Origin: Candidatus Schekmanbacteria bacterium
GTDB lineage: Bacteria; Schekmanbacteria; GWA2-38-11; J061
Assembly: GCA_016219965.1 (NCBI GenBank)
Contig: JACRJM010000010.1
Span: 62,001-126,000, forward strand
DNA length: 64,000 bases
Direction of reading: 5' to 3'
Shown here: piece after piece, positions 1-64,000 of the stretch
Layout of the letters: every line of letters begins with the position of its first letter
Numbering within the stretch: the first letter of the stretch is position 1
Notes under the pieces: model-generated
The model's input: only the letters and a program-made list of their open reading frames with translations
What the model was told of the DNA's origin: nothing
Database searches by the model: none
Translations under genes and position numbers: made by a program

Positions 1-327
1 AAAAGCCGCAGCCTTTGTAGCTCCAATATTCTTCTGCACAAAACATGCAGTGGGAGGAAAAAACATGTCAGGCGTTATGGTGGCAACTATTATGACCTCA
101 ATATCTTCTGCTTTAACACCCGCAGATTTTAAGGCTTTTTTTGCAGCTATAGTCGCAATATCTGATGTTGCGACATTCGGCTCTGCTACATGCCTTTCTT
201 TTATGCCTGTCCTTTCCATGATCCATTCATTACTGGTATCCACGATTTTTTCAAAGTACTTGTTGTCCAGGACGCGTTCAGGCAGGTATGAACCTGTACC
301 TATTATTCTTGTCAGTATTTCAGCCAT
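1..327 (-). CDS. fabH: 3-oxoacyl-ACP synthase III (FabH), N-terminal part, cut by window edge
   Basis: Reading the minus strand from an ATG at 327 gives 109 codons that stay open to base 1. They begin MAEILTRIIGTGSYLPE and include NEWIMERTGIKERH and EVIIVATITPDMFFPPTACF. This is the classic N-terminus of the condensing enzyme that starts fatty acid synthesis from acetyl-CoA and malonyl-ACP. The catalytic Cys, normally near residue 112, lies just outside the window. AGGAGA about 14 bases upstream is a usable ribosome site. A sigma-70-like promoter lies at 363-391. Identification is from sequence motifs; the downstream two thirds cannot be seen. Confidence 0.9.
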   Translation of the reverse strand, partial: MAEILTRIIGTGSYLPERVLDNKYFEKIVDTSNEWIMERTGIKERHVAEPNVATSDIATIAAKKALKSAGVKAEDIEVIIVATITPDMFFPPTACFVQKNIGATKAAAF

Positions 328-362
328 GTATTTAAGATAATCTCCTGTATAAATGTTTGCTT

Positions 363-391
363 TTGATATTAAAAATAAGATGCTATGTCAA
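363..391 (-). promoter_or_regulatory. Sigma-70-type promoter of fabH
   Basis: On the minus strand a perfect -35 TTGACA (386-391) is separated by exactly 17 bases from TATCAA (363-368; four of six consensus bases). Transcription would start near 356, giving a leader of about 30 bases before the fabH ATG at 327. Sequence match only. Confidence 0.5.
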
Positions 392-448
392 GCACGAGGT
401 TATAACGTGTGATATTATAAAGTCTGTTTGACCAAAGTTGCAATTCTG

Positions 449-477
449 TTGAAGGTCATTTATTTTTTTGATATTTT
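449..477 (+). promoter_or_regulatory. Possible promoter of the NamZ/aldolase operon
   Basis: TTGAAG (449-454), 17-base spacer, TATTTT (472-477). It lies just upstream of the TTG start at 511 and diverges from the fabH promoter. In AT-rich DNA such matches are common, so this is tentative. Confidence 0.3.
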
Positions 478-510
478 ATGAATTGTTAAATTTTAACCTG
501 AGATAAAAGA

Positions 511-1686
511 TTGCATCATAAAGTAACATCGGGACTTGATGTCTTCCTTGAAAAGCACAGAATAGGAAGAACAAAAATAAAGATAGGGCTTCTTGTAAAT
601 CCTGCATCGGTCACGCATGACCTTTCTCCAGCGCTTGAAAAAATCATAAAATGCAAAAACATAGAGATTAAAGCCCTTTATGGCCCGCAGCATGGGATAT
701 ATTCTCATACGCAGGACAACATGATAACATGGCGCGGGTTCACGCATGAGAAACTGGGGATACCTGTTTACAGCCTCTACGGTGAAACCCGGGTTCCTGA
801 TGAAGAAATGCTGAAAGACATAGACGAACTCGTAGTTGACCTTCAGGACGTGGGGACCCGTGTTTACACATTCTCTTCCACACTGTTTAACTGTATGGAA
901 GCATGCTCAAAGTTCGGGAAGAAACTCATCATCCTTGACAGACCTAACCCTGTTAACGGCAATTCAGTTGAAGGGGATTGCCTTCAACCTCAATATAAAT
1001 CATTCGTTGGAATGCTGGAAATCCCGATGAGGCACGGCCTTACGATGGGAGAGCTTGCTGTCATGTATAGGTATGAACGGAAGATTGACTGCGGTCTCGA
1101 AATATACAGGATGAAAGGATGGAAAAGGGAGATGTGGTTTGATGATACTGACCTTCCCTGGGTGATACCGTCGCCTAATATGACGACATTTGACACGGCA
1201 GTTGTCTATCCCGGAACTGTCTATCTTGAAGGAACTAACCTCTCAGAAGGGAGAGGGACAACAAGACCATTCGAGATAATAGGAGCACCATTCATAAATC
1301 CTGATAATTTCAAAAAGGAGCTTGATAGCTATAAACTTCCCGGTGTCTACTTCCGGAGTCTCTGTTTCCAGCCATCATTCCAGAAGTGGAAAGATGAAGT
1401 CTGCGGAGGGATACAGATACATGTTACCGACAGAAATAAATTTTTACCTGTACTTACCGGGACAGCGCTCATGAGAGCTGCAACAAAACTTTATCCGGAA
1501 AAATTCGAATGGAAGAAACCTCCCTATGAATATGAATATAAAAAACTTCCTATTGATGTTATTGCGGGAAACAGTATTTTCAGGAAGCAAATTGAAGAGA
1601 CTCATGATATAAAAAATATTGCAGAAAGCTGGAAAGATGACATTAAGGGCTTTAAGAAAAAAAGAAAAGAGTATCTGCTTTACTGA
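511..1686 (+). CDS. DUF1343 / NamZ-family exo-beta-N-acetylmuramidase-like protein
   Basis: A 391-residue protein of the DUF1343 (YbbC/NamZ) family. Family marks include IGLLVNPASVTHD near residue 26, LYGPQHGIYSHTQDN near residue 56, VDLQDVGTRVYTF near residue 110, LDRPNPVNG near residue 142 and EGTNLSEGRGTTRPFE near residue 242. Characterised members remove terminal N-acetylmuramic acid from peptidoglycan fragments. The start must be this TTG, because an in-frame stop lies at 499-501 and the next Met is around residue 71. No signal peptide is visible, so the substrate would be internal muropeptides unless export is unconventional. A class II aldolase follows after 29 bases, probably co-transcribed. 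Confidence 0.85.
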   Translation: MHHKVTSGLDVFLEKHRIGRTKIKIGLLVNPASVTHDLSPALEKIIKCKNIEIKALYGPQHGIYSHTQDNMITWRGFTHEKLGIPVYSLYGETRVPDEEMLKDIDELVVDLQDVGTRVYTFSSTLFNCMEACSKFGKKLIILDRPNPVNGNSVEGDCLQPQYKSFVGMLEIPMRHGLTMGELAVMYRYERKIDCGLEIYRMKGWKREMWFDDTDLPWVIPSPNMTTFDTAVVYPGTVYLEGTNLSEGRGTTRPFEIIGAPFINPDNFKKELDSYKLPGVYFRSLCFQPSFQKWKDEVCGGIQIHVTDRNKFLPVLTGTALMRAATKLYPEKFEWKKPPYEYEYKKLPIDVIAGNSIFRKQIEETHDIKNIAESWKDDIKGFKKKRKEYLLY

Positions 1687-1715
1687 CAGAGCCGGTATTA
1701 TGACAATAGGGAGAA

Positions 1716-2318
1716 ATGGAAAATATGGATCGTGAAATAAAAAAATTAAGGGAAGAGCTTGCCCTGATCTCGGTAAAATCCTATGAGCGGGGATTGACCT
1801 CAGGCGCAGGAGGTAACATCAGTGTGCGGATAAAAGACAAGGAACTCGTCGTTATTACTGCGTCGGGGATAAGCTTCAGGGATGTTACACCTCAAAATCT
1901 CATTGTAGTGGATTTTGACTGCCGTGTTGTTGAAGGGGATTTAAAACCATCAAAGGAAACCAAATGGCATTGCGGCATATATAAATACAGACCTGAGATA
2001 GGCTGTGTGTTTCACAGTCATTCTACAGCAGCCACAGCTTATTCTACAAAGGGGCTGACTGTCCCTCTTCTTACCGGTCCATTTGAAAAGAATATCGGGC
2101 ATCATGGAGTCGTGCCCTACGCCCCTGCCGGGTCTGACGAGCTTGCTGAATATGTGATAACCGCCTACAAAAATTCTACAGAAAGGGTGCTGATCCTCTC
2201 AAGGCATGGCGCGGTCGCGACAGGCCCCACACTTACAGATGCATTTAATCTTGCAGATCTTTTAGAGGATGCAGCGAAAACTGCCATATTTGCAGATTTA
2301 ATAGGGAGAAAAAATTAA
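1716..2318 (+). CDS. Class II aldolase/adducin family protein (fuculose-phosphate aldolase-like)
   Basis: A 200-residue protein with the class II aldolase fold. It shows SGAGGNISVRI near residue 29, the zinc-binding HSHS motif near residue 98, and a third ligand region LILSRHGAVATGPTL near residue 160. The family cleaves or epimerises phosphorylated sugars such as L-fuculose 1-phosphate or ribulose 5-phosphate. The sequence does not settle which. A second ATG at 1725 sits at better distance from AGGGAG (1708-1713) than the one at 1716, so the first three codons are uncertain. Location directly after the NamZ-like gene suggests sugar salvage, possibly of cell-wall amino-sugar derivatives; that link is inference. 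Confidence 0.8.
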   Translation: MENMDREIKKLREELALISVKSYERGLTSGAGGNISVRIKDKELVVITASGISFRDVTPQNLIVVDFDCRVVEGDLKPSKETKWHCGIYKYRPEIGCVFHSHSTAATAYSTKGLTVPLLTGPFEKNIGHHGVVPYAPAGSDELAEYVITAYKNSTERVLILSRHGAVATGPTLTDAFNLADLLEDAAKTAIFADLIGRKN

Positions 2319-2330
2319 TAAATTTTTTTC

Positions 2331-2359
2331 TTGCCATTTTTTTTAGGAATGCGTAGATT
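2331..2359 (+). promoter_or_regulatory. Probable cspA promoter
   Basis: TTGCCA (2331-2336; five of six), a 17-base spacer, TAGATT (2354-2359; four of six). It would start RNA near 2366 and give an untranslated leader of about 155 bases, close to the length of the E. coli cspA leader. Confidence 0.4.
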
Positions 2360-2365
2360 GCGGCT

Positions 2366-2520
2366 TACTTGGTAAAGTTTGATCAGTAGTATTAGTATTA
2401 ATCGTTTGATTGTCTGAAATTCGGTCGACTCCGGTTCTCCGGGGGAGAGGTAGAATTTGGCAGTTGGCGGTTAAAGAAGGGGGGACTCCCTCGAAATTTG
2501 AGAAAAGGAGGTTTTAGTTT
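2366..2520 (+). promoter_or_regulatory. Long 5' leader of the cold-shock gene
   Basis: There is no ORF in this stretch. It holds a small GC hairpin, CTCCGG (2429-2434) / CCGGGG (2439-2444), a purine-rich segment near 2476-2485, and a strong AGGAGG (2506-2511) nine bases before the cspA ATG. Long structured leaders acting as thermosensors are known for cspA in other bacteria; that function is inferred here from length and position. Confidence 0.4.
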
Positions 2521-2721
2521 ATGGCTCAGGGAACAGTAAAATGGTTTAACGAGAAGAAGGGTTTTGGTTTCATCTCAAGAGAAGGCGGAGAAGACGTATT
2601 TGTTCACTACTCTGCTATTGAAGGGTCGGGTTTTAAAACCCTATCCGAAGGTCAGGCTGTGGAATTTGAGGTTCAGGATGGCCCCAAAGGACCACAGGCA
2701 GTTCATGTAAAACCACTCTAA
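2521..2721 (+). CDS. cspA: Cold-shock protein, CspA family
   Basis: A 66-residue single cold-shock domain with RNP1 KGFGFIS (residues 14-20) and RNP2 DVFVHYSAI (residues 25-33), plus the usual [15 protein letters not shown] opening and GPQAVHV ending. It binds single-stranded nucleic acid and acts as an RNA chaperone in the cytoplasm. Start is fixed by AGGAGG at 2506-2511. It is a stand-alone transcription unit: a long leader precedes it and a strong intrinsic terminator follows 22 bases after the stop. Confidence 0.97.
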
Positions 2722-2743
2722 TATCAACTCTTCGACACTAAGG

Positions 2744-2770
2744 GGCGGCTTCTACGAAGCCGCCTTTTTA
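2744..2770 (+). terminator. Intrinsic terminator after cspA
   Basis: A perfect 9-bp stem, GGCGGCTTC (2744-2752) and GAAGCCGCC (2756-2764), with a three-base loop, is followed directly by five T. Confidence 0.9.
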
Positions 2771-2809
2771 ATTTATTACCGGGCAACACCATTACAGGAG
2801 GATTGCTGC

Positions 2810-3241
2810 ATGAGAAAACTAACTGAAAAAGAAATCAGGGATTTTATCAACGAATGGACATGGTGCACATTGGTAGGAGTAAACGAGGGCTTGCCTTATG
2901 CCGTAGAAGTAACTTACGCCACTGACGGTGAATATATCTACGCCGGTTCAAGGCCCGGAGGAGTGATGTTCAACAGCTTTAAAAAGAACAATAACATAAT
3001 GATAAAGATATGCGACGCTGATAAGGCCTACCCGACATGGAAGGCTGCTGCAATAAAGGGGAAGGTTGAATATCTTACTGAAAGAGAAGAAGTCTTTAAA
3101 GTTATGCGGATGGTTGCAAAAGTAAGAGGCCTGAAAGAGGACCATTTCTACAGGGTTGCCGAATATATCCTCAAATATCCCGGAGGATCGAGCCTGTTTA
3201 AAGTGAAACTGGATAATCTCTCAGGTGTCGCTTCTCATTAA
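2810..3241 (+). CDS. Pyridoxamine 5'-phosphate oxidase-like FMN-binding split-barrel protein
   Basis: A 143-residue protein of the FMN-binding split-barrel superfamily (PNPOx-like/NimA-like). The pattern is a short helix, then TLVGVNEGLPYAVEVTYA, then EYIYAGSRPGGVMFNSFKKNNNIMIKICD and a strand WKAAAIKGKVEYL. Such proteins bind flavin or F420-type cofactors and reduce small molecules; the substrate is unknown here. AGGAGG at 2796-2801 fixes the ATG. The last four bases overlap the end of the convergent MFS gene, and I see no terminator between them. Confidence 0.75.
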   Translation: MRKLTEKEIRDFINEWTWCTLVGVNEGLPYAVEVTYATDGEYIYAGSRPGGVMFNSFKKNNNIMIKICDADKAYPTWKAAAIKGKVEYLTEREEVFKVMRMVAKVRGLKEDHFYRVAEYILKYPGGSSLFKVKLDNLSGVASH

Positions 3242-4563
3242 GCATTTTCAGCAACTTGTTCTGAGTGGTGGGAAATATTCTTCCAGTTGTATAGTGCATA
3301 TGAAAGCGCAACAAAATCAGCTATTCCCTTAAGAAGAAATGGCGCGGTAAAGCTTACGTGGTCAAAAAGATATCCTCCTGCAAAAGCAAAGAAGAGTATC
3401 CCTATTGCCCCTGCTGTATTATATACGCCGAGGACCGAACCGGTAAGTTCCTTCGGGGCAAGATCAGCAGTCAAAGTCTGCGCACTTATAGTTATACCTG
3501 AAAGTCCCATACCCATAAAAGCCATGGCAATATAGATTTGCAGATGATAAGGCGAGTCAAGGAAACTCATCAATGCATAGCCAAAACCGCTTAAAACAAG
3601 GGAAACGCAAAGAATCAACTTGCGGCTAAAACGGTCGGTCAGATAACCAAAAACCGGGGAAAATATGGTCGCAACCAGGACATTCACAGCCATCATGGCA
3701 GGAGCAGCAGCAGTGGCTTCCTCTGGAGTTTTACCGAAACTTCCGGCTACTTTCACTGCCCATGTTATAAGAAAAAGCCCGAGTATTGACTGGTCTGCCC
3801 TTGCGGCGAAAGCGGCAAAAAAACATACCCGCAGTCCCGGTTTTTCACGTGCAAGAGCAAAAACTTTTTTCCATTCTTTCTTTTCCCTCTCCCTCCTTTT
3901 CACCCCAACGCCAATTTCTTTTCTGTCTTTTATTCCGGCAAAAGCAATAATGCAGCCGAGAAACCCTATTAATGGCCCGATATAGAAGAAACTCATTACT
4001 CCTGTCAGCTTAGGAACCTGTGAAACAAAGAGAAGCGAGAAAAAAGCTCCAAATATGGAAATGAAATTTACGACACCCATTCCCCTGCCCCGATTCTCAA
4101 CATTGGAGTAATCAGCTATGAGCGTTATTATCTGAGGCCAAAGCAAAAGGAACAGAAATGCATTTATCCCCCTCATTATGTAGACAATCGTTATTGGATC
4201 AAGTCCGACTACAGCGGCTATAGAAGCTGACTGTCCGTAAAGATAAAAGAAAATCCCGAAGAATAGAAATCCAAACCATAGAAGCGGTCTTCTGCCCAGC
4301 CTGTCAGAAACTATTCCCAGAAACCCGAGGAAAGCAATCTGCATTATTTCCATTATGATCTGCAGATTCGAGTTTATGAGACCGTATTTTAACTTGTCGA
4401 TTTTTATTACTTTTTCCAGCCAGAGAGGCTGAATAATATGAAAGAGAGGCAAAGAGAGGTTAACAAGAAAAGCCAGCAGGACTAGGGACCAGAAGTTATA
4501 AGATGTGACCCCCTCAGGAAGGTCCATCCATAATGTTTTAATTCCTTTTTTTTCCTTTGTCAT
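3238..4563 (-). CDS. Major facilitator superfamily transporter
   Basis: A 441-residue membrane protein with about 12 hydrophobic segments. The MFS signature between TM2 and TM3, GIVSDRLGRRPLLWFG, is near residue 83, and a second copy in the C-terminal half reads GYLTDRFSRKLILC near residue 305. It should move a small solute or drug across the inner membrane by proton coupling; the substrate is not deducible. It is divergent from the acyl-CoA synthetase gene, sharing the 4564-4695 intergenic region that holds a palindrome, so common regulation is possible. Confidence 0.9.
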   Translation of the reverse strand: MTKEKKGIKTLWMDLPEGVTSYNFWSLVLLAFLVNLSLPLFHIIQPLWLEKVIKIDKLKYGLINSNLQIIMEIMQIAFLGFLGIVSDRLGRRPLLWFGFLFFGIFFYLYGQSASIAAVVGLDPITIVYIMRGINAFLFLLLWPQIITLIADYSNVENRGRGMGVVNFISIFGAFFSLLFVSQVPKLTGVMSFFYIGPLIGFLGCIIAFAGIKDRKEIGVGVKRREREKKEWKKVFALAREKPGLRVCFFAAFAARADQSILGLFLITWAVKVAGSFGKTPEEATAAAPAMMAVNVLVATIFSPVFGYLTDRFSRKLILCVSLVLSGFGYALMSFLDSPYHLQIYIAMAFMGMGLSGITISAQTLTADLAPKELTGSVLGVYNTAGAIGILFFAFAGGYLFDHVSFTAPFLLKGIADFVALSYALYNWKNISHHSEQVAENA

Positions 4564-4610
4564 GTCTATGATTTATCTTTTATATATGAATCTTGTTATA
4601 TTAGCATTTC

Positions 4611-4629
4611 TCTTTCTGAAACAGAAAGA
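4611..4629. repeat. Palindrome in the divergent MFS/acyl-CoA synthetase promoter region
   Basis: TCTTTCTG (4611-4618) and CAGAAAGA (4622-4629) form a perfect 8-bp inverted repeat around AAA. Placed between divergent genes and just upstream of a promoter-like sequence, it could be an operator for a dimeric repressor; this is inference. Confidence 0.4.
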
Positions 4630-4639
4630 TAAAATAAAC

Positions 4640-4668
4640 TTGAGATTGTTTTTCTTCTTTTCTATTTT
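4640..4668 (+). promoter_or_regulatory. Probable promoter of the acyl-CoA synthetase gene
   Basis: TTGAGA (4640-4645; five of six), 17-base spacer, TATTTT (4663-4668). The leader before the ATG at 4696 would be about 20 bases. Confidence 0.35.
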
Positions 4669-4695
4669 TTAGAATAGGAACGGGAAATAAATATC

Positions 4696-6441
4696 ATGAA
4701 AAATTCACTCTTTGATAACATAGACAATTTAACAGAATCAAGAATAGAAAGAGCTCATTCTCCTGATCTTGCCGAGCTATTAGGAGATCCTGATACTGAT
4801 TTCAAACTCCCGTGGGATAACATTCCGCATCTTTTTTTCTCCCGGTGCAAAAAGTTTTCTTCAAAGACAGCCATAGTTTTTTATGCAAGTGGAAACAGTG
4901 AAAGAGAAATCTTAAGACTCACATATAATGACCTGAAGGTTAATGTATGCAAAACAATCAAATTGCTTGATACCTTAGGAGTGCCTCCGGGTAGCGCGAT
5001 TGCCACTGTTGATCTTTATAATCACAGCGATACTGTTACTATACTTCTTGCAGCATGGTCGCGGGGAAACCTTGTTGTCCCTGTAAATATGGAAGAAGAC
5101 AGGGACAGAATAGAATTCATACTAAAATCCTCGAATGTTGCCGCAGCATTTGTAAGAGAGCGTCATTTAGAGAAATTCGAAGGAATCAATGAGCGGGCCG
5201 GGATAAAGACGATTGTCCAGCTGGGAGGAGAAAAGAAAAGCCATCCACTTTTTTACGAACTCATTGAAAAAATGATTGATGAAGAGCCGGACTTCGGAAT
5301 TAATATTTCATCGCCTGCACTTCTGGTCTACACATCAGGCACTACAGGAAATCCAAAGGGAGTTATACTCTCGCACAAAATGCTCTACGACATAGATGGT
5401 GTTGTGTCGTTTCATGGTTTTAGTGAGAATGATGTCTTCCTCACTGCGATGCGTCTTTTCCATGTAAATGCAATCATAACAAGTATGATGGCCGCTATTT
5501 ATTCGGGAGGTACACTCATTCTGTTGGGAAAATGGATGCCAAAATACTTCTGGGAAATAGTGTCGGAAGAAAAAGTCACCACAACAAGCGTGGTGCCTGC
5601 AATGCTGGTTGATCTCAATGATAACAATGAAAACACAGATGAAAAATATCCGCAGATGAGAACTCATTTTAAAACATTAATTTGCGGCGCCGGAACACTG
5701 AAAAAATCAGTGGCCAGGGAATTTATATCAAAATACAAAATAAGAATAGCTCATGGATGGGGAATGTCGGAGACAACATGCTGGGGGTGCTGGCTTCCTG
5801 CAGACCTTGACGATGAGGAGTATAATCATCTGATGTTCGACTTTGAGGCACCTTCCATAGGCACCCCTCTCAGACATTGCAAAATGGGTATCTTAGATGA
5901 AAATGGGAATATTTTGCCTGAAAATCAAAAGGGTGAAATAGTAATCGCAGGAAGGAACATAATGGAAAGATATGCAGAAAATCCTGATGCAAATGAGGAA
6001 ACATTCAAATTCGGGGTACTGCGTACAGGAGATGAAGGATTTTATAAACTTGACCGGTGGGGAAGACCCATGTTTTTCATTACCGGGAGGTTAAAAGACA
6101 TAATAGAAAGAGGTGGGGAGAAATTTTCGCCCTATCTTATGGATGAAGATCTTTCAAAAATAGACGGAGTAGCAAACGCCCTTGTATATGGTTTCCCTCA
6201 TAAGCGTTTAGGTCAGGAGGTTGGAGTAGTTTTTGAGATGAAAAATGAGGGAAAGCTGGATGAGAGCACTGTCTGGAAATACTGCAGGGAGCTTGGATAT
6301 TCATGGTCTAAAACCCCTAAAGAAATAAAAATTGTAAAAAAAATACCAAAAACATCTACAGGTAAAGATACAAGAAAAATGTTTGCAAAACTCTTCAAAG
6401 ATTGTTATGAAAAAAGCTATAAAAGACCTTACTGGTTTTAA
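4696..6441 (+). CDS. AMP-forming acyl-CoA synthetase / ligase
   Basis: A 581-residue member of the ANL (AMP-binding) superfamily, the usual length. It shows the P-loop-like LLVYTSGTTGNPKGVILSH near residue 211, the adenine-binding HGWGMSETT near residue 352, the hinge region LRTGDEGFY near residue 441 followed by ITGRLKDIIERGGEKFSP, and the C-terminal lysine region KIPKTSTGKDTRKMF. These residues activate a carboxylate as acyl-AMP and pass it to CoA. Chain length and substrate cannot be called from sequence alone. Its ribosome site is weak (GGAAC about 16 bases upstream). Confidence 0.9.
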   Translation: MKNSLFDNIDNLTESRIERAHSPDLAELLGDPDTDFKLPWDNIPHLFFSRCKKFSSKTAIVFYASGNSEREILRLTYNDLKVNVCKTIKLLDTLGVPPGSAIATVDLYNHSDTVTILLAAWSRGNLVVPVNMEEDRDRIEFILKSSNVAAAFVRERHLEKFEGINERAGIKTIVQLGGEKKSHPLFYELIEKMIDEEPDFGINISSPALLVYTSGTTGNPKGVILSHKMLYDIDGVVSFHGFSENDVFLTAMRLFHVNAIITSMMAAIYSGGTLILLGKWMPKYFWEIVSEEKVTTTSVVPAMLVDLNDNNENTDEKYPQMRTHFKTLICGAGTLKKSVAREFISKYKIRIAHGWGMSETTCWGCWLPADLDDEEYNHLMFDFEAPSIGTPLRHCKMGILDENGNILPENQKGEIVIAGRNIMERYAENPDANEETFKFGVLRTGDEGFYKLDRWGRPMFFITGRLKDIIERGGEKFSPYLMDEDLSKIDGVANALVYGFPHKRLGQEVGVVFEMKNEGKLDESTVWKYCRELGYSWSKTPKEIKIVKKIPKTSTGKDTRKMFAKLFKDCYEKSYKRPYWF

Positions 6442-6587
6442 TTGATTTAAAACTAACTAAATAAGTCAACATATTAAATAACTTTTTAATTGACTCATTC
6501 CTTATTTTAATTCATTATTAGCAATAATTATTGAAAACAATTCCTAATTAACAAAATTTGACAATAATTATTTGGGGGGATTTTTTT

Positions 6588-6902
6588 ATGAAAAAAACGG
6601 ATACATATAACTCTCCTATTGAAAGCATTTCCCTCTGGTCCGGCAACATTGCTTTAACTCAGTTAGATGGACTAAAAAAAGGTGATGTTTTGCCTGTAAG
6701 GGTTTCCGGGAAGAACAAAGTTGTTGTTCTTGGGAAAGATTCAAAAAAGATATGCTCTCTCTCTTCAGAACTTTCCCAGGTTATTTCGACTTTGATCAAG
6801 AACGACATATATGTTGGAGCCTCTGTTCTAACAGCACAAGCTAAAAAAGAAAAAATTCTAAAACTAAACCTCTTCGTCCTTGCAGAAAGAAGGAAGTCTT
6901 AG
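6588..6902 (+). CDS. Hypothetical protein, 104 residues
   Basis: I do not recognise this protein. I chose the ATG at 6588 because GGGGGGA (6574-6580) lies at ribosome-site distance. An upstream in-frame ATG at 6558 has no such site. The chain is soluble and basic, with a short strand-rich region (KGDVLPVRVSGKNKVVVLG), then a Ser-rich helix and a Lys-rich stretch near the end. No Cys motif or membrane segment is visible apart from one Cys. It stands between the acyl-CoA synthetase and phoH with AT-rich spacers on both sides, so it may be its own transcript. Confidence 0.55.
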   Translation: MKKTDTYNSPIESISLWSGNIALTQLDGLKKGDVLPVRVSGKNKVVVLGKDSKKICSLSSELSQVISTLIKNDIYVGASVLTAQAKKEKILKLNLFVLAERRKS

Positions 6903-6923
6903 ATAAAGAGCCCAGATAATTTG

Positions 6924-6953
6924 TTGACATATGACTGCTGATTAAGTAATGAT
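6924..6953 (+). promoter_or_regulatory. Possible promoter of phoH-ybeY-HIT
   Basis: A perfect TTGACA (6924-6929) followed, 18 bases on, by AATGAT (6948-6953; four of six). It lies 40 bases before the inferred phoH start at 6993. Confidence 0.35.
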
Positions 6954-6992
6954 TTGCAAAAATAGCAATCATTAGAGGGGTTTTAAACCGCC

Positions 6993-7958
6993 ATTTTTGA
7001 AAAAAAAATAAGTTTTGAAGATAGTGAGCATCTTAAAGCAGTTTTTGGAAATTTAGATTCCAACCTTCGTCTTCTGGAAAAAATCTATAAAATTGACATT
7101 ATTGCCCGCAGTAATTCCATAACTCTCCGCGGCGAGAAGGAAGCAATAACTCAAGCCACGCAATCCTGTAAAAAGCTATATGAATTAGCAAGTAAAGGGG
7201 TTGAGTTGTCTAAAACCAATATTATCGCAGTCACAAATGCGCTTACCGGGGAAAAAGATCAAAATCCTGAAGATGACATTTTTCTTGAAAAAATACGCCT
7301 TACCTCCGGGAAAATAATCTCCTCGAAAAGTTTCAACCAGAAAAAATATATCGATGCAATCAAGAACTACGATATAGTTATAGGTATTGGCCCGGCAGGA
7401 ACAGGCAAAACCTATCTTGCTGTCGCAATGGGTATATATTTTCTGGACACAAAGAGGGTTTCAAAAATCATACTTGCAAGACCAGCGGTAGAGGCAGGTG
7501 AGCGTCTTGGATTCCTGCCCGGAGATATGTTTGAGAAAGTAAATCCCTATTTGCGCCCTCTTTATGATGCTATCTATGAAATGCTGGACTTTGAATATGC
7601 AACACGCCTTATAGAAAAAGGGAGTATAGAAATCGCCCCTCTGGCATTCATGCGGGGAAGAACATTAAACAACTGTTTCATTATTCTTGATGAAGCTCAA
7701 AACACAACGTCGGAGCAGATGAAAATGTTCCTGACAAGACTAGGCAATAATTCCAAAGCTGTGATCACAGGAGACATAACACAAATTGATCTACCGGAAG
7801 GAAAATCTTCGGGGCTCGTGGAGGCGAAAGAAATCCTTTCTTCCATAGAGGATATTAAAATAATATTCTTTGATGAACAGGATGTGGTCCGCCATTTCCT
7901 CGTAAAAAAAATAATAAAAGCCTATGAAGAAAGTGTGAATGGCAACAAAAGAAAATAG
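6993..7958 (+). CDS. phoH: PhoH family ATPase, probably started at ATT
   Basis: The P-loop core is clear: GPAGTGKTYLAVAM, then ARPAVEAGERLGFLPGD and the Walker B-like FIILDEAQNTT. The family's N-terminal domain (FGNLDSNLRLLEKIYKIDI, NSITLRGEKEAI) is encoded in frame upstream of the TTG at 7206, so 7206 is not the true start. The frame is open back to a TAA at 6984 and holds no ATG, GTG or TTG before 7206. ATT at 6993, 12 bases after AGAGGGG (6974-6980), gives 321 residues, the normal PhoH length. PhoH proteins are RNA-associated ATPases/helicases, often next to ybeY as here. Confidence 0.85.
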   Translation: MFEKKISFEDSEHLKAVFGNLDSNLRLLEKIYKIDIIARSNSITLRGEKEAITQATQSCKKLYELASKGVELSKTNIIAVTNALTGEKDQNPEDDIFLEKIRLTSGKIISSKSFNQKKYIDAIKNYDIVIGIGPAGTGKTYLAVAMGIYFLDTKRVSKIILARPAVEAGERLGFLPGDMFEKVNPYLRPLYDAIYEMLDFEYATRLIEKGSIEIAPLAFMRGRTLNNCFIILDEAQNTTSEQMKMFLTRLGNNSKAVITGDITQIDLPEGKSSGLVEAKEILSSIEDIKIIFFDEQDVVRHFLVKKIIKAYEESVNGNKRK

Positions 7959-7972
7959 GTAAGAAGAGAGCT

Positions 7973-8407
7973 ATGTCTTTAGCTATTGAAAATCGGACAA
8001 AAATCAGGGTCAATAAAACTGATATATTGCGGGCTACAAAAAAAATCCTTAATGCCCTAGACATGAAAAAATACAGCCTGAATATTATCTTTGTCACAGA
8101 CAGTGAAATCAGGGGATTAAATAAACAATACAGGAAAATAGACAAGGCTACAGATGTTCTCTCATTTTCTCTTCTTGAGGGTGCTTTCAGCGACATAAAT
8201 CCCTGTTACGAAATGGGAGACATTGTCATATCTCTTGAAACTGCAAGACGCAGAATTATAAAAAAAAACAATTTAACAAAAGAAATATATAAGTTAATAA
8301 TACATGGATTTCTGCATATTGCGGGATTTGACCATCAAATAAAAAATGATACAGATAAAATGAGAAGTATGGAAAAGAAATTAATTAACTTAATTGAACA
8401 AGGTTAA
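7973..8407 (+). CDS. ybeY: Endoribonuclease YbeY
   Basis: A 144-residue zinc metalloprotein. The HGFLHIAGFDH signature near residue 103 supplies three zinc ligands (H-x3-H-x5-H). Upstream the family's TDVLSFSL and MGDIVISLETA segments are present. YbeY matures the 3' end of 16S rRNA and takes part in ribosome quality control in the cytoplasm. It follows phoH by 14 bases, the common phoH-ybeY pairing, and the HIT gene starts two bases after its stop, so the three are one operon. Confidence 0.95.
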   Translation: MSLAIENRTKIRVNKTDILRATKKILNALDMKKYSLNIIFVTDSEIRGLNKQYRKIDKATDVLSFSLLEGAFSDINPCYEMGDIVISLETARRRIIKKNNLTKEIYKLIIHGFLHIAGFDHQIKNDTDKMRSMEKKLINLIEQG

Positions 8408-8409
8408 TC

Positions 8410-8898
8410 ATGAATAGAATATGGGCTCCATGGAGAATGGAATATATTGAAGAAGAAGGAGGGAAAGATACGGGGTGTATCTTCTGTACAAAACCTTCTG
8501 AGAATAATGATGCAGAAAATTTGATTCTCGATAGAGGCAAACTTTGTTTCACTATCATGAACCGATACCCATATAACAACGGTCATATAATGGTAGCTCC
8601 CTACAGACACATCAATAATATTACACTTCTCACTGAAGAAGAATTTTCTGAAATACACAAGGCCACTAAAAAGGGGATGATGGCAATTGACAGTGTTATG
8701 AACCCTGACGGATACAATATCGGAATGAACATAGGGAAAGTAGCTGGTGCTGGATTCGAAGGGCACGTCCATCTTCATATCGTACCGCGATGGAATGGTG
8801 ACACAAACTTCATGCCGGTATTGGCAGATATCAAAGTTATGCCTGAACACATCAGGAAAACATATGGAAAAATACTTGAAGCGATGAGGAAACTATAG
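8410..8898 (+). CDS. HIT family protein (Ap4A phosphorylase/hydrolase type)
   Basis: A 162-residue histidine-triad protein. The catalytic HVHLHIVPRW is near residue 119, and the opening MNRIWAPWRMEYI with CIFC near residue 24 is typical of the diadenosine tetraphosphate phosphorylase-like branch. NGHIMVAPYRH near residue 57 is the usual strand before the active site. Likely role: hydrolysis or phosphorolysis of dinucleoside polyphosphates or nucleoside phosphoramidates. It begins two bases after ybeY and ends 14 bases before the convergent HAD gene. Confidence 0.9.
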   Translation: MNRIWAPWRMEYIEEEGGKDTGCIFCTKPSENNDAENLILDRGKLCFTIMNRYPYNNGHIMVAPYRHINNITLLTEEEFSEIHKATKKGMMAIDSVMNPDGYNIGMNIGKVAGAGFEGHVHLHIVPRWNGDTNFMPVLADIKVMPEHIRKTYGKILEAMRKL

Positions 8899-8912
8899 GG
8901 ATAAAGCTTTCT

Positions 8913-9557
8913 TTAAATAAAAACCGTTCCTTTTAATTTATCTTCCAACTCTGTAATTTCCCTGACAACAAGTTCTGCGTTACAATTATCTCCCGCACCG
9001 TTAGCCGAAACAAGTACCGTAAGCATGCCTAATTCTTTAGCAGTTCTTATATTATCAGGTCTGTCGTCTATAAAAAGATAATTGCAGGAGCTTCCATTAC
9101 CCGTCAAAGCAATTAGTTTTTTATAGCCATAACTATCAGGTTTGGCAATGTAATCAATTGAAACGATGTCAAAGATAGTATTGAAATGATGTGCCACACA
9201 TAATGAATTAAGTATCCGCATGGCATAATTATATGCCCCGTTAGTAAAAAGAATCTTCTCTCCCTTTAATTTATGTAAAAAATCATCAAGAGCTTTATTT
9301 CCAGAAAGAACACTCTCGATCTCCACATCATGTACAAATTTAAGGTAGTCTCCCGGATCGACATGATGATGAATCATGAGTCCCCGCAATGTAGTCCCGT
9401 ATTTTTCCATATACTCAACCCGCATTGAGTTGATCGTATCCCTCCTGAATTTCATCTTTTCTTCAAGATATAAATTTATCCTGTTATTAACCTGGGAGAA
9501 TATTCCCTTGTGCTCAGGATAGAGAGTATTATCAAGATCTATTATTATTCTGTTCAA
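8913..9557 (-). CDS. HAD-superfamily phosphatase, pyrimidine 5'-nucleotidase type
   Basis: A 214-residue HAD hydrolase of the SDT1/PHM8-like (pyrimidine 5'-nucleotidase) kind. Motif I is IIDLDNTLYP at residues 4-13 with the nucleophilic first Asp, motif II is LFTNGA near residue 99, motif III is the Lys of AKPDSYGYKK near residue 138, and motif IV is FIDDRPDNI near residue 157. An alpha-helical cap follows motif I. It should dephosphorylate nucleotides or other small metabolites. It lies 30 bases downstream of rsmE on the same strand. Confidence 0.85.
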   Translation of the reverse strand: MNRIIIDLDNTLYPEHKGIFSQVNNRINLYLEEKMKFRRDTINSMRVEYMEKYGTTLRGLMIHHHVDPGDYLKFVHDVEIESVLSGNKALDDFLHKLKGEKILFTNGAYNYAMRILNSLCVAHHFNTIFDIVSIDYIAKPDSYGYKKLIALTGNGSSCNYLFIDDRPDNIRTAKELGMLTVLVSANGAGDNCNAELVVREITELEDKLKGTVFI

Positions 9558-9587
9558 GAACGACTCCTCACCATAATATTCTAATAA

Positions 9588-10334
9588 TTAGGCTAAATCT
9601 CCGAGTTCATATTGTATTATAGAAATAGCAGCTATCGCTGCTGTCTCCGTCCGGAGTATTCTTCCTCCAATATTCACAGGAATAAACCCTGTTTTTACTG
9701 CCATATCAATTTCGTGATTACTGAAACCGCCTTCAGGACCTATCATAACACTTATATCTTTAAATTCGGATAGAGTTAATAAAGTTTCTCTAAAACTTTT
9801 ACATCCTACCTTTTCAGATAATAATATTTTTCCTGAATCAGCATTGACCTTACTTAAAGCATTACAAAAACTGTCAAAATATTCAAGTTCCGGGATCAAA
9901 GCTCTTCTGCACTGCTTTGCTGCTTTCAGTAGCACCAGAGGCCATTTGTGTGATTTTTTTTGTTTATTATCTCTCTCCTCAATAGATATGGATTTCTCAG
10001 ACTTGAAAGTTATTATTCTTGAAATCCCCAATTCAACAGCCTTTTCGAGAATCAACTCCATTCTTTCCCGTGCGGGCAAACATTGAAAAAGAGTTATCCT
10101 GATGTTTGATTCTACCGGACTGCCATATTTTTCAATCACTTTAACTGAAGGCCTGTCGTTTACTTTACCAACAAATCTTCCCCTAAAATAATCACCTTCC
10201 TCATCAGTAAATGTAAATGATTCACCCACACGTATCTTCCAGGAAAGGAGAAGCTCGTATTCCTCTGATGTCAAAACACACAATGCACCCGGTAACAGCT
10301 CTTTGCTATTTTTTATATGTATTTGTTTTGTCAA
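9588..10334 (-). CDS. rsmE: 16S rRNA (uracil1498-N3)-methyltransferase
   Basis: A 248-residue SPOUT methyltransferase. The C-terminal knot carries MIGPEGGFSNHEI near residue 196 and GGRILRTETAAIAA near residue 223, the RsmE hallmarks. CLPARERMELILEKAVELG near residue 89 is also diagnostic. The N-terminal PUA-like domain contacts rRNA. It methylates U1498 in the decoding centre of the 30S subunit. The start overlaps the stop of the upstream methyltransferase by four bases, so translation is probably coupled. Confidence 0.93.
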   Translation of the reverse strand: MTKQIHIKNSKELLPGALCVLTSEEYELLLSWKIRVGESFTFTDEEGDYFRGRFVGKVNDRPSVKVIEKYGSPVESNIRITLFQCLPARERMELILEKAVELGISRIITFKSEKSISIEERDNKQKKSHKWPLVLLKAAKQCRRALIPELEYFDSFCNALSKVNADSGKILLSEKVGCKSFRETLLTLSEFKDISVMIGPEGGFSNHEIDMAVKTGFIPVNIGGRILRTETAAIAAISIIQYELGDLA

Positions 10335-10870
10335 ATTTTTTCAGCGATAAGACTTGCGACAGCTGTTTCGTTATTCAATACACATTCTCTGTAGAAATTA
10401 ATTCTGAAATCTAAAAAAGCTTTTAACAGTTCATTATGCTGCAGTACATGATCAGGATTTCTGGGTCTGTTCTGGTATTTCAGGTTATCTATAGTAAAAG
10501 TTTGATACACAATGATACCATTTTTTTTAAGCCACTTTTTGATAAATGGGAATAGTGTTCTTTGCAGGTAGTAGAAACATATAATTATGTCATAACTATT
10601 TTCATCAGGACTAAACTCAAATTTTTCAAGATCAGCTTTAATAATATTCAAATGAAGCATTCTTTTTTCAGCTCTCAACAAGGCTGTTTTTATAGCCTCT
10701 TCCGATCTCTCAACGCCATCAACCATAAATCCATTTTCTGCCAAAAAAAGAGCATTCCTTCCCTCTCCCATAGCAATATCCAAAACCCGCCCTTTCGGAA
10801 GTAAAGAAACATTATCAACAAGAAATTCTACAGGTTCTTCGCCTATTTGATATTCATTTTTACTATCCAT
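10331..10870 (-). CDS. Class I SAM-dependent methyltransferase (TehB-like)
   Basis: A 179-residue Rossmann methyltransferase. Motif I is VLDIAMGEGRNALFLAENG near residue 30. An acidic end of strand 2 (VDGVERSEEAI) and motif III/IV (YDIIICFYYLQRTLFP) follow. It resembles the TehB/UbiE-like small-molecule methyltransferases. The acceptor is not predictable. It overlaps rsmE by four bases and probably heads this three-gene group (methyltransferase, rsmE, HAD). A hairpin at 10892-10923 separates it from motB. Confidence 0.8.
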   Translation of the reverse strand: MDSKNEYQIGEEPVEFLVDNVSLLPKGRVLDIAMGEGRNALFLAENGFMVDGVERSEEAIKTALLRAEKRMLHLNIIKADLEKFEFSPDENSYDIIICFYYLQRTLFPFIKKWLKKNGIIVYQTFTIDNLKYQNRPRNPDHVLQHNELLKAFLDFRINFYRECVLNNETAVASLIAEKI

Positions 10871-10891
10871 ATGTAATCCCTTCTTTTTCTA

Positions 10892-10923
10892 AAGAATTTC
10901 CCAGCATAATCCTGGGAATTCTT
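10892..10923 (-). terminator. Hairpin after motBA, terminator-like
   Basis: AAGAATTTCCCAG (10892-10904) and CTGGGAATTCTT (10912-10923) pair over about 12 bp with one bulged base and a seven-base loop. It lies 77 bases after the motB stop. The following bases on the minus strand are not T-rich, so termination may be weak or factor-dependent. Confidence 0.45.
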
Positions 10924-10999
10924 CATAACTAAAGAAAATGATCATTTATAATAAGATAACAAAAATCAAGGAGTCAGGGAAGCTAGAGTTGAAAGATCG

Positions 11000-11887
11000 T
11001 CAGGGAATTGATGCAACTGTTGTCAAACTGGGAATTTCTGATTTTTGAATTTCTTTTTTGGTTTCACTCTTTACGGAGTTTTCTTTTATTTCCGAAATAG
11101 GTTTAATCTTTGGAATCGCATTCTCCAAATTCTCTTTTTTATCAATCAATATACTAACCCTCCTGTTGAGAGGGTCAAATGGATTATCCTTATTGAGAGG
11201 CATATTATCTGCAAAACTTACCACCTTTACAATCTTGGAAATGTCTATGCCGTTTTCTATAAGCGCTCTTCTTACAGCATTTGCCCTGTCAGCAGCAAGC
11301 TCCCAATTACTGTAATTCTCAGCCGAATACTTATATGAATCAGTATGTCCTTCAATTGTTATTTTCTCATTTATATTTTTTAAGCTCTCTGAAATTACAT
11401 TCAGGATTTTCATACCGGTAGGTATCAGCGTTGCTTTGCCTAATTCAAACATTGGGCTCCCAATCTTATCAATAAGCTCAATTCTGACACCTTCACCCGA
11501 AACTGATATTATTACCTGATTTTTTAATTCTCCAAGCTTCTTTTCAACCATTTGTCCAATTTTTGAGGCGATTTCAACATCTTCCATCTCCTTAAATACT
11601 ACCATTGAATCTTCTTCGCCTACTTTAACAATGCCGCCAGGAGTAATAGATATACCTTTTCCGCCACCAGCTTCATCACCTTTAAAGATTGTATAGCTTC
11701 TGAAATAGTTGGCCACAGCTTTTTTTGCCTGTACTGAAAGCATTGCTACAAGCCAAAGAACAAGGAACAGAGCCATCATTGCAGTAATAAAATCTGCATA
11801 TGCAACCTTCCATGCTCCACCATGATGTTTGCCATGGTTAATTTTTTTAATTTTTTTAATTATGATTTGAGAATCGTTTCCAGACAT
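11000..11887 (-). CDS. motB: Flagellar/proton-channel stator protein MotB
   Basis: A 295-residue protein with a single N-terminal membrane segment. The conserved proton-binding Asp is D32, in HGGAWKVAYADFITAMM. The periplasmic OmpA-like peptidoglycan-binding domain includes ITIEGHTDS near residue 178 and the ELAADRANAVRRALIENG segment. About 45 residues rich in Lys, Glu and Ser follow it, which is a little longer than the shortest family members. It pairs with MotA 20 bases upstream. No other flagellar gene is in the window, so whether it drives flagella or another proton-powered machine is open. Confidence 0.92.
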   Translation of the reverse strand: MSGNDSQIIIKKIKKINHGKHHGGAWKVAYADFITAMMALFLVLWLVAMLSVQAKKAVANYFRSYTIFKGDEAGGGKGISITPGGIVKVGEEDSMVVFKEMEDVEIASKIGQMVEKKLGELKNQVIISVSGEGVRIELIDKIGSPMFELGKATLIPTGMKILNVISESLKNINEKITIEGHTDSYKYSAENYSNWELAADRANAVRRALIENGIDISKIVKVVSFADNMPLNKDNPFDPLNRRVSILIDKKENLENAIPKIKPISEIKENSVKSETKKEIQKSEIPSLTTVASIP

Positions 11888-11907
11888 TAGATTTTTATCC
11901 TATTAGC

Positions 11908-12759
11908 CTATTTTTTCTTTCTTACACGTTCTTCCAGTTCCTTGAAACTCGGTTTGGAATCGCTGAAAAGAACGCGACGGCCAAATTCTACTGCCATCTG
12001 TGGAGGAATATCTTTTGCAAATGCCAGTATTGAGGATTTAATAACTTCAATATACTTTGAATCTTCATTCGCCTTGTGTTCAAGATGACTTCCGATAGGA
12101 CCTACTAAACCGTAACAAAGCAATATACCTAAAAAAGTCCCAACAAGAGCGGCAGCTACGCTCTCGCCTATTACTTCAGGTGACTCATTCATCTTCCCCA
12201 TTGTTATGACAACCCCAAGTACAGCCGCCACTATTCCAAACCCGGGGAGAGAATCAGCCATCTTTGTTACGATCGAAGGAGCAACAGCTGATTCATTGTG
12301 ATGCGTTTCCAGTTCAACATCCATCATATCTTCAAGATCACTTGACCTTACACCAACAATATATACCCTTAAATTATCACAAAGGAACTTTAGAGCATGA
12401 TGATTTGAAATTACATTTGGATATTTTTTGAACAACTCACTCTTTTCCGGTGCTTCTATATCACCCTCAATATGCAATACTCCTTCTTTCCTGATTTTTA
12501 CAAATATGTCATAGAGAAGGTTTAATAATTCTAGATATGCAGTTTTATTATATGATGCCCCTTTAAAAACGCTTGGAATCTTTTTTACAATATCTAACAG
12601 AACTGAAGGTGGACATGTAATAATAAGAGAACCTAGTGCAGCACCACCAATGATTATAAGTTCGGCCGGCTGTAACAAAACCCAGACATTACCATGTTCT
12701 AAGAGATAACCAGCTAAGATTGACCCGAATACTATTACGATCCCTACAATAGCTATCAT
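11908..12759 (-). CDS. motA: Stator protein MotA
   Basis: A 283-residue inner-membrane protein with four hydrophobic segments: two near the N-terminus (MIAIVGIVIVFGSILAGYLL and PAELIIIGGAALGSLI) and two after a large cytoplasmic loop (LPGFGIVAAVLGVVITMGKM and AALVGTFLGILLCYGL). The Pro residues flanking the third and fourth segments, typical of MotA, are present. With MotB it forms the MotA5B2 ion channel that turns a rotor. The operon order motA-motB with 20 bases between the genes is standard. Confidence 0.93.
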   Translation of the reverse strand: MIAIVGIVIVFGSILAGYLLEHGNVWVLLQPAELIIIGGAALGSLIITCPPSVLLDIVKKIPSVFKGASYNKTAYLELLNLLYDIFVKIRKEGVLHIEGDIEAPEKSELFKKYPNVISNHHALKFLCDNLRVYIVGVRSSDLEDMMDVELETHHNESAVAPSIVTKMADSLPGFGIVAAVLGVVITMGKMNESPEVIGESVAAALVGTFLGILLCYGLVGPIGSHLEHKANEDSKYIEVIKSSILAFAKDIPPQMAVEFGRRVLFSDSKPSFKELEERVRKKK

Positions 12760-12963
12760 TAAATTCGTCCCTGAATTCTATATTAAAATTTATCTTGAAT
12801 GATTGTCGGTATGGGAAGGATACAGTTTAATAGAATATTTAAAGAAAGGTTTATAGCAACGGAATAAACATTTTGTAGCTAATATATTGAATACAAATTC
12901 TTTTTACATATAAAAAACCATTATTCAGATTTATTTCACTCTTAAATCCCGGTATTTCTTTAG

Positions 12964-14040
12964 TTACTGATTTATATTATCTCCCACTAATGCTGCCATC
13001 TTATCGGTCCCAACTAGCTTGCCTGCCCCGCTAAAGATATCTGCAGTTCTGTAGCCACTTTCAAGAACTTTTTCAACAGCAAGCTCTATACGAGAAGCAA
13101 CATTATTATTCTTAAATGAGTATCTAAGCATCATGGCTGTCGAAAGAATTGTTGCAAGAGGATTTGCAATGTTTTTACCTGCAATGTCCGGAGCACTACC
13201 GTGAACTGGTTCATATAGTGAAGCCTTTTTCCCTAAGCTTGCAGATGCCAACATTCCAATAGAACCTGTAATCATAGCAGCTTCATCGCTTAAAATATCA
13301 CCAAAAAGATTGGATGTTAGTATAATATCAAACTGTCCCGGATTCCTGATCATCTGCATGGCACAGTTGTCAATGTACATATGTTCAAGCTTTACCTCGC
13401 TGTATTTTTTATGGATATTCTCTACAGTTCTTCTCCAAAGCTGTGAACATTCAAGCACATTGGCTTTATCAACTGAGGTGACTTTTTTACTTCGCTCAAT
13501 TGCCATTTGAAAAGCAACTTCTGCAATGCGTGAAATAGTCTTTTCATCATAAGACATAGTGTTAAAGGCAAGCAGCCCTGATTTACTCTTTTTTATACCA
13601 CGAGGCTTACCATAATAAATACCCGAAGAGAGTTCCCGAAGAACAATGAAATCCACATTTTTAAGAACACTTTCCTTAATAGTAGAAGCATTAACTAAAG
13701 GCTTAAATATTTTTGCGGGCCTTATATTGGCAAATAAATCAAGGCGTTTTCTTATTTCCAGGAGCCCTGATTCAGGCCTCGCTGCACCCTTTAATCCATC
13801 CCATTTAGGCCCCCCAACAGCTCCAAGCAGTACAACACCATTTTCCCTACAAAGTGAAAGTGTTTCTGCCGGAAGCGGGGTCTTTTTCTTATCTATAGCA
13901 GCTCCACCAATAAGTCCCTTAATAAATTTAAATTTAATCTTAAAAACCCTGCTTACCCTGTTTAACACTAACATCGCCCCTTCAACAACCTCAGGGCCGA
14001 TCCCATCACCTTGAAGAACAACAACTTTTAATTCAACCAT
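12964..14040 (-). CDS. leuB: 3-isopropylmalate dehydrogenase
   Basis: A 358-residue, full-length beta-decarboxylating dehydrogenase. It shows VVLQGDGIGPEVVEGA at the N-terminus, GAVGGPKWD near residue 75, the isopropylmalate-specific RPESGLLEIRKRLDLFANIRP near residue 87, the catalytic region LRELSSGIYYG, and EPVHGSAPDIAG near residue 274 for NAD binding. It oxidises and decarboxylates 3-isopropylmalate in leucine synthesis. Unusually it is separated from leuD by two GH57 genes and a DUF2934 gene, although all lie on one strand. Confidence 0.95.
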   Translation of the reverse strand: MVELKVVVLQGDGIGPEVVEGAMLVLNRVSRVFKIKFKFIKGLIGGAAIDKKKTPLPAETLSLCRENGVVLLGAVGGPKWDGLKGAARPESGLLEIRKRLDLFANIRPAKIFKPLVNASTIKESVLKNVDFIVLRELSSGIYYGKPRGIKKSKSGLLAFNTMSYDEKTISRIAEVAFQMAIERSKKVTSVDKANVLECSQLWRRTVENIHKKYSEVKLEHMYIDNCAMQMIRNPGQFDIILTSNLFGDILSDEAAMITGSIGMLASASLGKKASLYEPVHGSAPDIAGKNIANPLATILSTAMMLRYSFKNNNVASRIELAVEKVLESGYRTADIFSGAGKLVGTDKMAALVGDNINQ

Positions 14041-14171
14041 TTCTACTCCTTTATAAAATAACTTTCTTTATTCTTTAAAATAAGAAGTTATGGATATAGC
14101 GCTACTTCTTAAAATTTACAAAAGGTTTTTTAAGATTAAAAAGGGATTTGAGCTACAAAAAAATGCAATTT

Positions 14172-16304
14172 TTAATCAGATTGAAGGCTGATTGTAAAAT
14201 CAACGTTGAATGTTTTTTTATCAGACAAATTATTCCATGAAGCAAGAAATGCAGTTCCCTGATAATTTAGATCATATCCTCTCTCTGACTGCGAAACAGT
14301 TTTTACAGGGAAACTCCAGAGTCGGCATCCGGAAGAAACATCAATCTTAAGTTTTATTTTTTCAAACTGACTTATCATGCCAAAGGAATTCACGCCATTT
14401 GCATTAATGATATTATCCATAGAGGAATACTTCTCATTCATATCAACGATAAAAAGCCTATTGCCTTCCGAACAAGCTGATGGAAGAGAAAAATTGAGTT
14501 CAACAGCAAATATATTGGAGTCAGAATTTCCTTTTGGCAAAGTCACATTGTAGCTTACCTTAAACTTTTCTTTTCCTTGGCTGACATAAAATACTTTGCT
14601 GACATTACACTCTGAATTATCATTGTGAACTTTCCCAACCATATTAGCTATGGCATTTCCTCTTTCCTTCTTTATACTGCATCCATATACATTAAATGCT
14701 TTCCCTGCCGGCGTATTGGATAACTCTCCTCTTATGAAATTTTCTATAGATTCATTTCCATTAAGTACATAATCAATGAATGATCCACGACTATGATTGT
14801 CATATAAAAGGTTCTTGGCAAGTGTTACGTCTATCACTCTTTGCGAATGAATGGTTTGCGGAGATTCATTGTCTCTTTCAGGAAGGACTGCTTCATCTAT
14901 CTTTTTATGGTAGGCTTCTCTCTTCCGTGACATCGTATTTTGGAGGTTCATGTTCTGGGTCATCCAGTCAAATTCTACCATGCTTCCTCCCTGAGAGGGA
15001 TCAATCCATAATGACAGAGAATCACTTGAAATAACAACTTCATCAAAACCATCACAATTGAAATCAGACTTTTCAACATCAACCCATGTCTTTTTCTTCT
15101 TTAAAACTCTATTTGTTAATTTATCTGCCTCTACAAGATTTTTATATATTGCAGTTCTGATATGGTGAGAATAAAGACCTCCAAACACTCCATGCCAATA
15201 ACCGCAATTGCATTGCCCTCTATAAAGGGACTTAATAGCTTTATTAAGTTTTCCTATTTCTGTTTTTTCATCATCTAACATTGCTGCAATTTTATTGCTT
15301 GTATAAAGCATTCTCTTCTGCATCTGATTTGCCTCAGGATATTTCACGAAAAAGTTTCTCCAAAACCCTCCCTTTAGAAACTTAAGATACCTTTCTCCTT
15401 CTGATCTTTTTTTCATCTCCTCTATTGCATCTTCAAATTCAGCTTGCAGATCAGCCGGAAGTGCCCACTCAAGCATTTCATCGTAGGACGCAGTTGGGAT
15501 ATAAACCCTTCCTTCAGGTCCTTTGATTTTCATATATTCTTCCAGTTTCACAACCTCAAGCCACTCACCCTGCGCCAGCAGCGCTTCAAAAAAGTTTCTA
15601 AGCCAACGCTTCTCATAAACCCACTCATAGGTATTTGGCCATTCGCCAAACTTCTCTCCATCATCTCCATAAGAAAAAAGAGAACATGGAGACTCTGCCC
15701 CACGCACTTTGATATCATTAATAATCTCTTCAGGCATTTTAAAAGGAATTGAATAACGAAGTACTTTATCAGAGGGAAATACACAAACCGTTTTCCCCTC
15801 ATCCTCGGTTATAAAATATCCTTTAATTTTTTCAGGATGTAGTCCTGCATATTTCAAATGGGTGTCATCAAGGATAAGATATTTTACTCCTGCATCATGC
15901 AGTGTCTTTGGCAGAGATGGCTCCCACACCCTTTCGGCAAGCCACATACCCCGGGGAACATGTCTAAATCTGGATTTGATATATCTTGTCATCATTGAAA
16001 TTTGCCCGATTCTGTCTCTTTCAGGAATAGCAGGCATGATCGGTTCATAAAAACCGCCCGTCATAATGTCAATCTGCCCGCGGCTTATCAGTGTTTCCAG
16101 TTTTTCGTAGAATTCAGGATGCTTTTCCTCAAGCCATTCAAGAAGACATCCGGAAAAATGAAAACTCATCTTAATATCAGGATAATCAGCGATAACATTG
16201 ACGAAGGGAAGATAACACTGATTGTATGCCCGCTCTATAACAAAATCAAAATTTCCGGCAGGCTGATGGAAATGGATCACAAAACCAAGATAAGTTTTTT
16301 CCAT
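14172..16304 (-). CDS. GH57 alpha-glucan enzyme, 4-alpha-glucanotransferase/alpha-amylase type
   Basis: A 710-residue glycoside hydrolase family 57 protein. The five GH57 regions are visible: HFHQP (residues 11-15), GGFYEPIMP (83-91), WLAERVWEP (121-129, predicted nucleophile E124), SYGDDGEKFGEWP (211-223, predicted acid/base D214) and PTASYDEMLEWALP near 278. E124 and D214 fall almost exactly where the catalytic residues lie in the Thermococcus litoralis 4-alpha-glucanotransferase. C-terminal beta domains of the DUF1925/DUF1926 type follow. No signal peptide, so it should act on internal glycogen or maltodextrin. It lies 20 bases after the branching enzyme gene. Confidence 0.88.
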   Translation of the reverse strand: MEKTYLGFVIHFHQPAGNFDFVIERAYNQCYLPFVNVIADYPDIKMSFHFSGCLLEWLEEKHPEFYEKLETLISRGQIDIMTGGFYEPIMPAIPERDRIGQISMMTRYIKSRFRHVPRGMWLAERVWEPSLPKTLHDAGVKYLILDDTHLKYAGLHPEKIKGYFITEDEGKTVCVFPSDKVLRYSIPFKMPEEIINDIKVRGAESPCSLFSYGDDGEKFGEWPNTYEWVYEKRWLRNFFEALLAQGEWLEVVKLEEYMKIKGPEGRVYIPTASYDEMLEWALPADLQAEFEDAIEEMKKRSEGERYLKFLKGGFWRNFFVKYPEANQMQKRMLYTSNKIAAMLDDEKTEIGKLNKAIKSLYRGQCNCGYWHGVFGGLYSHHIRTAIYKNLVEADKLTNRVLKKKKTWVDVEKSDFNCDGFDEVVISSDSLSLWIDPSQGGSMVEFDWMTQNMNLQNTMSRKREAYHKKIDEAVLPERDNESPQTIHSQRVIDVTLAKNLLYDNHSRGSFIDYVLNGNESIENFIRGELSNTPAGKAFNVYGCSIKKERGNAIANMVGKVHNDNSECNVSKVFYVSQGKEKFKVSYNVTLPKGNSDSNIFAVELNFSLPSACSEGNRLFIVDMNEKYSSMDNIINANGVNSFGMISQFEKIKLKIDVSSGCRLWSFPVKTVSQSERGYDLNYQGTAFLASWNNLSDKKTFNVDFTISLQSD

Positions 16305-16324
16305 TTTTTTAACAAAGTTAAAAT

Positions 16325-18037
16325 TTAATACTCATAAAATGACAGAACATCGATACCTGAGAATATCCCATTTCTTGAGATGCAGCCATCCAAAAACTGA
16401 TTATCATCTTCGGAAGGTAAGAAACCATTTAATATATTCTCACACACTTTGGAAAGTTTTGTAAAATTATCAAAATGCTCACATATCCTTTTTTCTGCAT
16501 AATCTGAGGCTGTTGAAGTAGAAATAAGAAATTGCCAGTCTGAACTCTGGAGGAGAAGGATCTCTCTTAACATCTGCCCCATATAGGGTTTTGCTTCTTC
16601 AATATTCTGCTCAGATACCTTTCGGTACATGCTTTTGAATATTTTTTCAGCATCATAAATATATCCCCATGTCCATTCAGTCCGTTCATTAAACCAGAGC
16701 ATGTGTGAGCCGCCTTCCCCCCACGAACCTTCAGGCAAAGTAACCGTTTTTTGGGGATGGCAAAAATCAAGATAATCGGAGCAGGTTATCATTTCTATCT
16801 CATCATCAGCATGAATTCCCCTGCAAACCTCATCTATCCATCTTGGACCTTCAAACCACCAATGCCCGAAGAGCTCTGCATCAAAAGGAGAGACCAATAA
16901 GCTTCTCCCTTCAGATTGACCATTAAAACTGGAAAGTCTCTCTTTTAAAAGCTGTCTAAAATGGGAAGCATGAGATTTAACCATATTTCCTGCTGCATCG
17001 GGGCCGTATATTTCTTTTTCTCCAAGATCGCTTTTAGCGCTGGTAATCTTCCAGTATCTGTGTCCTCCGGGAAAATTCTTTTTATGAAATTCAAGATAAT
17101 TCCCGTCTCCCGGATATCCCCATTCACCGCTCCATACCTGAAGACTTATGGCAGGATCACGCACAAATGCTGTAATTTTTTTTACTTTTTCAGAGGTTGA
17201 ATTGACATAAAATGGATTATAAACGGAGCGTGATCCCTTTTGCGATGAATAATACATATTCTTTTTAAATTTTTCTCTCCCCTTTTCAAGATTGTCAATC
17301 TTTCCATAAGAAGTACCGGATTCACCACCTTCAACCATGTGAGAATCAACGAAAAAGTAGCCTATTTCTTCTTCCTCCAGGAATTCCTCAATCCCTTTTC
17401 TGTCTGCTTTATCAGTATGTCCCGAGACAGGATATTCCCATTTGTAAGCAGGTCTGTAAGCACATTCAGGGAGCCATATACCGGAAGGCCTTCCTCCGAA
17501 ATATTTGTTAAACGCTTCTGAAGCCAGTTTGATCTGTAAATTCACCATTGAATCATCTCCTATGAGGGGAAGATACGCATGCGTGGCAGATGATGGGATT
17601 ATTTCAATGGCATGTTGTTCCTTCAGCTTTCTAAAAGCATATGGAATGTCCTCATTATACTTACTGGTAAATTGTGTCAGGACACCCAGAAAAAAGTTTT
17701 TCCAGTCAAGTGCAAGACCTGCTTTTTCCATATCTCCTGATTGCTCAAATCCCCGGCAATCATTTTCAGCTGTGTCAATCCTGTTCCTGAGATACGATTT
17801 AAAACCTGACTTGAATTCATCAGTTGAAAGCTGGTAAGCAAGGATCGGGCTAAAGCTTAAGACTATATTTGGTTTTATTCCATCATCGAGAAGGGAGTTA
17901 AAAACTCCGAGCAGGGGTATATATGATTCTGCTGCTGCTTCGTTCAGCCAGTCAGTTCCATGCGGCCAGCTGCCATGACTCATAACATATGGAATATGTG
18001 CATGCAGCACAAGGCTGATATATCCCTTAATGCTCAA
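16325..18037 (-). CDS. GH57 1,4-alpha-glucan branching enzyme
   Basis: A 570-residue GH57 protein of the DUF1957/branching-enzyme type. Key parts are LHAHIPYV (residues 11-18), SSATHAYLPLI near 149, GIWLPECAYRP (186-196, predicted nucleophile E191), SPFDAELFGHWWFEGP (383-398, predicted acid/base D386), and the C-terminal helical domain. These enzymes create alpha-1,6 branches in glycogen. No signal peptide is present. It is paired with the glucanotransferase-like gene 20 bases downstream, a sensible glycogen-modelling pair, yet both sit inside the leucine gene run. Confidence 0.88.
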   Translation of the reverse strand: MSIKGYISLVLHAHIPYVMSHGSWPHGTDWLNEAAAESYIPLLGVFNSLLDDGIKPNIVLSFSPILAYQLSTDEFKSGFKSYLRNRIDTAENDCRGFEQSGDMEKAGLALDWKNFFLGVLTQFTSKYNEDIPYAFRKLKEQHAIEIIPSSATHAYLPLIGDDSMVNLQIKLASEAFNKYFGGRPSGIWLPECAYRPAYKWEYPVSGHTDKADRKGIEEFLEEEEIGYFFVDSHMVEGGESGTSYGKIDNLEKGREKFKKNMYYSSQKGSRSVYNPFYVNSTSEKVKKITAFVRDPAISLQVWSGEWGYPGDGNYLEFHKKNFPGGHRYWKITSAKSDLGEKEIYGPDAAGNMVKSHASHFRQLLKERLSSFNGQSEGRSLLVSPFDAELFGHWWFEGPRWIDEVCRGIHADDEIEMITCSDYLDFCHPQKTVTLPEGSWGEGGSHMLWFNERTEWTWGYIYDAEKIFKSMYRKVSEQNIEEAKPYMGQMLREILLLQSSDWQFLISTSTASDYAEKRICEHFDNFTKLSKVCENILNGFLPSEDDNQFLDGCISRNGIFSGIDVLSFYEY

Positions 18038-18062
18038 AGCACCACTCTTTAAAAAGCTCTTT

Positions 18063-18293
18063 TCATTTTATACCCAGCTGCTCTTTTATCATCTTTTCAG
18101 CAGTTATCCAGTCTTCTAAATCGCTTCCACCACTATTGCCTCTGTTTTCAAACAGCTCGTATGCCTTTTGCTGGACCATGGCACGGAATTCTTCATCAGA
18201 AACTTGCGTTTTAGGTTTTCTCCCTCTTTTAGCGGCAGGCTTTTTAACGGTAGTCTCTGCTTTAGTTTTTGTTTTGGTCTTAGTAGTAGCCAT
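18063..18293 (-). CDS. DUF2934 small basic protein
   Basis: A 76-residue protein when started at the ATG at 18293, chosen because GGAGGGGG (18298-18305) precedes it by four bases. An upstream ATG at 18338 lacks such a site. The first 35 residues are a Lys/Thr/Ala/Pro-rich tail (KTKTKTK, KKPAAKRGRKPK) resembling histone H1 or AT-hook tails. The rest, QKAYELFENRG followed by DLEDWITAEKMI, is the DUF2934 signature. The function of DUF2934 is unknown; the basic tail suggests nucleic-acid binding. It lies 88 bases after leuD and 25 before the branching enzyme. Confidence 0.75.
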   Translation of the reverse strand: MATTKTKTKTKAETTVKKPAAKRGRKPKTQVSDEEFRAMVQQKAYELFENRGNSGGSDLEDWITAEKMIKEQLGIK

Positions 18294-18381
18294 AATTCCC
18301 CCTCCATTTAGAACATCAGATTTCTCTGCAAAATACAATAATCACTTTCCCTTAGGAAGTGACAAAATAAATTATAAGGCT

Positions 18382-18885
18382 CTACCTTGTCTCGCGGCTT
18401 GATACATATTCCATTAATCCGCCTTTTTCTATTATCTTCTGCACAAACTCAGGGAACGGTTTTGATTTAAAGACCTGTCCCGATGAAATCTTAGTTATTG
18501 TCCCATCATTCAGGTCAACCTCAATTTCATCGCCATCACACAGACTCTCAATGGCTTCAGGACACTCTATAATTGGAAGTCCTATATTAAGGGAATTTCT
18601 GTAAAATATCCTTGCAAAAGACTTAGCGATTACTGCCGCTACTCCGCAGGCTTTTATAGAAATAGGTGCGTGTTCTCTTGACGAGCCGCATCCAAAATTT
18701 TCTGCTGCAATAATGAAGTCTCCGGGTTTTACTTTTTTTGGAAACCCGGGATCAATGTCTTCCATGCAGTGCGATGCCAGTTCTTTGGGATCTATTGTAT
18801 TTAGATAGCGGGCAGGGATAATGACATCAGTGTTAACATTATCACCGTACTTAAAAACTCTTCCTTTATACTTAAGAGCGCTCAC
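18382..18885 (-). CDS. leuD: 3-isopropylmalate dehydratase small subunit
   Basis: A 167-residue swivel-domain protein. It shows [17 protein letters not shown] near residue 15, [13 protein letters not shown] near residue 63 and [18 protein letters not shown] near residue 88. With LeuC it isomerises 2- to 3-isopropylmalate. It is of the short (about 165 residue) archaeal-like type matched to the 420-residue LeuC. The start overlaps the leuC stop by four bases. Confidence 0.95.
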
Positions 18886-20144
18886 AGGACTTCCTCCGGA
18901 TTCGTAATTCTTCCAGTAATGGCAGACGCAGCTGCAACAGCAGGCCCTGCCAGATATATCTCGCTTTCAGGGTGACCCATTCTGCCTACGAAATTCCTGT
19001 TAGTCGTGGCAACACATTTTTCTCCTTTTGCAAGTATGCCCATATGTCCGCCAAGACAAGGTCCGCATGTAGGAGGTCCCACAACAGCCTCTGCATCAAT
19101 AAATATTTCAAGCAGCCCTTTCTTCATAGCCTCTTTATAAACATCCTGTGTTGCAGGTAATATTATCAGCCTTACATTTGGATTAACTTTTTTACCCTTA
19201 AGTATTAAAGCAGCCTCTTCAAGATCAGAAATTCTGCCATTGGTGCATGATCCTATTATCACCTGATCTATGGCAATGTTCCTAAGTTCGCTTACAGGCC
19301 TTGCATTCCCGGGAGACGGAGGAAGAGATACCTGGGGTTCCAGCTTCGAGGAGTCAATATCAACTACATTGCAATACTTGGCATCTTTGTCGCTCTTATA
19401 CGTAATAAATTCCCGCTTTGAACGTCCCTTCACATACTGCAATGTCTTGTCATCAGGCTCTATAATTCCGTTTTTTGCTCCTGCTTCAACAGCCATGTTG
19501 CACATTGTAAACCTGCCATCCATGGAAAGTGAGCTTATTGCTTCGCCGGTAAATTCCATTGATTTGTAATTTGCACCGTCAACTCCAATTTTACCGATGG
19601 TAAACAATATCAAATCCTTGCCTGAAACAAAGCGTCTCGTTTTCCCGCTGTAGATAAATTTTATTGATTCAGGGACTTTAAGCCATATCTCCCCTGTAAT
19701 CATGGCTGCTGCAAGGTCTGTGCTTCCTATTCCGGTAGAGAAAGCGCCAAGGGCCCCATAAGTGCATGTATGCGAATCTGCCCCAATAATTAAGTCTCCC
19801 GGCAGTACGATCCCTTTTTCCGGAAGGAGGGCATGCTCAATGCCGACACGCCCTATCTCGAAATAATTTTCAACATTATGTTTCCTTGAAAATTCACGCA
19901 ATATGCGGCACTGCTCGGCTGACTTTATGTCCTTGTTAGGTGTGAAATGGTCAGGGACAAAGACCACTTTTTTTCTGTCAAAAAGCTCTTTTGCTCCATA
20001 TTTCTCAAAAATATCTATAGCGATTGGCGCCGTTATATCATTGCCAAGAGCTATATCAACCCTGGCACTTATGATTTCTCCGCATTCAACATTCTTTTTT
20101 GATGACTTGACTGCCAGAATCTTCTCTGTGATGGTCATTCCCAT
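18882..20144 (-). CDS. leuC: 3-isopropylmalate dehydratase large subunit
   Basis: A 420-residue aconitase-family subunit of the shorter class. It carries [14 protein letters not shown] near residue 65, [20 protein letters not shown] near residue 121, and the three cluster cysteines in [16 protein letters not shown] and [14 protein letters not shown]. It needs a 4Fe-4S cluster. ATG at 20138 is a possible alternative start two codons in. It lies 54 bases after leuA and is probably coupled to leuD by the four-base overlap. Confidence 0.95.
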
Positions 20145-20198
20145 AATGCACCAAATCCGTTACATTTAATTTTTATTGTTTAAAGTATGCAGGAAAAT

Positions 20199-21734
20199 TC
20201 AAAAACCCTTTAATACTTTCTCTGGTTTACCCCTCGAAAGATATTTATTCAAAGCATTTAGGTAAGCTTTGACACTTGCAAATATGATGTCAGTACTTGT
20301 GGATTTCCCGACAAACATCGTTCCATTCCCAAACTTTACCTTCAGGAATACTTCTCCTATCGCATCCTTTCCCGCAGAGACAGATTTTACGGAATAGTCA
20401 AGAAGTTTCCCTTTTACATTGGCTATCTTCTCAATCGCAAGACACGCGGCTTCCACAGGTCCTGAACCTGAGGCTGTTTCAGAAATGATCTTGGTTCCCT
20501 TCCGTACACTTACGGCTGCTGTCGGCAATACTCTGTTTCCTCCGATAGCCTGAACACCAATAAGCTTATATATTTCTGTAAAGTTTCTTACCTGCTCATC
20601 AATTACTATCTCAAGATCCTCATCGAATATCTGCTTCTTCCGGTCAGCAAGCTCTATAAATATCTTATAAGCCTTTTCAAGCTCGTCATCGGAGAGACTG
20701 TAACCGAGCTTTTCATAACGTTTGCGCAGCGCATGTCTTCCGGAATGCTTACCCAGCACGATATGACTTTCCTTTACGCCTACAGTTTCAGGCGTCATGA
20801 TCTCATATGTCTGAGCTTTTTTCAGTACTCCGTCCTGATGGATCCCCGCCTCATGAGAAAAAGCATTATCACCTACAATTGCCTTATTTGGCGGGACAAA
20901 AATCCCTGTAAGCCTTGAAAGAAGCCTGCTTGCTTTATACAGCTCCTTGGTTTTTATTCTGGTTTTAAAGGGAAGCAAATCCTTTCTCACATAAAGTCCC
21001 ATTGTAAGCTCTTCCAACGACGCATTGCCGGCTCTTTCACCGATTCCATTAATGGTGCATTCAACCTGTCTTGCGCCATTTTTTATTGCAGCAAGAGAAT
21101 TTGCGACGGCAAGGCCAAGATCATTGTGACAATGAACGCTGAGAATCGCCTTCTCTATGTTAGGAACATTTTTTTTCAAATATGCGATTATATTCCCAAA
21201 CTCGTCGGGCATCGAATAACCGACGGTGTCAGGTATATTTATTGTCTTTGCTCCCGCATCTATTGCAGCCTCAACTATCTCGGCAAGAAAGAGAAGATCT
21301 GTCCTCGACGCATCCTCCGCAGAAAACTCAACATCGCGGGTAAATGTCTTTGCATATTTTACAGCCTCTACCGCTTTGGCAATTACTTCCCGACGGCTCA
21401 TTCTCAGCTTATATTTCATGTGTATATCCGAGGTGGCAATAAAAGTGTGGATATAAGGACGTGACGAATGTTTGAGAGCGTCCCATGCAGCTTTTATATC
21501 TTTCTTGTTCGCCCTTGCAAGACCAGCAATATAAGGTCCTTTGACTGCCTTCGCTATTTCAACAGCAGCTTCAAAATCTCCTTTTGACGCTATCGGAAAC
21601 CCAGCCTCAATAATATCAACATTAAGGCGCGCTAGCTGCAATGCCATCGTAAGTTTTTCTTTCACATTCAGGCTGTTGCCGGGAGCCTGCTCCCCGTCTC
21701 TTAATGTGGTGTCAAATATTCTGATCTGTTCCAT
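20199..21734 (-). CDS. leuA: 2-isopropylmalate synthase
   Basis: A 511-residue protein when started at MEQIRIFDTTLRDGEQ (21734), the conserved N-terminus. A 40-residue upstream extension would overlap pssA further and looks spurious. The TIM barrel holds RDGEQAPG, SVHCHNDLGLAVANSLAA near residue 200 with metal-binding His residues, and NGIGERAGNASLEE. The C-terminal half is the LeuA regulatory domain that binds leucine. It condenses acetyl-CoA with 2-ketoisovalerate, the committed step. The start lies inside the last 23 bases of pssA. Confidence 0.95.
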   Translation of the reverse strand: MEQIRIFDTTLRDGEQAPGNSLNVKEKLTMALQLARLNVDIIEAGFPIASKGDFEAAVEIAKAVKGPYIAGLARANKKDIKAAWDALKHSSRPYIHTFIATSDIHMKYKLRMSRREVIAKAVEAVKYAKTFTRDVEFSAEDASRTDLLFLAEIVEAAIDAGAKTINIPDTVGYSMPDEFGNIIAYLKKNVPNIEKAILSVHCHNDLGLAVANSLAAIKNGARQVECTINGIGERAGNASLEELTMGLYVRKDLLPFKTRIKTKELYKASRLLSRLTGIFVPPNKAIVGDNAFSHEAGIHQDGVLKKAQTYEIMTPETVGVKESHIVLGKHSGRHALRKRYEKLGYSLSDDELEKAYKIFIELADRKKQIFDEDLEIVIDEQVRNFTEIYKLIGVQAIGGNRVLPTAAVSVRKGTKIISETASGSGPVEAACLAIEKIANVKGKLLDYSVKSVSAGKDAIGEVFLKVKFGNGTMFVGKSTSTDIIFASVKAYLNALNKYLSRGKPEKVLKGF

Positions 21735-22572
21735 AATCTTCGTTCTTTCTGATCTTTCGCCTGTAGATTCTCCTTCTTCCTTCGAAAGCGGTTCCTTTTT
21801 CTCCCTCCGGCAGAGCCGTCTTTTCTCTGATGAAAAGATACAGGGCTTCTGCAAGTGCGATGAAGAAATATCCCCACACCATTAGAAAAAGCATCATGTT
21901 AGGCTTCATTATCACTATGAAAATAAAAAATATTATAGCGATGAGCACATTGAAATGTTTGCTCTTACTGGTCTCTACTCCGGAGAAGCTTCTGAATTTC
22001 AAAGTACTTACCATTAAAAGGGCAACCACATAGACCACTATCACAGTTAAGATTCCGCGATAACGGAAAATACCCTCAAGGGATTGCCAGTATGAAAAAT
22101 AGAAAATTACAAGCGAAGCCACGACACCGGCAGCAGCAGGTATTGGCAATCCTGTAAAGTATTTGCTCTTGACTCCTGTTGTCTGGACATTATACCGTGC
22201 AAGCCTTAATGCACCGCAAATGACAAACAGGAATGAAGCAATCCAACCAACCTTTCCATAAGGCTTTAATGCCCATATATATACCAAAACTCCCGGCGCC
22301 ACTCCGAATGTCACGAGATCTGCAAGTGAATCAAACTCAACGCCAAACCTTGACGTAGTCTTTGTGGTCCGGGCAACTTTTCCGTCAAAACAATCAAAGA
22401 CAGCGCCAAGTATGATCGCATAAGCTGCATATATCAGCCATTTCCTGTAAGCATCCTGATTACCAAGAAGTTCAGAGGCCATCCCGTTTATCGAGGCGAT
22501 TATGGCATAAAAACCGCAAAGCGCATTCCCTGTTGTAAAAAGGCTTGGCAGAATATAAATTCCTTTTCTCAT
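21712..22572 (-). CDS. pssA: CDP-diacylglycerol-serine O-phosphatidyltransferase
   Basis: A 286-residue polytopic membrane enzyme with the CDP-alcohol phosphotransferase signature DGKVART...GVEFDSLADLVTFG near residue 63 (D-G-x2-A-R-x8-G-x3-D-x3-D). About eight hydrophobic segments follow. A Lys/Arg/Glu-rich C-terminal tail of about 40 residues is longer than in most short PssAs and is partly shared with the leuA start. It makes phosphatidylserine, which Psd next door decarboxylates. The start overlaps psd by four bases. Confidence 0.94.
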   Translation of the reverse strand: MRKGIYILPSLFTTGNALCGFYAIIASINGMASELLGNQDAYRKWLIYAAYAIILGAVFDCFDGKVARTTKTTSRFGVEFDSLADLVTFGVAPGVLVYIWALKPYGKVGWIASFLFVICGALRLARYNVQTTGVKSKYFTGLPIPAAAGVVASLVIFYFSYWQSLEGIFRYRGILTVIVVYVVALLMVSTLKFRSFSGVETSKSKHFNVLIAIIFFIFIVIMKPNMMLFLMVWGYFFIALAEALYLFIREKTALPEGEKGTAFEGRRRIYRRKIRKNEDYGTDQNI

Positions 22573-23204
22573 TTTAAAACTCCTAAAATAGTTTCGCCTG
22601 CCTTAACTTTCTGTCCCTTCACTATGCCCGGCTCAAAACTTACCGGAAGATAAACATCAACACGTGAACCGAACCGAATGAGTCCAAATCTATTTCCTAC
22701 ACTTACATCATCACCTACATTGACCCAGCAAACAATCCTTCTGGCAATAAGTCCTGCAATCTGTACAACTTCAGCTGCATGTTTTTTTCCTCTAACTACT
22801 ATAACATTATTTTCATTCTCGTTAGAAGATTTTTCCTTGAATGCAGATATGAACTTGCCATAATTATATTTTTTCCCGGTCACTTTCCCGCTGAGAGGTA
22901 TCCGGTTAACATGAACATTAAATACTGACATGAATATGCTCACCATAAAATGCTCCTCACCGGAAAGGATACTGTTCTTAACCTTTTCAAGTCTTATTAT
23001 TTTTCCGTCTGCAGGAGAAATAACCAGTCCTTCTCCTTCAGGAGTATTCCTTTCAGGGTCCCTGAAAAAAGCAATCACAAAAATGGTCAAGGCTGTAACT
23101 ATGATACTCAATGACACTGAAATATCCGTCAGCCAGAGTGCCACTGCTATAATACCTAATGGTATTATAAACCGCCACCCGTCTTTTGCCAGAGGCAAAC
23201 GCAT
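22569..23204 (-). CDS. psd: Phosphatidylserine decarboxylase proenzyme
   Basis: A 211-residue protein of the short (archaeal-type) Psd branch. Near the C-terminus FGLIRFGSRVDVYLP supplies the Gly-Ser bond that self-cleaves to make the pyruvoyl group. FFRDPERNTP and ISPADGKII near residue 47 are also conserved, and an N-terminal hydrophobic pair anchors it to the membrane. It turns phosphatidylserine into phosphatidylethanolamine. Its position between ilvC and pssA follows the gene order seen in several deltaproteobacteria-like lineages. Confidence 0.94.
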   Translation of the reverse strand: MRLPLAKDGWRFIIPLGIIAVALWLTDISVSLSIIVTALTIFVIAFFRDPERNTPEGEGLVISPADGKIIRLEKVKNSILSGEEHFMVSIFMSVFNVHVNRIPLSGKVTGKKYNYGKFISAFKEKSSNENENNVIVVRGKKHAAEVVQIAGLIARRIVCWVNVGDDVSVGNRFGLIRFGSRVDVYLPVSFEPGIVKGQKVKAGETILGVLK

Positions 23205-23222
23205 TATGTATATAAATCCGGG

Positions 23223-24227
23223 TTACTTTATTACTGGCTTGCCTATCCAGGACATCATTCCGCGAAGTTCTTTGCCGACTTTTTCTATAAGGTGATTTGC
23301 ACCTTCTTCAGCAAGAGCTTTAAATACAGGACGGTTTGCCTGGTTTTCAAGTATCCACTCCCTGGCAAATTCGCCTGTCTGAATTTCCCTTAAAATCTCT
23401 TTCATCTCCCAGCGCGTCTCATCAGTAATTATCCTCGGCCCGCGCGACAAATCACCGTATTCAGCGGTATTGCTTATGGAATAGCGCATGTTGGCTATGC
23501 CGCCTTCATAAATAAGATCTACTATGAGCTTCAGTTCATGGAGACACTCAAAATAAGCGATTTCAGGCTGATACCCTGCTTCTACAAGAGTATCAAAACC
23601 AGCACGGATAAGTTCCGTCACACCGCCGCACAACACAACTTGTTCTCCGAAAAGATCTGTTTCCGTCTCTTCCTTGAAGGTTGTTTCAATCACACCAGCC
23701 CTTGCGGAACCGATCCCTTTTGCATAGGCCAATGCGGTTTGTTTCGCCTTGCCGGACGCATCCTGCTTTATTGCAATCAAAGCTGGCACTCCCTTGCCTT
23801 CCGTATAAAGCCTGCGGACAAGATGTCCCGGCCCCTTGGGAGCTATCATTACAACGTCAACATCAGCAGGCGCCTCAATCTGATGGTAGTGAATATTAAA
23901 TCCATGAGAAAATCCGAGTGTTTTCCCTGCTTTCATATTTCCTGCAATAGAGCTTCTGTAAACTGTAGCCTGGAACTCATCAGGAACAAGCATCTGTATG
24001 AAATCAGCCTTTGCAGAAGCATCATCTGCATTCAAAACTTCAAAACCGTCTTTTTTCGCCTGATCCCACTGCTTTGTACCTTTAAGCTCGCTCACTATCA
24101 CCTTAAGACCGCTTTCCTTGAGGTTCTGAGCCTGTGCATGTCCCTGGCTTCCGTAACCAATGATGGCGATTGTTTTATTCTTCAGATATTTCAAATCCGC
24201 TTCTTTTTCATGAAAAATGGCTACCAT
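23223..24227 (-). CDS. ilvC: Ketol-acid reductoisomerase
   Basis: A 334-residue class I enzyme. The Rossmann loop [17 protein letters not shown] is near residue 24, with FSHGFNIHY near residue 104, [13 protein letters not shown] near residue 129 and the metal-binding [12 protein letters not shown] and [13 protein letters not shown] segments in the helical domain. It converts acetolactate to dihydroxyisovalerate using NAD(P)H and magnesium. It lies 31 bases after ilvH in the biosynthetic run. Confidence 0.97.
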
Positions 24228-24258
24228 CTTCTGCTTTCCTCCAATGTTTTAAGATTCG

Positions 24259-24750
24259 TCACTTATGATTTTTTTGACTTCCCCTGCTCATTGCCGCACA
24301 ACCTGTCCGTGCAATTTCCTTAATCCCGAAAGGTTTCAGTAAATCAAGCAGAGCATCGATCTTGTTAGAATCACCTGTTGCCTCGATTATGAATCCCTTT
24401 GGCGAAACATCTATAATCTTGCTGCGAAATATGTCAACTATCTGCATAAGCTCAGCTCTCACCTTGTTGTCGGCGTTGACTTTTATCATCACCATCTCGC
24501 GTTCAACATAACTTTCATCAGTCAGATCCGAAACTTTGATAACATCTATAATCCTTCTTAACTGTTTTATTACCTGTTCAATTATCTGATCATCACCGCT
24601 CGTTATGATAGTCATCCTTGATACAGTGGTGTCCGTTGTCTCTCCAACGGAAAGAGACGCGATATTAAAACCCCTTGCTGAAAAAAGACCTGCCACCCTG
24701 GCGAGGACTCCGAATTTATTTTCCACAAGCACTGAGATTACATGTTTCAT
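24259..24750 (-). CDS. ilvH: Acetolactate synthase small (regulatory) subunit
   Basis: A 163-residue protein. It opens with an ACT domain, [29 protein letters not shown], that binds valine in family members. The second domain includes [38 protein letters not shown]. It activates and gives feedback control to IlvB. Start and stop codons of ilvH and ilvB share base 24750, so translation is coupled. Confidence 0.95.
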
Positions 24751-26429
24751 CAGTTCACCATTATATCCTTTACGGATCCACCTGAAGGAACCATGGGAAA
24801 AACCTTTTCATCCTTATCTGTCTTAATATCTATTATAACCGGGCGTTTCTCAGCCAAAGCCTGTTTAAAAATCGGGTCAAAATCCTTCTCATTCTCAACC
24901 CTTAGTCCGGCAGCGCCAAAGCTCTGAGCAAGGGCGACAAAATCAGGGTTAGCATCCAAATCAGTGGCATAATAGCGTTTGTTGTAAAACAAGCTTTGAT
25001 ACTGCCTCACCATGCCGTACGTGTTATTATTAAGTATTACGACAATGAGGGGAATCTTATATGCAACTGCCGTTGCAATCTCCTGCATATTCATCTGGAA
25101 ACTGCCGTCACCGGTAATGTTAATGACCGGACAATCAGGCTTTGCCAGCTTCACACCAATGGCAGCAGGAAGACCGTAACCCATAGTCCCAAGCCCCCCG
25201 GATGTAAGAAGCGTCCTCGGTTTCTTAAACTTATAATACTGGGCAACCCACATCTGGTGCTGGCCGACATCAGTTGTAATAATCGCATTTTCACCCGCCA
25301 TCTCACATATCTTTTCTATTACCCACTGAGGTTTTACAGATTTTTTGTCTCTCGTGTAAGAGAGCGGATGTTTCTCCTTCCAGCTTTTGATCTCGGAAAA
25401 CCATGAAGCTCTCTCAGGTTTTTTCTTTATCTTTTCCTTAACCTTTACATTCAGTTCTCTTAACACCTCTTTTGCATCGCCTACAACCGGAAGATCAACC
25501 TGAACATTTTTGCTGATTGTCGCCGGATCAATATCAATATGGATTACTGTTGCGTTCGGCGCAAACTTATCTATTCTTCCTGTTACCCTGTCATCAAATC
25601 TTGCGCCCACGGCTATAATCAGATCCGCATGGTTTACAGCCATATTTGACCAGTATGTTCCATGCATGCCGAGCATACCGAGAAATAGCTCATGATCACC
25701 CGGGAATCCGCCAAGTCCCATAAGGGTGCTTGCAACAGGCGCGTTTATTGCTTCTGCAAGTTTTTCAACCTCCTGGTCAGCCCCGGAAAGTATTACGCCG
25801 CCGCCTATATATATGACCGGCTTTTCTGACTCTGATATTCTTTCTGCTATCTTCTCTATCTGTTTTAGATGCCCCTGCACATTGGGGTTATAACCTCTTA
25901 TATGGACTTCTTCCGGGTATTCGTATTTTGCCTTTCCACTGAGAACGTCTTTCGGCAAATCAATCAGCACAGGGCCCGGTCTTCCTGTAGTAGCAATATA
26001 AAATGCCTCTTTTATCGTTCTGGCAAGGTCATTAACATCCTTAACAAGATAATTATACTTTGATATCGTCCTCGTGATCCCTGCTATGTCCGCCTCCTGA
26101 AAAGCATCATCGCCTATCATGCTTGTGGGAACCTGACCTGTTATGATCACAAGGGGGATTGAATCCATGTATGCTGTAGCGAGTCCGGTCACTATGTTCG
26201 TCGCACCGGGTCCGGACGTTACCATACATACGCCTGCTTTTCCGGAACCGCGTGCATAACCGTCAGCTGCATGAGCGGCAGCCTGCTCATGACGCGTGAT
26301 AATAAATTTCAGCGGCGAATCGTAAAGCACGTCGTACACATCGCAGAGAACAGCCCCGGGAAGTCCGAATATGTATTCAACCCCTTCCTTTATGAGGCTC
26401 TCCACAAGTATTTCAGCGCCTTTTTTCAT
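24750..26429 (-). CDS. ilvB: Acetolactate synthase large (catalytic) subunit
   Basis: A 559-residue ThDP enzyme of normal length. The catalytic Glu is in [19 protein letters not shown] near residue 44, and the ThDP motif runs from [11 protein letters not shown] to [15 protein letters not shown] about 28 residues later. FAD-binding [14 protein letters not shown] near residue 112 is present. It condenses pyruvate to acetolactate, or with 2-ketobutyrate for isoleucine. It starts 10 bases after ilvD. Confidence 0.96.
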
Positions 26430-26439
26430 TTATGATTTC

Positions 26440-28098
26440 CTATCTTCTTTCCACGATGGCGCCTGTATTAGCCGAACGTACAAGGCTGGCATATCTTGAA
26501 AGATATCCGCCCACATCTTTTTTAACAGGATGCTTAATCCCTTTAAGCCTCTGCGCAAGCTCTTTAGCGGTTATCCCTATGTCTATTTTCCTGTTGCTTA
26601 TATCTATAATAATGCGGTCGCCATTTTTAACGGCACCTATCGGTCCGCCTTCTGCTGCTTCAGGGGAAACATGTCCGATGCAAGGGCCCCTCGTCCCTCC
26701 GGAAAAACGACCATCCGTAATAAGGGCAACTCTGTCTCCCAGTCCTATACCCACAAGCGCCGCAGTAGGAAGGAGCATCTCCCTCATTCCCGGGCCGCCT
26801 TTCGGGCCTTCATATCTTATAACTACCACATCACCTGCTTTTATTTTCTTCTCTACAATAGATTTAACAGCATCTTCCTCGGAGTTAAAAACCTTTGCAG
26901 TCCCTTCAAACTTCATCATCGATGCTGAAACAGCTCCCTGCTTTACCACAGCCCCATCAGGAGCAAGAGTCCCTTTTAAAATCGCTATCCCGCCCTCCTT
27001 GTGATAAGCGCGGTCGAGCGGTCTTATTACATCCGGATCCTCAACAGTTGAGCCTCTGGCAATGCTTAATATTGTCCTTCCGGACACCGTAATATTATCA
27101 TGAAGCATGTCTTTGAATCTTGAAAGAACAGCCGGTATACCGCCTGCATATTCGAGATCTTCCATATAATTGTCGCCCGCAGGTTCAAGCATGGAAATAT
27201 GCGGAACTTTTTTGCTGAGCTTGTCAAATTCTTCAAGTTCAAGCTTGATCCCCGCTTCATGGGCAATCGCAGGAAGATGTAAAACCGTATTGGTTGAGCC
27301 TCCAAGTGCAAGATCAACAATGATCGCATTCCTGAATGCCTTAAGATTAAGTATCTTGCGAGGGGTAATCTGTTTGCTTACAAGTTCTACAATCTTTTCA
27401 CCGCTGTCGAAAGCAAGGCGTCTCTTTTTTGCCTGACCTGCAAGTGCAGTGCCGCAGCCTTCAAGAGACATCCCCATAACCTCTGTAAGGCATGCCATCG
27501 TGTTAGCCGTATAAAGACCCTGGCAAGAGCCGGGACCGGGGCAGGCTTCAAGCTCAAGCTTGTGAAGCTCTCCTTCCGATATCTCTCCTCCCCTGCATCT
27601 GCCTACTCCCTCAAATGTATCCCTTACAAGGGACAGCCTTTTCTTTCTTAATCTTCCCGTAAACATTGGCCCTGCAGTGAGAACAATAGAAGGAACATCA
27701 AGTCTCGCCGCTGCCATTAGCATTCCGGGAGTAATCTTGTCGCAGTTGGTAATAAGCACAAGGCCGTCAAGGCAGTGTGCATTCGTTACAGACTCTATCA
27801 TGTCAGCGATAAGCTCCCTTGAAGGAAGCGAATAACTCATTCCTTTGTGCCCCATGGCAATGCCATCACATATTCCGGGGACTCCGAAGATAAACGGGTA
27901 GCCTCCTGCAGAGTGAACCCCTTTTTCTACAAAACGTTCAAGGTCCCGCATTCCTATATGACCGGGAATAAGATCCGTAAAACTTGTAACAACACCTATG
28001 AACGGCTTTTTGAAATCTGCCGGTCTTACGCCTGTGGCATGGAAAAGTGCTCTATGCGGTGCCCTTTCTATCCCTTCTTTTACTTCACGGCTTCTCAT
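26440..28098 (-). CDS. ilvD: Dihydroxy-acid dehydratase
   Basis: A 552-residue IlvD/Edd-family iron-sulfur enzyme. Cluster cysteines lie in [17 protein letters not shown] near residue 118 and [20 protein letters not shown] near residue 190. The C-terminal [24 protein letters not shown] signature is intact. It dehydrates dihydroxyisovalerate to ketoisovalerate. GGGGAGA eight bases before the ATG is a strong ribosome site. It heads the ilvDBHC-psd-pssA-leuACD run, which is more than 10 kb. Confidence 0.97.
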
Positions 28099-28193
28099 TA
28101 AATCTCCCCATCTCTTTAAAAATCAGCAGGTTAAAAAAAAAGACAAAAATATATACCTCTGCTTTCAAAAGCAATAACAGTAATGGTAATGCT

Positions 28194-28430
28194 TTAATTC
28201 TTCAGGCTAACACTTTGGTTGAAGTCTCTGATAAGGGACTCCATCCTGTCTTTGCCGAGAAGTTTGAGTTTTTTGATCCTTGCCTTTTCAACCTCTTCTG
28301 TAGGCGAAAGATACTTTTTTACCTCAAACTCCTCAAGCTTAACCTCATACTCCCTGTGGGCTTTTTCAAGGCTTCTGAATTCTTCATTCTCTTCTCTTAA
28401 AGCCTTTAAAAGTTCTTCCTTATTCCCCAT
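28194..28430 (-). CDS. YdcH-like (DUF465) small coiled protein
   Basis: A 78-residue, highly charged, almost wholly helical protein. The ATG at 28430 has GGGGAGAG just upstream; a longer frame from 28457 has none. The pattern EEFRSLEKAHREYEVKL then YLSPTEEVEKARIKKLKLLGKDRM matches DUF465/YdcH, including the conserved LK-x-KLxxKDxM segment. Function unknown; it is found widely in Proteobacteria. It lies between rimI and ilvD, with a hairpin separating it from rimI. Confidence 0.75.
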   Translation of the reverse strand: MGNKEELLKALREENEEFRSLEKAHREYEVKLEEFEVKKYLSPTEEVEKARIKKLKLLGKDRMESLIRDFNQSVSLKN

Positions 28431-28517
28431 AGCTTCTCTCCCCAAGGATTTCTGCATATATATTAATGCTCCTTTTCTGTGTGTAAATTGTAATTTTAAA
28501 AAATAACAATAACAGAG

Positions 28518-28559
28518 AGATAGTTAAATTTCAAGCAAATAAAAGCAATTTAACTATCT
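28518..28559 (-). terminator. AT-rich 13-bp hairpin at the end of rimI
   Basis: AGATAGTTAAATT (28518-28530) and AATTTAACTATCT (28547-28559) are perfectly complementary. The rimI stop codon (28554-28556) lies inside the stem. On the minus strand it is followed by a T-rich stretch, so it probably ends the flavodoxin-tsaB-rimI transcript. Confidence 0.6.
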
Positions 28560-29036
28560 AATATATAAGAGTTTTTTCATAACTATTGCATCTTCTCCGG
28601 TGTCCGAGTAGTATTTTTTGCGTCTTCCTATTTCAATGAACCCCTCACTTTCATATAAATGCCTTGCAGACATATTTGATACCCGCACTTCAAGAAACAT
28701 TTCATTTATCTTTTTTTCTATTGCCATTCCAACAACAAAGCGGAGAATCTCTCTTCCTATGCCAAGATTGCGAAGCTCAGGTTCCACCGCAACATTGGTT
28801 ATTTGCGCTTCATCAGCATCATCAAAAAGCCAGAAGCATATATATCCGACTATTTGTCCTTCACTGTTATCTTTGCGGGCAACATAATGATAGGATACTT
28901 TTATCTGGCACATTTCAAAAACAAACATGTCTACTGTCCATGGATTCGAAAAGGACCTTTTTTCTATGTCAATAACATCCTCGAGGTCATCAAATCCCAT
29001 CGGTGCAAAGTAAAGATTGATGGGACAATCACCCAT
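28554..29036 (-). CDS. rimI: Ribosomal-protein-alanine N-acetyltransferase (RimI-like)
   Basis: A 160-residue GNAT protein. The acetyl-CoA loop is LRNLGIGREILRF near residue 87 (consensus R/Q-x2-G-x-G/A). ITNVAVEPE before it and LEVRVSNMSARHLYESEGF after it are typical RimI segments. It acetylates the N-terminal Ala of ribosomal protein S18 in E. coli. It overlaps tsaB by eight bases, the usual tsaB-rimI pairing. Confidence 0.9.
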   Translation of the reverse strand: MGDCPINLYFAPMGFDDLEDVIDIEKRSFSNPWTVDMFVFEMCQIKVSYHYVARKDNSEGQIVGYICFWLFDDADEAQITNVAVEPELRNLGIGREILRFVVGMAIEKKINEMFLEVRVSNMSARHLYESEGFIEIGRRKKYYSDTGEDAIVMKKLLYIR

Positions 29037-29730
29037 GCTTTATCTCTGCATCAGATTGTCTGACATATAATGGCTTTACAGCCAATGCTGTCTCAGCTTT
29101 TTCTCCGGCAGCGATTTTTTTAAGAGCAGTTTGTGCTACGGCAAGAGCTGAGGGATATCTCAAATGAGCCGGAGCAAAAACTGCCCTCTCGCCCATGAGG
29201 AGTCTGATTTTTTTTTCGTATGTGTCAACGCCGTCTCCTAAAAATACCGCGCCATCATCTATAGCCGCACATACATCTTCTATTCTGGATGCAAGTTCAG
29301 GACTTGTTTTAATAAGAGAGCCGTCTCTTTCTCTTCTGAAAAAAGCTGAATAGACTTCACCTCTCCGGGCATCAAGCACCGGACAAATGATTGAGCTGCT
29401 GTCGCTTACTCTTCCAGCAAGCGCCTCAAGGGTGGAAACTGTTTTAACAGGTACTCCAGAGGAACAACTCAACCCTTTCGCAGTTGCAAGCCCTATCCGC
29501 AATCCGGTGAATGAACCCGGACCATTGGCAACTGCGATAAGCTCCATATTTTCCATTTGCAATCCCGTCATTTCGAACAGGCGATTGATGGAAGAGAGGA
29601 GTGTCTCAGCATAATTTTTACCGGCTTCTAAAACTATTTCAGCCGATTCACCGGGATTCACAGAATAAACAGCAACACTGCCGGTTCTGGTAGTTGTATC
29701 AATGGCAAGTGTTCTTACAGGTTCACCCAC
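29029..29730 (-). CDS. tsaB: tRNA threonylcarbamoyladenosine biosynthesis protein TsaB
   Basis: A 233-residue ASKHA-fold protein. It opens TLAIDTTTRTGSVAVYS, carries NRLFEMTGLQMENMELIAVANGPGSFTGLRIGLATAKGL (spanning residues about 48-88) and ends without the metal site of TsaD, as expected for TsaB. It is needed to modify A37 of ANN-decoding tRNAs. It overlaps rimI and the flavodoxin gene by eight bases each. Confidence 0.95.
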   Translation of the reverse strand: MGEPVRTLAIDTTTRTGSVAVYSVNPGESAEIVLEAGKNYAETLLSSINRLFEMTGLQMENMELIAVANGPGSFTGLRIGLATAKGLSCSSGVPVKTVSTLEALAGRVSDSSSIICPVLDARRGEVYSAFFRRERDGSLIKTSPELASRIEDVCAAIDDGAVFLGDGVDTYEKKIRLLMGERAVFAPAHLRYPSALAVAQTALKKIAAGEKAETALAVKPLYVRQSDAEIKHG

Positions 29731-30202
29731 GGTTAACCTTTAAAAGAAGTTCAGCTGTCTTTTCACCAAGAAGCCTGCACTCCTTCAGAATTTTTTCATC
29801 TGGTGCCCCTATGCCTGCCGGGCCGAAATGTCCTGCTGATGGTTCTCCCTTAACAATAAATCCATGGACCATAAGAGCCTTTAATATGTCAATGATGGTA
29901 AGTTCTCCTCCTCCCCCCTGCATACCGGTTGAAGAAAAAGCAGCGCCTACCTTCCATTCCAGTTTTTTGAAGTGCTTCACGCTAACATCAAAAAAACTTT
30001 TTATTTCTGCTGCCATAGATCCAAAGTAGTTAGGAGAACCCACTATCATCCCGTCATATTTAGGGATATCATCTACATTGACATCAGAAACTTTTTTAAC
30101 ATCCGCCTCTACACCCTTCTTTTTTATCCCCTCTCCGACTGCAACTGCCATCTTTTCAGTATTGCCGCTCTTTGAATGGTAGACAACAAGTATCTTTGAC
30201 AT
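29723..30202 (-). CDS. Flavodoxin-fold NAD(P)H:quinone oxidoreductase-like protein (WrbA/FldA type)
   Basis: A 159-residue flavodoxin-fold protein. The phosphate-binding loop is YHSKSGNTEKMA at residues 8-19, and GMIVGSPNYFGSMAAEIKSFFD and AFSSTGMQGGGGELTI supply the two flavin-contacting loops. Likely an FMN-dependent reductase or electron carrier. An eight-base overlap with tsaB suggests co-transcription, though a functional tie to tRNA modification is not evident. Confidence 0.82.
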   Translation of the reverse strand: MSKILVVYHSKSGNTEKMAVAVGEGIKKKGVEADVKKVSDVNVDDIPKYDGMIVGSPNYFGSMAAEIKSFFDVSVKHFKKLEWKVGAAFSSTGMQGGGGELTIIDILKALMVHGFIVKGEPSAGHFGPAGIGAPDEKILKECRLLGEKTAELLLKVNRG

Positions 30203-30306
30203 TAATCACCACCTCCAGAAAAAAATTGCAAAATAGACTCCCATTGATTATGATTCCCTAATAACCAAGCATCAAATCAATGTCAATTCCAAACAGAGGA
30301 ACGTCT

Positions 30307-31140
30307 ATGGAAAAAGTTTTCAAAGTAAAATTCTGGGGAGTCAGAGGGAGTATCTCAACCCCGGGAAAATCAACGGTAAAGTATGGAGGCAACACTCCGT
30401 GCGTGGAAGTAAGATGCGGGAACAATCTTTATATATGCGACGCAGGAAGCGGATTACGTGAGCTAGGGAAAGAAATACTTAAAAGAAAAAGCCATGAAAT
30501 AAAATTTCTTTTCTCACACTTTCACTGGGACCATATTCAGGGATTCCCTTTTTTCCTCCCCGTGTACAATAAAAATTATAAAATCACCATGTACGGCGAG
30601 TCAAAACTTTCCTATTCATTTGAACATCTTTTTTCAGGACAGGTAATGTTTCCCTATTTCCCGGTGACATTGCAGGAAATGGATGCAAAGATCTCGTTTG
30701 TAGAAATAAATAAGAATGAAGTGCTTAAGGACGGTGATGTCTTGATAAAGATGGGAAGGCTCAATCATCCTGGAGGATGCATGGGGTACAGAATCGAATA
30801 TAAAGGGAAGTCCTTCGTATATGCAACCGACACGGAGCATTTCAGCTGCATCGACAAATCCCTGTTCAATCTCGTAAAAGACTGTGATGTCATGGTCTAT
30901 GATGCAAACTATACGGAAGACGAATATTCAGGGAAGGAGGGATTCCCAAAAACAGGATGGGGGCACTCTACATGGAAAGCGGGGGTCGCTCTTGCAAAAG
31001 CGGCAAACGTAAAAAAACTTATCATCTTCCATCATGACCCTGACCATGACGACAAATTCATCGACAAAATCGAAGCAGATGCCCGGAAGGAATTCCCTGA
31101 ATCATACGCTGCTTACGAGGGAATGGAGTTAACATTATAA
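30307..31140 (+). CDS. MBL-fold metallohydrolase (cyclic-nucleotide phosphodiesterase-like)
   Basis: A 277-residue metallo-beta-lactamase-fold protein. The start is taken at 30307 because GAGGA (30296-30300) lies six bases before it. KFWGVRGSISTPG near residue 6 and FSHFHWDHIQGFPFF near residue 65 (the H-x-H-x-D-H metal motif) are clear. Later His/Asp ligands are in GRLNHPGG, YATDTEH and IFHHDPDHDD. This branch is annotated as class II-like cyclic nucleotide phosphodiesterase or RNase Z relative. The GAF/HD-GYP gene starts 14 bases downstream, so a nucleotide-signalling role is plausible. Confidence 0.82.
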   Translation: MEKVFKVKFWGVRGSISTPGKSTVKYGGNTPCVEVRCGNNLYICDAGSGLRELGKEILKRKSHEIKFLFSHFHWDHIQGFPFFLPVYNKNYKITMYGESKLSYSFEHLFSGQVMFPYFPVTLQEMDAKISFVEINKNEVLKDGDVLIKMGRLNHPGGCMGYRIEYKGKSFVYATDTEHFSCIDKSLFNLVKDCDVMVYDANYTEDEYSGKEGFPKTGWGHSTWKAGVALAKAANVKKLIIFHHDPDHDDKFIDKIEADARKEFPESYAAYEGMELTL

Positions 31141-31153
31141 TGGAAAATCAGAT

Positions 31154-32776
31154 TTGAGCAGCCTCTCAAAAAGTAAAAAAATCCCGCTTGAAAAAAAATA
31201 TAAGGCGCTTGAAAAAAACTTCAAAGAGTTGAACCGCATTGGAACTGCTCTTTCCTCAGAACGCGATTACGACAAGCTCCTTGCAATGATTCTGAAGAAG
31301 TGCAGGGAGCTTTCCGGGGCCGATGCGGGAAGCCTTTACCTGGTTGAGAAAGACGGAAACACGTCATGCCTTAAATTCAAACTTGCGCAGAACGACACAC
31401 TGTCACTTGAGAATGTCCTTGACCTCAAGCTTCCGTTAGATAAGAGCAGCCTTGCAGGTTATGTAGCCTCTACCGGCAAAACCCTTAATCTAAAAGACGC
31501 ATACTCAATCACCAAAAAAGCTGAATATTCCTTTAACAGAAGCTTTGACGAGTCAACCGGTTACAGGACAAAATCGCTCCTTGTAATACCGATGAAGAAC
31601 CACACAGGTGAAATAACAGGAGCTCTTCAGCTCATCAACAGGAAGAAAAATTTCAAATCAAAACTTACTGCTCCGGCTAAAACAGAAAAACAGGTGATAC
31701 CATTCAGCGCGGAAAATATAGAAATAGTAAGTTCCCTTGCAAGCCAGGCTGCCGTGTGCATAGAGAACAACCTTCTCTATAAAAACATAGAGACCCTCCT
31801 TGAAGGCTTCGTTAAGGCATCGGTAACGGCAATAGAGCAAAGAGACCCGACTACTGCAGGTCATTCCGAAAGGGTAGCCATACTCACAGTCAGGCTCGCT
31901 GAAATCATTAACAACCTTGACAGCGGCCCATACAGGGAAGTGAAGTTCAGCAATGAAGAAATCAAGGAAATCAGATATGCCACACTGCTTCATGACTTCG
32001 GGAAGGTAGGAGTGCGTGAAAATGTCCTGGTAAAAGCAAAAAAACTCTATCCTCTCGAGCTTGACATCATCAAACACCGCTTTGATTACATCAAGAAATA
32101 TCTTGAAAGAGAATACTACAGGGACAGATGCAGAGGAATAATAGATGAACCTCATTCACTCACAGTACGCGAATACTATCTGGATAACGCCGAGCAGCTT
32201 AAAAAGGAGATAGAAAATCTTGAAATGTACTTCTCCATAATAAGCAATGCAAATGAACCATCAATACTACCTGAAGAAAAAGCAGGAGAACTTTCAAAGC
32301 TCACAGACAGGTATTACCATATTGATGGAGAGAAAATACCTCTGCTTTCAGAGCATGAATTCCACTTCCTCAGTATAAAGAAGGGGAGCCTCACTGATGA
32401 AGAACGGTGCGAGATTGAATCACACGTGACACATACCTTCAATTTTCTCGACAAGATTCCATGGACTAAAGATTTAAAAAGGGTCCCGTCAATTGCATAT
32501 GCCCATCACGAAAAACTGGATGGCTCCGGCTATCCTCGCAGTGTTGATTTAAAACAGATACCCTTTCAGTCGAGGCTTATAACCATATCCGATATTTATG
32601 ATGCACTCACTGCAGCAGACAGACCATATAAAAAAGCCGTTATAGAAGAAAGAGCCCTTGACATATTGCTCGATGAGGCAAAAGCAAAAAAGCTTGACCA
32701 TTATCTGGTCAAGCTTTTCATTGATGCAAAAATATATGAGTTAGTCAGAGACTACAGGTTCAAAGGCGTTATTTAG
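31154..32776 (+). CDS. GAF domain - HD-GYP domain phosphodiesterase with an insertion
   Basis: A 540-residue cytoplasmic protein. A GAF sensor domain covers roughly residues 25-208. A helix leads to an HD-GYP domain: DPTTAGHSER (231-240), LLHDFGKVGV (278-287) with the HD pair at 280-281, then HHEKLDGSGYP (451-461). HD-GYP proteins hydrolyse cyclic di-GMP. About 115 residues (293-408) are inserted between the HD motif and the segment GSLTDEERCEIESHVTHT, which normally follows almost directly. The start is a TTG; an ATG 14 bases upstream runs into a stop. It is paired with the MBL-fold gene. Its last eight bases overlap the convergent neighbour. Confidence 0.85.
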   Translation: MSSLSKSKKIPLEKKYKALEKNFKELNRIGTALSSERDYDKLLAMILKKCRELSGADAGSLYLVEKDGNTSCLKFKLAQNDTLSLENVLDLKLPLDKSSLAGYVASTGKTLNLKDAYSITKKAEYSFNRSFDESTGYRTKSLLVIPMKNHTGEITGALQLINRKKNFKSKLTAPAKTEKQVIPFSAENIEIVSSLASQAAVCIENNLLYKNIETLLEGFVKASVTAIEQRDPTTAGHSERVAILTVRLAEIINNLDSGPYREVKFSNEEIKEIRYATLLHDFGKVGVRENVLVKAKKLYPLELDIIKHRFDYIKKYLEREYYRDRCRGIIDEPHSLTVREYYLDNAEQLKKEIENLEMYFSIISNANEPSILPEEKAGELSKLTDRYYHIDGEKIPLLSEHEFHFLSIKKGSLTDEERCEIESHVTHTFNFLDKIPWTKDLKRVPSIAYAHHEKLDGSGYPRSVDLKQIPFQSRLITISDIYDALTAADRPYKKAVIEERALDILLDEAKAKKLDHYLVKLFIDAKIYELVRDYRFKGVI

Positions 32777-33251
32777 CTCTTGTTATCCTGAAAAGACACT
32801 CACTGTCTCCTGACGGCATATGTTTCAGTCTTTCCCAATTCCCAACTTTGTACTTTTGTCCCATCTTGCAGTCCATGTTACAAACAAGGTCACACGGATC
32901 AGGAAGTTTATGTTTTTTTGTAGATTCCCAGTGAGGGCAAAGTTCAAGGTGTTCATACCAGGCAGGCCCATCTGCTTCGTCCTTCTTATCTATCCATATT
33001 TTCCAGCCCATTGCAGGGAAAATATCAACCTCAGCCATCATGATATCACCGATATCCTTGCCAAAGAAAACCTTCGAACGCTTTACGAAGTTCACCTCAA
33101 AAATATCATCATATACTTTTCTTCCTTTTTCAGGCCCGTATGTTGCAACAAGGTTCTGGTAAAGCTGGGGAAGCTTCATTGAAACTCTTTCAATAAGCAT
33201 CTCCCTCTGTTTTTCCCATGGAAAATCCTTGCCGACTATTTTTTCTTCCAT
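32769..33251 (-). CDS. Cys-motif protein, paralogue 1 (possible ATC-hydrolase-like family)
   Basis: A 160-residue soluble protein. It has a helical N-terminal half and a C-terminal half with LELCPHWES, CDLVCNMDC, GNWERL and GDSECLFRI. The same framework occurs in the neighbour at 33413-33904: C-P, P-C-D-x2-C, W-E and S-E-C-x-F-x-I. I think this matches the L-2-amino-thiazoline-4-carboxylic acid hydrolase-like domain family, but I am not certain. The cysteines could bind a metal or be catalytic. Paralogue 1 has an additional Cys (MDC). Confidence 0.6.
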   Translation of the reverse strand: MEEKIVGKDFPWEKQREMLIERVSMKLPQLYQNLVATYGPEKGRKVYDDIFEVNFVKRSKVFFGKDIGDIMMAEVDIFPAMGWKIWIDKKDEADGPAWYEHLELCPHWESTKKHKLPDPCDLVCNMDCKMGQKYKVGNWERLKHMPSGDSECLFRITRAK

Positions 33252-33288
33252 TTGTTCACCCCAGAGTAAAATTTAATTTACCATATTT

Positions 33289-33414
33289 AAAAAAAACAAG
33301 ATTTGAGGGGCAGACGCGAAAGCTGTCGGTGAGCAAAGCGGAGCATACTTTTCAGTATGTGAGCATTTGCGAACCGGCAGATGACAAAGTATGCCGCCAA
33401 ATATTGTTTTTTTT
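33289..33414. repeat. 126-bp near-perfect palindromic element
   Basis: The two 61-base halves (33289-33349 and 33354-33414) are complementary over most of their length around a TTTC loop. Outer arms are AAAAAAAACAA and TTGTTTTTTTT. Further paired blocks include GGCAGAC (33309-33315)/GTATGCC, CTGTCGGT (33323-33330)/ACCGGCAG (33373-33380), GCAAA/TTTGC and GCATACT/AGTATGT. It fills the gap between the two Cys-motif paralogues. With a T-run at the outer end on either strand it could end transcription in both directions, or be a MITE-like mobile palindrome. Confidence 0.8.
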
Positions 33415-33904
33415 AGTCTTTCCATTCTTTTATCTTAAATACACACTCGCTAGCGCCATCTCCCATACGGGATTTAATTTCCCAGCGCCCTCTTTTATCC
33501 TTAATAGCTAGCTCGACGTCATAGCTGCAGAGGAAGTCACAAGGAAGCTCCGGTGTTTTCATTTTTTTTGCCATATTTAAGAATGGGCAGTTTGTAAGAT
33601 GTTCGTAATAAGCTTTTTCTCCGCCTTCCTCTACCTCGTCTATAGTAAGCTCAAATCCGAGCATGGGAAAGCTTGTAAGCTCTTTTCTCATTAGGTCGCC
33701 CACAGGGAGTTTGCCGCCGGGGAAATTCTTGCGGATTCTCTGTATTCCTTCATCATAAAGTCTTTTAAAAACTTCAGTCCCTTTTTCTTCTCCAAGAACC
33801 TTCTTAAGATCAAAGTAAAGGTTGATCCTTTCAGCCGCAAGGCCCTCGCATATTTTCTTCCATTTTTCCTCTACCGGCGTAGGATTCGGGGTAGGTAATT
33901 TCAT
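33413..33904 (-). CDS. Cys-motif protein, paralogue 2
   Basis: A 163-residue homologue of the protein at 32769-33251. It shares the layout of a helical N-terminal part (EEKGTEVFKRLYDEGI), a central FPMLGFELTIDE, then YYEHLTNCPFLN, PCDFLCSYDVELA, GRWEI and ASECVFKI. Both may belong to the ATC-hydrolase-like family; the function is unknown. It starts from an ATG preceded by GGAGGTTAAA. It lies upstream of paralogue 1 on the same strand, and the palindrome lies between them. Confidence 0.6.
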   Translation of the reverse strand: MKLPTPNPTPVEEKWKKICEGLAAERINLYFDLKKVLGEEKGTEVFKRLYDEGIQRIRKNFPGGKLPVGDLMRKELTSFPMLGFELTIDEVEEGGEKAYYEHLTNCPFLNMAKKMKTPELPCDFLCSYDVELAIKDKRGRWEIKSRMGDGASECVFKIKEWKD

Positions 33905-34057
33905 TTTTAACCTCCTGTAAAGTTGTTTTAAATTGTTTACAGCGCATTCGCTGCATTAAAGGCACATTATGACAAGTGGTTAGCACACGGTGCGGAAGTT
34001 GTCAATAATACGAAACACAACGCCAAACATTGTCCTCAATTGGTTAACCTGCATTTT

Positions 34058-34666
34058 TCAATACAAATCAGGTTTGATATCAGGGGAGCAAAGCCTGTAT
34101 TCCTGTGCAATACCAAAGACGCTTCCTCCGTCATCAGTCGGGCCGAAATAGACCGGAAGATTAATCTCTTTTATCCTTTCCTCGCGGCTCATGCCAAGGA
34201 ACTTCTCATCAATCGATACATCAACTATATCTGCGATAAAAGTTATCTGCGTTTTACTCGGGTTCATTGTCTGGGCAACGCGGCATTCTAAATGCTGTCT
34301 GCACTCCTTTATGCGGGGAGGCATTACTTTATTAGATGCAATGGCAGTAAGCTTCGCATATTCCATCTCATTTACACCTTCAGGATAAAAGCGTCCTGTC
34401 TCTGCAACAGCCTCACAAAGCTCGGCTCCCGGATAATTTACAACGAACTCCCCGGTAGCTTCGATGTTTTGCGGGGTATGCCAGCTCCTGTTACAGCTCA
34501 GCATTATCTGCGGTGATTTTTTTGAAGCACAAAATGGGATAACAAGGGAGTAGGGCGCAGCGTTAATCTTCCCCCCGCTGTCCACAGTGGTTATTATTGT
34601 AACAGGAAATGGCAGAACAAGCTGGTCAAGATGCCAGAGAAACTCAACTTCGATACTTTTCTTCAT
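34058..34666 (-). CDS. Flavin reductase family protein (FMN-binding split barrel)
   Basis: A 202-residue protein of the flavin reductase-like family. It shows FPVTIITTVDSGGKINAAPYS near residue 20 and SPQIMLSCNRSWHTPQNIEATGEFVVN near residue 51, where the flavin-binding Ser, Arg and Thr residues lie. Such proteins are FMN reductases or FMN-dependent detoxification enzymes. It lies 80 bases downstream of hicA on the same strand, and GGAGCG precedes the ATG. Confidence 0.83.
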   Translation of the reverse strand: MKKSIEVEFLWHLDQLVLPFPVTIITTVDSGGKINAAPYSLVIPFCASKKSPQIMLSCNRSWHTPQNIEATGEFVVNYPGAELCEAVAETGRFYPEGVNEMEYAKLTAIASNKVMPPRIKECRQHLECRVAQTMNPSKTQITFIADIVDVSIDEKFLGMSREERIKEINLPVYFGPTDDGGSVFGIAQEYRLCSPDIKPDLY

Positions 34667-34746
34667 GATCGCTCCTTTAAATTTTCAAATCCAATGAATT
34701 GAACAAAAGCAAGGAACTTTATTATTTCATGGCAGGAGAATATATT

Positions 34747-34968
34747 TTATTTTTTAAGAAAGTCAGCAATATCTTCTTTTGACAACCCGCACTGCTTCAG
34801 AATACCAAGGAAAGTTCCTTTGGCAAGTTCTTCATGGAGAGGAACAACAGCTTTATAAACTCCTTTCTGGAGGCTTACATGACTGCCTTTTTGACGAACT
34901 ATTTGAAAACCATCTTTTTTTAAAATTTGAATAAGTTCTTTACCAGACAAAACTGGAAGTTTAACCAC
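34747..34968 (-). CDS. hicA: HicA mRNA-interferase toxin
   Basis: A 73-residue dsRBD-like protein of the HicA/YcfA family: LSGKELIQILKKDGFQIVRQKGSHVSLQ, with the catalytic His at residue 30, and VPLHEELAKGTFLGILKQCGLS. HicA cleaves mRNA when not bound by HicB. It overlaps hicB by eight bases. In this order (hicB first) the antitoxin is translated before the toxin. Confidence 0.92.
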   Translation of the reverse strand: MVKLPVLSGKELIQILKKDGFQIVRQKGSHVSLQKGVYKAVVPLHEELAKGTFLGILKQCGLSKEDIADFLKK

Positions 34969-35182
34969 CTATGACAACCTCAAGCGGATACATTACTATT
35001 TCACCTGTGCTTTCAGGTACATCTTCTTCTCCGAAACTTTCAAGATAGAGTTCTACCGCCTCCTTGAGGTTTATCTGAGCCTCTTCTATCGTTTTTCCCT
35101 GGCTTACCACTCCCAACTCAACACAATGGCTTACATACCATTTTTCTTCTTTAGTTATTACCGCCGTAAATTTCTTTGACAT
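34961..35182 (-). CDS. hicB: HicB antitoxin (short form)
   Basis: A 73-residue partial RNase H-fold protein: FTAVITKEEKWYVSHCVELGVVSQGKTIEEAQINLKEAVELYLE. It lacks the C-terminal DNA-binding domain of longer HicBs, so it may not repress its own promoter directly. AAGGA lies eight bases before the ATG, and an almost ideal promoter lies at 35204-35232. Confidence 0.9.
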   Translation of the reverse strand: MSKKFTAVITKEEKWYVSHCVELGVVSQGKTIEEAQINLKEAVELYLESFGEEDVPESTGEIVMYPLEVVIGG

Positions 35183-35203
35183 AGTTTATCCTTTTTAAAA
35201 TTT

Positions 35204-35232
35204 ATTATAATGTGTTTTTTTAGAAAATCCAA
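35204..35232 (-). promoter_or_regulatory. Promoter of hicBA
   Basis: On the minus strand TTGGAT (35227-35232), a 17-base spacer and a perfect TATAAT (35204-35209). RNA would begin about 15 bases before the hicB ATG, giving a very short leader. Confidence 0.6.
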
Positions 35233-35261
35233 TATTAAAGCCTATTATCCTTATATATTAA

Positions 35262-37019
35262 TCAGTTGATATACCCTAATGATTTGAGGCGTTCTTTCAT
35301 GAGCTTGTCGCTGCCGCCTGAAACAGAAGCCTTTAAGTTCTGAAGAGGAATATGGCTGTCATATGAGCTAATTACACCTCTGTATGCTTTATCCCCGCTC
35401 GTTTCATTGAGGATTGATGAAATTATCTTGCCGTCCATATCCGTTCCTACAGGAAGCCCGAATATGGAAAGGATTGTAGGTGTAACGTCAAGGGTAGTTA
35501 CCTCACGCCCCTCTTTTGCATTACCATTGATGATATCAATGCCTGCGCTTAAAAATATCCCTTTGGGGTTATGGTCGCCGGAAAGATCATAAAGGTCGAA
35601 CAACTTGTCAACAGACACACCTGCATCTTCAAATTTTATCATGTCATCTGAAGGAAGCTGATATTTGACCTTTACATTGATTATTTTTTTTGTGCTGTCA
35701 TATGAGATATCCTCAACAAGCTTTCCTCCATTTGCAAGTGTGAGCTTGCCGAGCCTATCTTTGAGGTCCTCATAGATTTTTTTTGCATCTTCTTCTGTCT
35801 TCACACTGCCGCCGGGGAAAATTCCAGCAAAATTTATCTTAATCTCCCTCATGTTACTTTTAGGAAATGCCTGTGAATCAAAGCAACTGCTGTTGCTATA
35901 ATCAATATTCCCGTCTTCAAGCATTTTCAGGAAACCTAGCTTTTCAAGCACTCTGTTTAACTGGAAAACGCGGCTTCGTGAGTCATTCTTCTTCTCAAAC
36001 CCATGGTCTGAAACTATTATTACATCAGTGTTTGAGTCAGAAGCCTTTAAAATCTCCCCAACATATCCGTCAGCCACTATGTAATACTGCTCAATAATTG
36101 AGTTGAATGCACTTCCCTTAATTTTTTTCGACTCATCAAATTCTTTCCAGAAAAAATGGGAAGAAGCATCTACACCTTCAAAATAAACAGCCTGAAAATC
36201 AATATTCCTGTCTTTGCCGTTAAGATAACTGAACACCTCTTTTCCCATGAAATCAGCCTTATAAATATTAAGCATGGATTTTAGATGATCTTCCCTGTAC
36301 GGATCTTTCTCACTTGAGAGAGCAGAGTTAAGTAATTTATAAAAATCAGATGATTCAAACTTTTCCGTTGAGGCTGCTGCCATATTATTTTTTAATTCAT
36401 CTGCAAGGGAGTCCGGATAGGTCAGCCTTTCTGAGCCTTCAGTATAAGCTTTGCTGATCTTGCCAAGCTTCATGTCATTCTCTGCGCCGATTGGACCTGC
36501 CTGAAATACATTGAGAAAAAATTTCTGTGAAACCATGTAGCCGTTTACCTTCTCTGCAGGCCAGCTTGCCCACCATCCTGTAACTGAGACTTTCTTCCCA
36601 AAATGGGAAAGTATATTCCATATGGCATTTGTCTTCCTGTCAATGCTTGTGGCAGGTATCTCTTCATATTCTCCCGGTGTGCTTACAAGGAAGTTCTTTA
36701 TTCCGTGTTTTTCAGGGAGCTTCCCCGTAGCAACGCTTGCCCAGATGACAGGAGAAAAGGCGGAATAGCGCGTATAGAAATCAGCCTTTGTCCCTTTTTC
36801 TAAAAGAGATTTAATATTTGGGACCCAGCCTGCATCTATGAGAGGCTGAAGAACATCCCATGTAGCACCGTCAAGCCCAATAAGAATAACCTTCCTGTGA
36901 GGGAGCTGAGTAGAGTCAATATTCTCAAACTTTATGACAGCAGGCTTTTTTGTATAAAAGGCATAATATGCCCCTGCTATTAAAACTATGAGCAAAACAA
37001 CTGTAAGGATTTTTTTCAT
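35262..37019 (-). CDS. Membrane-anchored alkaline-phosphatase-superfamily phosphodiesterase/nucleotide pyrophosphatase
   Basis: A 585-residue protein. Residues 4-22 form an N-terminal hydrophobic anchor or signal. VILIGLDGATWDVLQPLIDAG near residue 44 carries the first metal Asp and nucleophilic Thr of type I phosphodiesterases. SAFSPVIWASVATGKLPEKHGI and, later, VIIVSDHGFEKK and GDHNPKGIFLSAG supply the remaining metal ligands. It should act outside the inner membrane on phosphodiesters, phosphonates or sulfates. The gene is alone on its strand, divergent from the ThDP gene. Confidence 0.85.
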   Translation of the reverse strand: MKKILTVVLLIVLIAGAYYAFYTKKPAVIKFENIDSTQLPHRKVILIGLDGATWDVLQPLIDAGWVPNIKSLLEKGTKADFYTRYSAFSPVIWASVATGKLPEKHGIKNFLVSTPGEYEEIPATSIDRKTNAIWNILSHFGKKVSVTGWWASWPAEKVNGYMVSQKFFLNVFQAGPIGAENDMKLGKISKAYTEGSERLTYPDSLADELKNNMAAASTEKFESSDFYKLLNSALSSEKDPYREDHLKSMLNIYKADFMGKEVFSYLNGKDRNIDFQAVYFEGVDASSHFFWKEFDESKKIKGSAFNSIIEQYYIVADGYVGEILKASDSNTDVIIVSDHGFEKKNDSRSRVFQLNRVLEKLGFLKMLEDGNIDYSNSSCFDSQAFPKSNMREIKINFAGIFPGGSVKTEEDAKKIYEDLKDRLGKLTLANGGKLVEDISYDSTKKIINVKVKYQLPSDDMIKFEDAGVSVDKLFDLYDLSGDHNPKGIFLSAGIDIINGNAKEGREVTTLDVTPTILSIFGLPVGTDMDGKIISSILNETSGDKAYRGVISSYDSHIPLQNLKASVSGGSDKLMKERLKSLGYIN

Positions 37020-37173
37020 TATTTTTTAATTCTCCCTGATGTTATTATCACTCTCAAAATAAGTATACCGGGTTCGAGCCACAAAATCAAATCACTTTGC
37101 GCTTGACTAACAGACACCATTTTGCTTATTCAAATTTGATCCTGCCTTTCTCCAAAATTACGGAGGTTTTGTA

Positions 37174-38820
37174 ATGGGAAAAGTTAGCGGCACACCAGAC
37201 ATTATAGCCGGCACACTTGCTGATGCAGGGATAGAAAATGTTTTTCACCTTCCCGGAACCTCTGTGTCAAGCATCTACCCGAGTCTTGCACGGCAGAAAA
37301 AAATAAAGTCAGTTCTTTTTAAACATGAGCAGGCTGCATGCTTTGCTGCCGCAGGCTACGCACTTGTAACAAACCGACCCGGTGTCTGCATGGTGATGTG
37401 CGGACCGGGTGTTACAAATGTAGTATCTGCGGTCACCGAATGTTATTACCAGTCAATCCCGGTAGTTGTAATCACTGTTGACAATCCGCAAAAAAATCTC
37501 GGCATAGAGGCATTCCACGAAGTTGACTCATTCAAGATCTTAGAGCCTGTCACTAAAAAGATAATCTATCCTGAAAAAGCGTCAGATGTGCAAAAAGCAG
37601 TTGCCGATGCCATTGCCACTTCAAACCGCGGAAGACCGGGGCCGGTTTATTTAAACATACCAATAGACATCATGGAAGATACAGCTGAGAACAAGAAGAT
37701 TAGCATCGACGTAAAACAGAAAGTGGCGACGCCACCGGAGATAACAAAAGCGCTTAAGATGATATATGAAGCGGAAAGCCCCATGATATTTGCCGGAAGC
37801 GGAATCATAAGGAGCGGCGCTGAAGATGAACTTGCAGAATTTGCGAGACTTACAGGGATTCCTGTGCTGATGAGCTTAGGAGGACGGGGGGCGCTTCCGG
37901 ACAGCAACCCTCTTTCACTAGGAATGCCTCCATATAATTTTGACAGCAACATCTTCAATGCGGCTGACCTCTTTATTGTGGTAGGCGCAAGGCTAAACCC
38001 TGTAAACTTAAGAATGGGGAAACTAAAGCTCCCCAAAAAAATAATCAGGATTGATGTAGATGATGAAAACCCAAAGTTCAGAAAAGCAGACATCTACATA
38101 AAAGCAGATGCGGGAAGCTTTTTAAGAGGTGCATCAGGTATTATAAGAAAAAATTCCTCTCAGTTTGCAAAAAAAAGATTTCAGAATCACAATGATGGTT
38201 ACAAAGAGACATATAATGAATTTTTATCTGCCGAGAGGAAAAAAGCCTTTGCAGGTAATGGCTCTCTTTCATCAAGCCCTCTCACTTCAAGGATGTTCCT
38301 TGCAGAACTTTCAGAGTTCATAGAAAAAAATGATGCGGTAATCTTCACTGACACCATATGGACCCCATACTCACATCTTTTCCCGAGGCTCAAAAAACCC
38401 CGGAGCTTCTTTTCAGTGCGTTCCTTCGGATGTCTCGGATTTGCCCTCCCCGCGGCGATAGGAGCGACATTTGCTAAAAATGAAAAACGTAAAATAATAA
38501 GTTTATCCGGAGACGGAGGTTTTCTTTTTAACTGTCAGGACCTTTCAACTGCGGCAACTTATAATCGCAAAAATTTCATACAGATAATCCTGAATAACAG
38601 CGGATATTCATCTCTAAACGTACTGGCAAGTGCAAAGTTCGGCAAACAGGATGACTACTATCTCTGGGCTCGAATTGATTACAGCAAACTTTCTGAATCG
38701 CTTGGAGTAAACTCCATAACGATTGAAAAGCGGTCAGAAATAAAAGAATCTCTCTCAAAGGCATTTAACAGCAATTCACCATGCCTGCTGAATGTTGTAA
38801 CTAAAGACAGCAATCTGTAA
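37174..38820 (+). CDS. ThDP-dependent enzyme, acetolactate synthase-like, substrate unknown
   Basis: A 548-residue relative of IlvB. The Glu that activates ThDP is in SVLFKHEQAACFAAAGYAL near residue 44; the ThDP motif runs from SLSGDGGFLFN to IILNNSGYSSLN. It differs from the IlvB of this window in the active-site region (for example NPQKNLGIEAFHEVDS) and no regulatory subunit is nearby, so a 2-oxoacid decarboxylase or carboligase other than acetolactate synthase is more likely. GGAGG lies about nine bases before the ATG. It starts a set of five redox genes on the plus strand. Confidence 0.85.
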   Translation: MGKVSGTPDIIAGTLADAGIENVFHLPGTSVSSIYPSLARQKKIKSVLFKHEQAACFAAAGYALVTNRPGVCMVMCGPGVTNVVSAVTECYYQSIPVVVITVDNPQKNLGIEAFHEVDSFKILEPVTKKIIYPEKASDVQKAVADAIATSNRGRPGPVYLNIPIDIMEDTAENKKISIDVKQKVATPPEITKALKMIYEAESPMIFAGSGIIRSGAEDELAEFARLTGIPVLMSLGGRGALPDSNPLSLGMPPYNFDSNIFNAADLFIVVGARLNPVNLRMGKLKLPKKIIRIDVDDENPKFRKADIYIKADAGSFLRGASGIIRKNSSQFAKKRFQNHNDGYKETYNEFLSAERKKAFAGNGSLSSSPLTSRMFLAELSEFIEKNDAVIFTDTIWTPYSHLFPRLKKPRSFFSVRSFGCLGFALPAAIGATFAKNEKRKIISLSGDGGFLFNCQDLSTAATYNRKNFIQIILNNSGYSSLNVLASAKFGKQDDYYLWARIDYSKLSESLGVNSITIEKRSEIKESLSKAFNSNSPCLLNVVTKDSNL

Positions 38821-38834
38821 AAAAGGAGTTTAAA

Positions 38835-39770
38835 ATGCATGAGTTTTCCTGGGATAAGGAAGCAGAGGATACTCTAAGCAAGATTTTAAATATCTGGCCT
38901 GCCATCATAAGAAAATCATGGAAGGAAAAGATATCGAACTCAGCACGATTGATCGCCTATGATGAAAAGAGTCCCAAGATAACCGGCGACATCCTTTACA
39001 GAGGGGCTGTCAATGCACTTCCTAAATCATATGAACCTCTGCTTTTAAGGATAAAAAGCCCTGAAGAGTTTGCCCGCAAAAAAGAGTCTCAGGAAAAATT
39101 GAGCGAGAAAGAATGGCTCATAGAAATAAAAAGATGGGACCGTCCTGATGGAGAAAATGGACCAAAGATTATTAAAAAACCTTCAGAGCAGAATGTATTA
39201 GCAATAATGACAAGCCCCAGAATCGGAGGCAATACCGACATCCTGATGGAGAAATTCTTAGACGGCGTGCGCTCTAAAGGTGCAAAGGTGGAAAAGTTCA
39301 ATCTCCAGAAGATGAACATATCAGGCTGTCTAGGATGCATGAAATGCACAGAAGTTGATTTGCCGGAAATATGCGTTTTAAAAGACGGCATGTCTGAAGT
39401 CTACCGGAAATTCATAGAAGCTGACAGCGTTGTGCTGGGTTTTCCTGTTTACACAGGAAGGGAGTGCGCCCTTACGGCTGCATTTTTTGACAGGATGCAT
39501 CCTCTTCGCGCACCGATTCACTTTCCAAAAATAAGCACGCTGAAGCGCGGTGCATTGATAGGAACATGGGGATGGCCAAGCAATGATTCCTATAACCACA
39601 TCATAGAATTTCAGGTAATGCTGTTGAAGCTTTTCAATGTGATAACTTCTGAAATCATAACTGCCTGCGGATTCTGGGGGGAATATTACAAAAAAGGAAT
39701 AATAGAAAGGGACCAGAAGGGGCTTGAAGAAACTTTCAGGGCAGGAGCCTCCTTTGTTACACCATTATAA
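38835..39770 (+). CDS. Fusion of a PCP_red-like domain and an iron-sulfur flavodoxin/FMN reductase
   Basis: A 311-residue protein starting 14 bases after the ThDP gene. Residues 1-70 (SWDKEAEDTLSKILNIW ... ARLIAYDEKSPKITGDIL) resemble the PCP_red domain found at the C-terminus of light-independent protochlorophyllide reductase B and in many anaerobe redox proteins. Residues 118-300 are an NADPH-dependent FMN reductase fold: AIMTSPRIGGNTDILMEKFL, then GCLGCMKC (cysteines 165, 168 and 171) and a further C180, as in iron-sulfur flavoproteins, then VVLGFPVYTGREC. It is likely an electron-transfer flavoprotein; its partner in the cluster is not known. Confidence 0.75.
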   Translation: MHEFSWDKEAEDTLSKILNIWPAIIRKSWKEKISNSARLIAYDEKSPKITGDILYRGAVNALPKSYEPLLLRIKSPEEFARKKESQEKLSEKEWLIEIKRWDRPDGENGPKIIKKPSEQNVLAIMTSPRIGGNTDILMEKFLDGVRSKGAKVEKFNLQKMNISGCLGCMKCTEVDLPEICVLKDGMSEVYRKFIEADSVVLGFPVYTGRECALTAAFFDRMHPLRAPIHFPKISTLKRGALIGTWGWPSNDSYNHIIEFQVMLLKLFNVITSEIITACGFWGEYYKKGIIERDQKGLEETFRAGASFVTPL

Positions 39771-39817
39771 TTTCTGATAAGTTATATATCTGCAGAGATA
39801 TTTGCATTAATCACTGT

Positions 39818-39892
39818 TAATATATGGCTTGGCAGTTCCCGCGGCAGGCACCTGCTGTTCAGTGCCAGAGCGGGACTGGCAAGCCAATATTA
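39818..39892. repeat. Palindromic repeat, copy A (inverted orientation)
   Basis: The 60-bp unit is 39826-39885, flanked by TTAATAT and ATATTAA that extend the palindrome. Its 20-bp core (39847-39866) is the exact reverse complement of GGCACTGAACAGCAGGTGCC found in copies B and C. Outer arms TTGGCAGTTCCCGC and GCGGGACTGGCAA pair with one bulge. Confidence 0.88.
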
Positions 39893-39920
39893 AAATTTAC
39901 AATATTAAAAGGATAAAACC

Positions 39921-41930
39921 ATGGGAGAGCTAACGAGGACAATTTGCGGGCTTTGCGTAGAGAACTGCGGGATGGAGATTGAAAAATCAGGAGACGATAT
40001 TGTATCAATTCGCGGAGCACGGGAACATCCGTACACTCAGGGAAACCTTTGCATCAAGGGGATCAAAGCAAAAGACATAGTAACGAGCCCTCTCCGACTT
40101 AAGTCACCCCTTAAAAAAGTAAACGGGGAATTCAAAGAAATAAGCTGGGATGATGCATTCAGCTCAATATGCGAAAGCCTTGAAAAACTCGAAAAAAAAT
40201 ATGGAAGAGAAAGCCTTGCTGTCTACTTCGGAGATCCCCTTATCACGCAGGGAATGGCAATGCATCTTATCAGACTCTTCTGCCAGGTCTATGGCACTCC
40301 TAATTTTTCCTGTACCGGTTCACTTTGCAATATCGCGAAGGTCTTTGCCAACATGGTTACCTTCGGCAGATGGTCGTCTCCCAATTTTGAAAAATCTTCC
40401 TACATTATTCTCTGGGGAACAAACCCTCTTGTATCAACAATGCGTTCAAGAGTAAGCGTGCTGAGGCAGAAGGAGCATAGGGCAACAATCGTAGTCATAG
40501 ACCCGCGCACCACACAGTCAGCCCGCATTGCAGACAGGCATATAAAGATAATACCCGGCAGAGACGGCCTTCTTGCTTTGGGAATGATAAAGGTAATAAT
40601 CGATGCAGACATTTATGATAAAGAATTCGTCGAAAAACACACTACAGGCTTTGAAGAGCTCAGAAAAAATATATCCGGTTTATCACTTGATGAGGTTGCA
40701 AAAGGAACAGGCATAGACAAGGAAACTATCATATCGTTGGCAAAGGAGTTTGCAAACTCAAAACCAGCATGTATTGACCAGGGAAGTTCGCTTGACCAGA
40801 ACACCAATGGAACACAGAATGTAAGGGCTACGGCTATCCTTCTTGCGATAACCGGGAATATTGATATTGAGGGTGGAAATATATTTCCCTTCATGCCTCC
40901 ATTATCCCCTGCAAAAGCTTCTGCACCAAGGGCACCGCAGAAACCGCCAGCAGGAACAAAGGAACATCCGCTGTTTACAAACTCCTTTAGACAGGGGCAG
41001 GCAATGGTTTTCCCTGAGCTGTTAGAAAAAAATGCTGATGAAGCGGTAAGGGGAATGATAGTTGATGGCGGCAATCCGCTCATGACCTGGCCTGATACAG
41101 CGAAGACAGAGAAATTCCTTTCAGGCCTTGATATGCTCGTCACAATCGATACCTTCATGTCTCAGACGGCAAGGTTGTCACAGATAGTGCTTCCAGCCTC
41201 AACATTCTTAGAGAGAACAGAGCTTTCCATCATGCAGCCCTTATCAATTCAGAAAAAAATACTTGATCCCGGCAATACACTTCCTGACTGGAAGATATGG
41301 CATGAATTGCTGAAAAAATGCGGATTTGAAAATGAGCTCCCCTGGCAGGACGAGGAAGAAGGGATAAATCATCTCCTTAAACCTCTTGGAAAAACTTTTA
41401 AGGATATTGAGGAAAATCCTTTTGATGGAAGCAAGCTATCCCCTCCGATAGGAACATGCCGTGAAAAGGGATTCCCTACAAAATCAGGGAAAATAGAGCT
41501 TGTATCAGGAATACTTTCATCAGCAGGACATAATCCGCTTCCTTTATATGTGCCGCCTGCGGAGGTGCCTGATTCAAACTATCCTCTCATACTCACAACA
41601 GGGGGGAGATTCCCGTATTTTGCACATTCGCAGTTCCATCAGATCCCATCATTAGAGGAGATGTGTCCTGAACCTTTTGTTGAAATATCCCATGAAGATG
41701 CAGGGAAACTTGGTATCTCGGAAGGCGAGACATGCTCGGTCGAAACCAAGCGGGGAAAAATATATATAAAAGCAAGGATAACACCAAAAATCATCGCCGG
41801 TGTTGTTCATATAACTGACGGATGGGAGGGAGCTAATGTGAACATACTCACAGAGATAGAGACACGCGACCCTATCTCAGGCTTTCCATCTTTCAAGTCA
41901 CTGGCATGTAAAGTAAAAAAATATCCATGA
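39921..41930 (+). CDS. Cytoplasmic molybdopterin oxidoreductase (DMSO-reductase superfamily)
   Basis: A 669-residue enzyme. The N-terminal 4Fe-4S motif uses C9, C12, C16 and C44 (TICGLCVENCG ... NLCIKG). The Mo/W-bis-MGD domains follow: WGTNPLVSTMRSR, VVIDPRTTQSARIADRHIKIIPGRDG, DQGSSLDQNTNGTQN, and a C-terminal MGD-binding domain with LILTTGGRFPYFAHSQFHQ and VHITDGWEGANVN. No Tat signal, so it is cytoplasmic. Single-subunit cytoplasmic relatives include acetylene hydratase-like and formate dehydrogenase-like enzymes; the reaction here cannot be called. No in-frame TGA suggests no selenocysteine. Confidence 0.85.
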   Translation: MGELTRTICGLCVENCGMEIEKSGDDIVSIRGAREHPYTQGNLCIKGIKAKDIVTSPLRLKSPLKKVNGEFKEISWDDAFSSICESLEKLEKKYGRESLAVYFGDPLITQGMAMHLIRLFCQVYGTPNFSCTGSLCNIAKVFANMVTFGRWSSPNFEKSSYIILWGTNPLVSTMRSRVSVLRQKEHRATIVVIDPRTTQSARIADRHIKIIPGRDGLLALGMIKVIIDADIYDKEFVEKHTTGFEELRKNISGLSLDEVAKGTGIDKETIISLAKEFANSKPACIDQGSSLDQNTNGTQNVRATAILLAITGNIDIEGGNIFPFMPPLSPAKASAPRAPQKPPAGTKEHPLFTNSFRQGQAMVFPELLEKNADEAVRGMIVDGGNPLMTWPDTAKTEKFLSGLDMLVTIDTFMSQTARLSQIVLPASTFLERTELSIMQPLSIQKKILDPGNTLPDWKIWHELLKKCGFENELPWQDEEEGINHLLKPLGKTFKDIEENPFDGSKLSPPIGTCREKGFPTKSGKIELVSGILSSAGHNPLPLYVPPAEVPDSNYPLILTTGGRFPYFAHSQFHQIPSLEEMCPEPFVEISHEDAGKLGISEGETCSVETKRGKIYIKARITPKIIAGVVHITDGWEGANVNILTEIETRDPISGFPSFKSLACKVKKYP

Positions 41931-41940
41931 GAGCTATCCA

Positions 41941-42993
41941 ATGAAAACACTGAATGCACGCTTATCTGATTCCAAATTCCTTATTGAGGATATACCGCGG
42001 CCTCAGCTTGGCAGCAATCCTTATGCCCCGCAGGATGTGATAGTAAAAGTTGAATACTGCGGGATATGCGGAACAGAGCTTATGCTTTACAGGAAAGGCT
42101 TCCCCAAAGGAGTGTTAAACAGGGAAAAGGTTGGGCTCGGGCATGAATTCACAGGAACTGTGATTGAGACAGGTACCAATGTAAAAAAGCTAAAAACAGG
42201 TGACAGGGTTGTAGGAGAGGTAACAACCAATCCATGCGGCAAATGCATCTTCTGTCTTGAAGGGAAAAATAATTTCTGCACTACATCCAGCGCTTATATG
42301 CTTTATCAGGGAGCATACAGCGAATATCTTGTAATACCTGAAAGAAATCTCCATGTTCTGCCGGAAAATGTATCTTTTAAAGCAGGCGCCATGTTCCAAC
42401 CACTTAGCCTTGCTGTAAATGCAGTGAAAGTCGTGGGGAAACTCCAGCCTCTTGAGAGCGTTGTTATACTTGGACCCGGTCCTATTGGTCTTCTGATGGT
42501 AATCCTCGCACGTTTCTACGGAGCGGGGAAAATAATAGTCACAGGTCTTGAAAAAGACAGGAAAAGGCTTGAGCTTGCAAAAGAGCTTGGGGCAGACAAC
42601 GTCATAGTTGCAGACAGGGAGAATATAAAAGAAAAAGTAAGGGAAATAACCGGGAAAGGTGCTGACATCGTAATTGAAATAGCAGGCTCAGGTGAAGCGG
42701 TAAAATCAGGAATTGCGCTTGCACGCAATTGTGGAAGAATTGTTTTAACGGGTGCCGGCTATGAGCCTGTCGAGATTGACATGGCAGGAGAAGTCATGGG
42801 GCGGCAGCTTTCCATATTAGGGTGCAGGGGAGACCCGACCCCATGCTGGGTTGAGGGGATAAAAATACTTGGTTCGGGTAAAATTAATATCGAGCCCATT
42901 GTAAGCCATATACTCCCGCTTGAACAATGGGAGGAAGGGTTTAAGCTTGCCATGAGTGGAGAGGCGCTGAAGGTTTTGATAAAACCTTATTGA
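41941..42993 (+). CDS. Zinc-dependent alcohol dehydrogenase (threonine/sorbitol dehydrogenase-like), first of two
   Basis: A 350-residue MDR dehydrogenase starting 10 bases after the molybdopterin gene. Catalytic zinc: CGICGTE near residue 40 and GHEFTGTVIETG near residue 67. Structural zinc: NPCGKCIFCLEGKNNFC near residue 98. Rossmann: VVILGPGPIGLLMVILARFYG near residue 176. It oxidises a secondary or primary alcohol or reduces the ketone with NAD(P). Substrate unknown; context suggests it feeds or drains the ThDP/molybdenum pathway. Confidence 0.88.
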   Translation: MKTLNARLSDSKFLIEDIPRPQLGSNPYAPQDVIVKVEYCGICGTELMLYRKGFPKGVLNREKVGLGHEFTGTVIETGTNVKKLKTGDRVVGEVTTNPCGKCIFCLEGKNNFCTTSSAYMLYQGAYSEYLVIPERNLHVLPENVSFKAGAMFQPLSLAVNAVKVVGKLQPLESVVILGPGPIGLLMVILARFYGAGKIIVTGLEKDRKRLELAKELGADNVIVADRENIKEKVREITGKGADIVIEIAGSGEAVKSGIALARNCGRIVLTGAGYEPVEIDMAGEVMGRQLSILGCRGDPTPCWVEGIKILGSGKINIEPIVSHILPLEQWEEGFKLAMSGEALKVLIKPY

Positions 42994-43028
42994 ACCTGCA
43001 TATTAATTTGAATATAGAAAATTAACTC

Positions 43029-43088
43029 GGCTTGCCTGTCCCTCTCTGGCACTGAACAGCAGGTGCCTGACGAGGGAACAGCCAAACC
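43029..43088. repeat. Palindromic repeat, copy B
   Basis: The core GGCACTGAACAGCAGGTGCC is at 43048-43067. Its own ends GGCAC and GTGCC pair. Outer arms CGGCTTGCCTGTCCCTC and GAGGGAACAGCCAAACCG pair with single-base differences. CCCTC/GAGGG here replaces CCCGC/GCGGG of copies A and C, a compensatory change. It lies between the two alcohol dehydrogenase genes. Confidence 0.88.
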
Positions 43089-43119
43089 GACAATCAAACA
43101 AATGGAGCAAACATCATCT

Positions 43120-44160
43120 ATGAAAACTGCGCGTTTTAGAGGGTTTGACAAAGGCTTCGTGATAGAAGAAGCGCCGAAACCGGAAATTTCTGATGACGAG
43201 GTACTTATCAGGGTAAAATGCTGTGCCATCTCAGGCACTGACACGTACCGCTTCAGAAAATATGACAAACCTGTAATAATGCCCTTCTCCGACGGGGACA
43301 CACCCGGGCACGAAGCAGCCGGAATTGTTGAAGCTAAAGGTAAATCGGTAAAAAAATTGCAGGAAGGCGACAGGGTTGTTGTTCAGCCTTTCTGGGGATG
43401 CGGCGTATGCGAAGAATGCAGAAAACTACGGGAAAACTTCTGCCCCCAAATAAAAGCATACGGGTTTCATGTTCCAGGAGTGTTTTCAGAATATATAAAA
43501 GCAAGAGAAGATATAGCCCTTAAATTCACTGAAAAGCTTAGTTTCGAGGAAGCTGTCCCAACGCACCATATGGCGGTAAATCTATACGGACTAAAATCCT
43601 CCGGCGTCAGCATAGGAAAAGGAACATCAGCAGCAGTTTTCGGAACAGGAAATTTAGGGCTACTGATGGTCATGCAGTTAAAAGCTTTAAATGTCTCGAA
43701 GATATTTGCAGTTGATATTGACCCGGCAAGACTAAAGCTTGCCTCAGAACTGGCAGGAAGCATTCCTGTAGATGCGAAAAATAACAATCCTGCAGAAATA
43801 ATTTTAAAAGAAACAGATGGGAAAGGAGTTGATGTATCTATCGAGCTTGCCGGCGGCAATGCGCCAACGATTGAGCCGGCTATCAAATCTACAAGAAAAG
43901 GGGGGGCCTTCATTGCGCTTGCTGTAAGAAATGAGGACAATACGATAAATTTCCGGCAGGTCTTAAGCAAAAGCCTGCGGGTACAGGGAGCATCAGCCCA
44001 CACTATTATTGAAATGAAAGAATCTTTAAGGATGATAGAAGAAGGTAAAGTTGAAACTGCCAGAATAATAACCCACAGATTTAGTCTTGAAGATGTAAAT
44101 AAAGCATTCAACCTGAGAATTGAAGATCCTTCCGCGCTTTATGTAACTGTCGAGATATAA
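43120..44160 (+). CDS. Zinc-dependent alcohol dehydrogenase, second of two
   Basis: A 346-residue MDR dehydrogenase. I take the ATG at 43120 (MKTARFRGFDKGF) because the longer frame from 43063 would be encoded by repeat B. MKT also matches the paralogue's start. Catalytic zinc region GHEAAGIVEAKG, structural zinc CGVCEECRKLRENFC, Rossmann AAVFGTGNLGLLMVMQLKAL. The first catalytic-zinc Cys region reads CCAISGTD rather than CGICGTE, so zinc binding or specificity may differ from the first copy. It ends one base before repeat C. Confidence 0.87.
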   Translation: MKTARFRGFDKGFVIEEAPKPEISDDEVLIRVKCCAISGTDTYRFRKYDKPVIMPFSDGDTPGHEAAGIVEAKGKSVKKLQEGDRVVVQPFWGCGVCEECRKLRENFCPQIKAYGFHVPGVFSEYIKAREDIALKFTEKLSFEEAVPTHHMAVNLYGLKSSGVSIGKGTSAAVFGTGNLGLLMVMQLKALNVSKIFAVDIDPARLKLASELAGSIPVDAKNNNPAEIILKETDGKGVDVSIELAGGNAPTIEPAIKSTRKGGAFIALAVRNEDNTINFRQVLSKSLRVQGASAHTIIEMKESLRMIEEGKVETARIITHRFSLEDVNKAFNLRIEDPSALYVTVEI

Positions 44161-44161
44161 G

Positions 44162-44228
44162 ACAGGCTTGTCAGTCCCGCTCTGGCACTGAACAGCAGGT
44201 GCCTGACGCGGAACCTGCCCAAGCCTGT
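44162..44228. repeat. Palindromic repeat, copy C
   Basis: Core GGCACTGAACAGCAGGTGCC at 44184-44203, in the same orientation as copy B. Outer arms begin ACAGGCTTG and end CAAGCCTGT, a perfect nine-base match, with CCCGC/GCGG inside. It follows the second alcohol dehydrogenase by one base. Confidence 0.88.
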
Positions 44229-44287
44229 GTGTTAACGGGAAATCAGGAGATAAGCGACGGCAGACTGCCACCGATTCTATTTAATAA

Positions 44288-44321
44288 AATAAAAAGGGGA
44301 AGGATTATAAAATCCTTCCCC
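44288..44321 (-). terminator. Intrinsic terminator of the porin gene
   Basis: GGGGAAGGAT (44296-44305) and ATCCTTCCCC (44312-44321) form a perfect 10-bp stem with a six-base loop. On the minus strand it is followed by TTTTTATTTTATT. It lies 22 bases after the porin stop. Confidence 0.9.
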
Positions 44322-44343
44322 TGAGATTACTCTCTGGAAAATA

Positions 44344-45972
44344 TTAGAAGCCTATTTTGGCCTGTACATATCCCCAGTTTGCTTCTGTTTTATGATTCTG
44401 AATAGCTTTACCACCGTCATCCGCTGTTCCGCCGCGCTTAACAAGATCGCCTGCGAAGAATACAGAATAGCCAGCTTCAAGAGCAACATATTTGTTGTAG
44501 GTGTACTTTAAGAGAAGATCAATTTCATCACCTACGTTATTATCTCCGTCGCCTTTTCTGTTTGCATTAGTAACAAAAAAGATGTCACGCCTTGGAGATC
44601 CGTACCATGCATCATTTTTCTTAGCAAGCCACAAACGATGGTACGCAATTTTTGCTGTCAGGCTCTCAATCGGGGTTATTGTTAAGTTACCGCCGATATC
44701 TTGCATATTCTGCCATCTCATAAAATCAATCATCCCGTATTTGTCGTGATTTGTCGGAAAGAGATTTACGAAAGTGGTATTTCTCTTATCGCCCGGCACT
44801 GCATCGCCTGTTGCATAATTGAAGAAAGCAGCAATCCTTGGCTTCATCATGAAATCAGGCATACTGTAACCAACTTCACTGTGCACCGCCCATGCATTTA
44901 AATTAGATGATGGAATTGTACCATCTTTTTTATAAATATCTTTTCCATCTTTATCTTTTTTAATGTTTCCCTTTGCATCTTTTACAGCTTTATAGTTATC
45001 AGCGGAACCAATAGTCCCGTATTGAGCAGCATATTCTAAATTGTAGTCTATGGCTTCAATAACAGGAATAACTCCAGCCATTCTTGCGCCAACAGTATAT
45101 ATTGTTGAATTACCTTGATTCTTGATTTTATGATCTACTTCTGCAGGAAACTTTAAAACTCCAGGTTTCTCGTTATCATCATTGTTGAATCCGTTGTCCC
45201 TTAGAATTAAAGCATAAAGATCAAATGTTTTTATTCCTACATCAGCAAAGTTGGTGGTAGTTCCATATATTCCATAGAAATCTATATCTGAATCTTCATC
45301 AAGTCTATTATCTCTTATACTTTCAACAACTTTTGAGTAAAATACATCAACCTGTGCGCCTTCAGCAGGATTGATGATGAGCTTTAATGCATCAAAGCTT
45401 CTTCCGAAATTACTCCAGTCATTAGCACCAACAAGGCGTTCATCGCCATAGGAAAGAACCTGGCGTCCTACTCTCACGGTTACAGGAAGTCCGCCGATGT
45501 TCTGAAGATCAAAATATCCCTGCTTCAGGTCTATCCTGTCATCACTTGCAGTCCTCTGACTTTCCGAGTCGCCGCCTCTCGACCATCCATTAAGACCATT
45601 CTCTTCATCACCCCAGACTCTTGCGTCCTGAGCCTGTATGAAGATCCTGAGATTATCTATCGGGGTTGCTTCAATTGAAAAACGTGTTCTCATAAGGAAA
45701 AAATCATCTGTGTTGTTCTTAGCAAAATCAAAGTTGTTCTGTATTTCCCATCTTGTTCTGACTTCGCCGCCAAGCTTGATGCTCTTCAGGAAGCCCATGT
45801 TCTTTTCCCATGCTTCTTTCTGTCCTGATACTTCTTTTTTAAGAGCTGCTATTTCCTTTTCAATCTGATCGAGTCTGTTCTCAACATCCGCTTTTGTCTC
45901 AGCCTTTACACTGGAAAGAGGCAAAAGACATAAAGCTAATACCATAACTAATGCTACACCCACTTTTTTCAT
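44344..45972 (-). CDS. Outer-membrane porin, alginate-export (AlgE-like) family
   Basis: A 542-residue beta-barrel protein. Residues 1-24 are a Sec signal ending SSVKA. Residues 26-55 form a coiled coil (ENRLDQIEKEIAALKKEV) as in OprP/S-layer-like porins. The barrel then shows alternating strands, including IKLGGEVRTRWEIQNNF, LRIFIQAQDARVWGD and VTVRVGRQVLSYGDERLVG, the last typical of the AlgE/PF13372 family. It ends in aromatic F as outer-membrane proteins do. It should let an anionic or hydrophilic substrate into the periplasm. GGAGGGA precedes the ATG, and a strong terminator follows the stop. Confidence 0.85.
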   Translation of the reverse strand: MKKVGVALVMVLALCLLPLSSVKAETKADVENRLDQIEKEIAALKKEVSGQKEAWEKNMGFLKSIKLGGEVRTRWEIQNNFDFAKNNTDDFFLMRTRFSIEATPIDNLRIFIQAQDARVWGDEENGLNGWSRGGDSESQRTASDDRIDLKQGYFDLQNIGGLPVTVRVGRQVLSYGDERLVGANDWSNFGRSFDALKLIINPAEGAQVDVFYSKVVESIRDNRLDEDSDIDFYGIYGTTTNFADVGIKTFDLYALILRDNGFNNDDNEKPGVLKFPAEVDHKIKNQGNSTIYTVGARMAGVIPVIEAIDYNLEYAAQYGTIGSADNYKAVKDAKGNIKKDKDGKDIYKKDGTIPSSNLNAWAVHSEVGYSMPDFMMKPRIAAFFNYATGDAVPGDKRNTTFVNLFPTNHDKYGMIDFMRWQNMQDIGGNLTITPIESLTAKIAYHRLWLAKKNDAWYGSPRRDIFFVTNANRKGDGDNNVGDEIDLLLKYTYNKYVALEAGYSVFFAGDLVKRGGTADDGGKAIQNHKTEANWGYVQAKIGF

Positions 45973-46163
45973 CCGTATTCCCTCCTTGCTTAAGATACAA
46001 CAGTAAATAAATTCAGATTATTAATTTATTAAAATTATCTAAAAGGTACTTTTTCTACTCTGTACCACCACCCCCTTCACCAATTTTTTAAATAATTCAG
46101 TTAAAAACTTAATGATGACTTACAAACTATTAATTTTCTCTTAACAAAAGGATATTTTTCTAA

Positions 46164-46193
46164 ATGCTATTATAGCCATAAAGACTGAGTCAA
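46164..46193 (-). promoter_or_regulatory. Possible porin promoter
   Basis: On the minus strand TTGACT (46188-46193) with 18 bases to TAGCAT (46164-46169); a perfect TATAAT (46169-46174) overlaps but is only 13 bases from TTGACT. The leader to the porin ATG would be about 190 bases. Confidence 0.3.
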
Positions 46194-46247
46194 GAAAAAA
46201 ATGAGAAAATGATAAAAACACAGCAACTTAAAAAAATTGAAGCCCCT

Positions 46248-47387
46248 TTATCGAACAAGGGATTTTACAGCTTTAACCGAATAATCAATCTCATCAACTG
46301 TATTAAAATACCCTGGGCTGAATCTTACGGCCCCCCCCGGATACGAGCCAACCGCTTTATGTGATTCCGGCGAGCAGTGAAGTCCTGTCCTTACAATAAT
46401 GCCAAACTTTTTATCCAATATATCCCCTATCCGGGAGGAATGAATCCCCTCTATATTGAGAGATATAAGTCCTGCTCTTTTTTTTTCATTTTCAACACCA
46501 TATATTTTCACACCTTTTATCCCTTTTAATCCCTCAACTAATCTTTTAATTAACATCATTTCATGTTCTCTTATTTTGTTAATGCTCTTCTTCTCGATAA
46601 ATTTTATCCCTGCACACAAGGAAAGTATCCCGGGAGTATTAAGAGTCCCGCTTTCAAACCTGTCAGGGAGTTCCTCCGGCTGGTTCCCATCATCAGAAAA
46701 ACTTCCGGTTCCCCCTTCCTTTAAAGGTTGAAGTTTAATCGATGGAGCAATGTAAAGAAGCCCGGTCCCCTGTATCCCCAAAAGCCCTTTATGTCCTGAA
46801 CATGCCAGAAGGTCCACACACATGCTTTCAACATCAATGGGCAAACACCCGGCGGTCTGGGCAGCGTCAACTATAAATATTATCCCCTTCTCCCTGCATA
46901 TGCGGCCAATCTGTTTTATGGGAAGGATTGTCCCGACTACGTTTGATGCATGAGTGAACACAGCAAGCTTTGTCTTTCCGGTTATCATTCTCTTAAAATC
47001 ATCAGGGTCAACCTCGCCGGTCTCAGAACTTTTTACTTTTTTCAGAGTTAATCCCTGAGAAACAAGGGATGAGAGGGGTCTTATCACAGAGTTATGTTCC
47101 ATTGAAGAAGTTATGATTTCCCCTGATGTCAGCCTTAGCCCTTTTATTGCAAGGTTTAAAGCCTCTGTCGCATTGGAGGTAAAAACCAATCGGCTGCTGT
47201 CCTTTATATTGAAAAAACGTGCAGCTCTCTCCCTTGCTTTGAATATCTCCCTGTATGCAGCAAGGGACATGCTGTTGCTTCCCCGTCCCGGATTGCCTCC
47301 AAACTTTGTTATCCCCTCTGTCACCGCCTTTAAAACTTCATTTGGTTTGGGAAATGATGTGGCAGAATTATCAAGGTAAACCTTCAT
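46248..47387 (-). CDS. Cysteine desulfurase family aminotransferase (class V)
   Basis: A 379-residue PLP enzyme. YLDNSATSFPKPNEVL at the N-terminus, FTSNATEALNLAIKG near residue 69, and the PLP lysine in CSGHKGLLGIQGTG near residue 197 identify it. The C-terminal RTGLHCSPESHKAVGSYPGGAVRFS provides the loop Cys. This branch (EF2568-like) is distinct from IscS/NifS; it may supply sulfur or act on another amino acid. No suf/isc scaffold gene adjoins it. Confidence 0.85.
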   Translation of the reverse strand: MKVYLDNSATSFPKPNEVLKAVTEGITKFGGNPGRGSNSMSLAAYREIFKARERAARFFNIKDSSRLVFTSNATEALNLAIKGLRLTSGEIITSSMEHNSVIRPLSSLVSQGLTLKKVKSSETGEVDPDDFKRMITGKTKLAVFTHASNVVGTILPIKQIGRICREKGIIFIVDAAQTAGCLPIDVESMCVDLLACSGHKGLLGIQGTGLLYIAPSIKLQPLKEGGTGSFSDDGNQPEELPDRFESGTLNTPGILSLCAGIKFIEKKSINKIREHEMMLIKRLVEGLKGIKGVKIYGVENEKKRAGLISLNIEGIHSSRIGDILDKKFGIIVRTGLHCSPESHKAVGSYPGGAVRFSPGYFNTVDEIDYSVKAVKSLVR

Positions 47388-47466
47388 TTATCAGAAAACT
47401 CCTTTTACACATTGAATTAAAGGAAAGAATATCTTATAAAAAATATTATTTTTCAATACGCATCTA

Positions 47467-48309
47467 ATGGCAAAAAAAATATTAAATAAAAGAAACGAAA
47501 AGGCTCGCCGGGTATTCGACAGCCATATACACGTCCATTTCGAGTTTGACCGTTCAGTTGAACAGGCAAAAGAGCTGGGGCTGAACTATTCTCCTCAAGG
47601 GCTCATTGAGGATATGAAACGTCACAATATAGAAAAAGCTCTTATCATGGGAACCTTCAGCAACAAATATGCAAGAGATTTTGCTCAGAAATATGCTCCC
47701 CACTTTCTTGCTGCGGCAACTTTAAATCCTGTATCCATTAATCCAAAGGAATTTGATTTTGTAAAATCATGCCTCTCCAACAAAGAATTTTCAGCAATAA
47801 AACTTTATCCCGGTTATATAGCTTTCTACCCCTATGAAAAGAAATGCGATCGCATATACAAACTTGCCATGAAATATGATGTTCCGGTAATTTTTCATTC
47901 AGGAGATCCGGCTTTCCCGGCAGCCCCTGTGAAATACTGCCACCCTCTTCACCTCGACGATGTAGCCTGCAAGTTCACTGACTTAAAGATAATCATTGCA
48001 CATCTGGGGTTTCCATGGATTACTGACACTATGGAAGTAATAATTAAAAATCCTAATGCCTACAGCGATATCTCCGGTCTTTTTGCCGGAGGGAAATCCC
48101 CTTATAAAGAAAAGATGAAGGCGCGGCTCCGTTCAAAGATAGAAGATATTGTATATTCCGGAGGGGCAGACAAGCTCCTTTTCGGAACAGACTACGCGCT
48201 TGCCTCTCATGATGAATATATAAAATTTGCAAAGGGGCTGAAAATCAGCAGCGAGGACCTTGATAAGCTCTTATTTTCAAATGCTGCAAAACTCTTTCCT
48301 TTAAAATAG
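47467..48309 (+). CDS. Amidohydrolase-2 family TIM-barrel metal hydrolase
   Basis: A 280-residue protein. The metal motif is FDSHIHVHFEFD near residue 19; VIFHSGDPAFP near residue 140, IIAHLGFPWITD near residue 177 and LLFGTDYALASHDE near residue 239 complete the amidohydrolase-2 pattern (ACMSD-like decarboxylases and lactonases). The substrate is unknown. The DUF362 gene follows after 29 bases, so the two are probably co-transcribed. No signal peptide is present. Confidence 0.82.
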   Translation: MAKKILNKRNEKARRVFDSHIHVHFEFDRSVEQAKELGLNYSPQGLIEDMKRHNIEKALIMGTFSNKYARDFAQKYAPHFLAAATLNPVSINPKEFDFVKSCLSNKEFSAIKLYPGYIAFYPYEKKCDRIYKLAMKYDVPVIFHSGDPAFPAAPVKYCHPLHLDDVACKFTDLKIIIAHLGFPWITDTMEVIIKNPNAYSDISGLFAGGKSPYKEKMKARLRSKIEDIVYSGGADKLLFGTDYALASHDEYIKFAKGLKISSEDLDKLLFSNAAKLFPLK

Positions 48310-48338
48310 GATTTATCATTATAAGGAGAAACCAAATA

Positions 48339-49415
48339 ATGGACAGACGAACCTTTCTTAAAAGAACCGGTGCAGGTGCTCTGGTTTTGTCAACGGGACT
48401 GCCAAATATGCTTTTTGCAGAGGATTTATTGAATACCAGCGTAGCAAACTCGATGGTTTCAGTCGTTACAGACAACCTGTCAGTGAACAAAGATGGCAAG
48501 ATAGATGCAGCAAGGGTAAAACAAATGGTTGAAAAAGCCCTAGTTCTTGCAACCGGAAAAGAAAAATCCGCTGACGCATGGCAGAAGATATTTCATGATT
48601 ACAAAGAAGGGCAGACAATCGGTTTAAAAGTTAATGTAACGAATCTAAAGCTTCCAACACATCCTGAAGTTACGTATGCTATTACAGAAAGCCTCATAGC
48701 TGCCGGTATTAAACCATCAAATATTCTTATATGGGACAAGCTTGACGCATCATTTCTAAAAACAGGCTACAAAATTAATGACAGTAATGAAGGGGTGCGC
48801 TGTTTTGGCCATGACCACAAAAAAATAGGATTTGATAAAAATATCAAAGCAACCATACCAAGCATTGGAATGGAATTGAACCTGTCGAGATTGCTGACAG
48901 AGATGTCAGATTATATCATTAATGTTCCGGTTCTTAAAAATGCTGTAAACCCGGCATCTGCTAATGCGACAAAAGCAGGGGTAACACTTTCTTTAAAAAG
49001 TGCATTCGGATACATACCATTAATGGATTTTGCATATCTTCCACCGGTAGAAGGGTTGGATGCTATTAAAGTCATAGAGAATATGCATGCGAGAAACGGC
49101 AACCCCCAGATTGCAGAGCTTAACAACTCCCCCGTAATAAAAGGAAAAACCAGATTTGTAATTCTTGACGGATTGCTTGGGCTTTATGAAGGAGGACCAT
49201 TTGGTCCGCCGCAATGGATTAATAATCAGATACTTGCATCAGCTGATTTGGTAGCCATTGATACGATTGGGCTTAATATAATAGATAAAAAAGCATCTGA
49301 ACTGGGAAAACCTCTTTCATCACCCTTTGCAGGACATATAGCCTCAGCTGCAAAATTAGGCCTCGGTATAAATGATATAGAGAGGATAACAGTGCGGGAG
49401 CATGTTATTGCATAA
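48339..49415 (+). CDS. DUF362 protein with Tat signal
   Basis: A 358-residue protein. The N-terminus MDRRTFLKRTGAGALVLSTG is a twin-arginine signal. The DUF362 domain includes IGLKVNVTNLKLPTHPE, NILIWDKLDASFLKTGY, a copy of YIINVPVLKN near residue 189, TLSLKSAFG and ASADLVAIDTIGLNII. It is a paralogue of the protein at 57568-58623 in the AmmeMemoRadiSam operon. Unlike ferredoxin-fused DUF362 proteins it has no CxxCxxC motif. The molecular function is unknown; it should act in the periplasm. AAGGAGA lies before the ATG. Confidence 0.85.
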   Translation: MDRRTFLKRTGAGALVLSTGLPNMLFAEDLLNTSVANSMVSVVTDNLSVNKDGKIDAARVKQMVEKALVLATGKEKSADAWQKIFHDYKEGQTIGLKVNVTNLKLPTHPEVTYAITESLIAAGIKPSNILIWDKLDASFLKTGYKINDSNEGVRCFGHDHKKIGFDKNIKATIPSIGMELNLSRLLTEMSDYIINVPVLKNAVNPASANATKAGVTLSLKSAFGYIPLMDFAYLPPVEGLDAIKVIENMHARNGNPQIAELNNSPVIKGKTRFVILDGLLGLYEGGPFGPPQWINNQILASADLVAIDTIGLNIIDKKASELGKPLSSPFAGHIASAAKLGLGINDIERITVREHVIA

Positions 49416-49510
49416 TTATATTCTTATATTTCAATAAGTTATATTTAAAAAATAGTTTTCTGAAAAACTTCTTTACAAAATGATAAGTTTTTCTTAAGTT
49501 TGCACTTGTC

Positions 49511-50047
49511 ATGAATAAAATGGAAGTTTTTATATCGGAAAATGCCTTTCTCAGCATGGTTATTGCCGCAGTTGAAGTTTTTCGCAAGGAAACCTTAGGC
49601 ATACTTCTTGGCTACAGAAGTGAAAATTCTTTTATAGTTGAAAATGCCATAGCATATCAGAGCTGTGAAAGATACGCATCAGAGGTTGAAAGAAATCACA
49701 ATGCGCACCGAAGGATAGAGTATTTTCTGGAACACGTCAGAAGCCCTGCAAAGCTAATAGGCGATTTTCATTCACACACCCAGTTTGGTGATAACAAGGG
49801 GGGGTTTGTTCCCAGCAAGGAAGATATTGTGGAAATGAAGAATGGCGGAGTCTATTTCATAATCGAGATAAACAAGAGAGCCAAGTCACAGGTCTGGAAC
49901 TATAACCGCAATGGGACGATGTCAGGAACAGTGGGAGAATATTTTCTTAAAATCGCTGCATGGTATAGAGACGAGAATACTAACAACCCTGTTCTTGGAA
50001 AAATTTGCTGCCCCTTCGGATTAGGTTTTAACTGGAATTACATCTGA
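49511..50047 (+). CDS. JAMM/MPN-domain metalloprotease-like protein
   Basis: A 178-residue Mov34/MPN/PAD1-fold protein. The full JAMM set is visible: E27 (FRKETLGILLG), H87 and H89 (GDFHSHT), S102 and D105 (VPSKEDIV). These coordinate zinc in isopeptidases that cut ubiquitin-like or sulfur-carrier tails. No ubiquitin-like or ThiS/MoaD partner is beside it. The C-terminal 50 residues after the core are short and end in an aromatic run (FGLGFNWNYI). Confidence 0.83.
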   Translation: MNKMEVFISENAFLSMVIAAVEVFRKETLGILLGYRSENSFIVENAIAYQSCERYASEVERNHNAHRRIEYFLEHVRSPAKLIGDFHSHTQFGDNKGGFVPSKEDIVEMKNGGVYFIIEINKRAKSQVWNYNRNGTMSGTVGEYFLKIAAWYRDENTNNPVLGKICCPFGLGFNWNYI

Positions 50048-50069
50048 TAAATTTTATGGATGGCAAAAA

Positions 50070-50267
50070 ATGAACAGTAAATGCTCTAACAAGGAAAAAA
50101 ACCTCGGCGATTGTACATGCACTTACTCTTGTGAGAAAAGAGGAATATGCTGTGAATGTATAGCATACCACCGCCGCAGAAAAGAAATACCCGGATGTTT
50201 TTTTTCTAAAGAAGGTGAGAAAACCTGGGACAGGTCTGTTGCCAATTTTATAAAAGACAATCAGTAA
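50070..50267 (+). CDS. DUF6485 Cys-rich small protein
   Basis: A 65-residue protein. Eight cysteines in the first 43 residues are arranged C-x9-C-x-C-x3-C-x6-CC-x-C and a later C before FF (CTCTYSCEKRGICCECIAYH, PGCFF). This matches DUF6485, a small presumably metal-binding family. Function unknown. It starts 22 bases after the JAMM gene and may share its transcript. Confidence 0.75.
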   Translation: MNSKCSNKEKNLGDCTCTYSCEKRGICCECIAYHRRRKEIPGCFFSKEGEKTWDRSVANFIKDNQ

Positions 50268-50723
50268 ACTATCTGTTTATTTTTATATATTTCATCAAAA
50301 CCTTTTTTATCCTGATTTACACTCAGAGAACTAAGTGTTTCCAAGATAAAAACTGTTTCTAAAATAAAAATCAAAAAATTTTCAGCTTATAAAAATTTTT
50401 TTGCCAACCTCTTGTCATTACTTTTTCACTAATCTCTCTGTTAAATATTTTACAAGAACTACAAGGTATCTTTTTGACGATTCTTAACCAAAAAGTTCCA
50501 CAATCGAAACTATTTTGACAGCAAATTTCAGAATCTTAAATTTCTTCATCAATAAAAATTCCTTTAAATAGATCAAACACAACTTTAATTCTTTGATATT
50601 CAAGGATAAAAACTTTCCTGCCTTAAAGAATAACTTTTCCCATTTTCCAAATCTGCTTTCTGGCATGCCAATTGCAATAGTAAATAGAGAGAAAATAAAT
50701 TTTACTCTAAAAGGAGGGGGAAA
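50268..50723. other. 456-bp AT-rich region without a gene
   Basis: I see no supported ORF, tRNA, repeat or strong hairpin. Open frames here on either strand have no ribosome site and no recognisable domain. The last 15 bases hold the strong AAAAGGAGGGGG that serves chaB. Confidence 0.6.
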
Positions 50724-50921
50724 ATGCATTATCCACAACTTAACAACATACCAAGAAGCATTAAGGAAATTCTACCAGATGTAGCGCAGGAGATATACAG
50801 GGATGCCTACAACTTTGCATGGGAATATTATGCCGGAGATGATGAAAAATCACATAAGTATGCATGGAAAGCAGTACGCAGAAGCATTACGGAATTACTG
50901 CTTGAGATAAAATCTCATTGA
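50724..50921 (+). CDS. chaB: ChaB family protein
   Basis: A 65-residue protein closely following the ChaB pattern: NNIPRSIKEILPDVAQEIYRDAYNFAWEYY, then KSHKYAWKAVRRSI. ChaB was named for its neighbourhood to the cation antiporter ChaA, but its function is unclear; no chaA is here. AGGAGGGGG lies six bases before the ATG. It precedes the bilin reductase homologue by about 200 AT-rich bases. Confidence 0.85.
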   Translation: MHYPQLNNIPRSIKEILPDVAQEIYRDAYNFAWEYYAGDDEKSHKYAWKAVRRSITELLLEIKSH

Positions 50922-51125
50922 AGGGAAAATGGCTTTAACCTATGGATACGATATTTAAAATGTATCATTGTATTTTTTTAAAACTTGTTCTTATCTTGAT
51001 TTTTGTCCAATAAATTTCCTCAATTTACAAATCACAAACACTTCTTTACATTTTTTTCATAATAACTTTATATGCACACTATAATAATTACTATTATTTA
51101 ATTTTTTACAATTAGGAGATTGATC

Positions 51126-51836
51126 ATGACCCAGACAATGAAGCTTCGTTTCAATGAGATAGTGAAAAACCGCTTTTCTGCTCTGTATAATTTAAAGCCG
51201 ATTGAGATTGAAGATGACCTTAAATACATCAAGAAGGAAAAAGATGGGGCCACCATGGAGCATGTCTATGAAGCCTACTCTTGCGATAAGATAAAGAAGA
51301 TAAGGCTCGCGCAGCTGAATGCAGAAGGAGCCGTATATGTACGAAATGGCGTCATCGTCCCTGAAGATATCTACGACCTTCCAATTTTTTCCTATGATAT
51401 TGTCGAGTCTGTGAGAAGAACATTTGCAATACTTGACATAACCCCGTGGAGAAGAACAGAAGACTACATGAAAAAATATATTGAACCAATGAAACCGGTT
51501 TTTGAAAGCTGGCAGAATATCCCTAAAATAATAGAAGCAAAACAGGAATTATCAGAATGGGGAAGGGAATTTGAGTCTGGCTATAAGTTATACATACGCT
51601 GCGAGAAACAATATGAACCTGAAATAGAAGTAGCTTTTAATAAATATCTCGACCTTTACATCAGTTACCTCAAAGACGCAAAACCAATCACAGACCCTGC
51701 TGTAAAAAAAGAGATAGATGATTACAAAAAGCATTACCAGAAGGTATATCAGGAAAATGACCCGGGGAAAGGACCTGTAACTGTTTTCTTCGGACACGAC
51801 TGGGCTGAAAGGTTCTTCAAAGATTTCCCGTTTTAA
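51126..51836 (+). CDS. Ferredoxin-dependent bilin reductase (PcyA/HY2) family protein
   Basis: A 236-residue protein from the ATG at 51126 (AGGAG at 51114-51118). The family landmarks appear in order: IYDLPIFSYDIV (residues 82-93), FAILDITPW (100-108), LSEWGREFESGYKLYIR (142-158), KHYQKVYQENDPGKG (202-216) and FFGHDWAERFFKDFPF (221-236). D91 aligns with the catalytic Asp105 of Synechocystis PcyA. The His88 position appears to be N74, and the H74/E76 pair is not kept. Relatives reduce biliverdin to phytobilins with ferredoxin. No heme oxygenase, phytochrome or phycobiliprotein gene is in the window, so substrate and role are open. Confidence 0.8.
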   Translation: MTQTMKLRFNEIVKNRFSALYNLKPIEIEDDLKYIKKEKDGATMEHVYEAYSCDKIKKIRLAQLNAEGAVYVRNGVIVPEDIYDLPIFSYDIVESVRRTFAILDITPWRRTEDYMKKYIEPMKPVFESWQNIPKIIEAKQELSEWGREFESGYKLYIRCEKQYEPEIEVAFNKYLDLYISYLKDAKPITDPAVKKEIDDYKKHYQKVYQENDPGKGPVTVFFGHDWAERFFKDFPF

Positions 51837-51855
51837 GCCCTGTTATAAAAAATAT

Positions 51856-52284
51856 CTATTTGCCGGGAGCAAGGCATTTCTTAAGGGTGTTTTTTTCGCC
51901 CTCGTTTGAAAGCATGAACAGCGCCTCATCAGCAGAGATCCACTCGGCATGAGCTATGTTCAAATTGCTTGTAGCCCGCGATGGGACAAATTCAAAGAGG
52001 AAAAAATATATCTTCTTTAAAATCCTTACGGGATTTCCGGTTTTGGTTTTATTAGAGTACCAGTATATCCGGTCTTCCACTTTCTTTTTAAGAACTGCAT
52101 TGACTCCTGTTTTTTCCCGCAGTGCCCTTAAAGCACAAGCTTCTACAGTTTCCCCTGCAAGAAGCTTATCTCTCGGGAAAAACCACTTTTCCCCCGGAGA
52201 CTTTACAAGAAGCACAAATGTTCCCAGTGCGCTGTCCTTATGAAGGACAATACACTCAGCATAAATTTCTTTGACAGTAATCAA
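51856..52284 (-). CDS. Nudix-fold protein with degenerate Nudix box
   Basis: A 142-residue Nudix-fold protein. The box region is KLLAGETVEACALRALREKTG (residues 40-60). Against G-x5-E-x7-R-E-U-x-E-E-x-G-U it keeps the first E, the R and one E. It has A where the RE glutamate belongs and K58 where the last metal-binding E belongs. The flanking PRDK replaces the usual PKG. Catalysis as a pyrophosphohydrolase may be lost or changed. It converges with the bilin reductase gene, 19 bases apart. Confidence 0.75.
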   Translation of the reverse strand: MITVKEIYAECIVLHKDSALGTFVLLVKSPGEKWFFPRDKLLAGETVEACALRALREKTGVNAVLKKKVEDRIYWYSNKTKTGNPVRILKKIYFFLFEFVPSRATSNLNIAHAEWISADEALFMLSNEGEKNTLKKCLAPGK

Positions 52285-52310
52285 GAACTCTCAAACTCTC
52301 TTTGTTAAAG

Positions 52311-52919
52311 CTAGCTCTCCCAGACTGCAAGGACTTCGCCAGAGCTCCTCACTTCGCCGAAATTGGTGTTTATATTTTCAAGAGCTGACTCGTGTTGTTT
52401 TGCGTCATATGATGCCGTGAGGTCTTTAACCACTATTGCATAAAAGCCTCTCATGAAGGCATCGCGGACAGTTGTCTCAACACAGACATTGGTCGCACAG
52501 CCTGTTGCAATTATGGTTTTTATCCCCATCGAGTTTAAAGTTGCCTCAAATGGAGTATTGAAGAATGCACTGTATGCAGTCTTGGGAGATATGATATCAG
52601 TCTGTTCAGGCTTGATGCAAAGCTCCCCTGCCCATTCGTCCATAGAATTGTCTTTTAGAATTTGAGCCTTTCCATTTCTCACTATTATCTCTCTTGCAGT
52701 AGGAGACTTTTTAAAAGCAGTAACATCCTGTTTAATGAAAATCACTGGAACATTATATTTTCTCGCAGTGCGGAGAAACTTTTCAATGGGCGACACAATC
52801 CCTGATGTCAAAGGCTTTAATTCTCCTGAGCAGAAAATATTCTGTACATCCACCACGATAACTGCGGTATGCACAGGCGCTATTTTTTCTTCAAACGAGG
52901 GGCAGCCAAATTCATCCAT
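52311..52919 (-). CDS. Isochorismatase-family cysteine hydrolase
   Basis: A 202-residue protein. Predicted triad: D24 (VIVVDVQNIFC), K113 (ISPKTAYSAFFNTPF) and C146 (GCATNVCVETTVRDAFMRGF). The C-x-x-x-x-C spacing and R before DA are standard. Family members hydrolyse nicotinamide, ureidoacrylate or isochorismate; which one is not clear. It lies 26 bases upstream of the Nudix gene on the same strand, so it may share a nucleotide/NAD-related unit with it. Confidence 0.85.
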   Translation of the reverse strand: MDEFGCPSFEEKIAPVHTAVIVVDVQNIFCSGELKPLTSGIVSPIEKFLRTARKYNVPVIFIKQDVTAFKKSPTAREIIVRNGKAQILKDNSMDEWAGELCIKPEQTDIISPKTAYSAFFNTPFEATLNSMGIKTIIATGCATNVCVETTVRDAFMRGFYAIVVKDLTASYDAKQHESALENINTNFGEVRSSGEVLAVWES

Positions 52920-53027
52920 TTTATTACCTTTGTTTTTCTTCTTTTAATATTGCAAACACGTTTGTAGACTTAACCTATTACAAATATATAATGTATCAAG
53001 ATTTTTTTTATTAACTTACAATTACAA

Positions 53028-53921
53028 ATGATAGAGCTGCTTTTCATAGTGTTGAACTCTGAATGCACACGCGCATGCCCATTCTGTTTTTATAACACAG
53101 GAAACCAGAGGAAAAGGAATGAGCGGCTCAATTCCGGAGATATACTCCGCTTTACTGATTTTCTCAAAAAACAGGGGCTTGCCAATGCAATCTTAAGCGG
53201 AGGAGAGCCGCTTCTTTTTGACGGTCTGGAAAGATTAATAAAAGAGCTTAGAAGTGCTGATATTTTTACATTGCTTCTCACAAACGGAGACCTCCTGACT
53301 TACGAGAAAAAGAAGGAGCTCAAGAAAAGCGGTCTTTCAGCAATATCAGTTTCTCTTCATGTCGACAGCGCTGATGAAATGGAACTTGAAAGAAAGATCA
53401 CCTCTGCCGCAGAGGATATGGAGATCCCACTTACTTTCATCTTTGTTCTCACATCAGTGAATTTTTCATTAGCACAAAAAGCTTTGCAGCTTACCCGCAA
53501 GATGGGGAAAGGACTTATAATTCAGCCGGCCTTTATCCCATCTTTCAGTGGAAAAACCAACGAAAAAGCACGTAATTTGTCCATTGCGAACCTTCTCCCT
53601 GAAGATTTCGATAACTTAAAGAATGTTTTACTTGAATGGGGAAAATCATTTAATACTCTTGCCTTTGTGAAGCTTCTTCTCTCGCTTTATTCTAATCAGC
53701 CCGGCAGGCCAAAAGTGTGCGGCATGGGAGGGACATCTCTTGTTTTAAATTGCGACGGAGAGATTATCCCATGCTTTCACAGGGAAGACATTGTGCCGGG
53801 AAATATCCTTAAAGATGATTATGAATCAATCCTTAAAAAGAACAACCGGCTTTCAGCAGAGCTTCGCCATGCCGGCTGTTTCGGAGAGCACTGTGTCTCG
53901 CTGTTCACAGAGATAAGATAA
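53028..53921 (+). CDS. Radical SAM protein with SPASM-like C-terminus
   Basis: A 297-residue protein. The SAM cluster is C13-x3-C17-x2-C20 (CTRACPFCFYN) and the SAM-binding GGEPLLFDG is near residue 58. The C-terminus has C-G-M-G-G, NCDGEIIPCFH, HAGC and EHC, resembling a SPASM/twitch auxiliary-cluster site. It could modify a peptide or a small molecule. The membrane spermidine-synthase-like gene follows by 22 bases. No precursor peptide is seen nearby. Confidence 0.85.
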   Translation: MIELLFIVLNSECTRACPFCFYNTGNQRKRNERLNSGDILRFTDFLKKQGLANAILSGGEPLLFDGLERLIKELRSADIFTLLLTNGDLLTYEKKKELKKSGLSAISVSLHVDSADEMELERKITSAAEDMEIPLTFIFVLTSVNFSLAQKALQLTRKMGKGLIIQPAFIPSFSGKTNEKARNLSIANLLPEDFDNLKNVLLEWGKSFNTLAFVKLLLSLYSNQPGRPKVCGMGGTSLVLNCDGEIIPCFHREDIVPGNILKDDYESILKKNNRLSAELRHAGCFGEHCVSLFTEIR

Positions 53922-53943
53922 TTTTCGCGACTAAGGGGAAAGC

Positions 53944-56307
53944 ATGTCTATCAGGACATCATCCAATGCCATCATAGCTCTTACTTTTTTTACCGGCTTT
54001 TATGGCATTACTCTCCAGTCAGCAATAGTCCGTGAAATACTTGTTGTCTCGTTCGGCAGCGAGCTCTGCCTTGGTCTTACTCTTTCCGGATGGTTATGCG
54101 GTATATCAATAGGCGCTTTTTTAGCCGGTAAAATCAAATCGGAAAAGTCAGAACAATTCCTTCTTCCCTCATTGATATTCATGCCTTTAAGTTCTTTTCC
54201 TGTAATACTGGCAATACGGTATGCAAGATTTTTCCTTAATGTTGAGCCCGGAGAGTATATCCCTTTTATCAAGCTCCTGTTTCTTTCAATAATACTTATC
54301 AGCACAGCAAGTTTTTTCGTGGGTTTTACCTTTCCTATTTTCTGCATGATGAAGAAGACCGCAACACCGGAAAAAGAAAGCAGCATAACTACAATCTATA
54401 CCGCCGAAGCTGCCGGAAGCCTTGCGGGGGGATGTTTTTATACTTTTTTCTTTGTTATCTATTTTTCAACCTTTGAAACACTGATATTCTTAAATACCAG
54501 TGCCTTCCTGCTCCTCGCGCTTCTTTATCCTGCGATATCTCATGTAAAATTCAGACCATTGCTATTTGGTGTAATTGCCATTTTATTCTTCATCTCTTTA
54601 GTAACAGGCCTGTCCACTGGGATTAGCTCATTCTCAATAGAAAAACGATGGCAAAGCCTTGGAGGTGATATTCAACTCATAGAATCTGCTGACACAAAGT
54701 ACCAGAACATCTCCATTGGCAGGAACAGCGGTCAATACAATATTTATCTTAACGGTATATATTCCTTTTCATTTCCTGACAAATATGGTGCTTCATTGAC
54801 CGGAAATTTCATAATGAATGAACATCCCAATCCTAAAAAAATACTTCTTATCGGGGATGGACTCGCCGGAATAGTCGAGACAATGCTTTTATACCCGGTA
54901 GAGCGCATTGACTATGTAGAGCTTGATCCGTACCTGATAAAATTAATAACAAAATATGCTCCGCAGGAAAGCTTGAGGGTAATGGCAGACAGTAGGCTCC
55001 ACATCCACAACACCGACGGAAGATATTTCATAAAAGAATCGTCTGAACACTATGACATCATATTTTCAAACCTTCCCGATCCATCTAATGCGATGATTAA
55101 CAGAATGTTCACAGAAGATTTTTTCAGGGAGGCGAAAGAAAAATTAAACGATAGAGGAATATTTATAACATCCATCTCATCACAGTCCACCTATCTTGCA
55201 GGAAAACAGCTTCTCTATGCTGCTTCAGTTTACAACTCGCTTAAAGGTGTCTTTAAAAATATAGTTGCGGCACCCGGAGAAAGAATGTTTTTAATGGGAG
55301 GCGATTCACAGAGCTCGCCGACCTCTGATATAAGCGAGCTTGCTGAAAGATTTAAAGCTCGCGGCATCAAAAGCTCTTACTTTACCCCTTATCATTTCAA
55401 TCTTCTCCTCCAGCCTGAACGAGTTGCCTTCATAAAAAGCAAGTTATCATCATCTTCAACGCTAGCTGCAAATACTGATATGGCTCCTGTGACATATCTT
55501 TATAACCTCATGCTGTGGGATTTCTACTCTGTAAAAGGAAGAGGGATTACTTTTTTTGCAAAGTTCGCGGAGTTCTTACGAAAGATTAAATTCATCTGGT
55601 ATTGTTCTATACCATTTTTATTTTTTTCAGTAAGGCTTTTTTATATTTTATTCACCCGCCGGAAAAATATACTCAATGAGGCTTCATTCAACACAAGGCT
55701 CGCCATATTCATCACAGGTTTTTCAGGAATGGCGTTGAGCATAATATTGCTTTTCTCATTCCAGAGCATATTCGGTTATCTCTACAGCTTCATAGGGATT
55801 ATCATTGCACTATTCATGGGAGGACTTACGGTTGGCGGATTTGCGGGGATGAAATATAAGGGCGGGCTGATCGAATGTCAGGGAGCCATAGCTTTAAATC
55901 AATTGCTGATAATGTTTTTTATAATTGCCTTGCCTCAAATATTAAAATCTTTCATCGCAATGGAAGCAGGAAATATCATCATGCAGGAGTTTGCATATTT
56001 AACTCTTATTCCGGTCTCAGGGTTCTTGACCGGAATTCAGTTTCCTCTTTCAGGGAGGATTCTTTCGCTTACAGGTATGAGTGTTCAGAAATCTGCCGCC
56101 GCAGTTGACAACATGGACCATCTGGGGGCATTCTTTGGAGCCATAGCAACAGGGGTAATCCTCGTCCCTATCCTCGGCATTGAATTTACATGTTATCTGA
56201 TTGGCTTTATCAATTTTCTTATTGCAGCTTTATGGACTGTTTTCCTTTTTTTCGGCAGGGAGCAACGTCGGTCTGCTCGGGGAGCAGACCCTACAATTAT
56301 TTCGTAG
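53944..56307 (+). CDS. Membrane-embedded spermidine synthase-like protein
   Basis: A 787-residue protein. The N-terminal third has about six hydrophobic segments, the centre a spermidine-synthase/SAM-binding domain (LLIGDGLAGIVETMLLYP, YVELDPYLIKLI, NTDGRYFIKESSEHYDII), and the C-terminal third about six more. Similar TM-SpeE-TM proteins are common in anaerobes but their product is unproven; several key SpeE acidic residues are shifted, so polyamine synthesis is uncertain. The last 16 codons (from RREQ-like GREQRRSARGADPTIIS) are encoded by REP DNA (56270 onward). The natural C-terminus probably ended earlier. Confidence 0.75.
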   Translation: MSIRTSSNAIIALTFFTGFYGITLQSAIVREILVVSFGSELCLGLTLSGWLCGISIGAFLAGKIKSEKSEQFLLPSLIFMPLSSFPVILAIRYARFFLNVEPGEYIPFIKLLFLSIILISTASFFVGFTFPIFCMMKKTATPEKESSITTIYTAEAAGSLAGGCFYTFFFVIYFSTFETLIFLNTSAFLLLALLYPAISHVKFRPLLFGVIAILFFISLVTGLSTGISSFSIEKRWQSLGGDIQLIESADTKYQNISIGRNSGQYNIYLNGIYSFSFPDKYGASLTGNFIMNEHPNPKKILLIGDGLAGIVETMLLYPVERIDYVELDPYLIKLITKYAPQESLRVMADSRLHIHNTDGRYFIKESSEHYDIIFSNLPDPSNAMINRMFTEDFFREAKEKLNDRGIFITSISSQSTYLAGKQLLYAASVYNSLKGVFKNIVAAPGERMFLMGGDSQSSPTSDISELAERFKARGIKSSYFTPYHFNLLLQPERVAFIKSKLSSSSTLAANTDMAPVTYLYNLMLWDFYSVKGRGITFFAKFAEFLRKIKFIWYCSIPFLFFSVRLFYILFTRRKNILNEASFNTRLAIFITGFSGMALSIILLFSFQSIFGYLYSFIGIIIALFMGGLTVGGFAGMKYKGGLIECQGAIALNQLLIMFFIIALPQILKSFIAMEAGNIIMQEFAYLTLIPVSGFLTGIQFPLSGRILSLTGMSVQKSAAAVDNMDHLGAFFGAIATGVILVPILGIEFTCYLIGFINFLIAALWTVFLFFGREQRRSARGADPTIIS

Positions 56308-56351
56308 AGCAATATAGTTATTCGTCGTAGGGCACGTTCCCCGAACGTGCC
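56270..56351. repeat. REP pair (BIME-like) with CTAC/GTAG feet
   Basis: Unit 1 is GGTCTGCTC (56270-56278), GGG, GAGCAGACC (56282-56290), then CTAC (56291-56294). Unit 2, inverted, is GTAG (56327-56330), GGCACGTTC (56331-56339), CCC, GAACGTGCC (56343-56351). Each is a perfect 9-bp stem with a three-base loop. GTAG at the hairpin foot is the hallmark of REP sequences handled by RAYT transposases. The pair lies at the convergent ends of two genes. Confidence 0.85.
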
Positions 56352-56363
56352 GTGTAATATAAT

Positions 56364-57500
56364 TTACCCCCAGACACCGGGAATCGGTCGTTTGCAGAAC
56401 TTGCACTTTCCACCTTCAATCGAAACATCCGTGATGTAAAAACCAACCCTGCCAATTATTTTCTTTTTGCACTGAGGACAGTAGGTGTTTTCCCCCGGGT
56501 GCCCCGGAACATTGCCTACATAAGGAAAGTTCAAGCCAAAAGCCATAGCAGTGTTTCTTGCCATCTCAAGTGTTGAGACAGGGGTTACAGGAAGATTCTT
56601 TATTTTATAAGTTGGATGGAACTGTGTAAAATGAATAGGTACATCTGTGCCAAGATTCGTTTTTATCCACGAACACATCTGCCTTATCTCTGCCGGCGAA
56701 TCATTGAGCGTCGGGATAAGAAGCACAACTATCTCAAACCAGATTCTACTCTGCTTTAAAAGCTTTAATGTTTCAAGGACAGGCTTAAGTTCAGCACTAC
56801 ATGTGTCCTTGTAAAATTTTTCCGTAAACCCCTTGAGGTCTATTTTGACGGCTCCCAAGTGTTTGCAAAGTTCCTGCATCGGCTCCTTTTCAATGAAGCC
56901 GTTTGATATCATAACGGTTTTTATTCCTGTCTTTTTCCCAAGCACAGCGATGTCGTGGACATATTCGTAAAAAACGACCGGCTCGGAATATGTACAGGCA
57001 ATGGAGCGGGCGCCCTGTTTTGCCGCCTCTTTGTGGACATCATCCGGGGTGAGATAAACGCTTTCAACCTGCTCTGGTCGGAACTGGGCTATCTCCCAGT
57101 TCTGGCAAAACTTGCATTCAACATTGCATCCCGCAGTGGCAAGTGAAAATGCCGTAGTTGCCGGCAGATAATGGAAAAGAGGTTTTTTTTCTATCGGGTC
57201 TGTATGAATCGCGCATGGTCTTGAATATACTAAACTGTAATAAGTGCCGCCATGATTTTCCTTGTTGCCGCAGTAGCCGCGCTCCATATCTGCAATCCTG
57301 CATTTTCGCGGACACACCAGGCATTCTACACGAAGCTGGTCGATTTTCTTATAATACATGCACTCTTTAAGAGAGCGATTTCCCCCTGCTGCCGTCTCGC
57401 CTGCTTCAGATAAGAGAAGGATAGGATTCGAAGCAATATCACCTGCGGCAAATATACAGCCGCCTGCAACTGCACATTTTATGAACCTGCGTCTGTCCAT
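56364..57500 (-). CDS. amrS: AmmeMemoRadiSam system radical SAM enzyme (AmrS) with Tat-like signal
   Basis: A 378-residue protein. N-terminus MDRRRFIKCAVAGGCIFAAG looks like a twin-arginine signal. The radical SAM cluster is C125-x3-C129-x2-C132 (CNVECKFCQNW). Upstream Cys pairs (ECLVCPRKCRIADMERGYCGNKEN) and LFHYLPATTAFSLATAGCN are AmrS-specific. A C-terminal Zn-ribbon-like CPQCKKK ... CKFCKRP closes the protein. It is last in the minus-strand AmmeMemoRadiSam operon. Exporting a radical SAM enzyme is unusual since SAM and low-potential electrons are cytoplasmic; the predicted Tat signal should be tested. Confidence 0.85.
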   Translation of the reverse strand: MDRRRFIKCAVAGGCIFAAGDIASNPILLLSEAGETAAGGNRSLKECMYYKKIDQLRVECLVCPRKCRIADMERGYCGNKENHGGTYYSLVYSRPCAIHTDPIEKKPLFHYLPATTAFSLATAGCNVECKFCQNWEIAQFRPEQVESVYLTPDDVHKEAAKQGARSIACTYSEPVVFYEYVHDIAVLGKKTGIKTVMISNGFIEKEPMQELCKHLGAVKIDLKGFTEKFYKDTCSAELKPVLETLKLLKQSRIWFEIVVLLIPTLNDSPAEIRQMCSWIKTNLGTDVPIHFTQFHPTYKIKNLPVTPVSTLEMARNTAMAFGLNFPYVGNVPGHPGENTYCPQCKKKIIGRVGFYITDVSIEGGKCKFCKRPIPGVWG

Positions 57501-57567
57501 GTTTTATAAGATAGCCCTTTGGAAAGGATTTTTCAATTTGGGATGAGGACGCTGTCTTTCTAAATAA

Positions 57568-58623
57568 TCATGAAACTATCTTTATCCGGCTTTTATCAAA
57601 AACTCCAAGCCCCATATCTCCTGCTGTTTCTATATATTTAGGGTCGCGCTTTTCTTCGGCAAAGGGCTTAAGCCCTGCTGCTCTGCGCTTTTCAGTAATT
57701 ATGTCGAAGCCTATGCGGTCTATCGCCACAGGATCCTCCGAAACAAGTATGCCGTTAAAATCCCATGTCCATTGCGGCTTATAAGATGGACCTCCCTGAA
57801 ACTGCGCAGTGGTACCATCACAGACTATGAGCCGGACTTTGTCCTTTATAAGTGGGTGCATGTTAAGCTCTGCCACATAGGGATTGCATGCATTGTCATG
57901 ATATTTGTTGGGATTGTGAATAGCTCCGTAAAAATTCTTCATCCCCAGCGAGACACCGGCAAGGTCATGGTCTTTCAGCACCGGAATATTTATTATGGTG
58001 CCGCATCTTTCTGAAAGTATCCTGCTGAAACAGCTTCCAACGGAACCGCTCATTCTTGGCTCCGGTTCATAGAGATTATTTGTTCCGAAACAGAGAACAT
58101 CATTTCCTTTGCGGTTTACCGTAAACCCTGCACGAATAAGGTCATCATCTGTCCTGTCCCAGACAATTATCCTCTCCCGCTCTATCCCGGCAGATTGAAG
58201 GCTTGATATCACTGCTTCTACAAGTTCCCTGCTTGATGAGAGCCCCCGTCCTGCAAGGCAATTGACTTTTATGCCTATTGTATCAGTGCCGGGGAAAAGT
58301 GACTTTAATACATCGCGGGGGTCAGTAACCCCAAAAATCTTTTTGATACTTTCATCAAACATAGAGCGGAGAACATCGCCTCGGAGCTCTCCGTTTTTGT
58401 CTCTAATGTCACCCCGTTTTGAAACTGCGACAACAGGCTTTTTTTGGATTTTAGGTGTGCTTCTGAGAACCGTGCCGCTCTCACCAGAGGGGTTTATCTT
58501 ATTATTGATCTTATTAATAAGAGTATCAAAAATGGATTCTGCGGAACTTATATTTTTAAGAAGACTTGCAATAAAACCGGCGCTGATCCCTGCAGTAACC
58601 TTAACGAATTTCCTTCTCTTCAT
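57568..58623 (-). CDS. DUF362 protein with Tat-like signal in the AmmeMemoRadiSam operon
   Basis: A 351-residue protein; N-terminus MKRRKFVKVTAGISAGFIASL is Tat-like. The domain shows IGIKVNCLAGRGLSSS near residue 120, IIVWDRTDDDLIRAGF, IINIPVLKDHDLAGVSLGMKNFYGAI near residue 212 and DPVAIDRIGFDII. It is homologous to the DUF362 protein at 48339-49415. It begins five bases after the Memo-AMMECR1 gene and is followed at 67 bases by amrS, so it is embedded in that operon. Confidence 0.85.
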   Translation of the reverse strand: MKRRKFVKVTAGISAGFIASLLKNISSAESIFDTLINKINNKINPSGESGTVLRSTPKIQKKPVVAVSKRGDIRDKNGELRGDVLRSMFDESIKKIFGVTDPRDVLKSLFPGTDTIGIKVNCLAGRGLSSSRELVEAVISSLQSAGIERERIIVWDRTDDDLIRAGFTVNRKGNDVLCFGTNNLYEPEPRMSGSVGSCFSRILSERCGTIINIPVLKDHDLAGVSLGMKNFYGAIHNPNKYHDNACNPYVAELNMHPLIKDKVRLIVCDGTTAQFQGGPSYKPQWTWDFNGILVSEDPVAIDRIGFDIITEKRRAAGLKPFAEEKRDPKYIETAGDMGLGVFDKSRIKIVS

Positions 58624-58628
58624 TTTGC

Positions 58629-60173
58629 TTATTTCTCATGCTCTGAAAAAACCTGTGCTTCGAACTTCATTATCTTCGCACCTGACTTCCATGCATCGGA
58701 AGGCAATCCTGCCTTGGCACAGAGTTGTCTTAAAAAAGTATCACGGTCCCATCCATATTCAACCGGCACCTGCGGAAGGAGAAGCCCCCTGCTCCACCCT
58801 TTCTCGATTATCAGCCCGTCTCTGCCAACTTCTATTTCAGAAACATTAGCAACCGGGACAGGTACAGTGAGCACCGATATTTCGATATCACAATCTTTTT
58901 CCTCAGATGATTTCATAGGCTCAAAACGCGGATCCCTCGTGGAAGCATTAATTGCATTATCAACAATGGTTTCGTAGAGAGGTTTTATTCCTTCAACATA
59001 ACCGATGCATCCTCTAAGCATGCCGTGTTTTGTTATCGTCACGAAAGCGCCGCGTTTTTGTTTGAGCTTATCAGATACATTGAAATTATTTATGAAGGAC
59101 TTATCTACGCTTTCTCCTTTGAGATAACGGCGCAATGTCGCCCTTGCTAAATCAAGCAGCATCTTCTTTTCATCAGTATTTAGTTTTAATCCATCCACCA
59201 CTTCACCTCCTGTTAAAGCTTTTTTATAAACTTTTTTATAAAATAGAACCGTTGCATAACTTACACTGCTTTTGAAATCACCCGTAACATCTCCTGACGT
59301 ATAATAGGAAACAAGTTCCCCCTTGCAATCAGCCGGAAGAATTCTCGTCAGTATTGCGATTGGAGCTCTGCCGCATATAGTCACTCCTGTATCAGTGAAA
59401 TACTTTATAAAGCCATCAGAGTCTTTTGCGATTATTTTTTCAACCGCACCCATATCAAGTTTCTTTAGATTCTCTTTAACCGGTTCACCAAAAGGGACAT
59501 AATTAAAATTAGGTCCATAATGGGTAAAATCAGAACTCGCTATCAGCAACGTCCTGCTGTCAACAAAAGGTTTTATGGCCTCTGCAAGTTCATCATACTC
59601 ACTGCCGCCCACATCACCGACAAGGAGTGGGACTATCTTAAAATCCTTTAGCACTGTTTGAAGGAAAGGAATTTGGATCTCTATGGAATGTTCCTGTCTG
59701 TTTGCCTCAAGGTTTGATGAAAACCCTTTTTTCTTTAAAAGCGCATCGCATGTCTGCCGGTCAACACTCGCTCTTCCCAATGGTGTTTCAAAGTAATCAA
59801 CAGGGGCAATGGCAATCCCTCTAAAATAGGAATAATGGGAAGGTGCAATTATTATTACCCTGTCATAGCTTTTGCCGGAAAGATAACTATAACCCGCAGC
59901 AGCACCCTTGCCTGAATATACATAGCCTGCATGCGGCTCTATGAGCGCGACAGGCTCTGTCTCTTCCTTTTTTAAACTGCTACTGCCCGTATTGGAAAGA
60001 AGATAGGAATTTATATTTTTAGCAAGTGTTTGAAAATCTGCCGGATACCAGGAGCCTGCAAGCGCCGATGGTCTAACAGTTGGCTCACTCTTCTCAGTCT
60101 GGGCTTTTGCACAGGAAGGAGAAACAAACAAAAGAAGAAACATGACAGCAACAGCTTTAATTAACTGCTTCAT
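58629..60173 (-). CDS. Exported AmmeMemoRadiSam protein: Memo (AmrB) fused to AMMECR1 (AmrA)
   Basis: A 514-residue fusion. Residues 1-25 are a Sec-type signal (hydrophobic core, then SPSCAKA). The Memo domain spans about 33-310, with the metal-site His in EPHAGYVYSG (H81), APSHYSYFRG (H113), EHSIEIQIPFLQ (H162) and SSDFTHYG (H218). The AMMECR1 domain spans about 330-510, with LRGCIGYV at 386-393 and DPRFEPM. In many genomes these are separate genes; the fusion supports joint function. The reaction of this system is not established to my knowledge. It heads the three-gene operon with DUF362 and amrS. Confidence 0.88.
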   Translation of the reverse strand: MKQLIKAVAVMFLLLFVSPSCAKAQTEKSEPTVRPSALAGSWYPADFQTLAKNINSYLLSNTGSSSLKKEETEPVALIEPHAGYVYSGKGAAAGYSYLSGKSYDRVIIIAPSHYSYFRGIAIAPVDYFETPLGRASVDRQTCDALLKKKGFSSNLEANRQEHSIEIQIPFLQTVLKDFKIVPLLVGDVGGSEYDELAEAIKPFVDSRTLLIASSDFTHYGPNFNYVPFGEPVKENLKKLDMGAVEKIIAKDSDGFIKYFTDTGVTICGRAPIAILTRILPADCKGELVSYYTSGDVTGDFKSSVSYATVLFYKKVYKKALTGGEVVDGLKLNTDEKKMLLDLARATLRRYLKGESVDKSFINNFNVSDKLKQKRGAFVTITKHGMLRGCIGYVEGIKPLYETIVDNAINASTRDPRFEPMKSSEEKDCDIEISVLTVPVPVANVSEIEVGRDGLIIEKGWSRGLLLPQVPVEYGWDRDTFLRQLCAKAGLPSDAWKSGAKIMKFEAQVFSEHEK

Positions 60174-60240
60174 GCTTTCATTATATAAAAAAAAGGATTT
60201 ATTTCAAATAAAGATGGGACTTCGCTGCTTTGAGTTTCTT

Positions 60241-61113
60241 TCAAAGCCTTCCCTGATTTTTAAGTTCCGTAATTATACTGTTTATCTGAGGCATTGCTTC
60301 GAGAGCGGCTTTTTCTCCTTCGATGATAGCTTCGTGTCTTTTCTCGAATTCTGTTGTGTCTATGTAGCCTACCTTCGGCCTTATAACTATATCAGCATCG
60401 GCAAGCTGGCTTATCGCAAGTTTTGAATACATGATGTTGATGGAGTGTAAGATGGTGTCTATTGTTCCTGTTGGCTTCTCTTTATCAAGGTCAGCCAATA
60501 TATCTACAGCTATTACAACATCTGCCCCCAGCCTTCTGGCAGCATCAACCGCCACCGGACTTACAACCCCTCCGTCTATATACATCTTGTCAGTGATAAT
60601 CACAGGTCTGAATATCCCGGGGATAGAACAACTAGCCCTCACAGCCAAACCTGTATTCCCTTTCCCGAACACAATCTCTTTCCCCTCGGGAATCTTTGTT
60701 GCAACTGCATAAAAGGGAATTTTCAGTTTCTCTATTGGCGTATTCTTTAATGCATTATTGATAAAATTTTCTATCTTTTCGCCTTTCACGAATCCATTAT
60801 CAGGTATGGTAAAATCCACAATGACATCCTTCTCCATAGTAAGCGCTATCTTTTGAAGTTCAAAGCCATCGTAGCCATAAGCATAAAGGCTTCCGACAAA
60901 GCTTCCTGCACTTGTTCCGACAACCATATTGATGGGAATTTTATTCGCTTCAAGGATTTTCAGCACCCCTATATGGGCAAAGCCTCTTGATGCACCTGCA
61001 CCGAGAACAACAGCTATTTTTACGGGTTTTGGCGGAGGTTTAACAACAACCTCCTTGTGCGCGCATGCGGAGATAATAACCAGCGATATAATAAAAAAAT
61101 AAAATTTTTTCAT
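60241..61113 (-). CDS. Patatin-like phospholipase, lipoprotein
   Basis: A 290-residue protein. Residues 1-16 end in the lipobox IISAC, so the mature protein is lipid-anchored. The serine hydrolase elbow is GTSAGS near residue 66, the oxyanion stretch GAGASRGFAHIGVLK near residue 37, and the catalytic Asp lies in YIDGGVVSPV near residue 174. It should cleave acyl esters on the periplasmic face of a membrane, similar to RssA/NTE-like bacterial patatins. It lies 67 bases from the AmmeMemoRadiSam operon on the same strand. Confidence 0.88.
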   Translation of the reverse strand: MKKFYFFIISLVIISACAHKEVVVKPPPKPVKIAVVLGAGASRGFAHIGVLKILEANKIPINMVVGTSAGSFVGSLYAYGYDGFELQKIALTMEKDVIVDFTIPDNGFVKGEKIENFINNALKNTPIEKLKIPFYAVATKIPEGKEIVFGKGNTGLAVRASCSIPGIFRPVIITDKMYIDGGVVSPVAVDAARRLGADVVIAVDILADLDKEKPTGTIDTILHSINIMYSKLAISQLADADIVIRPKVGYIDTTEFEKRHEAIIEGEKAALEAMPQINSIITELKNQGRL

Positions 61114-61127
61114 GACTTCCGTGAAGT

Positions 61128-61703
61128 TTATTTTTTAAAGACCTTTGCCAGTTCGGCCCTTACAAGCTCAAGCCTGTCCTGTCCCCAGAAAAGTTCATTG
61201 CCGACTATGAGAGTGGGAACTCCGAATACTCCATCTGCATTTCCTTCTTCTGTTGATTTCTTAAGGCGCTCTTTCAGTGATGGGTCGCCAGACTTTTCTC
61301 TGAACTCTTTTTCATCAAGCCCTATGGATTTGGCAATATCCGCAAGAACATTTATCTCGCTTATATCAATCCCTTTCCCCCAGAAAGCATGGTTTGTGGC
61401 AATAAGGTACTTCTTGCCTTTGCCTGCATCATTAGCGATGAAAAAACATTCCTTATGAAGAGAACCCTTGGGCGGACCTTTAGGAAATGTAAGTTCAAGT
61501 TTGTAATACCCGGCAAGACGCCTGATATCGGCTGTCATGTGCTTTAATTCCTTAGGGTCAGGTGGAGATGAATCTGCAGGCTGCTCTATTACATATGGCT
61601 TAAGTTCCCATTTAATCCCGAATTCCTTTTCCATGTCAAAAATTCTCTTGTTGCCGTAGTAACAGAAAGGACTGGTAGTGCTGAAATAGTATTGCAGTTT
61701 CAT
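61128..61703 (-). CDS. DsbA-family / 2-hydroxychromene-2-carboxylate isomerase-like protein
   Basis: A 191-residue thioredoxin-fold protein. The start is taken at 61703, where GGAGGG lies seven bases upstream, not at 61730. It opens QYYFSTTSPFCYYGNKRI with S-P-F-C instead of CxxC, as in HCCA isomerase/kappa glutathione transferase relatives. The C-terminal GVFGVPTLIVGNELFWGQDRL is typical of that group. No signal peptide, so cytoplasmic; the substrate is unknown. Confidence 0.82.
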   Translation of the reverse strand: MKLQYYFSTTSPFCYYGNKRIFDMEKEFGIKWELKPYVIEQPADSSPPDPKELKHMTADIRRLAGYYKLELTFPKGPPKGSLHKECFFIANDAGKGKKYLIATNHAFWGKGIDISEINVLADIAKSIGLDEKEFREKSGDPSLKERLKKSTEEGNADGVFGVPTLIVGNELFWGQDRLELVRAELAKVFKK

Positions 61704-61883
61704 GTCAAATCCCTCCAAATAATTTATCAAACTTTCCTTAAGATATATCTGATATCTTTTTTTAAGACAATGGAAACCATGGAATGTTCAAATGCCAGAT
61801 CTATTCTTTAAACCACTTTTGCCAGTCCCATAAAGAATATTATGGCAGCATTATAAATACTTGGAGCAAGAACCTTTGGAGAG

Positions 61884-62471
61884 TTACTGCAGAGAAAGGT
61901 TAATGGCTTCGCTTTCTAAAAACTCAAGAAGTATTGATGAGAGAGTCTTGTAAAATTGGCATGAAGCATTTTTGCAAATCTTATCCTTAAGCATCGGCAC
62001 CCATTTGAGAAGATGCTCCTTGAGGAAAGCACTCTCAGCAGACAAGAGCTTTTCAACCTTCTTTTTATTATTTTTCTGGTACAACAATTTTTCCTCCTCT
62101 TCACAAAGGCAAGCCATGAAGGCGAGCTCCAAGCCTATGTGGTCAGGAGGTCCATTATACTTCGCTGCATAGTTAAACTTAAACCGGCAATAGAATTGCT
62201 TTACATTTATAGTGGATTCCCCCCAAAGTCTGCTGCTTCCATTTCTGAAAACAGACTCATAAGGTGTCACATAGGATTTGTAGGGGATTCTGAACAGCCG
62301 CTGGTATTCCTGTACAAGCTCACTTTTTGAATCTGTTTCAAGCTCCGGAACAAATTCCTTTACGGCAGCGATAAACTCTTCATCAGGTGGCTCAAGAAAT
62401 GCCCTTGCAAAAAAGGCATAGAATGAGTTTCGGTTTGCTGTTTCTTCCTTCACCAGGGTGTTATGTTCCAA
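61884..62471 (-). CDS. TorD/DmsD-family molybdoenzyme chaperone
   Basis: A 195-residue all-helical protein. SFYAFFARAFLEPPDEEFIAAV, ELVQEYQRLFRIP, YVTPYESVFRNGSSRLWG and PDHIGLELAFMACLCEEEE are the TorD/NarJ family pattern. It should bind the signal peptide of the molybdopterin subunit encoded upstream and guard its maturation. Its first 22 bases overlap the end of the ferredoxin gene, so translation is probably coupled. Confidence 0.88.
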   Translation of the reverse strand: MEHNTLVKEETANRNSFYAFFARAFLEPPDEEFIAAVKEFVPELETDSKSELVQEYQRLFRIPYKSYVTPYESVFRNGSSRLWGESTINVKQFYCRFKFNYAAKYNGPPDHIGLELAFMACLCEEEEKLLYQKNNKKKVEKLLSAESAFLKEHLLKWVPMLKDKICKNASCQFYKTLSSILLEFLESEAINLSLQ

Positions 62472-63037
62472 TCGTCACTCCCCCATTCAAATGTCACAGA
62501 AGGATTGGTATGTTTTCTGTCTGAAAATTTGACAGGTGCTTCACCGGTATTCCCCACATCTTCACCAAAGCTGAGAGCTTTTCCTATGCAGGTGTTTGCA
62601 CAGGCAGGCTTAAGCCCTGTGAGACTCGTACGCCCGGAATCAAGCACTCTGTGAACGCAAAATGTGCATTTTTCAACCTTGCCGGTCTCGCTGTTAAACT
62701 GCGGAGCGCTATAAGGGCAAACCTTTGCGCAGTACTTACAACCTATGCACTTGTCCTGATCAATAAGCACTATCCCGAAATTGTCATCCTTTGATATGGC
62801 GCCAACAGGGCACGACTTAAGGCAAGCAGGTTCGTCACAGTGGAAGCAGGACATCGTCACAAAGAGTCTCTTGGGGGCAGACTCGTCTCCTCCCTGCTTT
62901 TCAATCACCTGCCTGTACCTTGCACCTTTATTAGTATTCAATTCAGCATTGCATGCCATGGCACATGCCCTGCATCCTACACACTTCCCTAAATTTATGG
63001 TCCATCCGAGCTGGCTCATACTTATCTCTCCTTTCAA
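62450..63037 (-). CDS. Four-cluster ferredoxin subunit (DmsB/PhsB/TtrB-like)
   Basis: A 195-residue protein of the NrfC/DmsB family. Cluster motifs: CVGCRACAMAC near residue 14, CFHCDEPACLKSCPVGAI near residue 61, CIGCKYCAKVCPYSAP near residue 93 and KCTFCVHRV, closing with ACANTCIGKAL. It carries electrons to the molybdopterin subunit. No Tat signal is visible; it would be co-exported with its partner. It starts 13 bases after the molybdopterin gene stop. Confidence 0.93.
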   Translation of the reverse strand: MKGEISMSQLGWTINLGKCVGCRACAMACNAELNTNKGARYRQVIEKQGGDESAPKRLFVTMSCFHCDEPACLKSCPVGAISKDDNFGIVLIDQDKCIGCKYCAKVCPYSAPQFNSETGKVEKCTFCVHRVLDSGRTSLTGLKPACANTCIGKALSFGEDVGNTGEAPVKFSDRKHTNPSVTFEWGSDDWNITPW

Positions 63038-63050
63038 TTTATTTTAATAA

Positions 63051-64000
63051 TCATATAGCTTTTTCAACTTTGACCTTGCTTATATAGAAACATGCCTGCC
63101 CTGAAATAGGGTCTGTCAGGCATGTATCTGCAAAATCCGGATCACCCCTCTGCACAAGATTTCCGTTCGGACCTGCTCCTATCTTGGCGTTATAGTCTGT
63201 GGCAGTGCTTCCAACAGTATAAGGCTGCGAGCCAAACCATTCCCTGCCGAAGTGATGGTCAACAACAACTGATTTTGCCCTAAGCCCTGCAATTACCCTA
63301 ACTTTCCCTTTTATGCTGCTGCCATTTGGAGATGATATTTCAACTATGTCTCCGGTCAGGACTCCGAGTTCGGCAGCATCGCTTGTATTGAGATATACAA
63401 ATCCCTCAGGCTGAATCTCAAGCGCCCATTCATTGCTTGTTGACCTAGACTGGGTATGCCATGCCCTTTTATATGTACTTAGAGTATATTCATATTCGGT
63501 ATCATCTATTTCCGCCCCCTTAAGTCCGACGTATGGCTCCTCCCATAAAGGCACTCCCGAATATTCTTCACCGCTAAATGCGTTCTTATAGTGGGCAACC
63601 TTCTCGCAGAATATATTTATCAGGTCGCCGTACTTATTCTTGACCCAGCCTGTAGCGCTTGAGTCTTCAACCTGTGCAGGGTTTTCCCATCTGCCTGCCA
63701 TTTGTATATATTCAACAGAACTGTCGCCCGGAACACCGGTTGCTCCTTCATCGCCAAGCCCCGATGAGAAATCTCCAAGCTTTAAAACTTCATCCCAGAT
63801 CTGATAAGCAGTATCAAGGTTCTTCCCTGTCCCCATTCCATCTGCCCCGAAGTTTGGAAGGTCGAGGAGCTTTGCCATCTGGACGAGCTGTTCATCATAA
63901 GGCATTGGTCCGCTCCATGCTGCAAGGAGCTCTGCTGCTGTGGCAAAGGAACTTCCCGTCAAAGTGGCATCTGCAGGCACATATATCCGCGCAGACCTTC
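63051..64000 (-). CDS. Molybdopterin oxidoreductase catalytic subunit, C-terminal part, cut by window edge
   Basis: The frame is open to the window's right edge, so only the C-terminal 315 codons are seen. The final 150 residues form the MGD-binding domain: RSTSNEWALEIQPEGFVYLNTSDAAELGVLTGDIVEISSPNG and VIAGLRAKSVVVDHHFGREWFGSQPY. The gene order (catalytic subunit, FeS subunit, TorD chaperone) matches thiosulfate-, tetrathionate- or polysulfide-reductase type operons. The N-terminal half with the metal-binding residue is missing, so the substrate cannot be called. Confidence 0.82.
   Translation of the reverse strand, partial: RSARIYVPADATLTGSSFATAAELLAAWSGPMPYDEQLVQMAKLLDLPNFGADGMGTGKNLDTAYQIWDEVLKLGDFSSGLGDEGATGVPGDSSVEYIQMAGRWENPAQVEDSSATGWVKNKYGDLINIFCEKVAHYKNAFSGEEYSGVPLWEEPYVGLKGAEIDDTEYEYTLSTYKRAWHTQSRSTSNEWALEIQPEGFVYLNTSDAAELGVLTGDIVEISSPNGSSIKGKVRVIAGLRAKSVVVDHHFGREWFGSQPYTVGSTATDYNAKIGAGPNGNLVQRGDPDFADTCLTDPISGQACFYISKVKVEKAI

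Follow-up and report, generated by a model that had tools for sequence, protein, structure and literature searches.

Multiple homologues of ferredoxin-dependent bilin reductases in Candidatus Schekmanbacteria without recognised bilin-pathway partner genes

The pigments of phycobilisomes and of plant phytochromes are made by ferredoxin-dependent bilin reductases (FDBRs). Recent work places the origin of this family in heterotrophic bacteria, on the basis of gene clusters that also code for heme oxygenase (HO) and bilin-binding globins. According to PMC10151467, Glu76 is required for 18-vinyl reduction, and a pre-2 enzyme, which has Asn at the His88 position and lacks Glu76, reduces the A-ring. 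In GtPEBB, a phycoerythrobilin:ferredoxin oxidoreductase, both Asp residues are essential for the enzyme (PMC6755814). A plant member of the superfamily is red chlorophyll catabolite reductase (RCCR). FDBR/RCCR-like sequences of Ca. Schekmanbacteria were already mentioned in 2023, in the main text as an outgroup only (PMC10151467).

We analysed a stretch of 64,000 nucleotides (here called the window) from a Ca. Schekmanbacteria genome of 3.58 Mb (98% complete), which carries an FDBR-family gene. What is unusual about this gene is the size and spread of its family in the phylum, together with the absence of every known bilin-pathway partner that was tested.

Sequence, fold and active site of the window protein

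The gene and its surroundings are annotated as follows.

49511..50047, forward strand: Prok-JAB domain protein, part of a conserved block, with 74% identity to its counterpart in the sister genus (G001)
50070..50267, forward strand: DUF6485 small cysteine-rich protein of the same conserved block
50724..50921, forward strand: ChaB-family small protein (PF06150, 1e-12)
51056..51085, forward strand: candidate promoter of the FDBR gene's own, TTCATA-18-TATAAT, about 40 bp ahead of its start (consensus match only, 22% GC spacer)
51126..51836, forward strand: FDBR-family (PF05996) gene of 236 codons, with the active-site set Asn74/Asp91/Asp212 and Tyr208 at the GtPEBB Arg215 position
51856..52284, reverse strand: Nudix protein, its gene in convergent orientation to that of the FDBR
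52311..52919, reverse strand: isochorismatase-family protein, with a homologue near FDBR genes in G001 too

The reading frame starts with ATG, with AGGAG a short way ahead of it. An earlier note on this DNA had called its product a bilin reductase homologue, and the profile search confirms this: PF05996 is matched from position 4 to 227 of 228 (E = 1.4e-42, 146 bits), far above the curated cut-off of 31 bits, while the RCCR profile PF06405 does not match the protein. Among the solved relatives, GtPEBB ranks first by sequence (8.8e-23), followed by PebA (2.8e-14) and PcyA (about 4e-13); identity to cyanobacterial PebB and PebA is 21-29%. The window protein and its ortholog from the sister genus share 72% identity; dN is 0.22 while synonymous sites are saturated, and the protein is thus under purifying selection. 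Phage origin was rejected, as relatives from phages and viral contigs are only 20-28% identical, and a plasmid link was likewise rejected, the plasmid relatives being cyanobacterial peb genes only.

An AlphaFold2 model, for which 37 sequences were aligned, has a mean pLDDT of 90.7 and a pTM of 0.88. Superposition of this model, which the earlier note had proposed as a check, revealed the FDBR alpha/beta/alpha fold. The best PDB match is the bilin-bound GtPEBB-dihydrobiliverdin complex (2.6e-16, TM 0.86), followed by PcyA (TM about 0.77), PebA (TM 0.79), HY2 and RCCR (TM 0.68-0.76); coproporphyrinogen III oxidase is a faint, remoter match.

In the alignment with reference FDBRs, Asn74 of the window protein corresponds to PcyA His88 and Asp91 to PcyA Asp105, while Arg60 and Ala62 occupy the positions of PcyA His74 and Glu76. 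Thus, the residues had been read correctly from the sequence, with the catalytic Asp kept, His88 changed to Asn and the His74/Glu76 pair lost. However, the change at His88 cannot be counted as unusual, because every PebA, PebB and pre-2 sequence compared has Asn at this position and lacks His74 and Glu76, and the PcyA His/Glu pair is missing from every non-PcyA member compared. The helix-loop Asp (PebS Asp206, GtPEBB Asp219) is retained as Asp212. In one group 1 orthologue pair (G002, G003), the Asn74 position is occupied by Thr.

As Glu76 is missing, the window protein is predicted not to make phycocyanobilin. A-ring reduction of the PebB/HY2 type is probably also to be discounted, because Tyr208 stands in place of Arg215, an essential residue characteristic of PebB and HY2. 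This second prediction is the weaker one, since the pre-2-like sequence compared is also without the Arg (it has His at this position), yet a pre-2 enzyme reduces the A-ring.

By alignment and model, the window protein is an FDBR-superfamily enzyme whose FDBR active site is intact. Within the FDBR/RCCR superfamily, it is probably a reductase that depends on ferredoxin and acts on an open-chain tetrapyrrole of unrecognised source; ferredoxin dependence, the tetrapyrrole substrate and the two-electron outcome are what we infer for it. The tetrapyrrole would bind in the usual FDBR pocket and be reduced by single electrons from ferredoxin, with protons provided by Asp91 on the sheet side and by a water held by Asp212 on the helix side.

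Gene neighbourhood and the search for bilin-pathway partners

The order JAB, DUF6485, ChaB, FDBR on one strand is found in the window genome and in the sister genus, with a gap of 205-241 bp between the ChaB and FDBR genes. In G002 and G003, the orthologue is found instead beside genes for a TPR protein and a FecR-like protein, names that were read from sequence. The operon that had been claimed, with ChaB, Nudix and isochorismatase genes, therefore stands only in part: in two genera the ChaB gene precedes the FDBR gene on its own strand, while an operon with the Nudix and isochorismatase genes is ruled out by their location on the opposite strand. The conserved neighbours JAB, DUF6485 and ChaB are without a link to tetrapyrroles, which counts against a tetrapyrrole role, and no ferredoxin gene was found beside the FDBR gene.

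Several other features of the window were annotated. RNA elements and tRNAs were not found within it. An AmmeMemoRadiSam system (56364-60173, reverse strand) consists of a radical SAM enzyme (TIGR04337) and a fused A+B protein (AMMECR1 + MEMO1), the two genes being separated by a gene for a DUF362-like Tat protein (57568-58623). A 60-nt interspersed repeat with the core GGCACCTGCTGTTCAGTG occurs in three copies (39826-39892, 43029-43088 and 44158-44222), which surround a molybdopterin-oxidoreductase-like gene and two alcohol-dehydrogenase-like genes; a 20-nt form of this core is absent from all other loci examined. At the window edge (61884-63980, reverse strand), genes for a TorD-like chaperone, a 4Fe-4S subunit and a molybdopterin-oxidoreductase-like protein were assigned from the sequence only.

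Bilin-pathway genes were sought by targeted family searches in the window genome and in three related Ca. Schekmanbacteria genomes. A profile search for heme oxygenase (PF01126) gave no match in any of the four genomes, even at E <= 10; V4R (PF02830) and the phytochrome PHY domain had no match, and phycobilisome-type globins (PF00502) gave nothing above chance. Among the neighbours of the window gene, a B12-binding gene was not encountered. Applied to known FDBR clusters, these searches do succeed: beside a myxobacterial pre-3-like FDBR they detected HO (3.9e-54), V4R (1.3e-15) and a phycobiliprotein-like globin (2.8e-21), and adjacent to a pre-2-like FDBR a B12-binding gene. The earlier note had inferred for the window that heme oxygenase, globin and phytochrome genes are missing; for HO, phycobilisome-type globins and phytochromes, this holds for the whole genome and for three relatives. 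That neither a bilin source nor a bilin-binding partner was found counts against the tetrapyrrole reduction proposed above. That the organism is called non-photosynthetic rests on the gene content of the window, the absence of PF00502 globins and general knowledge of the phylum.

A tetrapyrrole pathway exists in these bacteria, as HemC was found in three of the four genomes, and COX1 in all four means that a lack of oxygen is no obvious reason for the missing HO. Anaerobic heme degradation by ChuW/HutW was considered as a bilin source and rejected; the best match in the window genome, below the cut-off of that model, is HemW and scores above HemW's own cut-off. If the window protein reduces a tetrapyrrole as proposed, the bilin would either be scavenged or be made by a ring-opening enzyme that escapes the PF01126 and ChuW/HutW models.

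It is conceivable, though we doubt it, that the window protein is an ordinary biliverdin reductase of the pre-PcyA type, supplied by a divergent HO (an unrecognised HO, an IsdG-like enzyme or another). Its active site resembles that of pre-2 (Asn, Asp, Asp), the presence of COX1 suggests oxygen use and hence the possibility of an O2-dependent HO, and the main text of PMC10151467 reports both that HO proteins can diverge beyond alignment and that biliverdin is reduced by pre-2, pre-3 and, weakly, pre-1 enzymes. However, the PF01126 model that performs so well beside the myxobacterial pre-3 gives no signal in four genomes, the BBAG/V4R cluster genes are all missing, and phylogenetic trees (see below) keep the window protein apart from pre-PcyA.

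The paralogous family in Ca. Schekmanbacteria

The window genome has eight PF05996 genes, seven of which are over the curated cut-off while the eighth is slightly under it (28.8 bits). The earlier note missed this more surprising fact. Such genes number 12, 3 and 3 in the three relatives, the last of these genomes being only 70% complete. Among 386 sampled genomes, only four others have PF05996 genes, with a single copy each, and of 195 genomes sampled in the phylum around G031, probably Myxococcota, no more than 3 have a match, again one each.

Two proteins from other genomes are divergent. In G442, the gene for a PF05996 protein (2.2e-8; L174, 1483-2196, reverse strand) has a neighbour in divergent orientation, whose product weakly matches an oxidoreductase NAD-binding domain. 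In G248, from the G031 phylum, a very divergent FDBR-like protein (L134, 1477-2202, forward strand) matches PF05996 with its N-terminal half only (6.4e-5); it retains the Asp105 position and has Arg at the Asp206 position.

The Ca. Schekmanbacteria copies fall into about 10 ortholog groups, located between the bilin reductases and plant RCCR. The group of the window protein is present in all four genomes, with three copies in G001, and the window gene is one of eight paralogues, which probably diversified within Ca. Schekmanbacteria. For display, the tree was rooted on groups 4, 5, 6, 8 and 9, which is the side where plant RCCR falls (94/91 in a separate tree). With this rooting, the canonical FDBRs form a clade (98/97), the window group sits between the outgroup and this clade, and pre-2 joins PcyA/AX (99/98), leaving the window protein outside the PcyA branch; pre-1 was absent from the trees and pre-3 was included in one only. 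Uniting the window clade and the canonical FDBRs in one clade was not rejected by the AU test (p = 0.127), and the exact branching near the root is therefore not fixed.

Active sites vary between the groups. The Asp105 position is occupied by Glu in groups 4, 7 and 10, as it is in plant RCCR, and several paralogues have lost the catalytic Asp and have Asn or Tyr instead. A profile of the divergent groups matches HY2 (1.4e-16) and RCCR (about 1e-6) in the PDB, and some paralogues have weak PF06405 matches below the cut-off.

The gene contexts also differ. In group 4, the FDBR gene and a gene for a NIR_SIR/4Fe-4S protein form a two-gene arrangement, with a gap of 20-50 bp, that is conserved in two genera:

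L011, 8502-10142, reverse strand: group 4 FDBR paired with NIR_SIR plus 4Fe-4S protein
L026, 1361-3001, reverse strand: the same pair

The NIR_SIR/4Fe-4S protein may be a built-in electron donor for this FDBR. Conserved neighbours are an SDR and a DUF169 protein for group 6, and a geranylgeranyl-reductase-like flavoprotein, an amidohydrolase and two membrane proteins for group 8; in three genomes, an MFS transporter gene lies next to the group 2 FDBR gene. At one locus (L014, 6623-9058, forward strand), the group 8 FDBR gene starts 4 bp past an sdhA-like gene, and in G001 a flavoprotein gene homologous to the latter adjoins a different FDBR paralogue, of group 5. As several paralogue groups have neighbours of their own, the contexts point to several separate redox roles rather than to one pathway.

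The RCCR-type Glu, the profile matches to HY2, RCCR and PF06405, the transporter beside group 2 and the geranylgeranyl-reductase-like flavoprotein beside group 8 would all fit a catabolic family, in which the paralogues, like plant RCCR, reduce different tetrapyrroles scavenged from decaying biomass; chlorophyll catabolites, phycobilins and heme breakdown products would be tentative substrates. We nevertheless regard this as somewhat unlikely, because recognised ring-opening or uptake genes were not found, the groups mostly share no common neighbours, and RCCR joins one Ca. Schekmanbacteria group only weakly (86/60) and on a long branch.

The fold might also have been reused in this phylum for a conjugated substrate that is not a tetrapyrrole. 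No tetrapyrrole theme runs through the contexts of the paralogues (SDR, DUF169, O-methyltransferase, SdhA, amidohydrolase), and the loss of the catalytic Asp in several of them would agree with this. We consider it very unlikely for the window protein, which keeps the full FDBR set and has a model closest to bilin-bound GtPEBB. We know of no member of the FDBR/RCCR superfamily with a non-tetrapyrrole substrate.

If the window protein and its paralogues do reduce open-chain tetrapyrroles, it is an unlikely speculation that they belong to a new tetrapyrrole branch, whose starting compound, a linear tetrapyrrole that does not come from HO, is processed by up to a dozen specialised ferredoxin-dependent reductases. 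A novel ring opening or an oxidised bilane might, with as little certainty, be the source. It is similarly speculative that this set forms a bridge from the reductases of bilins to those of chlorophyll catabolites and perhaps comes close to the superfamily's ancestral state.

In summary, Ca. Schekmanbacteria have the largest FDBR-like gene sets among the genomes examined, with no recognised HO or globin partners. What the paralogues reduce bears on whether the first members of the superfamily were reductases of biliverdin, reductases of chlorophyll or heme catabolites, or enzymes of another kind; the paralogues could also yield reductases with new regiospecificity.

Comparison with known systems

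The sequences of Rockwell et al. (PMC10151467) come from the same phylum and superfamily and were placed, as an outgroup, between FDBRs and RCCRs; the window gene very probably belongs to this set. The main text of PMC10151467 presents them without copy number, active-site survey, gene context or HO search; nor does that main text describe ortholog groups, active sites of both FDBR and RCCR type, or a missing HO.

The pre-PcyA proteins (pre-1, pre-2, pre-3), as presented in the main text of PMC10151467, are, like the window protein, FDBRs of non-photosynthetic bacteria, and pre-2 shares with it the Asn at His88, the Asp at Asp105 and the lack of Glu76. The window protein differs in having no globin/BBAG, V4R or HO partner, in having many paralogues and in its position outside the PcyA branch; membership in a pre-PcyA cluster, where a globin/BBAG gene stands with genes for V4R, an Fe-S protein, HO or a B12-binding protein, was rejected, as none of the partner genes searched for was found. 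PcyA itself has the fold and the Asp105 equivalent in common with the window protein, which is without His74, Glu76 and His88, residues tied to PcyA catalysis and phycocyanobilin synthesis. Plant RCCR has the superfamily fold, and its Glu at the Asp105 position is shared by some paralogues, whereas the window protein has Asp91 at this position and scores with PF05996 rather than PF06405. Compared to PebB/GtPEBB and PebA, the window protein occurs in another organism and another context, without phycobilisome-type globin or recognised HO, but it shares with them the family, the fold and the equivalents of Arg60, Asn74, Asp91 and Asp212.
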